Of a stretch of 42,840 bases of DNA, positions 1-42,840 are shown piece by piece. The stretch is from contig JAEEXH010000017.1 of the NCBI GenBank assembly GCA_016291435.1, positions 1-42,840 of the forward strand. Reading direction: 5' to 3'. A program made the translations under genes and the position numbers. Numbering within the stretch: the first letter of the stretch is position 1; each line of letters starts with the position of its first letter. The stretch comes from Oscillospiraceae bacterium. GTDB lineage: Bacteria; Bacillota; Clostridia; Oscillospirales; Ruminococcaceae. Under the pieces are notes generated by a model. That model searched no databases, had not been told where the DNA came from, and worked only from the letters and a program-made list of their open reading frames with translations.

Positions 1-1082
1 TCAATCTCTTTGCGCCGGGCAAGACGCCGGAGCGCAAGCGCCTGTTCCTGCTGATGGTCGCAGCGGTTGTCGCAGCCGTGGACGAGCATCAGGATCTGCT
101 CAGAATGTCGGTTGCATCCGCAGGCAACGATCACCGTCTGGGCGCAAATGAAGCGCCGCCCGCCATCGTGTCCGTGTATCTCGGCGATGACCTCCAGCTC
201 CAGCTCGAAGCCGCCGCAGAGGGCAGAGATGAGCAGAAGCACCGCGAGACGCTGACCACCGGCGTCCATGTTCTCCCCGATTTCAAGAAGGATACCTCCG
301 ACCGCAACCGCACCTCTCCGATGGCATTCACCGGCAACAAATTTGAATTCCGCATGCTCGGCTCGGAGAATTCCATCGCTGACACGAACATCGCGCTGAA
401 CACGATCTTCGCAGAGGCACTGAACAACATTGCAGACCGTCTCGCAGGTGCAGAGGATGTCGCAGCGGCGGTGCAGGAGATCCTTGCAGATACACTGAAA
501 ACACACGGCAGAATCATCTTCAACGGCAACAATTATTCGCAGGAATGGGTCGAAGAGGCAGAGCGCCGCGGTCTGCTCAATCTCCGCACAACAGCGGACG
601 CTATGCACGCATTTGCGACGGAAAAGAATGTCGCGCTCTTTAAGAAATACGGTGTATATAACCACAGCGAGGTTGTCTCGCGCAAGGATATTCTCCTGGA
701 AAATTACACCAAGCTCATCGCGATCGAAGCGAACACCATGATCGACATGGCGCACACACAGATTATCCCGGCAGGCTTCCGCTACGGTGAAGCACTTGCC
801 GATTATGCAATGAAGAAGAAGGAGCTCGGCGTGCAGGGACTTGCAGAGACTGACCTGCTCCGCAGAGTGAGCGCCATCACCGACGAGATTGCTGCGAAGA
901 CCGAAGCACTCGAAAGCATCATGATCGGGCTCTATGACAACGAGCACCCGTCCTATTACTGCCGCGACACGATCATTCCGGCAATGAACGAGCTGCGTGC
1001 GGCAGCAGACCAGCTTGAGCCGCTGACCGCGAAGGAATATCAGCCCTTCCCGACCTACGCAGACCTGCTTTACAGCGTATAA
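1..1082 (+). CDS. glnN: Glutamine synthetase type III, C-terminal part (partial)
   Basis: Open from the left edge (frame begins at base 3) to TAA at 1080-1082, giving about 359 C-terminal residues of a protein that is usually near 700 residues. Type III glutamine synthetase makes glutamine from glutamate, ammonia and ATP in the cytoplasm. Family-typical segments are ASAGNDHRLGANEAPPAI near the start, the TGNKFEFRMLGS core, and FNGNNYSQEW. The N-terminal part lies outside the window, so integrity and start cannot be judged. The gene ends 80 bp before carA, which consumes glutamine, so shared nitrogen control is plausible but not shown. An 11-bp hairpin follows the stop. Confidence 0.93.
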   Translation, partial: NLFAPGKTPERKRLFLLMVAAVVAAVDEHQDLLRMSVASAGNDHRLGANEAPPAIVSVYLGDDLQLQLEAAAEGRDEQKHRETLTTGVHVLPDFKKDTSDRNRTSPMAFTGNKFEFRMLGSENSIADTNIALNTIFAEALNNIADRLAGAEDVAAAVQEILADTLKTHGRIIFNGNNYSQEWVEEAERRGLLNLRTTADAMHAFATEKNVALFKKYGVYNHSEVVSRKDILLENYTKLIAIEANTMIDMAHTQIIPAGFRYGEALADYAMKKKELGVQGLAETDLLRRVSAITDEIAAKTEALESIMIGLYDNEHPSYYCRDTIIPAMNELRAAADQLEPLTAKEYQPFPTYADLLYSV

Positions 1083-1099
1083 CAGCACATGCAGACGGC

Positions 1100-1127
1100 G
1101 CCGCATTGTAGCAAAATACAGTGCGGC
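1100..1127 (+). terminator. Hairpin after glnN
   Basis: GCCGCATTGTA pairs with TACAGTGCGGC (11 bp, one G-T wobble) around a 6-nt A-rich loop. No T-run follows, so it may be a weak terminator or a processing hairpin between glnN and carA. I see no convincing promoter between it and carA. Confidence 0.4.
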
Positions 1128-1162
1128 TCGCCGTGTAAATATCGGAAGTGAGGAAATGCAGA

Positions 1163-2257
1163 ATGAATACAAAAGAGGGCTGTCTGGTACTCGAAAACGG
1201 CATGGTATTCCGCGGAAAACGGCTCGGTGCCGCGCAGAATGTGACCGCGGAGATCGTTTTCGCGACCGGCATGAACGGTTATCTCGAAACGCTGACCGAC
1301 CCGAGCTACTACGGGCAGGCAGTCGTACAGACCTTCCCGCTGATCGGGAATTACGGCGTGATCCCCGCGGATTTTGAATCGCGGAAGCCGTTTCTTTCGG
1401 CTTATATTGCATCAGAAATCTGCGATGCACCGTCGAATTTCCGCTGTGCCGGCAGGCTCGCGGATTGGCTTACAGAACAGAATATCCCCGTACTCACGGA
1501 TATCGACACCCGCACACTGACAAGAGTGCTGCGCGATCACGGCACGATGAACGGTATGGTCTGCGATACACCGGATCAGGCGGATCTCACGCAGATCCGC
1601 GCATATCATGTGACGGATGCGGTGAAGAATACAACTTGTGATGCGGCATATACGCTCGGGGATGCAGACGCGAACTATCATGTTGTGCTGCTTGATTTCG
1701 GCGCAAAGGCAAATATCGCACGCTCACTCGCAGCACGCGGCTGCCGTGTGACCGTTGTGCCGGCAAACACAAAATATGAGGATATTGCGGTGCTTTCCCC
1801 GGACGGCATCATGCTCTCAAACGGCGCAGGAGATCCGGCGGATAACCCGGAGATCATCACGGAACTGAAGAAAATTGCAGCACTCGGCATCCCGATCATG
1901 GCGATCTGCCTCGGGCATCAGCTCCTTGCACTTGCAAACGGCATCCCGACCGCGAAGCTCAAATTCGGACACCGCGGCTCCAATCAGCCGGTGCTGAATC
2001 TTCTGACAAAACACATGGCGGTCACCACGCAGAATCACGGCTATCAGGTACAGTATGACCCTGCGGATGCACATTGCCGCGACACCGCAGACCTGCTGTA
2101 TGTGAATCTCAACGACAACACCTGCGAAGGGCTGCGGTACAGGCATTTCCCGGCAATGTCCGTGCAGTTTCACCCGGAGGCATGTGCAGGGCCGCAGGAC
2201 ACAGAATATATTTTCGATGAGTTTGTGCAGATGATGGAGGTAGAAAAATGCCGCTGA
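1163..2257 (+). CDS. carA: Carbamoyl-phosphate synthase small (glutaminase) subunit
   Basis: 364 residues. It hydrolyses glutamine and passes ammonia to CarB for carbamoyl phosphate, the precursor of arginine and pyrimidines. The N-terminal CPSase_sm_chain region (GMNGYLETLTDPSYYGQ) is followed by a class I glutamine amidotransferase domain with the nucleophile Cys249 in AICLGHQ and the FHPEA His/Glu near the C-terminus. A longer GTG start at 1148 is possible. ATG 1163 is preferred because GAGGA lies 8 nt upstream and the protein then begins like the family. The last 10 bp overlap carB, implying translational coupling. Length matches the family. Confidence 0.95.
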   Translation: MNTKEGCLVLENGMVFRGKRLGAAQNVTAEIVFATGMNGYLETLTDPSYYGQAVVQTFPLIGNYGVIPADFESRKPFLSAYIASEICDAPSNFRCAGRLADWLTEQNIPVLTDIDTRTLTRVLRDHGTMNGMVCDTPDQADLTQIRAYHVTDAVKNTTCDAAYTLGDADANYHVVLLDFGAKANIARSLAARGCRVTVVPANTKYEDIAVLSPDGIMLSNGAGDPADNPEIITELKKIAALGIPIMAICLGHQLLALANGIPTAKLKFGHRGSNQPVLNLLTKHMAVTTQNHGYQVQYDPADAHCRDTADLLYVNLNDNTCEGLRYRHFPAMSVQFHPEACAGPQDTEYIFDEFVQMMEVEKCR

Positions 2258-5200
2258 ATCGCGATATTCATAAGGTACTGGTCATCGGCTCGGGACCGAT
2301 CGTCATCGGACAGGCAGCAGAATTTGACTACTCCGGCACGCAGGCATGCCGTGCACTGAAAGAAGAAGGCATCGAGGTTGTGCTGGTCAATTCCAACCCG
2401 GCAACAATCATGACGGACAGCCGCATTGCCGATCAGATCTACATGGAACCGCTCAAATCCGAGGTCATCAAGCGCATCTGCCTGAAAGAAAAGCCGGACA
2501 GCATCCTCTCCGGGCTGGGCGGGCAGACGGGTCTCAACCTCTGCGCGGAGCTTGCAGAAAGCGGATTTCTCGCGGCGCAGGGCATCCGGCTGCTCGGTGC
2601 GGATCCCGAAACAATCGCCCGTGCGGAGGACCGCAAGCTCTTCAAGGAAACGATGGATTCCATCGGGCAGCCGTGCATCCCGTCCGGCATCGCGGAGGAT
2701 ATGGAGACAGCGCGGCGCATCGCAGAGGAGATCGGCTATCCCGTGATTATCCGCCCGGCATACACCCTCGGCGGCACGGGCGGCGGCATCGCCGAAACGC
2801 CGGAGGAACTCGAACATATTGCGGAGAACGGTCTGCGCCTTTCCCCGATTCATCAGATCCTTGTGGAGCGCTGCATTGCGGGCTGGAAGGAGATCGAATT
2901 CGAGATCGTGCGGGATGCAGACGGCAACAAGCTGACCGTCTGCTCGATGGAAAATTTTGACCCCGTCGGCATTCACACCGGAGACAGCATTGTCATTGCG
3001 CCGGCGGTCACGCTCTCTGACAAGGAGTATCAGATGCTGCGCACTGCCGCGCTGAAAATCGCGGAGGTGCTGAAAATTGAAGGCGGCTGCAACTGTCAGT
3101 TCGCGCTGAATCCCGATTCATTTGAATACGCGGTCATTGAGGTCAATCCGCGTGTGTCGCGCTCCTCGGCGCTGGCATCGAAGGCGACCGGCTACCCGAT
3201 CGCGAAGGTTGCCGCAAAGATCGCCGTCGGTTATCGCCTGTACGAGATCGCGAACAAGGTCACCGGCAAAACAACTGCCGCATTTGAGCCTGCACTGGAC
3301 TATGTTGCGGTGAAGATGCCGAAGTTTCCGTTTGAGAAATTCGCCGGTGCATCCCATCGGCTCGGCACACAGATGAAGGCGACCGGCGAGGTCATGGCAA
3401 TCTCCGATACCTTTGAATCGGCGCTGCTCAAAGCACTGCGCGGCGCAGAGGTCAAGCACAGCGCGCTGCTTGTGCATGCCCTGCGCGAGATGCCGGATGC
3501 AGACCTCGTCACACATTTGCAGCATGCGGATGATATTCGGTTGTTCGCGGTTTCTGAGGCATTCCGCCGCGGATACACATGCAGTAAAATTCACGCATTA
3601 TCGAGGATTGACACATGGTTTCTCAGCAAGATTGAAAAACTGATCAAATGCGAATGTGAACTGGAATCCGCTCCGATTACAGATGAATTATACCGCACGG
3701 CAAAGCGGTACGGCTACCCCGATGAAACAATCGCTGCGATTTCCGGGAAACCGCTGCCCGAGAAGTGCTTCCGCCCGCATTACCGCATGGTCGATACCTG
3801 CGCAGGCGAATTTGCAGCGGAAACGCCGTATTTCTACGGCGTGTGCGTGCCGGATGCAGCACCTGAATCTGACGAAGCTGCGCAGTTTCTGGCAGGGCGC
3901 AGTCACAGAACCGTTGTGGTGCTCGGCTCGGGTCCGATCCGCATCGGACAGGGCATTGAATTTGATTATTCTGCGGTGCACTGCGTGCAGGTGCTCAAAG
4001 CAGCGGGCTATGAGGTTGTGCTCGTCAACAACAACCCGGAGACGGTCTCGACTGATTTCGACACGGCAGACCGGCTGTATTTTGAGCCGCTGACGCCCGA
4101 GGACGTTCTCTCGATTCTGGCGCTGGAACAGCCCGTCGGTGTGGTCACGGCATTCGGCGGACAGACCGCGATCCGTCTTGCACGCACGATCGAGGAGGCG
4201 GGCTACAAGCTGCTCGGCGCGGCTGCGGACAGCATTGATCTTGCAGAAGACCGCGAGCGCTTTGATGCGCTGCTCGAATCCCTGCAAATTGAGCGCCCGC
4301 GCGGCTGCACAGTCAACACGCTTGACGAAGCCGCAGAAGCCGTGCAGACGCTCGGTCTGCCGGTGCTCGTGCGCCCGTCCTATGTCCTCGGCGGTCAGAA
4401 CATGAACATCGCATTTGAGGAGAGCGATGTCGCGGCATTCATGCGGAATATTCTCGCGGACGGCATTGACAATCCCGTGCTGATCGACCAGTATATCCGC
4501 GGCACGGAGATCGAGGTGGACGCGATCTGCGACGGAAAGGATATCCTCATCCCGGGCATCATGGAGCACATCGAGCGCACCGGCGTGCATTCCGGCGACT
4601 CCATCGCGATCTGCCCGCCGGTTCACATTGACGACGATATGCGGAAGAAAATCCTCACGGATACGAAGAAAATCTGTCTCGGGCTGCATGCAGTCGGGCT
4701 TATCAATCTGCAATACATCGTCAAGGGGCAGTCGCTCTATGTGATCGAAGTCAACCCGCGTGCATCGCGAACGGTGCCGTTCATGAGCAAGCTGACAGGT
4801 CTGCCGCTCTGTGACTGCGCCATGCGCGTCTGTCTCGGCGAAAAGCTCGCGGCGATGGAATATGGCACGGGCTATTACAAAACACCGCCCTACACCGCAG
4901 TCAAGGTGCCGGTGTTCTCCTTTGAGAAGATCGGCGGTGAATCGACGCTCGGGCCCGAAATGAAATCGACCGGCGAGGTCATCGGCATCGGCAAAACGCT
5001 GACGGAAGCGCTTTACAAGGGCCTGCGTGCGGCGGGCTACCGGCTTGAGGACAGCGGCAGAAAGCAGAACGGCGTTCTTCTGACGGTGTGCGATGCAGAC
5101 AAGCCGGATATTATCGAAATTGCGCGGAAGTTCGCACGGCTTGATTTCAAATTGTTCGCAACGGAGGGCACTGCAAACGCACTGAAATCCGCGGGTCTTT

Positions 5201-6309
5201 CCGTGCATACGCTGCGCAAGCTGCACAGCGGCGATACGGAGACATTCACGCTCATGGAAAACGGCACAATCCGCTACATTGTCTCCACCGACGCGAATGC
5301 ACGCATGGCTGCCCGCGACGGTGCGAAAATCCGCAGGAAGGCGGTCGAACTCGGCATCCCCTGCCTGACCTGCACCGATACTGCGGCGGCAGTCGCAAAC
5401 TGCCTGCACACCGGCTACCGTGATGCCAATGTGGAGCTGATGAACATGAATCACCTCCGCACGGCAAAGCGCCGCATTCCGTTTGTCAAAATGCACGGCT
5501 GCGGCAATGACTATATCTATGTGGACTGCATGGAAAAGCGCCTGTCTGCGCCGGAATCGCTTGCAGTGCAGCTCTCCGACCGCCATTACGGCATCGGCGG
5601 CGACGGGCTTGTACTGATCGCACACTCCGACATTGCGGATGCGAGAATGCGCATGTTCAATCTGGACGGCAGCGAGGGCAGCATGTGCGGCAATGCGATT
5701 CGCTGCGTCGCAAAATATCTTTTCGACAACGGCATCTGCGTGAAGAAGAATATTGTCATCGAGACAAAGAGCGGGCTGCGCACGGTTACGGTGACCACGC
5801 AAAACGGCGTTGTGACCTCTGCCACGGTCAATATGGGCAAAGCGGTGTTCGAGCCGAAGCAGATCCCGGTCACAAGCGATCTGCCTGAAGTCATTGCGGA
5901 ACCGCTCATTGTCGCCGAGAAGGAATACCGCGTCACATGTGTCTCAATGGGCAACCCGCACTGCGTCGTGTTCGGCGAGATCCCGGATACTGCGGAGCTG
6001 CGTGCAGTCGGACCGGAGTTTGAGCATCATGCGGCATTCCCGGAGGGTGTGAATACAGAATTTGTTCAGGTGCTCGATCAGAACACGCTGCGGATGCGCG
6101 TCTGGGAGCGCGGCTCCGGCGAGACGATGGCTTGCGGCACAGGCGCCTGCGCATCGGTCGCAGCAGCGGTCAAAAACGGATTCTGCCTGCCTGACACGGA
6201 TGTGACCGTGCATCTGAACGGCGGCGATCTCATTGTGCGCTATACAGAGGACGCGGTCTATATGACCGGCGAAGCGGTGCTGGTTTTCAGCGGAGAAATT
6301 GAGGTGTAA
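2248..6309 (+). CDS. CarB-DapF fusion: carbamoyl-phosphate synthase large subunit plus diaminopimelate epimerase
   Basis: A single open frame of 1353 residues. Residues 1 to about 1064 are a complete CarB: two ATP-grasp halves, each starting with a G-S-G-P-I motif and carrying EVNPR, and a C-terminal MGS-like allosteric domain (about 940-1060). Residues about 1067-1353 are a complete DapF, beginning at KMHGCGNDY. Its two catalytic cysteines are present: Cys1147 in MCGNAIRC and Cys1296 in ACGTGAC. CarB makes carbamoyl phosphate; DapF converts LL-DAP to meso-DAP for lysine and the cell wall. The junction has no stop and no long linker. ATG 5446, preceded by GTGGAG 9 nt upstream, could also give a free 287-residue DapF. 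The gene overlaps carA by 10 bp and ends 3 bp before dapL. I do not know of this fusion being described. Confidence 0.93.
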   Translation: MPLNRDIHKVLVIGSGPIVIGQAAEFDYSGTQACRALKEEGIEVVLVNSNPATIMTDSRIADQIYMEPLKSEVIKRICLKEKPDSILSGLGGQTGLNLCAELAESGFLAAQGIRLLGADPETIARAEDRKLFKETMDSIGQPCIPSGIAEDMETARRIAEEIGYPVIIRPAYTLGGTGGGIAETPEELEHIAENGLRLSPIHQILVERCIAGWKEIEFEIVRDADGNKLTVCSMENFDPVGIHTGDSIVIAPAVTLSDKEYQMLRTAALKIAEVLKIEGGCNCQFALNPDSFEYAVIEVNPRVSRSSALASKATGYPIAKVAAKIAVGYRLYEIANKVTGKTTAAFEPALDYVAVKMPKFPFEKFAGASHRLGTQMKATGEVMAISDTFESALLKALRGAEVKHSALLVHALREMPDADLVTHLQHADDIRLFAVSEAFRRGYTCSKIHALSRIDTWFLSKIEKLIKCECELESAPITDELYRTAKRYGYPDETIAAISGKPLPEKCFRPHYRMVDTCAGEFAAETPYFYGVCVPDAAPESDEAAQFLAGRSHRTVVVLGSGPIRIGQGIEFDYSAVHCVQVLKAAGYEVVLVNNNPETVSTDFDTADRLYFEPLTPEDVLSILALEQPVGVVTAFGGQTAIRLARTIEEAGYKLLGAAADSIDLAEDRERFDALLESLQIERPRGCTVNTLDEAAEAVQTLGLPVLVRPSYVLGGQNMNIAFEESDVAAFMRNILADGIDNPVLIDQYIRGTEIEVDAICDGKDILIPGIMEHIERTGVHSGDSIAICPPVHIDDDMRKKILTDTKKICLGLHAVGLINLQYIVKGQSLYVIEVNPRASRTVPFMSKLTGLPLCDCAMRVCLGEKLAAMEYGTGYYKTPPYTAVKVPVFSFEKIGGESTLGPEMKSTGEVIGIGKTLTEALYKGLRAAGYRLEDSGRKQNGVLLTVCDADKPDIIEIARKFARLDFKLFATEGTANALKSAGLSVHTLRKLHSGDTETFTLMENGTIRYIVSTDANARMAARDGAKIRRKAVELGIPCLTCTDTAAAVANCLHTGYRDANVELMNMNHLRTAKRRIPFVKMHGCGNDYIYVDCMEKRLSAPESLAVQLSDRHYGIGGDGLVLIAHSDIADARMRMFNLDGSEGSMCGNAIRCVAKYLFDNGICVKKNIVIETKSGLRTVTVTTQNGVVTSATVNMGKAVFEPKQIPVTSDLPEVIAEPLIVAEKEYRVTCVSMGNPHCVVFGEIPDTAELRAVGPEFEHHAAFPEGVNTEFVQVLDQNTLRMRVWERGSGETMACGTGACASVAAAVKNGFCLPDTDVTVHLNGGDLIVRYTEDAVYMTGEAVLVFSGEIEV
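5431..5448 (+). promoter_or_regulatory. Possible internal ribosome-binding site and start for free DapF
   Basis: GTGGAG at 5431-5436 lies 9 nt before an in-frame ATG at 5446, exactly at the CarB/DapF boundary; another in-frame ATG is at 5440. Initiation here would give DapF of normal length (287 residues). It is probably the relic or still active start of a once separate dapF gene. Confidence 0.4.
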
Positions 6310-6312
6310 GAA

Positions 6313-7488
6313 ATGAAAGTCAATCATCATGCATTGGAACTCGAACAGAATTATCTGTTTTCGGAGGTGGCGAAGCGCATCCGTGCGTTTCAGGCAGAGT
6401 GCCCCGGCCGTGCGCTCCTGAAGCTCAGCATCGGCGATGTGACACGCCCGCTCAGCCGGGTCATCACCGACGAGATGAAGGCCGCCGCGGAGGATATGTC
6501 CCGTGCGGAGACCTTTCACGGCTACGGCGCGGAGCAGGGTGAGGCGTTTCTGCGCGAGGCGATTGCGGCATATTACAGACGGCGCGGCATCACAGTCGAT
6601 GCGGAGGATGTGTTTATCAGCGACGGCGCAAAATGCGATCTCGGCAATCTCTGCGACCTCTTTGATGCCGACAACACCGTTTTGCTGCCGAACCCTGTGT
6701 ACCCGGTCTATTACGACACAAGCATCATGGCAGGGCGGCGCGTGCTCTTTGCGGCGGGCACAAAGGAAAACGGCTTCCTGCCGATGCCCGATGACAGTGT
6801 TCACGCCGATCTCATCTATCTCTGCTCGCCGAACAATCCGACCGGCGCCGTATACAGCAAGGATCAGCTCCGCGAATGGGTGCGCTATGCGCAGGCAAAC
6901 GGCGCACTGATTCTCTTTGACGCGGCATATGAGGCGTATATCCGCGACCCTGAGCTCCCGCACAGCATCTATGAGATCGAGGGCGCAGAGACCTGCGCGC
7001 TTGAGATCAATTCCCTCTCGAAGACTGCGGGCTTCACGGGCGTGCGCTGCGGCTGGACGGTCGTGCCGCGCACCCTGCACTTTGACGGCGCCTCGCTGCA
7101 TGACATGTGGTTCCGGCGCATGGCAACAAAATACAACGGCAACTCGTATATCATCCAGCGTGCCGCCGCAAAGGTATTTACCGAAGAAGGACTCCGCGCC
7201 GTTCACAAGGACATTGACTATTACATGGAGAATGCGCGCATCATCAAGGCAGCGCTCACGGCTGCGGGCATCCGCTCCGTCGGCGGTGAAAATGCCCCCT
7301 ATGTCTGGATGGAATGCCCGGATCATACGGATTCGTGGGCGTTCTTTGACAGGCTGCTCTATACCTATGGCATTGCCGGAACGCCGGGTGCCGGCTTCGG
7401 CGCGGCAGGGCAGGGCTGGCTGCGGTTCTCGTCGTTCGGCACAAGGGAAACTGTCACGCAGGCAGCGGAATATCTCGCAAAGCTGTAA
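6313..7488 (+). CDS. dapL: LL-diaminopimelate aminotransferase
   Basis: 391 residues, a class I/II fold-type I PLP aminotransferase. DapL converts tetrahydrodipicolinate and glutamate directly to LL-DAP, bypassing the succinyl or acetyl route. Family signs are KLSIGDVTRPL near the N-terminus, FISDGAKCDLGNL, the CSPNNPTGA substrate and PLP region, and SLSKTAGFTGVRCG with the PLP lysine Lys237. It starts 3 bp after the CarB-DapF stop and is followed by lysA after 36 bp. DapL, DapF and LysA are therefore three consecutive steps encoded side by side. Length is normal for DapL (about 400-410). Confidence 0.93.
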   Translation: MKVNHHALELEQNYLFSEVAKRIRAFQAECPGRALLKLSIGDVTRPLSRVITDEMKAAAEDMSRAETFHGYGAEQGEAFLREAIAAYYRRRGITVDAEDVFISDGAKCDLGNLCDLFDADNTVLLPNPVYPVYYDTSIMAGRRVLFAAGTKENGFLPMPDDSVHADLIYLCSPNNPTGAVYSKDQLREWVRYAQANGALILFDAAYEAYIRDPELPHSIYEIEGAETCALEINSLSKTAGFTGVRCGWTVVPRTLHFDGASLHDMWFRRMATKYNGNSYIIQRAAAKVFTEEGLRAVHKDIDYYMENARIIKAALTAAGIRSVGGENAPYVWMECPDHTDSWAFFDRLLYTYGIAGTPGAGFGAAGQGWLRFSSFGTRETVTQAAEYLAKL

Positions 7489-7524
7489 GGATTCCGAAAA
7501 TTTGTAAGGATCAGGAGAAGGATT

Positions 7525-8790
7525 ATGAAGAAAGTACCGTTTGTTTCAAAAGCACAGGCTGAGGAGATCGCCGCGCAGTATCCGACGCCTTTTCACATTT
7601 ATGACGAACGCGGCATCCGTGAGAATGCACGGCTCGTCCGGCAGGCATTCGCCTGGAACAAAGGCTTCCGCGAATATTTTGCCGTAAAGGCCACGCCGAA
7701 CCCGTTTATCCTGAAAATTTTGCAGGAGGAGGGCTGCGGTGTGGACTGCTCCTCCCTCACCGAATTGCAGATGGCGGATGCCTGCGGCTTTTCCGGCAGC
7801 GACATTATGTTCTCGTCGAATGTGACCCCCGCGGCGGATTATCAGATGGCATATAAGCTCGGCGCCTATATCAACCTTGACGACATCACGCATATCGACT
7901 ACCTTGACAGGCTGACCGGCATCCCGGAGACGATCTGCTGCCGCTTCAATGCCGGCGGCGATTTCACGATCTCCACCTTTGTCATGGACAAGCCGCAGGA
8001 TGCAAAATACGGATTCACGCGGACGCAGATGTTCGAGGGCTTCCGCAGGCTCATGCAGAAGGGTGCAAAGCATTTCGGCATTCACGCATTTCTCGCCTCG
8101 AACACGCTGACAAACGAATATTACCCCACGCTTGCGCGGCAGATGTTTCAGCTTGCCGCCGACCTGAAGCGGGAGACCGGCGCAGATATCCGCTTCATCA
8201 ATCTCTCCGGCGGCGTCGGTGTCGCGTACAAGCCCGATCAGACGCCGAATGACATTCTCGCAATCGGAGAGGGCGTGCGGCAGGTGTATGAGGAGATTCT
8301 CGTGCCTGCCGGGCTCGGCGATGCGGCGCTCTTCACGGAAATGGGCAGATTCATGCTCGCCCCTTACGGTGCGCTCGTCACGCGCGTGCTGCATCTGAAG
8401 CATATCTACAAGGAATATGTCGGCTGCGATGCCTGCGCCGCAAATCTTATGCGTCCCGCGATGTACGGTGCATATCATCATATCACCGTGCTCGGCAAGG
8501 AGGATGCCCCCTGCACCTATCTCTGCGATGTGACAGGCGGTCTCTGCGAAAACAACGACAAATTCGCCGTTGACCGCATGCTCCCGCCCGTGGAGACCGG
8601 CGACCTGCTCTATATCCACGATACCGGCGCACACGGCTTCTCGATGGGCTACAATTACAACGGCAAGCTGCGTTCTGCGGAGCTCCTGCTCTGCGAGGAC
8701 GGCAGCGTGAAGATGATCCGCCGCGCAGAAACGCCCGCCGACTATTTCGCGACCTTTGATTTCTGCGGGATCATGGACAAATACCGCTGA
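7525..8790 (+). CDS. lysA: Diaminopimelate decarboxylase
   Basis: 421 residues, fold-type III PLP decarboxylase (Orn/DAP/Arg decarboxylase family 2). It decarboxylates meso-DAP to L-lysine. The PLP lysine is Lys55 in FAVKATPNP; the glycine-rich phosphate-binding segment is NLSGGVGV, and CDACAANLMRPAMYG and CDVTGGLCENND match the C-terminal active-site loops. ATG 7525 follows AGGAGAAGG. It is the last gene of the carA / carB-dapF / dapL / lysA run. The next gene has its own promoter starting 15 bp after the lysA stop, and no clear terminator separates them. Confidence 0.9.
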   Translation: MKKVPFVSKAQAEEIAAQYPTPFHIYDERGIRENARLVRQAFAWNKGFREYFAVKATPNPFILKILQEEGCGVDCSSLTELQMADACGFSGSDIMFSSNVTPAADYQMAYKLGAYINLDDITHIDYLDRLTGIPETICCRFNAGGDFTISTFVMDKPQDAKYGFTRTQMFEGFRRLMQKGAKHFGIHAFLASNTLTNEYYPTLARQMFQLAADLKRETGADIRFINLSGGVGVAYKPDQTPNDILAIGEGVRQVYEEILVPAGLGDAALFTEMGRFMLAPYGALVTRVLHLKHIYKEYVGCDACAANLMRPAMYGAYHHITVLGKEDAPCTYLCDVTGGLCENNDKFAVDRMLPPVETGDLLYIHDTGAHGFSMGYNYNGKLRSAELLLCEDGSVKMIRRAETPADYFATFDFCGIMDKYR

Positions 8791-8804
8791 AGGCAGCACC
8801 GTTC

Positions 8805-8834
8805 TTGACACTGCCGTGCCGGATATGATATAAT
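8805..8834 (+). promoter_or_regulatory. Sigma-A promoter of the AGCS symporter
   Basis: TTGACA at 8805-8810, 18-bp spacer, TATAAT at 8829-8834. Transcription would start near 8841, about 31 nt before the ATG. Confidence 0.85.
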
Positions 8835-8871
8835 GGATACTGCATCCAATCATATCACACGGAGGTGCCGA

Positions 8872-10290
8872 ATGTTTGACGGAATCATAAAACTGCTGAA
8901 TCAGATCGACGATGTGATGTACTACCCGGTACTCATCATCATCCTTGCCGCTGCGGGGCTCTATTTTTCCTTCCGCACACGCTTTGTGCAGCTGCGGCTG
9001 CTGCGGGAATCCTGCCGCCTGATCATGGAGAAGCCGGCGGACGGGCAGAAGGTCTCCTCGTTTCAGGCTCTGATTGTCTCCACCGCATCGCGTGTCGGAA
9101 CCGGCAATATCGTCGGTGTCTCCACTGCGATCTGTCTCGGAGGACCGGGCGCCTGCTTTTGGATGTGGCTCATGTGCATCATCGGCGCATCGTCCGCCTT
9201 CATGGAGAGCACCCTCGCGCAGATCTACAAGAAAAAGGACAAAAACGGCGGCTGCTTCGGCGGTCCTGCCTATTACATCGAGCAGGCACTCGGCAAGCCG
9301 TTCATCGCGGCGGTCTTCTGCGTCTTTCTGATCGCGACCTACGCCTTCGGCTTCAACCTGCTCTGCTCCTATAATTTACAGTCCTCCTTTGCGGTATACA
9401 GCTTCTATGACCAGAAGACAACGCCGCTCATTGTCGGCCTCATTCTCGCGGTGCTGGTCGGCTTCTGCCTGATGGGCGGCGGCAAGCGCATCATCGGCAT
9501 CACGGAAAAGGTTGTCCCGTTCATGGGGATCGCCTATGTGCTGATCTCGCTGATTGTCATTGCCTGCAACCTCGGCAATATCCCGCAGATGTTCGGACAG
9601 ATTATCGCGGATGCGTTTGATTTCCGTGCGATCTTCGGCGGACTCGCGGGCAGCTGCATGGTGCTCGGCATCAAGCGCGGCCTGTATTCCAATGAAGCGG
9701 GCGTGGGCTCCGCGCCGAACGCTTCCGCCTCCGCAGATGTGACGCATCCTGTCAAGCAGGGGCTCGTGCAGACGGTCTCCGTCTACATCGACACGATCCT
9801 GCTCTGCACCGCTACGGCTTTCATGTGTCTCTGCTCCGGCACGCCGAACACCGAAGAGGTCGCCGGCGCAATGTATGTGCAGAACGCAATCTCCACGGTT
9901 TTCGGCAGCGCCGGTCCCGTGTTCATCACCGCAGCAATGGTGCTCTTTGCCTTCACCACGCTGCTCGGTAACCTTTACTATGTTGACAACGCGCTCATTT
10001 ATCTGAACAAAAAGCGGCAGCCCTCCAAGCGCTTCATGACCGGCTTTTATATCGTCTGCGTGCTCATTATTTTTGCAGGTGCGATGATGGAAATGGATGT
10101 TGCCTGGACGCTTGCAGACCTGACGATGGGCGGCATGACGCTGATCAACATTCCCTGCTGCCTGCTGCTCTCTGGGCAGGTGATCCGTGCGCTGAAGGAT
10201 TACGAAGCGCAGAAAAAAGCGGGGAAGGATCCTGAATTCCGCGCAGAGCACATCGGGCTCGATGCGGAGAAGCTCTCCTTCTGGAAATGA
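8872..10290 (+). CDS. Amino-acid:cation symporter, AGCS (alanine/glycine) family
   Basis: 472 residues, a polytopic membrane carrier. ATG 8872 is chosen over upstream 8833 because 8833 falls inside the -10 box and GGAGGT lies 5 nt before 8872. AGCS signatures are seen: RVGTGNIVGVSTAI after the first membrane segments, GPGACFWMWLM, GGPAYYIEQALG, and KRGLYSNEAGVGSAPNASA in the middle. About ten hydrophobic segments follow the family pattern. AGCS proteins bring alanine or glycine in with sodium or protons. The position behind the lysine genes does not prove a lysine substrate. It has its own promoter and a strong terminator. Confidence 0.9.
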   Translation: MFDGIIKLLNQIDDVMYYPVLIIILAAAGLYFSFRTRFVQLRLLRESCRLIMEKPADGQKVSSFQALIVSTASRVGTGNIVGVSTAICLGGPGACFWMWLMCIIGASSAFMESTLAQIYKKKDKNGGCFGGPAYYIEQALGKPFIAAVFCVFLIATYAFGFNLLCSYNLQSSFAVYSFYDQKTTPLIVGLILAVLVGFCLMGGGKRIIGITEKVVPFMGIAYVLISLIVIACNLGNIPQMFGQIIADAFDFRAIFGGLAGSCMVLGIKRGLYSNEAGVGSAPNASASADVTHPVKQGLVQTVSVYIDTILLCTATAFMCLCSGTPNTEEVAGAMYVQNAISTVFGSAGPVFITAAMVLFAFTTLLGNLYYVDNALIYLNKKRQPSKRFMTGFYIVCVLIIFAGAMMEMDVAWTLADLTMGGMTLINIPCCLLLSGQVIRALKDYEAQKKAGKDPEFRAEHIGLDAEKLSFWK

Positions 10291-10295
10291 AAAAC

Positions 10296-10325
10296 AGGCT
10301 GTGCAGCCCTCTGACTGCGCAGCCT
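10296..10325 (+). terminator. Hairpin after the AGCS gene
   Basis: AGGCTGTGCA pairs with TGCGCAGCCT (10 bp, one wobble), starting 5 bp after the stop; only TT follows. A closely similar hairpin core ends the gene at 14609. Confidence 0.6.
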
Positions 10326-10341
10326 TTCCGATCTGACAAAA

Positions 10342-10386
10342 AACGTCTGCGGCACCCGAAGGGGAAGGATGCCGCAGGCGTTTTAC
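10342..10386. terminator. Bidirectional terminator between convergent genes
   Basis: AACG(T)CTGCGGCA pairs with TGCCGCAG(G)CGTT (12 bp with one mismatch). A T-run follows on both strands: TTTTACTTTTT on plus, TTTTTT on minus. It serves the symporter on plus and the GH30/GH43 gene on minus. Confidence 0.85.
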
Positions 10387-10395
10387 TTTTTGCAA

Positions 10396-13300
10396 TCAGC
10401 TGAGAGACCAGCTGTCCATGGAGATATTGCTGTTGAAAACGAAGTAGAGATCATTGTTGCCGCTGAGACCCTTGACCGGGGCGGTGATCTCCTGCACAGA
10501 GCCGCCGGACGGGATCTCGATGTAGGCGACCGGCGTGCCGGAAGCGCTGCCGGTGCAGACCTTGATGATGCCGCCGCTCTGTGCGGAAGCCTTGACGGTG
10601 ATCGCGGACGCATCCTTGCAGGCGACGCCGGAGACGCGGAACCAGTCGCCTTTGTTCGCAGAGACGGTCGAATTGCCGCTGCCTGCGATCTCAATGCCGC
10701 CCTGATGCGAGAAGGTCGCTGCACGGACGCCCGTGAAGGGATCGAGCGATTTGATCTGGTCGAGACCGGTCTTCGTGCCCTTGACCGCCTGGATCGAGCC
10801 GTCGGAACTCATCGTGATCTTGTCAATATGGGTGCTCCGGTAGCCCATACCGTTCAGACCCATCTGATCCTGGAGATACTGTGCGTGGTAGAAAAGATAC
10901 CACTGATCCTTGAACTGCATGATCGTGTGGTGGTTGTTGCCGACTGTGCCGAAGAAGCTGCCGATGTTCTTGAACACCTCACCCTTATAGGTGAACGGTC
11001 CGAGCGGGCTGTCGCTGACCATGTAGTCGATCGCGGCAGTGGAAAGCCCGTAGGAGTTGCCGCTTGTGTTCCAGTTGGTGCAATAGCTGTAATAATACTT
11101 GCCGTTGAACTTGTGGATGCCGCTGTCCTCGAACATATACGGAGCGTCGATGACCTGCGGGGTGCCGACGATCGAGCACATGTCATCGCTGAGCTGCACG
11201 CAGCGTGCAGACTTCGGATGATCCGAAGGGAGATTATCGGTGCCGCCGCCGAAATAGAGATAGCCCTTGCCGTCGTCATCGACGAGCACTGCCGGGTCAA
11301 AGACCCACGGGACATCCGTGACGCCGTTGGTCTTGCGGTCGATCATGGCGCGGCCGTTCGGATCGGACCACGGACCGGTCGGGCTGTCAGAGGTCAGCAC
11401 GCCGATGCCGTTTGCGTTGTTTGCAAAGTAAAGGAAGAACTTTTCCTTGCCGTTGATCGTCTTGTGTGCTGCGGTCGGTGCCCAGGAGTTGCCTGCCCAT
11501 TTTGCGATGCCGTTCTGTCCCGCGGCATTGATCAGACCGTGATCGGTCCAGTTGACCATGTCATCCGAGGAGATGCAGCGCAGGCAGTTGATCGTGCTGT
11601 ATGTTTCCTTTGTGACCTGCCCGTTCTCATAGAGCAGGTGGTCATCGGTCATGTAGATATAGACTCTGCCGTTATACTCCATCACGCCGGGGTCTGCGCC
11701 GAAATACTGCGTGATCAGCGGATTGTGCTCGTTGCTGCCCTTATAGGAGTTCGCGAGGCTGACGCTGCCGAATTTCTGCTCCATCTGGGAGAAATCGACC
11801 TCGGGAACAGCCTTTTCCGCAACCGGAAATTCCTCGATGTTTCTGATGAGGAAGTCAAAGATGTACTTGACGTCATCCGCATCGACAACGCCGCTCTGAT
11901 CGACATCTGCTGCGCGTGCAGAGAGACCCGAAGGGAAGGTCTTGCCGCAGTAGCGCTTTGCATAGGTCAGGTCGGCTGCGTTGATTCTTCCGTCGCAGTT
12001 GATGTCGCCGAGGAGCACCTGGACGGGCTTCGGTCCGTCGATCGCGGTGCCGGCGACTGCGCCGATCGCCTCGTCGATATAGAAATTGCCGGTGCCGCTC
12101 TCTGTCTCCACATAGAGAATCAGATCGGTCGCGCCGCTCGGGATCTTATAGTTCGGATTTGCGAGCTGGACATATTCGCCGTCGGACACGCCGGAAGCGA
12201 TATGGTCATAGTTGACCGTGCCGGAGGAATCGGTGTATTGCAGCGAGAGCATCATATTCTCGCCCGCTGCGCTGCGTGCGACCACGCTGAAGCTGTATTC
12301 CTCGCCCGCCTTGAATGCACGGGCGTTCAGCTCCTTCTGGGTGCCGTTCCATGCCTTTTCTCTGCCGGAGACCTCCAGTGCCTTGCTGCCGGCATAAGCT
12401 GCGCCGCTTGCAGAAGAGACGGCTGCGCTGCCTCTGCCGGTCCAGCTGTCGGTGCCGTCCTCGAAGGTGTCATGGAAGTAGTAGCCGTTTTCATCGGGCT
12501 CGACCGGAGTCGGTGCGCCGGTGCTGATGACGAATGTTGTCACGGAATAAGCCGGGAGCGAAGCGGAGAAGCTGCTGCCGCTGAAGCTCGGTGCAGAGGT
12601 GGAGCGGAAGTTCTCGCTGCTCGTGGTGTGATAGGCCTCCATCTCAGCGATCTGCTCGCCGCTGGAAATCGAGAAGCCCTGCGTCTTCGCGTTCGGGGTC
12701 GGGTTGATCGCGACGACCGTGATCTGGTTGTCGAGCTTATACGCGGAAACCATCGTCTGAAGAGAACCGTAGTTCGAGTTCTTGGTATCCATCGCGACAT
12801 AATTCTTGCCCTCGGGGAACTCTGTCGCCGCAATGCGGACAGCGCCCGGACGGACCCACTTGGAATACTGTGCCATCATGGCACCGCGCTTGGAGACCGA
12901 ACCGTCCTCGTTCATCGGGCCGTACTGTCTGCGGATGTACCACCAGACATAGGCGCTCAGGTTGCTGACGCACATGCCGTTGTGGATATTCTCCGCAACG
13001 GCGAGCGCCTCGGGGAAGCGGTCAGAGGAATTGGCGTCGGAGTTCGGGACATAGACCTCTGTCATCCAGAGCTCCTTGCCGCAGTTTTCGAGATCGGGAT
13101 AATCCATCCAGTCTCTTGTCGTGCCGTAGTAATGTGTGCCGAAGACATCGCAGTTTGCCATTGCCTTCGAGTTTGCCATGATCTTCTTGTAGAAGCGCTT
13201 GCCGCCGTCGCCGCCGCTGATCCAGGAGGCACCGTCCGGCGAGAACTGGAACGATTCCGGCGACATCAGTCTGGTGCTGGTGATCTGATCGCCGTAGTTT

Positions 13301-13872
13301 GCGATGAACGCCGTGGTCTCATCGGTTGTCCAGTGTGTCCAGTCGTGGGCGTAGTCCGGCTCATTCTGCACAGAGATCGAGTAGAGGTTGACGCCGTTCT
13401 GCTTCATGTAATTGCCGAAGTCGTTGAGGTGCTGTGCGTAGGCGCCGTAATTTTTGGACGGCAGATGCAGCTTGCCGCCTGAACCGCCGCTTTCCGCGAG
13501 ACTGGAGGGCGGCTCCCACGGCGACGCAAAGACCGTGACATCATGCTGGAACGCATACTGTGCGGTCGGGACTGCCTTGCTCCACTGGTTCTTGTCCGGA
13601 TTCACGAACACGCGGAGCATCGTGAAGCCGAGCTGGTTCTGACCGTTGCCGAAGGCGGTCTCACGCTGCGAGGAGGTGAGGTCGCCCGCCCACTCGGGAT
13701 GGTTGATGCCGCCGAAGCCGCGGACTGTCTGGTAGGTCTTGCTTGTGTCGATGACACAGTCTGCTGCCTGCACGCTGACCGCGGCGGGGAACGCCGTGAC
13801 CGTGGCTGACAGCAGGGCGGCTGCGCTGACCAGGAACGCAGCTGCGCGTTTGATTCTGTTTTTTTGATTCAT
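10396..13872 (-). CDS. Secreted dockerin xylan-degrading enzyme: GH30-CBM22-dockerin-GH43-CBM6
   Basis: 1158 residues. A signal peptide of about 36 residues (VQA|ADC) is followed by GH30 (about 40-450), resembling subfamily 8 glucuronoxylanases, with acid/base Glu171 in SVQNEPD and nucleophile Glu272 in MTEVYV. A CBM22-like xylan-binding domain lies at 465-605. A type I dockerin at 621-683 has two Ca-binding repeats (GDINCDGRINAADL and ADVDQSGVVDADDV). GH43 lies at about 715-1030 with Asp727, Asp859 and Glu915 in the three catalytic positions, and a CBM6-like domain follows at about 1045-1158. It probably cuts glucuronoxylan backbone and removes arabinose side groups while docked in a cellulosome. 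AGGGGG lies 8 nt before the ATG. Family-level calls are firm; subfamily and exact specificity are inference. Confidence 0.93.
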   Translation of the reverse strand: MNQKNRIKRAAAFLVSAAALLSATVTAFPAAVSVQAADCVIDTSKTYQTVRGFGGINHPEWAGDLTSSQRETAFGNGQNQLGFTMLRVFVNPDKNQWSKAVPTAQYAFQHDVTVFASPWEPPSSLAESGGSGGKLHLPSKNYGAYAQHLNDFGNYMKQNGVNLYSISVQNEPDYAHDWTHWTTDETTAFIANYGDQITSTRLMSPESFQFSPDGASWISGGDGGKRFYKKIMANSKAMANCDVFGTHYYGTTRDWMDYPDLENCGKELWMTEVYVPNSDANSSDRFPEALAVAENIHNGMCVSNLSAYVWWYIRRQYGPMNEDGSVSKRGAMMAQYSKWVRPGAVRIAATEFPEGKNYVAMDTKNSNYGSLQTMVSAYKLDNQITVVAINPTPNAKTQGFSISSGEQIAEMEAYHTTSSENFRSTSAPSFSGSSFSASLPAYSVTTFVISTGAPTPVEPDENGYYFHDTFEDGTDSWTGRGSAAVSSASGAAYAGSKALEVSGREKAWNGTQKELNARAFKAGEEYSFSVVARSAAGENMMLSLQYTDSSGTVNYDHIASGVSDGEYVQLANPNYKIPSGATDLILYVETESGTGNFYIDEAIGAVAGTAIDGPKPVQVLLGDINCDGRINAADLTYAKRYCGKTFPSGLSARAADVDQSGVVDADDVKYIFDFLIRNIEEFPVAEKAVPEVDFSQMEQKFGSVSLANSYKGSNEHNPLITQYFGADPGVMEYNGRVYIYMTDDHLLYENGQVTKETYSTINCLRCISSDDMVNWTDHGLINAAGQNGIAKWAGNSWAPTAAHKTINGKEKFFLYFANNANGIGVLTSDSPTGPWSDPNGRAMIDRKTNGVTDVPWVFDPAVLVDDDGKGYLYFGGGTDNLPSDHPKSARCVQLSDDMCSIVGTPQVIDAPYMFEDSGIHKFNGKYYYSYCTNWNTSGNSYGLSTAAIDYMVSDSPLGPFTYKGEVFKNIGSFFGTVGNNHHTIMQFKDQWYLFYHAQYLQDQMGLNGMGYRSTHIDKITMSSDGSIQAVKGTKTGLDQIKSLDPFTGVRAATFSHQGGIEIAGSGNSTVSANKGDWFRVSGVACKDASAITVKASAQSGGIIKVCTGSASGTPVAYIEIPSGGSVQEITAPVKGLSGNNDLYFVFNSNISMDSWSLS

Positions 13873-13919
13873 TGATTTACCCCCTAAAAAGTAAGCTGTG
13901 GCTCTTTTCAGCCATTTTT

Positions 13920-13948
13920 ATTGTAGCATACATTTTTTCCTGTGTCAC
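13920..13948 (-). promoter_or_regulatory. Promoter of the GH30/GH43 gene
   Basis: On minus: GTGACA (13948-13943), 17-bp spacer, TACAAT (13925-13920). The leader of about 45 nt can form a small 5-bp TGGCT/AGCCA hairpin upstream of the ribosome-binding site. Confidence 0.75.
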
Positions 13949-14005
13949 TATACAAAATTCATCTATCATGGAAAAAATGAATATTTTGTGAACAAACCGC
14001 CCCGA

Positions 14006-14034
14006 TTGACTTTTCCGGAGAAGTATAGTATAAT
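14006..14034 (+). promoter_or_regulatory. Promoter of the 14064 gene
   Basis: TTGACT at 14006-14011, 17-bp spacer, TATAAT at 14029-14034, divergent from the GH30/GH43 promoter. Confidence 0.85.
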
Positions 14035-14063
14035 CAGAAGCATGAAAGGAGCGTGAGCTGCTT

Positions 14064-14609
14064 ATGAAACTGCGGCGCGTATCGGAATATGTGCTTTTCT
14101 TCTGGATCTATGCCGTGATCGGCTGGATCTACGAGGTCGTTCTGGAGACCTTTATCTACCGCTGGGGATTCAGCAACCGCGGCGTGCTGTTCGGGCCGTG
14201 GCTGCCGGTATACGGCTTCGGCGCGACGGTATTCCTGCTGCTGTGGTACCGCCTGATCAAGGGCAGGCCGCTGAAGCGGAAGCTGCTCCTGCTCCCCGTG
14301 ATCTTCCTGCTCACGATGGCAACGGCAACGCTGATCGAGCTGATTACCAGCTATCTCTGTGAGTGGATCATCGGGTCATGGCCCTGGCAGACCTATGCAG
14401 ACTATGCGATCAACTTCCAGGCGCGCATCGCGCTGAGCCCGAGCATCCGCTTCGGCATCGGCGGCGTCGTGTTCCTGTATTTGATCCAGCCGCTGCTCGA
14501 TAAGCTGGCAGAGAAGCTCAGGGATAAAACCGTGATCGTGACCGCAATCGTAATCGTCACGGTGCTCGCGGCGGATCTTGTGTATACAGTCTTTTTCCGG
14601 AACAAATAA
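14064..14609 (+). CDS. Putative ABC-transporter type IV (CmpB-like) membrane protein
   Basis: 181 residues with about five hydrophobic segments (roughly 10-28, 45-64, 73-95, 128-145, 156-176). Family-typical segments are FFWIYAVIGWIYEV at the N-terminus, RGVLFGPWLPVYGFG after the first helix, ELITSYLCEWIIGSWPWQ in the middle, and INFQARIALSPSIRFG before the fourth helix. These match the uncharacterised PF06541 group. No ATPase or binding protein lies beside it, so a transport role is not supported here. AAAGGAG lies 12 nt before the ATG, a rather long spacing. It is monocistronic, with its own promoter and terminator. Confidence 0.8.
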   Translation: MKLRRVSEYVLFFWIYAVIGWIYEVVLETFIYRWGFSNRGVLFGPWLPVYGFGATVFLLLWYRLIKGRPLKRKLLLLPVIFLLTMATATLIELITSYLCEWIIGSWPWQTYADYAINFQARIALSPSIRFGIGGVVFLYLIQPLLDKLAEKLRDKTVIVTAIVIVTVLAADLVYTVFFRNK

Positions 14610-14649
14610 AAAACAGGCTGCACGGTCGGAAGCTGTGCAGCCTGTTTCA
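14609..14649. terminator. Bidirectional terminator after 14609
   Basis: AAACAGGCTGCAC pairs with GTGCAGCCTGTTT around an 11-nt loop, with A-run before and T-run after. The core repeats the hairpin at 10296. Confidence 0.85.
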
Positions 14650-14736
14650 GTCAGTCGCTAAAGTCCGGAGCTCCGTAGGTCAGGGGATTCCGTCCGCTGC
14701 GGCGGGCGGCGGAGACGCATCCGGTCATATCCGTTC

Positions 14737-14973
14737 TCAGTTCCACACATAGCTGCATGCAGCAGCCTGATCTGCGGTCTCCTTCGGCGAGACCGAGAAG
14801 TCCCTGGAGACCTCCTCTGCCGCAGCGCCGACCTCGTCGAAGAAAGCGACCACATCATTGAAGGAAGGAACCGTCACCTCAAACGTGTGGGGCGTGTCGG
14901 GCTCGATGAAGACCAGCTTGAAGCCGCCGAGCGCCAGAAGAACAACCAGTGCCGTAATAATGATCTTTTTCAT
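14737..14973 (-). CDS. Small secreted or membrane-anchored hypothetical protein
   Basis: 78 residues: MKK, then a hydrophobic stretch (about 4-19), then a short acidic domain containing SFNDVVAFFDEVGAAAEEV, ending in CSYVWN. No family recognised. GGGAGGT lies 6 nt before ATG 14973, and an extended -10 promoter lies about 50 nt upstream. The N-terminus looks like a signal anchor without a lipobox. It is convergent with the CmpB-like gene; the 87 bp between its stop and that gene's terminator hold nothing I recognise. Confidence 0.75.
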   Translation of the reverse strand: MKKIIITALVVLLALGGFKLVFIEPDTPHTFEVTVPSFNDVVAFFDEVGAAAEEVSRDFSVSPKETADQAAACSYVWN

Positions 14974-15023
14974 AACCTTACCTCCCGTTTCGTCAGAGCG
15001 TGTTTCTCTTGGCCTGTGTGTGT

Positions 15024-15032
15024 ATTATACCA
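15024..15032 (-). promoter_or_regulatory. Extended -10 promoter of the 14737 gene
   Basis: On minus: TG-G-TATAAT. No good -35 box lies 17 bp upstream, fitting an extended -10 type. Confidence 0.6.
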
Positions 15033-15096
15033 CAGCGCCGGGCAGCCCGATCCGGGGGGGATGAAAAAAGAGCACGCCGGATTGCCGCCGGATTTG

Positions 15097-15125
15097 TTGA
15101 CAATTCTGCCGAATCGTGCTATACT
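15097..15125 (+). promoter_or_regulatory. Promoter of the LacI/AraC-type regulator
   Basis: TTGACA at 15097-15102, 17-bp spacer, TATACT at 15120-15125, about 25 nt before the ribosome-binding site. Confidence 0.85.
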
Positions 15126-15156
15126 GAAAAGAGTATCACGGAAAGGAGGATTCCGC

Positions 15157-17382
15157 ATGCAGAAACGGCTCGGCGTCATTATGCCGTCGCTTGAGGATCC
15201 GCTGGATTATGAGCTGCTGCACGGTATATTCGGCGAAGCAAAATCGCACGGATACGATGTGTTCGTCTATACCGGCATCTATAATTCGCACATTGATTTG
15301 CAGCAGGACAGCTACATCCGCGGGCTTGAGAATATCTACAATCTCCCCGGGAAGCAGCGTCTGGACGGAATCCTCTTTGCCGCGGATTTCTTCCACAATC
15401 ATCCCGTGCGCGATGCGATCGCCGGTCATCTCATGCAGACGGATATCCCCTGCCTTGTGCTGGGCGAGGATCTGCTCCCCTTTGAGAGCATCCAGCCCCG
15501 CCAGCAGGAAAGCATGTACCGCATCACGAAGCATATGATCGAGGCGCACGGCTGCAAAACGATTTACTGTATCTCCGGCTTTGAGGACAATCAGGCATCC
15601 GAGGAGCGGATCGCGGGCTTCCGTCAGGCAATGCTCGAGGCCGGGCTCTCTGCGGACGCATCCAGTATCTTCTACGGCGGATTCTGGCGGGAGATTCCCG
15701 CGGAAATCGGCAGGCAGATCGCCGGCGGCAGCATTCCGAAGCCCGATGCCGTGGTCTGTGCCAGCGATGTGATGGCGGCGGCGCTCTGCGAATCTCTCAT
15801 ACAGAACGGCATCTCTGTTCCCGATGAAATCCGGATCACGGGCTATGACGGGAGCTGGGACGCATGGCTCTCTGTGCCCCGCATCACAACCGTCGAGAGG
15901 CGCGACCGGCAGTACGGCGCCGATGCCGTGCGGATGCTGCATGAGATGATCACCGGCGAGCCGTGCGGTGTCTCTGCGCTCCGGCAGACAATCCGCTACG
16001 GGGAAAGCTGCGGCTGCGACCCCGCGAGAATGCCGCAGAATCCGCACGCCGCGATCGAAGCCTATTTCCGCGCAAGAGTGCGCAATCAGATGCAGAAGCG
16101 TACATTTCTTGCCTCCGACCTCTTTGCGCAGACGGGCGGTGCCGCCGAGCTGAACGACTGGATCGCAAAGATCGACAGCGTCGGGCATGTGCTGCAAAAC
16201 TGGATCTGGCTGGATGTCTGTCTCTGCGAGGACTGGTGCATCAGCTTTACGCATCCCGAGCAATACCGGCAGCAGGGCTTCTCCGACCGCATGCTGCTCG
16301 CGCTCTCAAAGCGGCGCGGGAAAAATGCACCCGATCAGTATCTATTTGATACAGGAGAGATCCTGCCCGCGCTCAGCGAGCCGCATGATCCGCTGATCGT
16401 CCTGCTGACCTCGCTGCATGCGCACGGGCAGGCGTTCGGCTATCTCGCGACGGCTTACCGCAGCCCCGAGGAGATCGAGCCCGATGAATACTATACCGGC
16501 TGGTGCGATGCGGCAGCGCACGGTCTCTATCAGCTCCAGCAGGCGCTCTATGCCGACTATCGCCGTGAGCAGATGGCAGTGCTCTCGACGCATGACCCGG
16601 AAACCGGTCTCTATAACCGGCGCGGACTTGCAGAGCATCTGCATCAGATCCTGCAATCTGAAGGCGGTGTCCCGCTGCTGCTGCTGCTGAGCCTGCCGCA
16701 GTCCGCACGCGGCGCCGGAGAGATTGATCCCGCACTGCTCATGGCAAACGCGCTGCGTGACATTCTGCCCGAAAACGGCTTCCTCGCACGCATGCAGCCG
16801 CAGATCTTTGCCGTGACGCTCCCGCTCGGAGCAGGAGAAGATGCGGAGAACCGTGCCGCAGAACTAGTCGCCGAAACAGAGCACAGAATGCAGCACCTGC
16901 TCGGAAATGCGGATGCACAGCTCCCGCCGGTCATCTGTCTCGCACGGCAGCTCCCGGAAAGCTCTCTCTCCGCTGCCGCCGCAGAAATCGAGACATGCGA
17001 GGCCGCCGTCACGGAGCGCGCTGCCGCGGACACGGGCTTTGGCTCGGATTACAGGGTGCTGCTCCAGCGGCTGCGCAGAGAGATCGAAACAAACCCGCAG
17101 CGAGAATGGAGCATCGCGGATATGGCAAGAGAAATCGGCATCAGCCGCAGCCACCTGCAAAGACTCTATAAGCAGTATTTCTCTGTAAGCTGCATGGATG
17201 ACCTCATCTCCTCACGCATCAGCAAGGCGAAAAAGCTGCTGCAATATACCGATCTCCGCATCCAGGAGATCGCCGTGCAGTGCGGCTACCGCAATGAATC
17301 CCATTTCATGCGGCAGTTCAAGGAGCGCTGCGGCATCACGGCACTGCAATACCGCAGAGAATCCGCGCCGCACGCAAAATAA
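15157..17382 (+). CDS. Hybrid regulator: LacI-type sugar sensor, degenerate GGDEF, AraC-type DNA-binding domain
   Basis: 741 residues from ATG 15157, which has AAAGGAGG 7 nt upstream. Residues 5-285 are a periplasmic-binding-protein-like LacI sensor (RLGVIMPSLEDPLDYEL, DAVVCASDVMAAAL, ITGYDG) without its own helix-turn-helix. Residues 300-465 are a linker region I do not recognise. Residues 477-620 look like a GGDEF domain, keeping HDPETGLYNRRGL, but the GGDEF signature site reads ARMQPQIFAV, so it should not make cyclic-di-GMP. Residues 633-737 are an AraC double helix-turn-helix (WSIADMAREIGISRSHLQRLYKQYF; IQEIAVQCGYRNESHFMRQFK). It probably senses a sugar and controls polysaccharide-use genes. 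Targets are unknown; the GH30/GH43 gene and the sortase are nearby candidates. Confidence 0.88.
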   Translation: MQKRLGVIMPSLEDPLDYELLHGIFGEAKSHGYDVFVYTGIYNSHIDLQQDSYIRGLENIYNLPGKQRLDGILFAADFFHNHPVRDAIAGHLMQTDIPCLVLGEDLLPFESIQPRQQESMYRITKHMIEAHGCKTIYCISGFEDNQASEERIAGFRQAMLEAGLSADASSIFYGGFWREIPAEIGRQIAGGSIPKPDAVVCASDVMAAALCESLIQNGISVPDEIRITGYDGSWDAWLSVPRITTVERRDRQYGADAVRMLHEMITGEPCGVSALRQTIRYGESCGCDPARMPQNPHAAIEAYFRARVRNQMQKRTFLASDLFAQTGGAAELNDWIAKIDSVGHVLQNWIWLDVCLCEDWCISFTHPEQYRQQGFSDRMLLALSKRRGKNAPDQYLFDTGEILPALSEPHDPLIVLLTSLHAHGQAFGYLATAYRSPEEIEPDEYYTGWCDAAAHGLYQLQQALYADYRREQMAVLSTHDPETGLYNRRGLAEHLHQILQSEGGVPLLLLLSLPQSARGAGEIDPALLMANALRDILPENGFLARMQPQIFAVTLPLGAGEDAENRAAELVAETEHRMQHLLGNADAQLPPVICLARQLPESSLSAAAAEIETCEAAVTERAAADTGFGSDYRVLLQRLRREIETNPQREWSIADMAREIGISRSHLQRLYKQYFSVSCMDDLISSRISKAKKLLQYTDLRIQEIAVQCGYRNESHFMRQFKERCGITALQYRRESAPHAK

Positions 17383-17447
17383 CGCGCAGGCGCCGGAGCT
17401 TTCCTGCGGATGCAGAAAAGATACAGATTTTATTTTTTCCGTGCCTG

Positions 17448-17476
17448 TTGCGTTTTTCTGCGAAATGTGGTATAAT
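17448..17476 (+). promoter_or_regulatory. Promoter of sortase gene
   Basis: TTGCGT at 17448-17453, 17-bp spacer ending in TGTGG (extended -10), TATAAT at 17471-17476. Confidence 0.8.
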
Positions 17477-17514
17477 GGGTGCAGCACTGAAATCAGGAGG
17501 AGGCAACCTCACAC

Positions 17515-18360
17515 ATGGCATTCCCGAAAGCAGCAAAGATCGGCACAGGCATCGCAGCCTGCCTGCTGGTCGCAGGCGGTATCCTCTGGACGGTTCTCGG
17601 CCGTCCGAAGCCCATCCCCGAAACCGCCGAGGTGACGACGACTGCCGTCACGACCACCACCGCAGAAACCACCGCAGAAACCACCACGACCGTCTCTGAG
17701 ACCGCACCCCCGATGCAGTCGTTCCAGGTCGGTGAAAATGCCGCTGAACCCTATATCACTGCGGCAAAGGCTGCCGAGCTGCACGGCAAGGCAGAGGTCA
17801 TGGCGGAGAATTACCGCGATTTCGTCGGTTGGATCTACATCCCGAATTCCCGCATCGACTACCCGGTCATGCGCGGCGACTACAACGATTATTACCTGCA
17901 CCGCAATTTCAACCGGCAGTATGAATTCAAGGGCTCGATCTTTATGGATTACCGCAGCCCCGGCGATCTCTCCAACGAGACCAATATCATCTACGGGCAC
18001 AATATGAACGCAGGCACGATGTTTGCCGATATCCGCAACTTCCGCACGAACGCGAGCTTCAATGCGCACCGCTACGGCTGGATCTTCACGAAGGATGTGG
18101 TCTACCGGCTGGACTTCATCGCACTCTCTGTGCTGAGCGCCTATGATGAGATGTATGCGCTTGCCTATTTTGAGCTGCCGACACAGGAATTCTTCCTTGA
18201 GCGCGCGCTGGCAACCGCACAGTTCAAGCGCGATGTCGAGGTGAATCCCGGCGATAAGCTCGTGATGCTCTCGACCTGCGCCTATGACTTTGAAATGGCG
18301 CGGCAGATCATGACCGCAAAGCTCGTCCCGCTGACAAATGAAGCGGATTATGTGAGATAA
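17515..18360 (+). CDS. srtB: Class B sortase
   Basis: 281 residues. A membrane anchor lies at about 8-28, followed by a Thr/Glu-rich low-complexity stalk (about 40-62, repeated TTTAETTAE) and a sortase domain from about 80. The catalytic triad is visible: His162 in YGHNM, Cys255 in LSTCAYDF and Arg263 in ARQIM; spacing and flanks fit class B. Sortases cleave a C-terminal sorting signal and attach the protein to the cell wall. In Ruminococcus a sortase anchors the cellulosome scaffold, so this may serve the dockerin proteins here, but no sorting-signal protein lies in the window. AGGAGGAGG precedes ATG 17515, and the gene has its own promoter. Confidence 0.93.
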   Translation: MAFPKAAKIGTGIAACLLVAGGILWTVLGRPKPIPETAEVTTTAVTTTTAETTAETTTTVSETAPPMQSFQVGENAAEPYITAAKAAELHGKAEVMAENYRDFVGWIYIPNSRIDYPVMRGDYNDYYLHRNFNRQYEFKGSIFMDYRSPGDLSNETNIIYGHNMNAGTMFADIRNFRTNASFNAHRYGWIFTKDVVYRLDFIALSVLSAYDEMYALAYFELPTQEFFLERALATAQFKRDVEVNPGDKLVMLSTCAYDFEMARQIMTAKLVPLTNEADYVR

Positions 18361-18390
18361 ACCGAAATCCCCGGTACACAGGATAGAAGT

Positions 18391-18439
18391 GAAACGCCAT
18401 AGTATCTCTGATGCAAGGTCAGAAGTACTATGGCGTTTC
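18391..18439. terminator. Very strong hairpin after sortase gene
   Basis: A perfect 14-bp stem, GAAACGCCATAGTA with TACTATGGCGTTTC, with a second 5-bp TCTGA/TCAGA stem inside. It sits 30 bp after the sortase stop and 2 bp before the -35 box at 18442. The T-run after it is poor (TTTCTATT). Probably a bidirectional terminator; an operator role is possible. Confidence 0.6.
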
Positions 18440-18441
18440 TA

Positions 18442-18470
18442 TTGACAGAACTCCGATCCTATGCTATAAT
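18442..18470 (+). promoter_or_regulatory. Perfect consensus promoter with no gene downstream
   Basis: TTGACA at 18442-18447, 17-bp spacer, TATAAT at 18465-18470. The start point would fall near 18477, 4 bp before the inverted-repeat element. No good reading frame on plus follows for over 550 bp, so it would make an untranslated RNA. Confidence 0.8.
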
Positions 18471-18518
18471 CGTAACTAATATAAATCGGAATTTAGCGGG
18501 GAGCAACCCCACCACCGT

Positions 18519-18642
18519 CCCTTTCAGGGACGGCAAGGTAAAGCGCTCTTCAAAGACTGGGGATTCTGCGTTCTTGGCTCCCCTAAAAGGGGAGCTGTCA
18601 GCGGAGCTGACTGAGGGGTTATAAGCGACCGCATGCCGCAGG
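18519..18642. repeat. Direct repeat unit 1 inside the element
   Basis: Runs from CCCTTTCAGGGA to GCATGCCGCAGG. Aligns with 18681-18802 over almost its whole length, both containing GTTCTTGGCTCCCCTAA, GGGGAGCTGTC and CTGAGGGGTTAT. Confidence 0.75.
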
Positions 18643-18680
18643 GAACCCCTCCACCACCGCCGCTGGCGGCGGTCCCCCTC

Positions 18681-18802
18681 CCCTTTCAGGGGAGGCAAGA
18701 TAAACCGCTCCTCAATGGCTGGATATTCTTCGTTCTTGGCTCCCCTAACAGGGGAGCTGTCGCGAAGCGACTGAGGGGTTATCAGCGACCGCATGCCGCA
18801 GG
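18681..18802. repeat. Direct repeat unit 2 inside the element
   Basis: Second copy of the 18519-18642 unit. The hairpin before GACTGAGGGG differs (GTCGCGAAGCGAC here, GTCAGCGGAGCTGAC in unit 1) while both arms changed together, suggesting the pairing is kept. Confidence 0.75.
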
Positions 18803-18860
18803 CAAAATGCCTGCGCGGGCTCCGCGCTAAATTCCGATTTATTGTAAAACATCAAATGCC

Positions 18861-18884
18861 CCGAAGCGCTTTGAAACGCTTCGG
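18861..18884. terminator. Hairpin downstream of the MITE-like element
   Basis: CCGAAGCG pairs with CGCTTCGG around an 8-nt loop; no T-run. Could end or stabilise the RNA from the 18442 promoter. Confidence 0.35.
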
Positions 18885-18954
18885 AGCAAAACTTCTGTAT
18901 CGGTATCTGTATTACAGAATCGAAAATTTTGCCGTCATTTGTGATAAAACGCAT

Positions 18955-18984
18955 GCCGCCCGCTCGGTTTCCCGTGCGGGCGGC
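18955..18984 (-). terminator. Hairpin downstream of the dockerin/Cthe_2159 gene
   Basis: GCCGCCCGC pairs with GCGGGCGGC (9 bp). On minus it is followed by ATGCGTTTTATC, 65 bp beyond the stop at 19050. Apart from this, the element and its flanking hairpins, 18361-19049 shows nothing I recognise. Confidence 0.55.
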
Positions 18985-19049
18985 TTTGCGGAGATAAGAG
19001 AACAGAGGTATCACATTACACAGATTCGCTTCTGTTGTGACCGGGATGA

Positions 19050-21098
19050 TTACCAGCGTCCGCCGGGCTGTCCGCCGCCGGATGCAGAGCCGGTGACCTG
19101 TGTGCCGCCGGAAACGCTGCCGCCGAGGATCACAGGATAGTTGCTCGCACCGAAGAGGGTCGTGCCGCCGCTTGCGGAAGTGCCGGAGAAGCATGTGGAG
19201 TTATCCTTGGAGGAGATGCCGGGGCTGCCTGCTGCGCACTTGAAGGTGATGACAGCATTGCCGGAAGCATCCTTGAAGGTGTAGGTCGTGCCGAGATTGG
19301 TGTTGCCTGCGGTCATGGTGACGTAAGTGCCGCCGTTCTGGGTGAAGGTGCCGTCATAATCCATCGGCTCCTGACCGTTCGCGACATAGTAGCCGCCGTT
19401 GATGGTAAATGCGCCGTTGGAATCGAACGCATCATGGTCGCCGTTCGCGGAATTGACCACAGCGAAGCCGCCGTTCAGGTTCAGCGTGCCGCTGGAGGTG
19501 CTCATGCCGCCCTGACCCCAGCCTGCGCCGGGACCTGTCGCGCCGCCGGTGCCGGAGCCGTCTGCGCCGCCTGCTGCGTTGTAGCCGTCATCGCCGGAAA
19601 CGATGTAGACAGTGCCGCTGTTCTGGTTGATCGTGACGCCCTCGACGCCCTCATAGCACTTGGTGACGAGGATCTGCACATCGTCATACTTGCCGGAGTT
19701 CTGCGTGCCGATGGTCAGCGTGTGATCGGAATGGAGCGCGTCATCCGCGGTCGCGATGGTCATCACGCCGCCTGTGACGGAGAGATTGCCGCCGCAGTGG
19801 ATCGCGTCATCGGAGGTATCGAAGCTGAGCGTGCCGCCGGTGATGTAGATATTGCCCATGCTCTGCCAGGTGGTGCCTGCTTCATCATAGAGGCCGACTG
19901 CCTTGATGCCCTTTGCGGAAATGTCGGTCTTGTTGGGATTGCCGTCCATGCCCATGCCGCCGCCCCAGCCGCCGGTGCTTCCGGTGCTGCTGCCGTAATT
20001 GCTGCCCTGATAGGTATAGACCGTGAGATCGCCGCCGTTGATATAGACCTCCTGCTCCGCCTGAATGCCGTCGCCGTTCTCCGCACGGAGATTCAGGGTG
20101 CCGCCGTTGATCTTGATATAGCCCTTGCCGGAATCCGCGGTATCATTGGTGGTCTTGAGCGCATCGCCGCCTGTGGAAACGACCTTGACGCTCAGGGTCG
20201 AATAATCGGTATCGTCCGGGTCGCCGATGCGGATGGAATCCTTGCCGCGGATGCCGTCATCGACAGCGGTGACCTGAAGGTCTCCGTTCCAGATCTTGAT
20301 GTCATCCTTGCCGACGATGCCGTCGCCCGCATTGCCCTTGACGATCAGCGTGCCCTTGCCCTTGAACTTGAGGTCATCGAGGGAGTAGATCGCGCCCTGG
20401 CTGCCGTCTGCGTTCGTGTAGCTTGTGCCGTCGGAGATGGTATTGGTCGTGCCGTTCTTCACGGTGATGACGCACTCATCCGCGATCTGCTCAATATAGA
20501 TCGGGGAATCGGAGCTGTTCGAGAGGGTCACGCCGCGGAGGTTGATCGTGACCTGACCGGTCGCATAGGTCGCTTCATCGACATTGACCTTGAGCTGACC
20601 GTTCGCACACTCGCCGTCCACATTGATATCGCCGAAATCGTTGGTGCCGTCGCTCGTGGGCTTTGTGACCGTGACGACCGTGCCGTTTTCGACTGTAACA
20701 TTCGAGGCGCTCGCTGCCGGAACAACCTCGTCATTTGCATTTTTCAGGGTCACGCTGCTTGCTGCGTAGGTGATCTGCGTGACATAGGTATCATCGGTTG
20801 TGACGGGAGGGTCATCATTGCCCGAGCCCTGCTGACCGTAAATCAGGGCGCGCTTCATGAGCGTGAGATCCTTCGCGTTCAGTTTGCCGTCGCTGTTGAA
20901 ATCGGCGGCTGCGGGATCGTTCAGCGCGTTCTCGTCGCCGGTGAGGAACTGTGTGAATGCGACCACATCGGCAAGATCAAAGCTGCCGCTTGCGTTGGTG
21001 TCGCCGGAAACCGCTGCGAAAGCCGGGGTGACAGCACCGAGGGTGAGTGCTGCCGTCGTGATGATCGCAGTACCTGTACGGATCAGGTTCTTTTTCAT
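19050..21098 (-). CDS. Secreted dockerin protein with Cthe_2159-type carbohydrate-binding beta-helix
   Basis: 682 residues from ATG 21098 (GGAAAG about 7 nt upstream; an open frame continues further upstream but looks non-coding). A signal peptide of about 28 residues (AFA|AVS) is followed by a type I dockerin at about 31-88 with repeats GDTNASGSFDLADV and ADFNSDGKLNAKDL. From about 105 to 655 lies a long Gly/Asp-rich repetitive domain with recurring motifs (GDGI, DDGIRGKDSIRI, DDAIHCGG, DDALHSD). This resembles the Cthe_2159 family (PF14262), a calcium-bound right-handed beta-helix reported to bind cellulose and polygalacturonate. It ends in a flexible GGGQPGGRW tail. Probably a non-catalytic or pectate-lyase-like cellulosome component. 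Confidence 0.88.
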   Translation of the reverse strand: MKKNLIRTGTAIITTAALTLGAVTPAFAAVSGDTNASGSFDLADVVAFTQFLTGDENALNDPAAADFNSDGKLNAKDLTLMKRALIYGQQGSGNDDPPVTTDDTYVTQITYAASSVTLKNANDEVVPAASASNVTVENGTVVTVTKPTSDGTNDFGDINVDGECANGQLKVNVDEATYATGQVTINLRGVTLSNSSDSPIYIEQIADECVITVKNGTTNTISDGTSYTNADGSQGAIYSLDDLKFKGKGTLIVKGNAGDGIVGKDDIKIWNGDLQVTAVDDGIRGKDSIRIGDPDDTDYSTLSVKVVSTGGDALKTTNDTADSGKGYIKINGGTLNLRAENGDGIQAEQEVYINGGDLTVYTYQGSNYGSSTGSTGGWGGGMGMDGNPNKTDISAKGIKAVGLYDEAGTTWQSMGNIYITGGTLSFDTSDDAIHCGGNLSVTGGVMTIATADDALHSDHTLTIGTQNSGKYDDVQILVTKCYEGVEGVTINQNSGTVYIVSGDDGYNAAGGADGSGTGGATGPGAGWGQGGMSTSSGTLNLNGGFAVVNSANGDHDAFDSNGAFTINGGYYVANGQEPMDYDGTFTQNGGTYVTMTAGNTNLGTTYTFKDASGNAVITFKCAAGSPGISSKDNSTCFSGTSASGGTTLFGASNYPVILGGSVSGGTQVTGSASGGGQPGGRW

Positions 21099-21219
21099 AT
21101 GGATCTTTCCTTTCTGTGTCTGTGATTGAGAGGGTTCGGCGCCTGCGGGAAGGGGGTCCGCTTCGCCTTTCGTGCCTTCATTATGCCACGCATTTCTTAA
21201 ACCAAGCTGAATGAAAAAC

Positions 21220-21277
21220 TGTTTTTTTGTAATATCGCGATGTTTTTTTGTGATCTGTATATTATACTTTTTGTAAT
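21220..21277. repeat. Three iterated TTTTTGTRAT sites
   Basis: TGTTTTTTTGTAAT at 21220-21233, TGTTTTTTTGTGAT at 21241-21254, and CTTTTTGTAAT at 21267-21277. The ends are spaced 21 and 23 bp, about two helical turns. They lie between the divergent dockerin gene and adhE, and could be a regulator's binding sites or just T-rich promoter DNA. Confidence 0.45.
21261..21266 (-). promoter_or_regulatory. Possible -10 box for the dockerin/Cthe_2159 gene
   Basis: TATAAT on minus at 21266-21261, about 160 nt before the ATG. The hexamer 17 bp upstream is a poor -35 match, so this is tentative. Confidence 0.35.
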
Positions 21278-21310
21278 TCCCGCAGAAATCGGACATCTTT
21301 GCAAATAGGC

Positions 21311-21339
21311 TTGAAATATCCGAGAAAATGTGGTACAAT
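21311..21339 (+). promoter_or_regulatory. Promoter of adhE operon
   Basis: TTGAAA at 21311-21316, 17-bp spacer ending TGTGG (extended -10), TACAAT at 21334-21339, about 45 nt before the adhE ATG. Confidence 0.8.
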
Positions 21340-21388
21340 ATAGATATCAAATCGGCATCCCGTTTGCGGAGCCGGACAGGAGGTATAT

Positions 21389-24076
21389 ATGGATAGCATA
21401 GAACGCGCAGCAGTGGACAGCGTCGCGGCTCTCGAGGCAGAGCTCAAACGTCTGAAAGCCGCACAGCAGGTGTTCGCAGAGTACACGCAGGAGCAGGTCG
21501 ATCAGATCTTCCTTGCGGCTGCATCCGCTGCGAACAAGGCAAGAATCCCGCTTGCAAAGCTCGCCGTTGAAGAAACCGGCATGGGCGTTGTAGAGGACAA
21601 GGTTATCAAAAATAACTATGCGTCTGAGTATATTTACAATGCCTACAAGGACACGAAAACATGCGGCGTCATCGAGGAGGACAAGGCATACGGCATGCAG
21701 AAGATCGCGGAGCCGATCGGCGTCATCGCTGCCGTCATCCCGACCACGAACCCCACCTCGACCGCAATCTTCAAGTGCCTGATCGCACTGAAAACCCGCA
21801 ACGGCATCATCATCAGCCCGCACCCGCGCGCAAAGAAATCGACCATTGCAGCAGCGAAGGTCGTACTCGACGCAGCAGTCGCGGCAGGTGCGCCGGAGGG
21901 CATCATCTCCTGGATCGACGCCCCGAGCCTTGACATGACGCAGACCGTCATGAAGGAAGCGGACATCATCCTCGCGACCGGCGGTCCGGGCATGGTGCAT
22001 GCGGCATATTCGAGCGGCAAGCCGGCTGTCGGCGTCGGCGCCGGCAATACCCCCGCCATCATCGACAAGTCTGCCGATATTGTCCTCGCGGTCAGCTCGA
22101 TCGTCCACTCCACGACCTTCGACAACGGCATGATCTGCGCTTCCGAGCAGTCTGTCATCGTTCACAAGGATATCTATGATGCGGTCAAGCGCGAATTTGC
22201 AGCCCGCGGCTGCTATTTCCTCACACCCGAGGAGACCGACAAGGTGCGCCATACCATCCTGATCAACGGCGCGCTGAACGCAAAGATCGTCGGTCAGTCG
22301 GCATTTAAGATCGCACAGCTCTCCGGCGTCGAGGTCGCAGAGGGCACAAAGGTGCTGATCGGTGAGGTCGAGAGCGTTGATATCTCCGAGGAATTCGCAC
22401 ACGAAAAGCTCTCCCCTGTCCTCGCAATGTATAAAGCAGAGGATATTCAGGATGCCTTCGCTAAGGCAGAGCAGCTCATCGCGGACGGCGGCTTCGGCCA
22501 CACCTCCTCGATCTATCTGAACGATCAGACCGAAAAGGAGATCCTTGCCGAATTCGCAGAGCGCATGAAGACCTGCCGCATCCTCGTCAACACACCTTCC
22601 TCTCACGGCGGCATCGGCGACCTCTACAACTTCAGGCTGACCCCCTCCCTGACGCTCGGCTGCGGCTCCTGGGGCGGCAATTCCGTCAGCGAGAATGTCG
22701 GCGTCAAGCATCTGCTCAATATCAAGACCGTTGCGGTAAGGAGAGAGAATATGCTGTGGTTCAGAGCACCCGAAAAGGTGTATATCAAGAAGGGCTGCCT
22801 GCCGGTCGCGCTCGACGAGCTGAAGAATGTCATGCACAAGCAGCGCGCATTCGTTGTCACTGACAGCTTCCTTTATAAGAACGGCTTTACCAAGCCCATC
22901 ACCGATAAGCTCGATGAGCTCGGCATCCAGCACGCGACCTTCTTCGACGTCGAGCCCGATCCGACCCTCCAGAGCGCAGAAGCGGGCGCTGCACAGATGC
23001 AGGCCTTCCAGCCGGATGTGATCATCGCACTCGGCGGCGGCTCCGCGATGGACGCTGCAAAGATCATGTGGGTGCTTTATGAGCATCCGGAAGCGGACTT
23101 CAAGGATATGGCAATGCGCTTCCTCGATATCCGCAAGAGAATCTACACCTTCCCGAAGATGGGCGAAAAGGCATATTTCGTTGCGGTCCCGACCTCTGCC
23201 GGCACGGGCTCCGAGGTCACGCCGTTCGCCGTCATCACCGATCAGCGCGACGGCGTCAAGTATCCGCTCGCAGACTATGAGCTGCTCCCGAACATGGCGA
23301 TTGTCGATACCGATATGCACATGACCGCGCCGAAGGGACTGACCGCTTCCTCCGGCATCGACGCAGTCTCCCACTGCCTCGAGGCATATGCCGCAATGCT
23401 CGCGACCGACTACACCGACGGTCTCGCGATCCAGTCGCTCAAGACCATCTTCAAGTATCTGCCGCGTGCCTATGAGAACGGTCAGACCGATATCGAAGCG
23501 CGTGAGAAGATGGCAAATGCAGCAACGATGGCAGGCATGGCGTTCGCAAATGCCTTCCTCGGCGTCTGCCACTCGATGGCGCACAAGCTCGGCGCGTTCC
23601 ATCACATCGCACACGGCATCGCAAACGCACTGCTTCTCGAAGAGGTCATGCGCTTCAATGCGTCCGAAGCACCTGCGAAGATGGGCACCTTCTCGCAGTA
23701 TGATCATCCGCACACCCTCCGCCGCTATGCTGAGGTCGCAGAGGCGCTCGGGCTTGGCGGCACCACCGATGAGGAGAAGCTCGAAGCGCTCATTGATGCC
23801 GTCAACGAGCTGAAGGAGAAGATCGGCATCAAGAAGACCATCGCGGATTACGGTGTCGATGAGGAGACCTTCCTCTCTACCCTCGACGAGATGTCCGAGG
23901 CAGCCTTCGACGATCAGTGCACCGGCGCAAATCCGCGCTATCCGCTGATCTCCGAGATCCGGGAAATGTATCTCCACGCCTACTACGGCGACGGGCATTT
24001 TGCCGACAAGGAAATGCCGCCTGTTCCTGCCGCACCGAAAAAGCGCAGAGGCAGACCTGCCGCAAAGAAATCGTAA
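21389..24076 (+). CDS. adhE: Bifunctional acetaldehyde-CoA/alcohol dehydrogenase
   Basis: 895 residues. The N-terminal aldehyde dehydrogenase domain (about 1-440) has catalytic Cys250 in NGMICASEQSV; the C-terminal iron-type alcohol dehydrogenase (about 455-870) has ALGGGSAMDAAK, PTSAGTGSEVTPF and the metal-binding HSMAHKLGAFHHIAHG. It reduces acetyl-CoA to acetaldehyde and then ethanol with NADH. AdhE enzymes form spirosome filaments. ATG 21389 follows GGAGGTATAT. The C-terminus carries an unusual basic tail, PPVPAAPKKRRGRPAAKKS, with an AT-hook-like RGRP. It heads an operon with a kinase-fold protein and a split pyruvate formate-lyase, which supplies its acetyl-CoA. Confidence 0.95.
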   Translation: MDSIERAAVDSVAALEAELKRLKAAQQVFAEYTQEQVDQIFLAAASAANKARIPLAKLAVEETGMGVVEDKVIKNNYASEYIYNAYKDTKTCGVIEEDKAYGMQKIAEPIGVIAAVIPTTNPTSTAIFKCLIALKTRNGIIISPHPRAKKSTIAAAKVVLDAAVAAGAPEGIISWIDAPSLDMTQTVMKEADIILATGGPGMVHAAYSSGKPAVGVGAGNTPAIIDKSADIVLAVSSIVHSTTFDNGMICASEQSVIVHKDIYDAVKREFAARGCYFLTPEETDKVRHTILINGALNAKIVGQSAFKIAQLSGVEVAEGTKVLIGEVESVDISEEFAHEKLSPVLAMYKAEDIQDAFAKAEQLIADGGFGHTSSIYLNDQTEKEILAEFAERMKTCRILVNTPSSHGGIGDLYNFRLTPSLTLGCGSWGGNSVSENVGVKHLLNIKTVAVRRENMLWFRAPEKVYIKKGCLPVALDELKNVMHKQRAFVVTDSFLYKNGFTKPITDKLDELGIQHATFFDVEPDPTLQSAEAGAAQMQAFQPDVIIALGGGSAMDAAKIMWVLYEHPEADFKDMAMRFLDIRKRIYTFPKMGEKAYFVAVPTSAGTGSEVTPFAVITDQRDGVKYPLADYELLPNMAIVDTDMHMTAPKGLTASSGIDAVSHCLEAYAAMLATDYTDGLAIQSLKTIFKYLPRAYENGQTDIEAREKMANAATMAGMAFANAFLGVCHSMAHKLGAFHHIAHGIANALLLEEVMRFNASEAPAKMGTFSQYDHPHTLRRYAEVAEALGLGGTTDEEKLEALIDAVNELKEKIGIKKTIADYGVDEETFLSTLDEMSEAAFDDQCTGANPRYPLISEIREMYLHAYYGDGHFADKEMPPVPAAPKKRRGRPAAKKS

Positions 24077-24093
24077 TGTGAGGAGGAACGATC

Positions 24094-24843
24094 ATGAAGT
24101 TTGATGCTGTTATCGCGGAGCGCCCCAATAAGACGGTCTACCGTCTCGGCGACCGCTGCTACAAGGTTTTCGACGAGAGCTATTCCAAGGCGGGCATCCT
24201 GAATGAGGCACTCAACACTGCGCGTGTCGAGGACACGGGGCTCAATATCCCGCGCATTCTCGAGGTCACGAATGTTGACGGCAAGTGGGCAATCGTCACG
24301 GATTATATCCCCGGCAAGACGCTCTATCAGCTCATGCAGGAGAATCCCGACAAATTTGATGAGTATCTGGAGCAGTTTGTCGATCTCCAGCTCGATGTAC
24401 TCTCGCACAAGTGCCCGCTGCTCGGCAGACTCAAGGACAAGATGCACGGCAAGATCTCCGCATCGTCCTTCCCGGCGACGGTGCGCTATGATCTGCACAC
24501 CACGCTGGAATCCATGCCGAAGCACTTAAAGCTCTGCCACGGCGATTTCAACCCGGCAAACATCATCATCGGCGACGACGGCAAGACCTATATCATCGAC
24601 TGGGCACATGCGACACAGGGCAATGCTTCCGCGGATGCTGCACGCACCTATCTCCTCTTCTACCTCAACGAGCACGAGGATGTTGCGAAGAAATATCTGA
24701 AGCTGTTCTGCGCAAAGAGCGACACCGCGATCCAGTATGTGCAGAAGTGGATGCCGATTGTGGCTGCATCGCAGTCGGTGAAGGGCAATGCGCACGAGCG
24801 TGAATTCCTCGAGCGCTGGGTCAATGTTGTGGATTATGTGTAA
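24094..24843 (+). CDS. APH-fold phosphotransferase (aminoglycoside phosphotransferase/choline kinase-like)
   Basis: 249 residues, starting 17 bp after adhE with AGGAGG before the ATG. It shows the kinase-like fold: an N-lobe with RLGDRCYKVF, a hinge region near IVTDYIPGKTLY (68-79), the Brenner catalytic motif CHGDFNPANIII (148-159, Asp151) and the metal-binding DWAHA (Asp169). This superfamily phosphorylates small molecules (aminoglycosides, choline, sugars) and sometimes proteins. It resembles a TIGR02172-like group of unknown substrate. There is no reason to call it an antibiotic-resistance gene. Its place between adhE and pyruvate formate-lyase suggests a metabolic or regulatory role in fermentation, which is inference. 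Confidence 0.82.
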   Translation: MKFDAVIAERPNKTVYRLGDRCYKVFDESYSKAGILNEALNTARVEDTGLNIPRILEVTNVDGKWAIVTDYIPGKTLYQLMQENPDKFDEYLEQFVDLQLDVLSHKCPLLGRLKDKMHGKISASSFPATVRYDLHTTLESMPKHLKLCHGDFNPANIIIGDDGKTYIIDWAHATQGNASADAARTYLLFYLNEHEDVAKKYLKLFCAKSDTAIQYVQKWMPIVAASQSVKGNAHEREFLERWVNVVDYV

Positions 24844-24892
24844 CCGCACACCCGCACGCCCGAACCCCCGCTGCTTGAAAGGATGAATCAGA

Positions 24893-26968
24893 ATGTTTGA
24901 TGAATTTGCCCCCGAATGGGAGGGCTTTGCCCGCGGAAAATGGACGACATCCGTCAATGTCCGCGATTTTATCCACCGCAACTACACGCCGTATGACGGC
25001 GACGAGAGCTTCCTTGAGGGCCCGACCGAAGCGACCAAAGCGCTCTGGGCACAGGTGATGGATCTGTCGCAGAAGGAGCGTGAGGCAGGCGGCGTCCTCG
25101 ATATGGACACCAAGATCGTCTCGACCATCACCTCGCACGGTCCCGGCTATCTCAACAAGGATCTTGAGCAGATCGTCGGCATCCAGACCGACAAGCCGTT
25201 CAAGCGGGCGCTCCAGCCCTTCGGCGGCATCCGTATGGCACAGAACGCCTGCCGCGAATACGGCTATGAGGTCGATCCGGAGGTCGTCAAGATCTTCACA
25301 AAATACCGCAAGACACACAATCAGGGCGTCTTCGATGCCTATACCCCCGAGATGCGCCTTGCCCGCAAGTCCGCGATTCTCACAGGTCTGCCGGATGCCT
25401 ACGGGCGCGGCAGAATCATCGGCGATTACCGCAGAGTCGCTCTCTACGGCGTCGATATGCTGATTGCTGACAAGGAGCAGCAGAAAGCGACCTCCTTTGT
25501 CCGCATGACCTCCGAGAACATCCGCCTGCGCGAGGAGCTCTCCGAGCAGATCCGCGCACTCGGCGAGCTCAAGGAGCTCGGGCAGATCTACGGGCTCGAT
25601 ATCTCCCGCCCGGCGAAGAACGCAAAGGAAGCAGTGCAGTGGCTCTATTTCGGCTACCTCGCTGCCGTCAAGGAGCAGAACGGCGCCGCCATGTCGCTCG
25701 GACGCACCTCGACCTTCCTCGATATCTTCATCCAGCGCGACCTCGACCGCGGTCTCATCACCGAATCACAGGCACAGGAGCTGATTGACCACTTCATCAT
25801 GAAGCTCAGAATGGTGAAATTCGCACGCACCCCGGAGTATAATTCGCTCTTCTCCGGCGACCCGACATGGGTCACGGAATCGATCGGCGGCGTGGGCGTT
25901 GACGGCAGACACATGGTGACGAAAAACTCCTTCCGCTATCTCAACACGCTCAACAATCTCGGCACTGCGCCCGAGCCCAACATGACCGTGCTGTGGTCGG
26001 TGCATCTGCCGATGAATTTCAAGCGCTTCTGCGCAAAAATGTCAATCCAGACCTCCTCGATCCAGTATGAGAACGATGACCTCATGCGTGAGACGCACGG
26101 CGACGATTACGCGATCGCCTGCTGCGTGTCCTCGATGGTCGTCGGCAAGGAGATGCAGTTCTTCGGCGCAAGAGCGAACCTCGCAAAATGTCTGCTCTAC
26201 GCGATCAACGGCGGCGTCGATGAGGTCATGAAGGTGCAGGTCGGTCCGAAATACCGCCCTGTCACCGGCGATTATCTCGACTATGACGATGTCATGGACA
26301 AGTATGACCAGATGATGGAATGGCTCGCGGGGCTCTATGTCAACACGCTGAACGTCATCCACTATATGCACGATAAATACAGCTATGAGCGGCTTCAGAT
26401 GGCACTGCATGACCGTGACGTCAAGCGCTATTTCGCAACCGGCATCGCAGGGCTCTCCGTTGTCGCAGACTCCCTGAGCGCGATCAAATACGCAAAGGTC
26501 AAGGTCATCCGCGATGAGAACGGCATCGTCACCGATTACGAGATCGAAGGCGATTTCCCGAAGTACGGCAACAACGACGACCGCGTCGATCAGATCGCTG
26601 TCAATATCGTGCGCAGCTTCATGTATAAGATCCGCAAGCATCACACCTACCGCCACTCCTTCCCGACGATGAGCATTCTGACAATTACCTCGAATGTTGT
26701 CTACGGCAAGAAGACAGGCAACACCCCGGACGGCAGAAAGCACGGCGTGCCGCTCGCACCGGGCGCAAACCCGATGCACGGCAGAGACACCCACGGCGCC
26801 GTGGCATCGCTCAGCTCTGTTGCAAAGCTGCCGTTCCGCCACGCACAGGACGGCATCTCCAACACCTTCTCGATTGTGCCGGATGCGCTCGGCAAGAACA
26901 CGCGGGTGTTCTCGGGCGAGCTGGATCTCGATGCACTGCGCGAGGAGGCAGAGCATGAATCCGAATGA
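24893..26968 (+). CDS. Pyruvate formate-lyase core, lacking the glycyl-radical domain
   Basis: 691 residues. PFL turns pyruvate and CoA into acetyl-CoA and formate. The body matches PflB throughout: the active-site cysteine pair Cys410-Cys411 in [22 protein letters not shown], and the late [16 protein letters not shown]. It stops where E. coli PflB continues into the last roughly 75 residues carrying the radical glycine. That missing part is encoded separately at 27179. The core ends in an extra acidic tail ([13 protein letters not shown]) and overlaps the next start by 14 bp. The gene lies 49 bp after the kinase; AAAGGAT precedes ATG 24893. The ends are clean and the next genes have good ribosome-binding sites, so I read this as a real split rather than a sequencing error. 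Confidence 0.93.
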
Positions 26969-27179
26969 AGCCCTTTCCCCGGAGGAGATGTCGCCGGAGG
27001 AGCTCTCTGCGCTGATCGACAGCCTGATGGCTTCCGGCACACAGCATCTGAATCTCACGGCGGGCGACACGATGCAGGTTGAGACGCTCAGCAGCACGGA
27101 CTGCTGCAAGGGCGGCGCCTGCGCGATTCCGACGCTCGGTGAGGGCGCCGATCTCGAAGAAGAAACGGAGGAATTCTAA
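26955..27179 (+). CDS. Small Cys-containing protein between PFL core and radical domain
   Basis: 74 residues. GAGGAGG lies 6 nt before ATG 26955, inside the end of the PFL core gene, and the stop overlaps the next ATG (TAATG). The N-terminal half has Pro/Glu-rich SPEE repeats. Residues 18-34 ([17 protein letters not shown]) resemble the start of the following glycyl-radical domain ([19 protein letters not shown]), so it looks like a diverged partial copy of that domain. The RVSGY radical site is absent. Instead there is a cysteine cluster, Cys50, Cys51 and Cys56 in [13 protein letters not shown], and an acidic tail. It could be an assembly factor, adaptor or metal-binding partner of the split enzyme. 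No known family recognised. Confidence 0.8.
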
Positions 27180-27418
27180 TGGCAACGGAACAGCAGATCG
27201 AGAATCTGGTGGAGCTGCTGGACGGCTATGCGTCCAAGGGCGGGCATCACCTCAATGTCAACGTATTTACACGCGAAACACTGCTTGACGCACAGGAGCA
27301 CCCGGAGAAGTATCCGCAGCTGACCGTGCGCGTCTCGGGCTACGCTGTGAACTTCACAAAGCTGACCCGCGAGCAGCAGAACGATGTCATCTCGCGCACC
27401 TTCCACGAGAGCATCTGA
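27179..27418 (+). CDS. Stand-alone glycyl-radical domain of pyruvate formate-lyase (GrcA/YfiD-like)
   Basis: 79 residues. It matches the C-terminal part of PflB and E. coli Grc[18 protein letters not shown], then [19 protein letters not shown] with the radical Gly54, then [18 protein letters not shown]. An activating enzyme would put the radical on Gly54, which passes it to the cysteine pair in the core. GGAGG lies 7 nt before ATG 27179, which overlaps the previous stop. In E. coli GrcA replaces an oxygen-cleaved end of an intact PFL. Here the core has no radical domain of its own, so this subunit should be essential. The activase gene (pflA) is not in the window. Confidence 0.93.
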
Positions 27419-27430
27419 TTCTCATGATGC

Positions 27431-27467
27431 AAAAGCGCGCCGGAGCATAAAAACTCCGGCGCGTTTG
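27431..27467. terminator. Bidirectional terminator between fermentation operon and cotJ operon
   Basis: CGCGCCGGAG pairs with CTCCGGCGCG (10 bp) around an A-rich loop, with AAAA before and TTT after. Confidence 0.85.
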
Positions 27468-28115
27468 TTATCTTCTGCGGCGGCGCGGGGCGCGCTGCAT
27501 CTCAGCGGCATCAAACGAGGGATTGAGCGCATAGGGGTCATCGGGATACGGCGAATTGCGGCTGATGTGATCCTGCAAAATGCGGAGTGCTTCGCCGAAA
27601 CGCTGATAATGCACGATCTCACGCTCCCTGAGGAAACGGATAATATCGCGCACATCCGGGTCATCGTTCAGGCGCAGGATGTTGTCATAGGTTGTGCGGG
27701 CTTTCTGCTCTGCGGCAAGATCCTCATTGAGATCGGCGAGCGCATCTCCGAGCGACTGGAAGGTCTCCGCGGAAAACGGCACACCCGAAGCATTCGCCGG
27801 ATAGACGCCGGTCGTATGATCGACGAAATAATCGGCAAAGCCCTGCTCCTCAAGCTGCGCGGCACTGAGCCCCTTCGTGAGCTGCGTCATGATCGACGCG
27901 ATCATCTCCATGTGGCTGAGTTCTTCCGTGCCGATATCCGTAAGGGTCGCCGAGAGCTCCCGGAGCGGCATGGCATAGCGCTGATTCAGATAGCGCATGG
28001 AGGCGCCGAGCTCACCGTTTGGGCCGCCGAGCTGCGTCGAAATCATCTTCGCGAGCCTTGCGTTCGGCTGCGCGATCTTCACAGGATACTGCAAAAACTT
28101 CTCGTACTGAAACAC
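27468..28115 (-). CDS. cotJC: Spore coat CotJC / manganese catalase family protein
   Basis: 215 residues from GTG 28115 (AAGGAGG 9 nt upstream), beginning VFQYEKFLQYPVKI like other CotJC proteins; an upstream extension to 28232 is Arg-rich and unlikely. The ferritin-like manganese catalase fold is shown by GELGASMRYLNQRYAMP, the metal ligands in TEELSHMEM, a second Glu set in NEDLAAEQKAR, and EREIVHYQRF. It may break down hydrogen peroxide in the spore coat or, in non-sporulating relatives, in the cell. It ends in a basic RRRRR tail. Last gene of cotJABC, starting 1 bp after the cotJB stop. Confidence 0.92.
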   Translation of the reverse strand: MFQYEKFLQYPVKIAQPNARLAKMISTQLGGPNGELGASMRYLNQRYAMPLRELSATLTDIGTEELSHMEMIASIMTQLTKGLSAAQLEEQGFADYFVDHTTGVYPANASGVPFSAETFQSLGDALADLNEDLAAEQKARTTYDNILRLNDDPDVRDIIRFLREREIVHYQRFGEALRILQDHISRNSPYPDDPYALNPSFDAAEMQRAPRRRRR

Positions 28116-28116
28116 C

Positions 28117-28395
28117 TCAGTTCGCCTCCTTTTCCCACGGGAACGGCGTGTTGCTCCACGCTGCCCAGCCCTCTGCACCGCCGACCTGCTTCTTGCAGAG
28201 CGCACCGAAGCGTGCGGCATAGGCATCTGCATACTGCTGATACATGTCGCGGTGCATCATGAAGCGGCTGAGTGCTTCCTTGTCGGTCGGGTGCGTGTCG
28301 AGGTAGAGCGCGAGATCCTGCATCATAAAGCTGCACTGCTGCACAAGCCGCAGCAGATCATCCCTTTCCATTGTATCCAAAGACTGCTCGGGCAT
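28117..28395 (-). CDS. cotJB: Spore coat protein CotJB
   Basis: 92 residues. CotJB partners CotJC in the coat. Family-like features are LLRLVQQCSFMMQDLALYLDTH near the N-terminus, ALSRF, and the C-terminal WAAWSNTPFPWE. AAGGAGG lies 8 nt before ATG 28395; a second in-frame ATG eight codons in is a less likely start. It overlaps cotJA by 38 bp and is followed at once by cotJC, so the three are translationally linked. In Bacillus the operon depends on sporulation sigma-E. Confidence 0.9.
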   Translation of the reverse strand: MPEQSLDTMERDDLLRLVQQCSFMMQDLALYLDTHPTDKEALSRFMMHRDMYQQYADAYAARFGALCKKQVGGAEGWAAWSNTPFPWEKEAN

Positions 28396-28582
28396 CCTGC
28401 ACGCCTCCTTTCTCCATCATAAACGGCATCACCAGCGAGGGGAACGCTGTCCCTGCGCAGAGTGCATCTTTGGGAGCCATCGGCTCCTCCCATGTCTGAT
28501 ACGGCACATAGCCCATCGCAAGCGAAAGCCGCGCGGGGAAGACGCCCTGCGGCGCTGCCGGTGCCGTCATGTTTTCCAGCAT
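28358..28582 (-). CDS. cotJA: Spore coat associated protein CotJA
   Basis: 74 residues from ATG 28582 (AAAGGAG 7 nt upstream). The family core is LAMGYVPYQTWEEPM followed by DALCAGTAFPSLVMPF. The C-terminus overlaps cotJB. About 70 nt upstream on minus lies GCATATACT, which faintly resembles a sigma-E -10 box, but I cannot pair it with a -35 box. Confidence 0.88.
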   Translation of the reverse strand: MLENMTAPAAPQGVFPARLSLAMGYVPYQTWEEPMAPKDALCAGTAFPSLVMPFMMEKGGVQDARAVFGYNGKG

Positions 28583-28676
28583 GTGATCGCTCCTTTCTGC
28601 TGACATGTGCGGGCGCTTGCCCTGCACAGTGCAGTATATGCGAAAGGGTGCCGCTTCGACACAGTGAGACAGAAAA

Positions 28677-28703
28677 CGCCCCGATGCGTGCTGCACCGGA
28701 GCG
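28677..28703 (-). terminator. Terminator of the small ORF at 28716
   Basis: On minus, CGCTCCGGTGC pairs with GCATCGGGGCG (11 bp with two wobbles), followed by TTTTC, 13 bp after the stop. Confidence 0.65.
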
Positions 28704-28715
28704 GCTCTCTTCGAT

Positions 28716-28874
28716 TCACTTTCTGTCCATTGTCAGCTCACTGTCGATTTCCGATATACGGGAATACACTTCTGCGATTCTGTCCCGGAGCGGCTTGATC
28801 TCCTGCTTGATAAAATCCGTTCCGTCACACATATCACAGATCAGTTTTTTTATTGCTTTACATCCTCCGTACAC
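28716..28874 (-). CDS. Probable small protein, start uncertain
   Basis: The frame from GTG 28874 or ATG 28832 to TGA 28716 encodes 52 or 38 residues, ending in a charged, heptad-like helix (DFIKQEIKPLRDRIAEVYSR, then ISEIDSELTMDRK) and including two cysteines near CDMCDGTD. A good promoter (28931-28959) and a terminator bracket it exactly. GGAGG at 28868-28864 is well placed for a start around 28853, but the in-frame codon there is ATA, so a rare start is possible. GTG 28874 and ATG 28832 both lack a ribosome-binding site. No family recognised; it could be a coiled-coil regulator or sporulation peptide of the Spo0E-like size class, which is speculation. Confidence 0.5.
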   Translation of the reverse strand: MYGGCKAIKKLICDMCDGTDFIKQEIKPLRDRIAEVYSRISEIDSELTMDRK

Positions 28875-28930
28875 TGCGCGTGCAGATAAAAGGTATTCGT
28901 TTTCACAGAACGGCCTTCTATTTTGTTTTT

Positions 28931-28959
28931 ATTATAGTATAATCTGCGCGATTTGTCAG
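28931..28959 (-). promoter_or_regulatory. Promoter of the small ORF at 28716
   Basis: On minus: CTGACA (28959-28954), 17-bp spacer, TATAAT (28936-28931). Points away from rnpB. Confidence 0.75.
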
Positions 28960-28988
28960 CATCAGCAGCGGAGAGGGGCGTCTTGTTC

Positions 28989-29017
28989 TTGACAAATTTC
29001 CCGTCCTATGGTAAAAT
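28989..29017 (+). promoter_or_regulatory. rnpB promoter
   Basis: TTGACA at 28989-28994, 17-bp spacer, TAAAAT at 29012-29017; start near 29024. Confidence 0.88.
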
Positions 29018-29023
29018 AGTAGC

Positions 29024-29394
29024 CGTGAGCAGACTGTGCAGCCGCGGAAGCGATCTAGCTTACGAGGAAAGTCCGGGCATCACAGAGCGGGATAGCTGCT
29101 AACAGCAGCCGGAGGCGACTCTAGGGCAAGTGCAACAGAAACAGACTGCCGTGCATCTGCGCGGCGATGGTGGAAAGGCGGGGTAAGAGCCCACCGGAGC
29201 GCATGAGAATGCGCTGCCGTGTAAACCCTATCCGATGCAACGCTGATTGGTGCGTGCAGCCGAAACATCTGCTCGGTGGGCTGCATGGCATAAGCGGCTT
29301 GAGCACACCGGCGACGGTGTGCCTAGATAAATGGCTGCAACCGCTCACCCTTCGCGGTGAGCCTTACAGAACCCGGCTTACAGGTCTGGTCACA
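29024..29394 (+). ncRNA. rnpB: RNase P RNA
   Basis: The catalytic RNA of RNase P, which trims tRNA 5' ends. Conserved core pieces are present: GAGGAAAGTCCGGGC near 29062, ACTCTAGGGCAAGTGCAACAG in the core, GTAAACCC near 29220, and ACAGAACCCGGCTTAC near the 3' end. The outer P1 helix can form between 29025-29034 and 29384-29393 with one mismatch, which sets the ends. A terminator follows. No protein is likely here although frames stay open. Confidence 0.95.
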
Positions 29395-29402
29395 TTCGGA
29401 AT

Positions 29403-29431
29403 GCCGATGCGTTCTAAGCGCATCGGCTTTT
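29403..29431 (+). terminator. rnpB terminator
   Basis: GCCGATGCG pairs with CGCATCGGC (9 bp, 7-nt loop) followed by TTTTC. Confidence 0.85.
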
Positions 29432-29460
29432 CAGAATTTTCCGAAAGGATCTTGTTTTCC

Positions 29461-30078
29461 ATGTCTAAAAATCTGTTGATCGTTCTCATCACTGTGATGG
29501 CTGTCGTCCTGCTGATCGGAGGCCTGAGCCTCTGGAAAAGCAGCAGCAGCGACGAATCCTCCGCGGACAGCACTGCGGTCATGACCGATGTGATTATCGT
29601 CCCTTCAGAGATGCCGAAGCGTATCTCCTTTGAACTGCCGCCCGGCTTTACGGAGCGGAGCTCTGAGGCATACGATAAATATTATGTGCGCGATGACGCA
29701 TCCGTCATCGTCACAGGCGAGGAAATGGTCATCAAGGGCATCCGGCTCGATGAATATGTCGAAACTGTCAGGAGCCAGTATGCACAGACCGCAGACGAAT
29801 TCTCGCTGATCAGCGAGCAGACAATCGCGCTCCGCAGCGGAGTGGACTGCACTGTGCTCGAATTCACCTACGCGATCGTCGGCGAGGATGTGCACCAGGT
29901 CATGCAGTGCATCACCGCTGTGATCGTGAAGGATAACCGCGCCTATCTCGTCACCTGCAAGAGCAAGCGGGAAAACATCCAGGTTTACCGCGCCGCGTTC
30001 CTGCGCATGATCGAAAGCATCACGATCGCAGACAGCGACAGCGAGCCCGCGGTCTCCACGGAAACCCGGCTCTCCTGA
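29461..30078 (+). CDS. Membrane-anchored PsbP/DcrB-like protein
   Basis: 205 residues from ATG 29461 (GAAAGGA about 13 nt upstream). One N-terminal membrane segment (about 4-24) is followed by a Ser/Asp-rich linker and an extracytoplasmic alpha/beta domain (about 50-190). Segments such as ISFELPPGFTERSSEAYDKY and VIVKDNRAYLVTCKS, then FLRMIESI at the end, resemble the PsbP/DcrB (Mog1-like) fold seen in many small surface proteins. The function of this group in Bacillota is unknown. It follows rnpB by about 30 bp past the terminator; no separate promoter is clear, so read-through is possible. Confidence 0.7.
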   Translation: MSKNLLIVLITVMAVVLLIGGLSLWKSSSSDESSADSTAVMTDVIIVPSEMPKRISFELPPGFTERSSEAYDKYYVRDDASVIVTGEEMVIKGIRLDEYVETVRSQYAQTADEFSLISEQTIALRSGVDCTVLEFTYAIVGEDVHQVMQCITAVIVKDNRAYLVTCKSKRENIQVYRAAFLRMIESITIADSDSEPAVSTETRLS

Positions 30079-30161
30079 TCTCTCTGCACAGATATTGTCA
30101 ATCATACCAGAAATGCGGTGCGAATTTCGGTAAACTGCACAAATCAGGCAGAGCAAAACGC

Positions 30162-30187
30162 ACGAAATCAACAATCTTTCGTTTTTT
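30162..30187 (+). terminator. Weak terminator after the 29461 gene
   Basis: ACGAAA pairs with TTTCGT (6 bp) followed by TTTTTC, 84 bp past the stop. Confidence 0.45.
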
Positions 30188-30200
30188 CGCAAAAAGGGAT

Positions 30201-30229
30201 TTGACAAATCTGCTGTTTTCGGGTATAAT
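30201..30229 (+). promoter_or_regulatory. Promoter of the MinD-like gene
   Basis: TTGACA at 30201-30206, 17-bp spacer, TATAAT at 30224-30229; start near 30236, leaving a leader of about 170 nt. Confidence 0.88.
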
Positions 30230-30235
30230 ATAAGC

Positions 30236-30405
30236 AGTATCTTTGCCGCAGTGCGGGCTGCCGGAGTGCGCCCTTTTCAGGCAGGGAGCAACAATTACAA
30301 TCTACCTGCGGTCCGTCCCGTTTTCTGCGTACAGCAGCTGCGGTGCGGAAGCAGCGCTGCCCGCCCGCTCAAGTGAGCAGGGCAGTGTCGAAAGGGGTTA
30401 TACTT
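30236..30405 (+). promoter_or_regulatory. Long structured 5' leader of the MinD-like gene
   Basis: About 170 nt of untranslated leader. The last hairpin (30357-30385: CTGCCC...GGGCAG with an inner GCTC/GAGC stem) ends 5 nt before the GAAAGGGG ribosome-binding site. No riboswitch class recognised. Confidence 0.4.
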
Positions 30406-31146
30406 ATGTCTAAAATGATAGCCGTCACCTCCGGAAAGGGCGGTACCGGTAAATCCTCCATCTGCGCCGGTCTCGGCTATACCCTCGCAAAACAGGGCAG
30501 CCGCACACTCATCATCGAGCTCGACTTCGGTCTCCGCTGCATCGACATCATCTTCGGCATGACCGGGCAGATCAAATATGACCTGAGCGATGTGCTTGAG
30601 GGCAAGATCTCCGCGCTCGATGCCGTCACCAGAGTCCCGATGGCAAGCAACCTCTTCGTGCTCTGTGCGCCGAAGAACCCGTTTACCACCGTCACCGTCG
30701 AGCAGATCATCGGCATCTGCCGCTCTGTGCGTAAATATTACGATTATATTATCATCGACACCGGCGCAGGCATCAATAACCATGTCTTCGATATCGTCGA
30801 GCAGGCAAACCTCATCCTCGTTGTCACCACGCCGGATCCGATCTGCGTGCGTGATGCGCAGATGATGTCCGATGAGTTCTATGCCCGCGGCAACCGCCGC
30901 CAGAGACTGATCATCAACAAGGTCAGCAAGAAGGCGATCGGCGCAGAGCTCGTCCGCGACCTCGATGAGATCATCGACACGATCGGCGTGCAGCTGATCG
31001 GTGTTGTGCCGGATGACTATGATCTGGTCATTGCAACCGGCAAAGGCGAACCGATCCCCTCTACCGCGCCGTCGCTGGCTGCGTTCGACGCGATCTCCAA
31101 GCGTCTCCGCGGCGAGGATGCTCCGCTGACTGTCAAGATCGGCTGA
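30406..31146 (+). CDS. MinD/ParA-family P-loop ATPase
   Basis: 246 residues. The deviant Walker A motif GKGGTGKSS (10-18) follows MIAVTS, with ELDFGLRCIDIIFGM as the switch I-like region, IIIDTGAGIN as Walker B and LIINKVSKK later, as in MinD. MinD positions the division septum by membrane-cycling with MinC. Here no minC, minE or divIVA is beside it, and the C-terminus (KRLRGEDAPLTVKIG) lacks an obvious amphipathic membrane helix. It may therefore be a MinD-like orphan with another cargo. ATG 30406 follows GAAAGGGG. MgsA and HisS genes lie downstream. Confidence 0.85.
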   Translation: MSKMIAVTSGKGGTGKSSICAGLGYTLAKQGSRTLIIELDFGLRCIDIIFGMTGQIKYDLSDVLEGKISALDAVTRVPMASNLFVLCAPKNPFTTVTVEQIIGICRSVRKYYDYIIIDTGAGINNHVFDIVEQANLILVVTTPDPICVRDAQMMSDEFYARGNRRQRLIINKVSKKAIGAELVRDLDEIIDTIGVQLIGVVPDDYDLVIATGKGEPIPSTAPSLAAFDAISKRLRGEDAPLTVKIG

Positions 31147-31206
31147 CGCACCCGCGGCAATACAGATGGATCACAGAGAAATATACAGCGAAAGGATGGA
31201 TTTGAA

Positions 31207-31611
31207 ATGACTATCGCTTTGATCGCGCATGACGCGAAAAAGGAATTGATGATTCAGTTTTGCACGGCGTATTCCGCAATTCTCAGCCGACATACACTGT
31301 GTGCAACAGGCACGACCGGCAAGCAGGTCTCGGAGGCAACAGGACTCCCGATCAAGCGCTTTCTGAGCGGCTCGCAGGGCGGCGGACAGGAAATCTCCGC
31401 ACGCATCTCCTGCGATGAGATTGACGTTCTGCTGTTCTTCCGCGATCCGATCAATCCGAAGGCAAGCGAGCCGAATGACATGAATCTGCTCCGCCTTTGC
31501 GATGTGCACAATGTGCCGGTTGCAACCAATATTGCAACTGCTGAGGCATTGATTCTTGCACTGGAGCGCGGCGATCTCGACTGGCGTGAGATCGGCAACC
31601 CGCAGATGTAA
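31207..31611 (+). CDS. mgsA: Methylglyoxal synthase family protein with altered active site
   Basis: 134 residues. MgsA turns dihydroxyacetone phosphate into methylglyoxal, a bypass of lower glycolysis. Family segments are present: ALIAHDAKK (His8-Asp9), [14 protein letters not shown] for phosphate binding, [12 protein letters not shown] (Asp80) and [13 protein letters not shown]. In E. coli MgsA the catalytic base Asp71 sits in SGPMGGDQQ. Here the same site reads SGSQGGGQE, with Gly60 in its place, and the residue matching His98 is also changed. It may be inactive, use another base, or bind a different ligand. AAAGGATGG precedes ATG 31207; it probably shares the MinD transcript. Confidence 0.85.
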
Positions 31612-31620
31612 CAGTTCATT

Positions 31621-31649
31621 GCCCCTTGGCATTACCAAGGGGCGATTTT
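31621..31649 (+). terminator. Terminator between mgsA and hisS
   Basis: GCCCCTTGG pairs with CCAAGGGGC (9 bp, 4-nt loop), followed by GATTTTC, 9 bp after the mgsA stop. It could be partial, since no hisS promoter is obvious. Confidence 0.7.
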
Positions 31650-31667
31650 CATGAAAGGATAAAGACT

Positions 31668-32954
31668 ATGGCAAAGCTATACACAAGACCGCAGGGCACC
31701 GAGGACATCACCCCCGCACGCATCCACAAGTGGCATGTCGTGGAGGGCGTCGTGCGCGATGCGGCAGAACGCTTCGGCTTCTCCGAAATCCGCATCCCGA
31801 CCTTCGAGAAGACTGAACTCTTCCAGCGCTCCGTCGGCGACACCACCGATGTTGTGCAGAAGGAGATGTATACCGTCACTGCACGCGAATCGACCTTCAC
31901 GCTGAGACCCGAGGGCACCGCAGGCACAATCCGCGCCATGCTCCAGAACGGCATGCTCGCAGAGGCGCTCCCGCAGAAGGTGTTTTACATCCTCTCCTGC
32001 TTCCGCCACGAGCGCCCGCAGGCAGGCAGACTACGTGAATTTCACCAGTTCGGCGTCGAGATGGCAGGCTCTGCGTCGCCTTATGCGGATGCGGAGGTCA
32101 TCATGCTCGGAAAGACCGTGCTCGATACGCTCGGTGTCAAGGATATCGTGCTGAATCTCAACAGCATCGGCTGCCCCAGCTGCCGTGCGAAGTATCAGGA
32201 GGCGCTGAAGGCATATTTTGCCCCGCACCGTGAGGCGCTTTGCGATACCTGTCAGGAGCGGCTGGAGCGCAACCCGATGCGTCTGCTCGACTGCAAGAGC
32301 CCCGAGGATCAGAAGATCGCGAAGGATGCGCCGGTCATCCTCGATTATCTCTGCGAGGAGTGCCGCGATCACTTTGAAGCGGTCAAGACTGCGGTCACCG
32401 AAATGGGCGTGGAATATGTCATCAATCCGAAGATCGTGCGCGGTCTCGATTACTACACGAAGACCGTGTTTGAGTTCATCACGACCAGCATCGGCGCGCA
32501 GGGCACTGTCTGTGCAGGCGGCAGATATGACGGTCTGATCGAGCAGCTCGGCGAGCAGAAGGTTCCGGCGCTCGGCTTCGGCATGGGTCTGGAGCGCCTG
32601 ATCCTCACGATGGAGGCGCAGGGCATCGAATTCCCGGAGGCGCCGCGCTGCGATGTCTATCTTGCACCGATGTGCGATGAGGCAAAGCCGGCTGCGATGA
32701 AGCTCGCATATGCGCTGCGCAATCTCGGCGCACATGCAGAATTTGACCTTGTCGGGCGCTCCTTCAAGGCGCAGATGAAATACGCGAACAAGCTCGGCAC
32801 GAAGTATCTTCTCGTGCTCGGCACGGATGAGCTCGCACAGCAGAACGGCAAGCTCAAGAACATGGATTCCGGCGAGGAGAAGCCGATCCGCTTTGACACG
32901 CCGGAGCACTTCATTGAGGATTACACAGAAATTTCCCTCAGCGAGCTGGTCTGA
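31668..32954 (+). CDS. hisS: Histidyl-tRNA synthetase
   Basis: 428 residues, class II synthetase charging tRNA-His. Motifs: RPQGTEDITP at the N-terminus, motif 2 around TLRPEGTAGTIRA and YILSCFRHERPQ, the histidine-A loop GLDYYTKTVFEF, GGRYDGLIEQLG, and motif 3 FGMGLERL; a C-terminal anticodon-binding domain follows (about 330-420). ATG 31668 has GAAAGGAT upstream; upstream in-frame codons cover the terminator and are unlikely. Unlike many Firmicutes, no aspS follows. Length is normal. Confidence 0.95.
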   Translation: MAKLYTRPQGTEDITPARIHKWHVVEGVVRDAAERFGFSEIRIPTFEKTELFQRSVGDTTDVVQKEMYTVTARESTFTLRPEGTAGTIRAMLQNGMLAEALPQKVFYILSCFRHERPQAGRLREFHQFGVEMAGSASPYADAEVIMLGKTVLDTLGVKDIVLNLNSIGCPSCRAKYQEALKAYFAPHREALCDTCQERLERNPMRLLDCKSPEDQKIAKDAPVILDYLCEECRDHFEAVKTAVTEMGVEYVINPKIVRGLDYYTKTVFEFITTSIGAQGTVCAGGRYDGLIEQLGEQKVPALGFGMGLERLILTMEAQGIEFPEAPRCDVYLAPMCDEAKPAAMKLAYALRNLGAHAEFDLVGRSFKAQMKYANKLGTKYLLVLGTDELAQQNGKLKNMDSGEEKPIRFDTPEHFIEDYTEISLSELV

Positions 32955-32961
32955 CACAAGT

Positions 32962-33003
32962 AAGAGGCAGGAACAAAGCACCCGCTCCCCTGCCTCTTGT
33001 TTC
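32962..33003 (+). terminator. Terminator after hisS
   Basis: AAGAGGCAGG pairs with CCTGCCTCTT (10 bp, 17-nt loop), followed by GTTTCTGTTTC. Confidence 0.7.
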
Positions 33004-33032
33004 TGTTTCTGCGAACAAAAGGAGACACATCT

Positions 33033-35090
33033 ATGAAAGAAATATTCCGGCAGATCTCCGAATTTCTGCGCGGCGGCTTTCTCGTGCTGCTCGTGCTGGC
33101 GGCATCTGCACTTGCGGTCTACCGGCTGATCCGCGTGCAGGTCGCAGCAGAGGATAACAGCCCGAAGCAGGTCATCAATCAGAGCGTCTACACGCAGTCG
33201 ATCTCCGCAACACGCGGCGAGATCGTCGATTCTGACGGCAATCCGATCGTGTCCAACCGCGTCGGCTACCATCTCATCATCGAGAAGGCATATTTCCCGT
33301 CCGACAAGGCTGCAGGCAATGATGTGATTCTGCGCGCAGCCGAGCTCTTGCAGGCATCCGGCTACGAGTGGAATGACACGATGCCCGTCTCGCGGACACA
33401 GCCCTATACCTTTGATGCCGACCGCGAGAAGGATGCCGATGCCATGCGCGAAAATCTGCGTCTCAACACCTATGCGACCGCGGAAAACTGCATCGACAAG
33501 CTGATCTCCGATTACGCGATCAGCAAGGACTACACCGCGGAGCAGAAGCGCATCATCGCGGGCATCCGCTATGAAATGCTGCTGCGGCAGTTTTCAATGG
33601 CAAATGTCTTCTATCTCGCGAATGACATCGACCTCCAATTTGTCACAAAGATCAAGGAGCTGCGCGTCACGCTGCCCGGCGTCAATATCGCTGAGGCTGC
33701 CGTGCGCACGGTCGAGCAGGGCGACATTCTCCCGCATGAGATCGGCTATGTCGGTCCCATTTACAGCGAGGAGGAATATGAAACGCTGCTTGAAAACGGG
33801 CACGATGACTACGCGCTCTCGGACACCGTCGGCAAGACAGGGCTCGAATCGGCGATGGAAGCGACCCTGCGCGGCATCAACGGCAAGAAGGAGATCACCG
33901 TCACAAACGGCGAGGTCTCGTCTGTTGCCGTGACAGAGGAGCCGGTCGGCGGCAAGACCATTCAGCTCACCGTCAACAGCAATATTCAGCGTGCCATGCA
34001 GCGGGATCTCGATGCACACTGCTACAATCTGCGCGTGAGCAGCTCCGCCTGCCGCAATGTATTCTGCGGAGCGTCCGTGCTGCTGGATGCACACGACAAT
34101 GCGGTGCTCGGCATGGCAACTGTGCCGACCTACAATCTCGATGAGCTGCTGGAGGATTACAAGGCAGTCGCGGAGCGGAGCAATACCCCGCTTGTCAACC
34201 GCGCAACGGACGGTCTCTACCGCCCGGGCTCGACCTTCAAGACCATCACGGCAACTGCGGGTCTTGACAGCGGCATCATCACCGGGCAGAGCACCTACGA
34301 CTGCGAGCAAACCTTCCGCTATATCGACACGAAATACCACTGCACAGGCTGCCATCACTTCATTGCAGTCTCCCGCGCACTGACGGTCTCCTGCAATATC
34401 TTCTTCTATAACCTCGGTCTGAATCTCGGCATCGACCGTCTCTGCGACTATGAACGGCTCTACGGGCTCGGCTCCCCGCTCGGTCTGGAATCGGGCGACT
34501 CCGGCGGATACATCGCCTGCCCGGAGACCTTCGAGCAGCTCGGCATGCAGTGGTATGTCGGTGAGATCACGCAGGCTTCCATCGGGCAGTCGGAGGTGCA
34601 GGTCACACCGCTGCAAATGGCAGTGGTCGCCTCGACAATCGCGAACAAGGGCGTGCGCTACAAGCCGCATCTGATCGCATCGGAATGGAACAACACCATG
34701 ACGGAGAAGCTCTGGGAGCATGAGCCGGAGGTCGCTGCAAATGTCAACACGAGCGGCGGCGATTACTACTACTACATCGAGCAGGGCATGATCGGCGCGG
34801 CAAAGGCTGCCATGCCCGCGAAATATGACCTCAATCACATCGGCGTGTCGGTCGCGCTCAAGACAGGCACCCCGCAGCGCGGCGCCGGAACGGATACATT
34901 CGTCATCGGCTATGCGCCCGTGGAGGATCCCGAGATCGCATTCTGCGCGATGATCGAGGGCGGAATGAACGCGAAATATCTTGTACGGCAGATGATGCAG
35001 GCATATGCACAGGAATACCCGGATTCGCAGATCGGCAGAGCGATGTATATTGCGCCGGGCAGCGAAGAGAATGAGAATTCGGCGCAGTAA
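33033..35090 (+). CDS. Class B penicillin-binding protein (transpeptidase)
   Basis: 685 residues from ATG 33033 (AAAGGAG upstream). One N-terminal membrane segment (about 17-37), then a pedestal/dimerisation region starting SISATRGEIVDSDGNPI, then the transpeptidase domain with Ser400 in PGSTFKT (SxxK), Ser453 in VSCNIFF (SxN) and Lys610 in ALKTGT (KTG). It cross-links peptidoglycan at the outer face of the membrane. The general shape fits PBP2/PBP3-type septal or elongation enzymes; no mreBCD or rodA/ftsW is adjacent, so the exact role is open. The ArsC-family gene follows by 55 bp. Confidence 0.92.
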   Translation: MKEIFRQISEFLRGGFLVLLVLAASALAVYRLIRVQVAAEDNSPKQVINQSVYTQSISATRGEIVDSDGNPIVSNRVGYHLIIEKAYFPSDKAAGNDVILRAAELLQASGYEWNDTMPVSRTQPYTFDADREKDADAMRENLRLNTYATAENCIDKLISDYAISKDYTAEQKRIIAGIRYEMLLRQFSMANVFYLANDIDLQFVTKIKELRVTLPGVNIAEAAVRTVEQGDILPHEIGYVGPIYSEEEYETLLENGHDDYALSDTVGKTGLESAMEATLRGINGKKEITVTNGEVSSVAVTEEPVGGKTIQLTVNSNIQRAMQRDLDAHCYNLRVSSSACRNVFCGASVLLDAHDNAVLGMATVPTYNLDELLEDYKAVAERSNTPLVNRATDGLYRPGSTFKTITATAGLDSGIITGQSTYDCEQTFRYIDTKYHCTGCHHFIAVSRALTVSCNIFFYNLGLNLGIDRLCDYERLYGLGSPLGLESGDSGGYIACPETFEQLGMQWYVGEITQASIGQSEVQVTPLQMAVVASTIANKGVRYKPHLIASEWNNTMTEKLWEHEPEVAANVNTSGGDYYYYIEQGMIGAAKAAMPAKYDLNHIGVSVALKTGTPQRGAGTDTFVIGYAPVEDPEIAFCAMIEGGMNAKYLVRQMMQAYAQEYPDSQIGRAMYIAPGSEENENSAQ

Positions 35091-35145
35091 TCATTCATCC
35101 CAGCCCGCGAACGATACTTTTCTATGACCCGAAAAGAGGTATACT

Positions 35146-35487
35146 GTGAACATTCAGATCTTTGGGAAATCAAAGTGTTTTGCGACGAAAAAAGCGGAGC
35201 GTTTCTTCAAGGAGCGCGGCGTGAAGTTTCAGTCGATCGACCTGCCGACAAAAGGCATGAGCCGCCGCGAACTGGAAAGCGTGCTGCGTGCGGTCGGCGA
35301 CATCACCCTGCTGATCGACGAAAAGCACAAGGAGGCGGCACTCGTGAAATATCTGCTGCCGGATGCGCAGTTTGAAAAGCTGCTGGAGATTCCCGCGCTG
35401 CTCCGCACACCGATCGTGCGGAACGGACAGAAGGCGACCGTCGGCGAGGCGGAGGCTGTCTGGAAGCAGTGGATCGCGGAGGGATAA
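35146..35487 (+). CDS. ArsC/Spx-family (YffB-like) thioredoxin-fold protein
   Basis: 113 residues from GTG 35146, which has AGAGGT upstream. The thioredoxin-like ArsC fold starts NIQIFGKSKCFATKKAERFF, with the single active-site Cys11 followed by Lys pairs as in YffB-type members; LRTPIVRNG with the conserved Thr-Pro comes near the end. No second Spx-type cysteine is seen, and there are no arsenic genes nearby. A general thiol-dependent reductase or an uncharacterised Spx relative is more likely than arsenate reductase. Confidence 0.85.
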   Translation: MNIQIFGKSKCFATKKAERFFKERGVKFQSIDLPTKGMSRRELESVLRAVGDITLLIDEKHKEAALVKYLLPDAQFEKLLEIPALLRTPIVRNGQKATVGEAEAVWKQWIAEG

Positions 35488-35528
35488 CAGTGTGCAATCC
35501 GATTGGTGCTGATCTGCATATAAATGTT

Positions 35529-35546
35529 AATATATATATATATATA
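35529..35546. repeat. (AT)n dinucleotide run before a promoter
   Basis: About eight to nine TA steps directly before the -35 box of the lipoprotein gene. Could act as an UP-like element or vary in length. Confidence 0.7.
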
Positions 35547-35575
35547 TTGACAATCGTTTCATTACATGATATAAT
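35547..35575 (+). promoter_or_regulatory. Perfect consensus promoter of the lipoprotein gene
   Basis: TTGACA at 35547-35552, 17-bp spacer, TATAAT at 35570-35575, about 60 nt before the ATG. Confidence 0.9.
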
Positions 35576-35641
35576 CATCATAATAAGCGCGCTCACCCGG
35601 AGCCGCTTCGGCTTGCATCATTGCAGAAGGAGAAGATCATC

Positions 35642-36142
35642 ATGAAACGCATTCCGTTTATCCGCATCACAGCCGCTGCGATGACACTCTGCGCAGCGCT
35701 CCTCACACTCTCTGCCTGCGCAGAACAAAGTCTGCCGGAAAGCAGCACTGTCATCACGGAAGCAGGCAGCTCCGAGACCGCGGCTGACAGCACCGCGCAG
35801 ACATTCCCCGTGCCGCGGGTGACCGTCAAGGGCGGCACGCACGGCGGCAAGGACTGCACGCTCGTGATCCAAAATGGCACCGGCTTTGACTGGAGCTACG
35901 GCGAGGATTTCCGTATCCGCAGGGCAGATACCCGCGAGGAAATTCCGTTTTTGGAGGGCATCGCATGGAATGCCGCGGCTTACGGGCTCCAGGCTGGAGA
36001 CACCGCAGAGCAGGAGATCAGCTTTGAACAAACCGTCGGCGTGCTTCCTGCGGGAGAATACATCCTTGAGAAGGGGCTGTTCATTTCCGACGGCAAGACG
36101 CAGTATCTTGTGACGGCACAGATTCCGCTCCGCATCAGCTGA
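35642..36142 (+). CDS. Lipoprotein with immunoglobulin-like domain
   Basis: 166 residues from ATG 35642 (AAGGAG 7-10 nt upstream). Lipoprotein signal with lipobox LSAC, Cys26 being the lipidated residue. A Ser/Thr/Glu-rich linker (27-52) leads to a single beta-rich domain (about 55-166) with GTGFDWSYGEDFRIRRADT and LPAGEYILEKGLF, resembling bacterial Ig-like domains of the Big_14 type (PF20251), which often occur in small Ruminococcus lipoproteins of unknown role. It is monocistronic between its own promoter and the valS T-box. Confidence 0.8.
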   Translation: MKRIPFIRITAAAMTLCAALLTLSACAEQSLPESSTVITEAGSSETAADSTAQTFPVPRVTVKGGTHGGKDCTLVIQNGTGFDWSYGEDFRIRRADTREEIPFLEGIAWNAAAYGLQAGDTAEQEISFEQTVGVLPAGEYILEKGLFISDGKTQYLVTAQIPLRIS

Positions 36143-36152
36143 CAAAAAAGGC

Positions 36153-36181
36153 TTGACAATTCCGCAAAACCGTGCTATAAT
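36153..36181 (+). promoter_or_regulatory. valS promoter
   Basis: TTGACA at 36153-36158, 17-bp spacer, TATAAT at 36176-36181; start near 36188. Confidence 0.9.
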
Positions 36182-36187
36182 ATCAGT

Positions 36188-36475
36188 ATCTACATGCCAT
36201 GACGAACGAGTAGTATGCCCTCAACAGCGGCACAGAGAGGATGCGGACGGTGCGAGCATCCACGCTGCGGTGCAGAAGTCGCGTTCCGAGCAGCGGACGG
36301 GAAGCCCGAGGTTCGGGAAACCGTCTGACGGGTTGTCCGCCGTCAACGGACAGGCAGTATCCTTGTGACGCTGCTGCTGAGGGTGCATGCACTGCACTGA
36401 ATTCAGGTGGTACCGCGGATGAACAACATTCGCCCTGAACGCAAAATTTACGCGTTCAGGGCGTTTTTATTATCC
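36188..36475 (+). promoter_or_regulatory. T-box riboswitch (tRNA-Val) upstream of valS
   Basis: A leader RNA that senses uncharged tRNA. Stem I begins near CAGAGAGGATGCGGACGGTG; the specifier loop reads GAA-GTC-GCG, giving Val codon GTC at 36278-36280. The T-box sequence AGGTGGTACCGCGG lies at 36405-36418. The U after UGG fits an A discriminator base, as in tRNA-Val. The antiterminator can pair TTCAGG (36402-36407) with CCTGAA (36434-36439), which otherwise belong to the terminator. Uncharged tRNA-Val should allow read-through into valS. Confidence 0.92.
36431..36471 (+). terminator. T-box terminator before valS
   Basis: CGCCCTGAACGC pairs with GCGTTCAGGGCG (12 bp), followed by TTTTTATT. Competes with the antiterminator. 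Confidence 0.92.
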
Positions 36476-36506
36476 CTGACGCGAATACAGCAAGGAGGAA
36501 ACTCAC

Positions 36507-39125
36507 ATGAAGGAACTCGCAAAGAACTACGATCCTGCGTCGTTTGAGGACCGCATCTACGCACAGTGGATGGAGAAGCGCTGCTTCCATGCGGAGACCG
36601 ATCCGACCAAGATCCCCTACACCATCGTCATCCCGCCCCCCAATGTCACAGGTCAGCTCCATATGGGTCATGCGCTCGATGAGACCTTACAGGATATTCT
36701 CATCCGCTGGAAGCGCATGAGCGGCTACTCGACCCTCTGGCTCCCCGGCACTGACCATGCGGCAATCGCAACCGAGGCAAAGATCGTCGAAGCACTCCGC
36801 AAGGAGGGTCTCACGAAGGATGACCTCGGCAGAGACGGCTTCATGAAGCGCGCATGGGCGTGGAAGGAGCAGTACGCAGGCAGAATCGACCAGCAGCTCA
36901 TGAAGCTCGGCTCCTCCTGCGACTGGGAGCGCGAGCGCTTTACAATGGATGAGGGCTGCTCGGCTGCCGTCAAGCAGGTCTTCATCGACTACTACGAGAA
37001 GGGCTATATCTACCGCGGCGAGCGCATCATCAACTGGTGCCCGCACTGCCTGACCTCGATCTCCAACGCGGAGGTCACCTACGAGGAGCAGGAGGGTCAC
37101 TTCTGGCACCTGCGCTATCCGTTCACCGACGGCTCGGGCTATCTCGAGCTGGCGACCACCCGTCCTGAGACGCTGCTCGGCGATACCGCTGTTGCCGTCA
37201 ACCCGAAGGATGAGCGCTACAAGAAATTTGTCGGCAAGATGCTCACGCTTCCGCTCGTCGGCAGACAGATTCCTGTCGTCGCGGACAGCTATGTGGATAT
37301 GGAGTTCGGTACCGGCGTCGTGAAGATCACCCCGGCACATGACCCCAACGACTTCATGGTCGGTCAGCGCCACAATCTCGAGGTCATCAATGTCATGACC
37401 GACGATGCACATATCACCGAGGATTATCCGAAGTATGCGGGCATGGATCGCTACGAGGCACGCAAGGCGATCGTCGCAGACCTCGAGGAGGGCGGCTTCC
37501 TCATCAAGACCGAGGCACATGTCCACAATGTCGGCACCTGCTACCGCTGCGGCACGACCGTCGAGCCGCGTGTCTCGCTCCAGTGGTTCGTCAAGATGGA
37601 CGAGCTCGCAAAGCCCGCCATCGAGGCAGTGCGCAGCGGCGAGATCAAGTTTGTGCCGGAGCGCTTCGAAAAGCTCTATTTCAACTGGATGGAAGACATC
37701 CGCGACTGGTGTATCTCCCGTCAGCTCTGGTGGGGTCACCGCATCCCGGCGTTCTACTGCGACGACTGCGGCGAGCTGACCGTTACCGCTGAGGATCACG
37801 CGACCTGCCCGAAGTGCGGCAAGGAAATGCGGCAGGATCCTGATACGCTCGACACATGGTTCTCCTCCGCGCTGTGGCCGTTCTCCACGCTCGGCTGGCC
37901 GGAAAAGACCGATGATCTGCGCTATTTCTACCCGACTGACACGCTCGTCACCGGCTATGATATTATCACATTCTGGGTCTCCCGTATGATCGTTGCGGCA
38001 ATGGCACACATGGATGAGGTGCCGCCGTTCAAGCATGTCCTCATTCACGGTCTCGTGCGCGATGCACAGGGCCGCAAGATGTCGAAGTCGCTCGGCAACG
38101 GCATCGACCCGCTGGAGATCATCGACACCTACGGCGCAGACGCACTGCGCTTCATGCTCGCAACGGGCAACTCCCCCGGAAATGACATGCGCTTCACCGA
38201 TGACAAGGTCAAGGCGGCGCGCAACTTCGCAAACAAGCTCTGGAACGCATCCCGCTTCGTCATGATGAATCTGCCGGATGACTTCAAATTCACGGGTCTG
38301 CCGGAGAATCTCCGCATCGAGGATCAGTGGGTCATCAGCCGCTTCAATCAGCTCGCGAAGGATGTGAACGACAACCTCGACCACTTCGAGCTGGGTGTCG
38401 CCTCCGCGAAGCTCTATGACTTCATCTGGGATGTCTACTGCGACTGGTATATCGAGCTCACCAAGCCGAGAATGCGCGCAGGCGGCGAGGCAAAGTCCTC
38501 CGCAGAGCAGGTGCTCGTCTGGGTGCTGCGCGGTATGCTGAAGCTGCTGCATCCGTTCATGCCGTTCATCACCGAGGAGATCTGGCAGGTGCTGACCGAC
38601 GGCGAGAGCATGATCATTCTTGAGGACTACCCGACCTACAAGGAGGAGCTTGATTTCTCCGAAACTGCGGCGAATTTCGAGAAGGTCATCGCTGCGATCA
38701 AGGCAGTCCGCATGAGCCGCACAGAGCTCAATGTCCCGAACTCCGTGAAGGCAAAGCTCTATTTCGAGACGCTGGAGGTCGAGCTCTTCTCGGCATGCAG
38801 CATCTTCTTCGAGACGATGGTCGGCGCAAAGGAGCTGGAATTCGGTCAGAATTATCAGTTCAAGAACGCGCTTACCGCCGTCACCGACTGCGCACGCATC
38901 TTCATCCCGATGGAACAGCTCGTTGACAAGGAGAAGGAGCTCGCCCGCCTTGCGAAGGAAGAGGAGAAGACCCGCAAGGAAATCGAGATCGTCGAGAAAA
39001 AGCTCGCAAACGAGGGATTTGTCTCCAAGGCACCGGCTCAGCTCATCCAGAATGAGCGCGAGAAGCTCGCAAGAGCAAAGGAAAAGCTCGCGAAGGTGCT
39101 GGAGTCCATCGCAAGCTGGCAGTAA
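36507..39125 (+). CDS. valS: Valyl-tRNA synthetase
   Basis: 872 residues, class I synthetase charging tRNA-Val, with an editing domain for mischarged threonine. HIGH-type motif PPPNVTGQLHMGHAL (44-57), the editing region around LELATTRPETLLGDTAVAV, a zinc-type knuckle CDDCGELTVTAEDHATCPKCG, and KMSKS at 524-528. The anticodon-binding helical domain follows (about 610-760), and the C-terminal arm is a Lys/Glu-rich coiled coil (EKELARLAKEEEKTRKEIE) typical of ValS. AAGGAGGAAAC precedes ATG 36507. Controlled by the T-box leader and ended by a terminator. Confidence 0.96.
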   Translation: MKELAKNYDPASFEDRIYAQWMEKRCFHAETDPTKIPYTIVIPPPNVTGQLHMGHALDETLQDILIRWKRMSGYSTLWLPGTDHAAIATEAKIVEALRKEGLTKDDLGRDGFMKRAWAWKEQYAGRIDQQLMKLGSSCDWERERFTMDEGCSAAVKQVFIDYYEKGYIYRGERIINWCPHCLTSISNAEVTYEEQEGHFWHLRYPFTDGSGYLELATTRPETLLGDTAVAVNPKDERYKKFVGKMLTLPLVGRQIPVVADSYVDMEFGTGVVKITPAHDPNDFMVGQRHNLEVINVMTDDAHITEDYPKYAGMDRYEARKAIVADLEEGGFLIKTEAHVHNVGTCYRCGTTVEPRVSLQWFVKMDELAKPAIEAVRSGEIKFVPERFEKLYFNWMEDIRDWCISRQLWWGHRIPAFYCDDCGELTVTAEDHATCPKCGKEMRQDPDTLDTWFSSALWPFSTLGWPEKTDDLRYFYPTDTLVTGYDIITFWVSRMIVAAMAHMDEVPPFKHVLIHGLVRDAQGRKMSKSLGNGIDPLEIIDTYGADALRFMLATGNSPGNDMRFTDDKVKAARNFANKLWNASRFVMMNLPDDFKFTGLPENLRIEDQWVISRFNQLAKDVNDNLDHFELGVASAKLYDFIWDVYCDWYIELTKPRMRAGGEAKSSAEQVLVWVLRGMLKLLHPFMPFITEEIWQVLTDGESMIILEDYPTYKEELDFSETAANFEKVIAAIKAVRMSRTELNVPNSVKAKLYFETLEVELFSACSIFFETMVGAKELEFGQNYQFKNALTAVTDCARIFIPMEQLVDKEKELARLAKEEEKTRKEIEIVEKKLANEGFVSKAPAQLIQNEREKLARAKEKLAKVLESIASWQ

Positions 39126-39145
39126 TCTGAAATGTAAATAAAATG

Positions 39146-39180
39146 AAGCACGCGGAATCTCAGAATTTCGCGTGCTTTCG
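39146..39180. terminator. valS terminator
   Basis: AAGCACGCG pairs with CGCGTGCTT (9 bp, 14-nt loop), T-rich after it on plus. It may also serve the minus-strand rluA-type gene. Confidence 0.7.
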
Positions 39181-39210
39181 TTCATAATGAAAAGAATGTG
39201 ATTTTGTTGT

Positions 39211-40161
39211 TCAGATTTTGAAGCCGTATTCCGCGCAGAAATCCGGCGTATAGGAGAAGTGCTTTCCGCGGAGCCCGAAGAGCGCACAGGGCGCATCGGA
39301 GAAATCAAATGTGAGATCGCATGCCGCTAGGAGCTGATGCGGCGCATGCCATTTCCGGTTTGCCGCAAGATCGCCGTATTTCACATCACCGAGCACCGGG
39401 AATCCGAGCGATGCAAGATGCGCACGGATCTGATGCGTCCGCCCGGTGTAAAGCGTCACGCGCAGAAGCGCAATGCCGTCATGCGCGCCGAGCACCTCAT
39501 AGCCTGTGCGGATCGGATGAAATCCGTCCCGCGGAAATTGTGAGATCTCCGCCTTCTGACCTTCCAGCCGCCGATGGTACGCATCTGCGGTCATTTTCCT
39601 CTGCTCCGGCACCGCGGATGTAATGCACAAATATTTTTTTGTGACCTCTCCGCTGCGGATTTTCTCATTCATACAGCGAAGCGCTTCTGCCGTTTTCGCA
39701 CCGATGACAAGCCCCTCCGTGTTGCGGTCAAGGCGATTGCAGAGCGCAGGTGAAAAGCTCTGTTCCGCACTGGGATCATAGCAGCCGTGCTCCGCAAGAT
39801 CATACAAAAATCTGCCCGCAAGCGTATCCGCAGAGCCCTTGCCGTCTGCATGCACCGGGAGATTCACCGGCTTTTTCATCACGCAGATCTGCGCATCCTC
39901 ATAGACGATCTCCGGCGGCGGCAGCGGACGCAGCGCCGTGCTGCGCGGCTTCACTTGCAGCACATCATCCGGGAGATACACCGCGAGCACATCCCCTGCC
40001 GCAAGCACGGTTTCCGCAGAAATGCGCTTCCCGTTCAGTTTTACATCGCGCTTGCGGAAGGTCTTGTAAAGCAGCGATTTCGGCAGCGCCGGGCACGCCT
40101 TTTGCAGGAATTTATCCGCACGCTGTCCGGCGTCATTTTCGCCGATCTGAAATTCACGCAT
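39211..40161 (-). CDS. RluA-family 23S rRNA pseudouridine synthase
   Basis: 316 residues from ATG 40161 (AGGAGG 8-9 nt upstream; the GTG at 40170 is too close to that site). An N-terminal S4 RNA-binding domain (about 10-70: RADKFLQKACPALPKSLLYKTFRKRDVKLNGKR, shortened here in reading) precedes the catalytic domain. Catalytic Asp lies in CNRLDRNTEGLVIGAKT, where most members read HRLDxxTSG; GRTHQIRAHLASLGFPVLGD is the C-terminal conserved region. It isomerises uridines in large-subunit rRNA; the RluC or RluD target is not decided. It begins 12 bp after the GNAT stop and is the last gene of a minus-strand operon. Confidence 0.92.
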   Translation of the reverse strand: MREFQIGENDAGQRADKFLQKACPALPKSLLYKTFRKRDVKLNGKRISAETVLAAGDVLAVYLPDDVLQVKPRSTALRPLPPPEIVYEDAQICVMKKPVNLPVHADGKGSADTLAGRFLYDLAEHGCYDPSAEQSFSPALCNRLDRNTEGLVIGAKTAEALRCMNEKIRSGEVTKKYLCITSAVPEQRKMTADAYHRRLEGQKAEISQFPRDGFHPIRTGYEVLGAHDGIALLRVTLYTGRTHQIRAHLASLGFPVLGDVKYGDLAANRKWHAPHQLLAACDLTFDFSDAPCALFGLRGKHFSYTPDFCAEYGFKI

Positions 40162-40173
40162 GTCCTGCACCTC

Positions 40174-40746
40174 CTATCGGATCACAACCCATTTTTTGTA
40201 ATATTCATCCGGCAGAATGATATGATAGAGCGCCGCATAGGCGTCCCGCACCGCATCTGCCGTGTGTGTGCCCCTGAGCGGCAGTTCCCAGAGAAGATAC
40301 CCGACACCGTAAATATTTGCAGAAACACCCGTCGCACAGCAGCCCGCGTTCTCATAGAACCGAATGCGGCGCTCGCGCTGAATCCGCTCTGCATACGAGG
40401 CCGCATGAGCCGGATCCTCTGTCTCGATCAGCAGCATCTCCGCGCCGGACAATTCCGGCACAAGCATCCGCAGAAATGCACTGCCGAAGCCCATGTCTCT
40501 GTACGGTACATCTATCGCAAAATAATCCAGCAGATACGCATTTTTCAGCATTACCAGAAACGCATATCCGATGCAGATTTGTTCCTCTGTAAAGAGCCCG
40601 ATGCAGCGGTACTCTCCACGCTTCAATGCGCGGACAATCCGATCGAGCGGCTTGCGTTCGTCATCCGCAAAATCACGGATCATCCATGTGCTGTAAACCC
40701 GGCGGATCTGCTCTGCGCCGAGCTCTGCAAGATGCAGTTTTTCCAT
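40174..40746 (-). CDS. GNAT-family N-acetyltransferase
   Basis: 190 residues from ATG 40746, which has GGGAG 5 nt upstream; ATG 40758 (four more residues) has no ribosome-binding site. GNAT features are ICIGYAFLVMLKNAYLLDYFAIDVPYRDMGFGSAFL, i.e. strand beta4 followed by the acetyl-CoA loop YRDMGFG, then IETEDPAH and RRIRFYENAGC near the end. The substrate is unknown. It lies 54 bp after the acyl-CoA synthetase fusion and 12 bp before the pseudouridine synthase, all on minus, suggesting one transcript. Confidence 0.85.
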   Translation of the reverse strand: MEKLHLAELGAEQIRRVYSTWMIRDFADDERKPLDRIVRALKRGEYRCIGLFTEEQICIGYAFLVMLKNAYLLDYFAIDVPYRDMGFGSAFLRMLVPELSGAEMLLIETEDPAHAASYAERIQRERRIRFYENAGCCATGVSANIYGVGYLLWELPLRGTHTADAVRDAYAALYHIILPDEYYKKWVVIR

Positions 40747-40800
40747 ACTGTCTCCCATAGAAACGCACCGTCGGACACGGCATCCGGCGGCGCGCTGATA

Positions 40801-42840
40801 TTATGCTTGCTTTCCGTGCTCGCGTGCGTATTTCTCCGCATCCATCTGGCGGAGCGCTGCACGGCGGATCTTGCCGCTGCCGACCGTCTTCGGGAGCTCG
40901 TCGATGAACTCCACGACACGCGGGTACTTATACGGTGCGGTGCCCTTCTTGACATACTCCTGGATCTCCTTGACCAGCGCATCGCTCGGCACGGTGCCCT
41001 TTGTCAGCACAATCGTTGCCTTGACGACCTGACCGCGGATCTCATCCGGCACACCCGTGACCGCGCACTCCATGACATACGGGAGCTCCATGATGACGCT
41101 CTCGATCTCGAACGGTCCGATGCGGTAGCCGGAAGACTTGATGACATCATCCACTCTGCCGACATACCAGAAATAGCCGTCCTCATCGACCCATGCCGTG
41201 TCGCCGGTGTGATAGTAGCCGTCGCGCCAGGTCTCGGCAGTGGTCTCGGGATCGCCGTAGTAGCAGAGCGCCAGACCCGGCACGCCCTCCTCCTTCAGCT
41301 TGATGCAGATTTCGCCGGTCTCACCGACGCCTGCACGGGTGCCGTCCGGGAGAAGCACCTGCACATCATACTGCGGATTCGGTCTGCCCATGCTGCCGGG
41401 TTTCGGTTCCATGCCGACGACATTTGCAATGGTCAGTGTGGTCTCGGTCTGACCGAAGCCTTCCATCAGCTTGATGCCGGTCGCACGCTGGAACTGGTAG
41501 AACACTTCCGGATTGAGTGCCTCACCTGCGATGCAGGCATATTTCAGAGAAGAAAGGTCATATCTGCCGAGATCCTCTTTGATGAAGAAGCGGTACATGG
41601 TCGGCGGCGCACAGAAACTTGTGACATGATACTTCTTGAACATCGGCAGGATATCATCTGCGTGGAAGCGGTCGAAATCATACACGAATACGGCAGATTC
41701 GCACATCCATTGGCCGTAGAGCTTGCCCCAGAGCGCCTTGCCCCAGCCGGTATCGGAGATCGTGAAGTGCAGACCGTTCGGGTCGGCGTTCTGCCAGTAG
41801 CGCGCAGTGACATAGTGGCCGAGCGGATACTGATAGCTGTGCAGCACGAGCTTCGGATTGCCGGAGGTGCCGGAGCTGAAGAAGATCAGCATCGGATCCT
41901 TGCCGCAGGGGGTCTCCTCGGTGCGCTCAAAATGGGTGCTGTATGCCGGGAGCTCTGCGTTGAAATCGTGCCAGCCCTCGCGCTGACCGTTGACCAGCAC
42001 TTTTGTCTTCAGCGTCGGGCATGCGGCACATGCAAGATCGACTTCCTGTGCGATCTCGCCGTCTGCCGAGCAGACGATCGCAGAGACCTCTGCCGACTGG
42101 AAGCGATATTCAAAGTCATGCTTTTTCAGCATATTCGATGCCGGGATGACCAGCGCACCGATGCGGTGCAGCGCAAGGATCGAGAACCAGAACTGATAGT
42201 GGCGCTTGAGCACCAGCATAACGCGGTCGCCCTTCTTGATGCCGAGCGAGCGGAAATAATTGGCAGTCTGGCAGGAATAGCGCTTGATGTCGCGGAAGGT
42301 GAAGCGGCGCTCGTTGTGATTCCTGTCCACATAGATCATCGCGGTCTTGTCGGGCGATTTGGAAGCCAGCGCATCCACAATGTCATAGGCAAAGTTGAAT
42401 TCATCCTCATGATGAAAATGCACGCCGCTGAGGATGCCCTGCTCATCGGTCTCGCAGGTGACAAACTTCTCGGAGACCGGATGCACCAGACCCGCCTTAT
42501 CAACATTGGTCGAGTGATGCTGCGCGACATGCTCGCGGTACTCAGAAAGACCGCTCGTGCCGTGCGGCGACATGACAAATGCGTAGATCTCGCAGTCCTC
42601 GCCGCCGAGCGCGATCTCGTCATGCGGCATCGAGCTGTCGTAATAGATGCTGTCGCCCTCGTGCAGGATCTCAGAGTGAGAGCCGACGATCATCCGCAGC
42701 GTTCCCTTGAGGACGATGTCCATTTCCTGACCGGCGTGGCTTGCCAGATGCAGCGGCTTGGAAAGCGCCTCCTCCGAGTACGGAATCACGACATGGAACG
42801 GCTCCACGGTCTTGTTCTTGAACTTCGATGCGAGACGGTT
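40801..42840 (-). CDS. Cupin / acyl-CoA synthetase (AMP-binding) fusion, 5' end outside window
   Basis: At least 679 residues; the frame is open to the right edge, and GTG 42807 looks internal because the preceding NRLASKFKNKT also fits the family. An N-terminal cupin (first about 90 visible residues: ASHAGQEMDIVLKG, HEGDSIYYDSSMPHDE) resembles the sensor half of XRE-cupin regulators, so a helix-turn-helix may lie outside. It is joined to a full adenylate-forming enzyme: P-loop FFSSGTSGNPK, EGFGQTETT, YHTGD, VGRVDDVIKSSGYRIGPFEIE, and the C-terminal catalytic lysine in VGSGKIRR. It resembles medium-chain acyl-CoA or acetyl-CoA synthetases: acid plus ATP plus CoA to acyl-CoA. The ligand of the cupin and the acid substrate are unknown. 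Confidence 0.88.
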   Translation of the reverse strand, partial: NRLASKFKNKTVEPFHVVIPYSEEALSKPLHLASHAGQEMDIVLKGTLRMIVGSHSEILHEGDSIYYDSSMPHDEIALGGEDCEIYAFVMSPHGTSGLSEYREHVAQHHSTNVDKAGLVHPVSEKFVTCETDEQGILSGVHFHHEDEFNFAYDIVDALASKSPDKTAMIYVDRNHNERRFTFRDIKRYSCQTANYFRSLGIKKGDRVMLVLKRHYQFWFSILALHRIGALVIPASNMLKKHDFEYRFQSAEVSAIVCSADGEIAQEVDLACAACPTLKTKVLVNGQREGWHDFNAELPAYSTHFERTEETPCGKDPMLIFFSSGTSGNPKLVLHSYQYPLGHYVTARYWQNADPNGLHFTISDTGWGKALWGKLYGQWMCESAVFVYDFDRFHADDILPMFKKYHVTSFCAPPTMYRFFIKEDLGRYDLSSLKYACIAGEALNPEVFYQFQRATGIKLMEGFGQTETTLTIANVVGMEPKPGSMGRPNPQYDVQVLLPDGTRAGVGETGEICIKLKEEGVPGLALCYYGDPETTAETWRDGYYHTGDTAWVDEDGYFWYVGRVDDVIKSSGYRIGPFEIESVIMELPYVMECAVTGVPDEIRGQVVKATIVLTKGTVPSDALVKEIQEYVKKGTAPYKYPRVVEFIDELPKTVGSGKIRRAALRQMDAEKYAREHGKQA

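Follow-up and report, generated by a model that had tools for sequence, protein, structure and literature searches.

Genetic organization of the locus

The stretch of DNA analysed here (the window; 42,840 nucleotides from an Oscillospiraceae bacterium) carries three genes on the plus strand in tight succession, which encode a pyruvate formate-lyase (PFL) core, a small middle protein and a glycyl-radical subunit (table 1). The middle gene starts with an ATG inside the 3' part of the core gene and finishes with a TAA, one base of which also belongs to the start codon of the radical-subunit gene; upstream of all three open reading frames a purine-rich, Shine-Dalgarno-like stretch is seen by eye. 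The preliminary description of this DNA had reported the core and the separate radical gene, with lengths and coordinates as found here, and a ribosome-binding site belonging to the radical gene itself, which is present, as judged by eye; the third open reading frame between the two was not described there.

Table 1. Genes and putative translation signals of the divided PFL locus (positions in the window).
Feature	Position	Strand	Evidence
PFL core, 691 aa, no glycyl-radical domain; active-site Cys410-Cys411	24893..26968	+	TIGR01255, PF02901, PflB alignment
Middle (third) gene, 74 aa: helix and GTQHLNL strand, then Cys-pair peptide	26955..27179	+	conserved family, dN/dS, hhalign
Glycyl-radical subunit, 79 aa, GrcA3 type; Gly54 equivalent to E. 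coli Gly734	27179..27418	+	NF038360, PF01228, alignment
Shine-Dalgarno-like GAGGAGG inside the core gene, ahead of the middle gene	26942..26948	+	by eye
Shine-Dalgarno-like ACGGAGGA inside the middle gene, ahead of the radical-subunit gene	27165..27172	+	by eye

Directly upstream of these genes (21389-24843) are adhE-like and phosphotransferase-like genes, recognized by eye, a pair that only L075 shares among the loci compared, all with short flanks. Upstream of the adhE-like gene, the minus strand (19050-21350) encodes a long secreted-looking protein, the N-terminal part of which is dockerin-like by eye.

One PFL divided between two genes

When aligned with Escherichia coli PflB, numbered with its Met, the core corresponds to residues 6-681 (450 of 670 identical) and the small protein to residues 685-760 (49 of 71 identical), leaving about three PflB residues covered by neither, in agreement with the earlier statement that no segment is missing between them. 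Core Cys410, within IACCVSS of the translation, aligns with PflB Cys419 (Cys418 without Met), and Gly54 of the small subunit with Gly735 (Gly734 without Met), which confirms the active-site Cys pair and the radical glycine as previously assigned. The profile PF01228 is itself divided between the two proteins: the core contains its positions 2-50 and the small protein its positions 49-106. The core stops at position 50, and the glycyl-radical domain is not part of its chain. The core is matched by PF02901 (738 bits) and by TIGR01255 (PFL1; 1149.9 bits, cut-off 994.2, model positions 1-665 of 744), and the small subunit by NF038360 (GrcA3; 164.7 bits, cut-off 158), its score with TIGR04365 (GrcA/YfiD; 98.6 bits) being under the cut-off of 170. 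Radical subunits are strongly conserved, with a mean column identity of 88% in a 12-row alignment. Judged by its sequences, the split arrangement is conserved and looks functional.

PFL and activase complement of the genome

The genome to which the window belongs is a 92.7% complete draft, the 155 contigs of which total 3.16 Mb. Its sole PF02901 match is the radical-less core, and a full-length PFL was not found in this search of the draft. The only other PF01228 protein, P0001, is the class III ribonucleotide reductase NrdD (PF13597, 662 bits; PRK09263, 947.9 bits), which rules it out as a hidden full-length PFL. One protein, on contig C134, exceeds the cut-off for the PFL activase PflA (TIGR02493, 283 bits; cut-off 231.75), and its gene is not adjacent to the split genes. 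The genome-wide search for pflB and pflA proposed in the preliminary description thus returned an activase and no intact lyase. A spare part of the GrcA/YfiD kind is expected beside a full-length PFL in the same cell; the draft genome yielded none for which the small subunit could be a mere spare part.

Distribution among relatives and phylogeny of the core

The split is present in 25 of 30 genomes of the same genus, this one included. Three others (G006, G012 and G014; loci L060, L061 and L062) contain a full-length PFL and neither the split core nor the middle gene, and in the last two (G011 and G017, 75-77% complete) no match was obtained. Among 31 further relatives searched, the split was found in G047 and G056. 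In a scan of named genomes with the separate radical subunit as the query, the best 80 of 581 relatives comprised 75 split loci (including L145 and L146, where the DNA examined contains no core), two one-chain enzymes (L132 and L143), L107, which was classed as split afterwards, and L133 and L148, which have no class; because the query was the separate subunit, the share of 75 in 80 is no frequency. At L145 (5001-5234), the GrcA3-type gene, with no core detected, lies in a metagenome-assembled genome labelled Gastranaerophilales, possibly a binning error.

Judged from their names, cultured strains among these best 80 of 581 are Ruminococcus bicirculans 80/3, Ruminococcus sp. YE71, Lachnospiraceae bacterium MD329, Massilimicrobiota An134, Beduini massiliensis and Lachnoclostridium phytofermentans KNHs2131. 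The sole PF02901 match of R. bicirculans 80/3 is the split core; the remaining five strains carry one or two extra PFL-like genes each, so that the split enzyme is not the sole PFL candidate there. One such gene, in Ruminococcus sp. YE71 (L159; G062:C17:42168-44468), has an in-frame TAG before the radical domain and may be another split, a decayed gene or a case of a recoded stop. In an even sample of the class, for which at least 90% completeness was requested, 18 of 393 genomes (the present one included) contain a protein over the GrcA3 cut-off. The split is thus also found in other Bacillota beyond the genus, cultured strains included, and the named-genome scan and the class-wide sample rule out a trait confined to the genus.

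The search of related genomes suggested at the outset bears on whether the intervening sequence could be an assembly error, as the preliminary description had allowed. The same break recurs in 25 of the 30 same-genus genomes and in named, cultured isolates, which excludes both chance and assembly error; together with purifying selection on the radical subunit and the middle gene, this recurrence also rules out a decayed gene, and the probability left to either artefact or decay is negligible.

In a quick tree of 110 cores (18 of them one-chain), the reading of which is limited by long branches, the prior removal of near-copies and the few one-chain rows, 90 of 92 split cores fall in one 93-row set (SH-aLRT 95). 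Nested within that set are three one-chain PFLs (L132, L143 and L160), and the tree calls for five state changes. These nested enzymes look like re-fusions. In the first tree, in which E. coli was included, the split cores outside the main set are L161 and L162. As to the proteins themselves, L132 (Lachnospiraceae SIG300; 5001-5225 and upstream) is a single natural protein that contains the core, a stretch with Cys residues (TCGCEEVTC) and the radical domain, while the radical-less cores of L161 and L162 (class members, f82) end directly after SLGKDD, with no tail, an end that resembles that of PDB entry 38la.

The middle protein and the core tail

The middle proteins form a conserved family (alignments of 21 and 27 rows) characterized by a helix, a G-x-x-H-[ILV]-N-like strand and a C-x(3-6)-C-x-x-P peptide, the last of which fits 71 of 73 members; in Pfam and NCBIfam, no model reaches its cut-off with the middle protein. 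Of 16 pairs of the gene compared, 14 have a dN/dS of 0.04-0.38, including two pairs that involve the window, and dS is saturated in the other two. Family conservation and dN/dS rule out a chance open reading frame. When 61 relatives were searched with the middle-gene profile, strong matches (E < 1e-16) were obtained in 23 genomes, all of them at split loci of the middle-gene type, some of which are rows of the profile itself; G006, G012 and G014 gave no strong match. The same profile weakly matches the radical subunits, and the comparison of the two families by hhalign (probability 89.9) covers 26 columns, comprising the helix and the strand, which resemble the N-terminal part of the radical domain.

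A census of 118 loci, the window included, yielded 111 two-chain pairs, besides two one-chain enzymes and five loci without a complete pair. A middle gene is found in 73 of these pairs, a Cys-bearing tail of the core in 33, neither in five and both in none. Once three identical duplicates are dropped, the corresponding figures for the 108 unique pairs are 71, 32 and five (L125, L138, L150, L161 and L168), so that one Cys element or the other is present in 103 of 108, and never both together, although the census patterns were self-defined and tuned on the same loci, which makes these counts a description and not a test. Indeed, the stricter pattern C-x(2-6)-C-x-x-P matches only 20 of the 33 core tails. 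The tails (GACGTPTLFEGLD) and some middle proteins (ACQVPTLHKGIDD) have alike C-terminal ends; some alignments were set aside, as MAFFT misplaced middle-gene, tail or mixed rows. From this likeness, we read the core tail and the C-terminus of the middle protein as a single element that exists in two genetic forms. In Pfam, NCBIfam and the PDB, this third element appears to be unnamed.

Downstream, of the 88 unique loci in which 1 kb or more of DNA follows the radical subunit, 64 have a pflA-like gene within 700 nt on the same strand, which ties the system to glycyl-radical activation; it is absent from that position in the other 24, and in the window as well.

Relation to known systems

The core and the radical domain are homologous to those of E. 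coli PflB, and YfiD (GrcA) likewise provides a radical domain in trans to a PFL without its own. However, the E. coli chain is made whole and YfiD acts on the damaged enzyme, whereas the draft genome yielded no whole PFL and no PFL radical domain besides the small subunit, and a third element is present. Similarly, the name of GrcA3 (NF038360) is that of an autonomous cofactor, whereas its genomic context here suggests a regular partner of a radical-less core.

Among solved structures, the chains closest to the core are PDB 38la and 38lb ('Formate acetyltransferase'; 1165 and 1159 bits versus 1049 for E. coli PFL, 1h16), in which, unlike in 1h16, a radical-domain match was not detected. The first of them ends at SLGKED, close to the end point of tail-less cores such as that of L161. 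Both may be natural split cores or cut constructs; with the nearest solved cores giving no radical-domain match, some group probably has such cores in hand. For the radical subunit, E. coli PFL and YfiD are the nearest chains in the PDB, where the middle protein has no clear match.

The glycyl radical enzymes 4-hydroxyphenylacetate decarboxylase and benzylsuccinate synthase also have small partner subunits; the enzymes that they accompany have a covalent radical domain, and these small subunits bind Fe-S clusters and contain more Cys. For one of those of benzylsuccinate synthase, control of the radical domain has been proposed (PMC10239695).

The supposition that a PFL with its radical domain in trans was undescribed holds in that no paper on a split PFL was found in the literature covered, published articles with few from subscription journals, but it has to be given up as regards databases, in which the name GrcA3 and the entries 38la and 38lb, with no detectable radical domain, indicate that the split is catalogued and not unknown. 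The searches, which covered split PFL, GrcA3 and formate formation in R. bicirculans, turned up neither biochemical nor proteomic work on a split PFL, nor a measurement of the formate that one produces.

A proposed permanent repair complex and alternative readings

The E. coli repair complex provides the closest experimental reference. In that study (PMC8683613), oxygen-cut PFL (1-733) binds YfiD; removal of residues 696-733 weakens both binding and activation, although PFL shortened in this way (1-695) folds and, once activated, has full function; and a YfiD that lacks residues 1-60 shows binding to cut PFL below what could be measured and gives fourfold less radical. A core and a radical domain alone would equal both truncations combined, so that, given the weak binding reported there, a third element may be needed; on the other hand, the full function of PFL 1-695 once activated implies that it need not be essential. 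As the middle protein copies part of the 696-733 stub, the enzyme as it occurs in nature may be much like the full repair complex of core, stub and radical part. The best-supported reading is, in our view, that the split PFL is a permanent version of the E. coli PFL-YfiD repair complex, which E. coli itself forms only in an emergency.

In such an enzyme, PflA, encoded elsewhere in the genome, would place the radical on Gly54 of the 79-aa subunit, which would dock into the 691-aa core at the place that the covalent C-terminal domain occupies in E. coli PFL; the radical would then pass to Cys410-Cys411 and pyruvate would be cleaved with CoA. The third protein, or elsewhere the Cys-bearing tail of the core, would offer an extra contact for recognizing and holding the radical subunit, the job done by the leftover stub (696-733) in the repair of oxygen-cut PFL by YfiD. 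A radical subunit that has been used or cut by oxygen could be swapped while the core is not remade, and cheap replacement after oxygen damage is a plausible benefit. Overall, it is very probable that this is a genetically split, functional PFL with a PflA-activated, docking and exchangeable radical subunit and a third element as an extra contact. AlphaFold, which may simply recall PFL, gave a middling read-through model of a tail-type core with its tail and radical subunit (pLDDT 66, pTM 0.69; most of the tail below 50), and an uninformative three-part model (core, middle protein and radical subunit) with a pLDDT of 42. Further points against this reading are the five of 108 unique pairs with no recognized Cys element, the draft state of the genome and the position of its pflA away from the split genes.

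What the division is for, and what the third element does, can be read otherwise. The split may be a device of regulation or assembly, setting stoichiometry or easing the access of PflA, with replacement after oxygen damage as an incidental effect. With start codons chosen by script, 47 of 73 loci have a middle gene that begins before the core gene ends, and such tight packing favours fixed co-translation over the making of extra spare parts; yet the radical subunit has a Shine-Dalgarno-like site of its own and could be made in excess, and this account can be held only tentatively. As for the third element, the copy of the radical-subunit helix and strand in the middle protein, with C-x(3-6)-C-x-x-P in place of the glycyl loop, would suit a redox-sensitive placeholder, the strand of which fills the radical-domain slot of the empty core while the Cys pair detects oxidation or quenches stray radicals, so that radical subunits bind only under reducing conditions. 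The tail types, however, lack the helix/strand copy, and some tails (e.g. L093 and L103) have no Cys other than adjacent ones, which leaves this role rather unlikely. A related conception, possible but still somewhat short of probable, is that of a three-part glycyl radical enzyme, in which a component copied from part of the radical domain, with the Cys-pair peptide for the glycyl loop, would gate or plug the active site in trans, the radical subunit would act as an exchangeable cartridge and the core tail would be the same element elsewhere.

A metal- or cluster-binding accessory controlling the opening of the radical domain could also be envisaged, on the model proposed for the beta subunit of benzylsuccinate synthase, for which control of radical-domain movement is put forward, a [4Fe-4S] cluster being mentioned for subunits of this kind (PMC10239695). 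A small acidic protein with a conserved Cys pair, encoded beside a glycyl radical enzyme, would fit this role. Still, the third element mostly contains two or three Cys, as opposed to four per cluster in subunits of the benzylsuccinate synthase type, and comparison of the middle profile with the PDB gave only marginal matches (best E 0.026), all of which makes such an accessory quite improbable.

Implications

Among the enzymes of anaerobic sugar fermentation, PFL is the textbook case of one killed by oxygen. As a natural PFL with the fragile domain as a subunit, the permanently split complex would allow direct tests of radical-domain movement and of the access of PflA to the glycine, and would let one test whether gene splitting lowers the cost of oxygen damage in anaerobes. 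The Cys-pair element, kept in two genetic forms, points to a mechanistic component so far unrecognized in bacteria of the gut and rumen. In many of these, a central sugar-fermenting enzyme is encoded in separate pieces, one of them a small protein that forms the radical tip vulnerable to oxygen, and an unnamed third piece with cysteines lies between.
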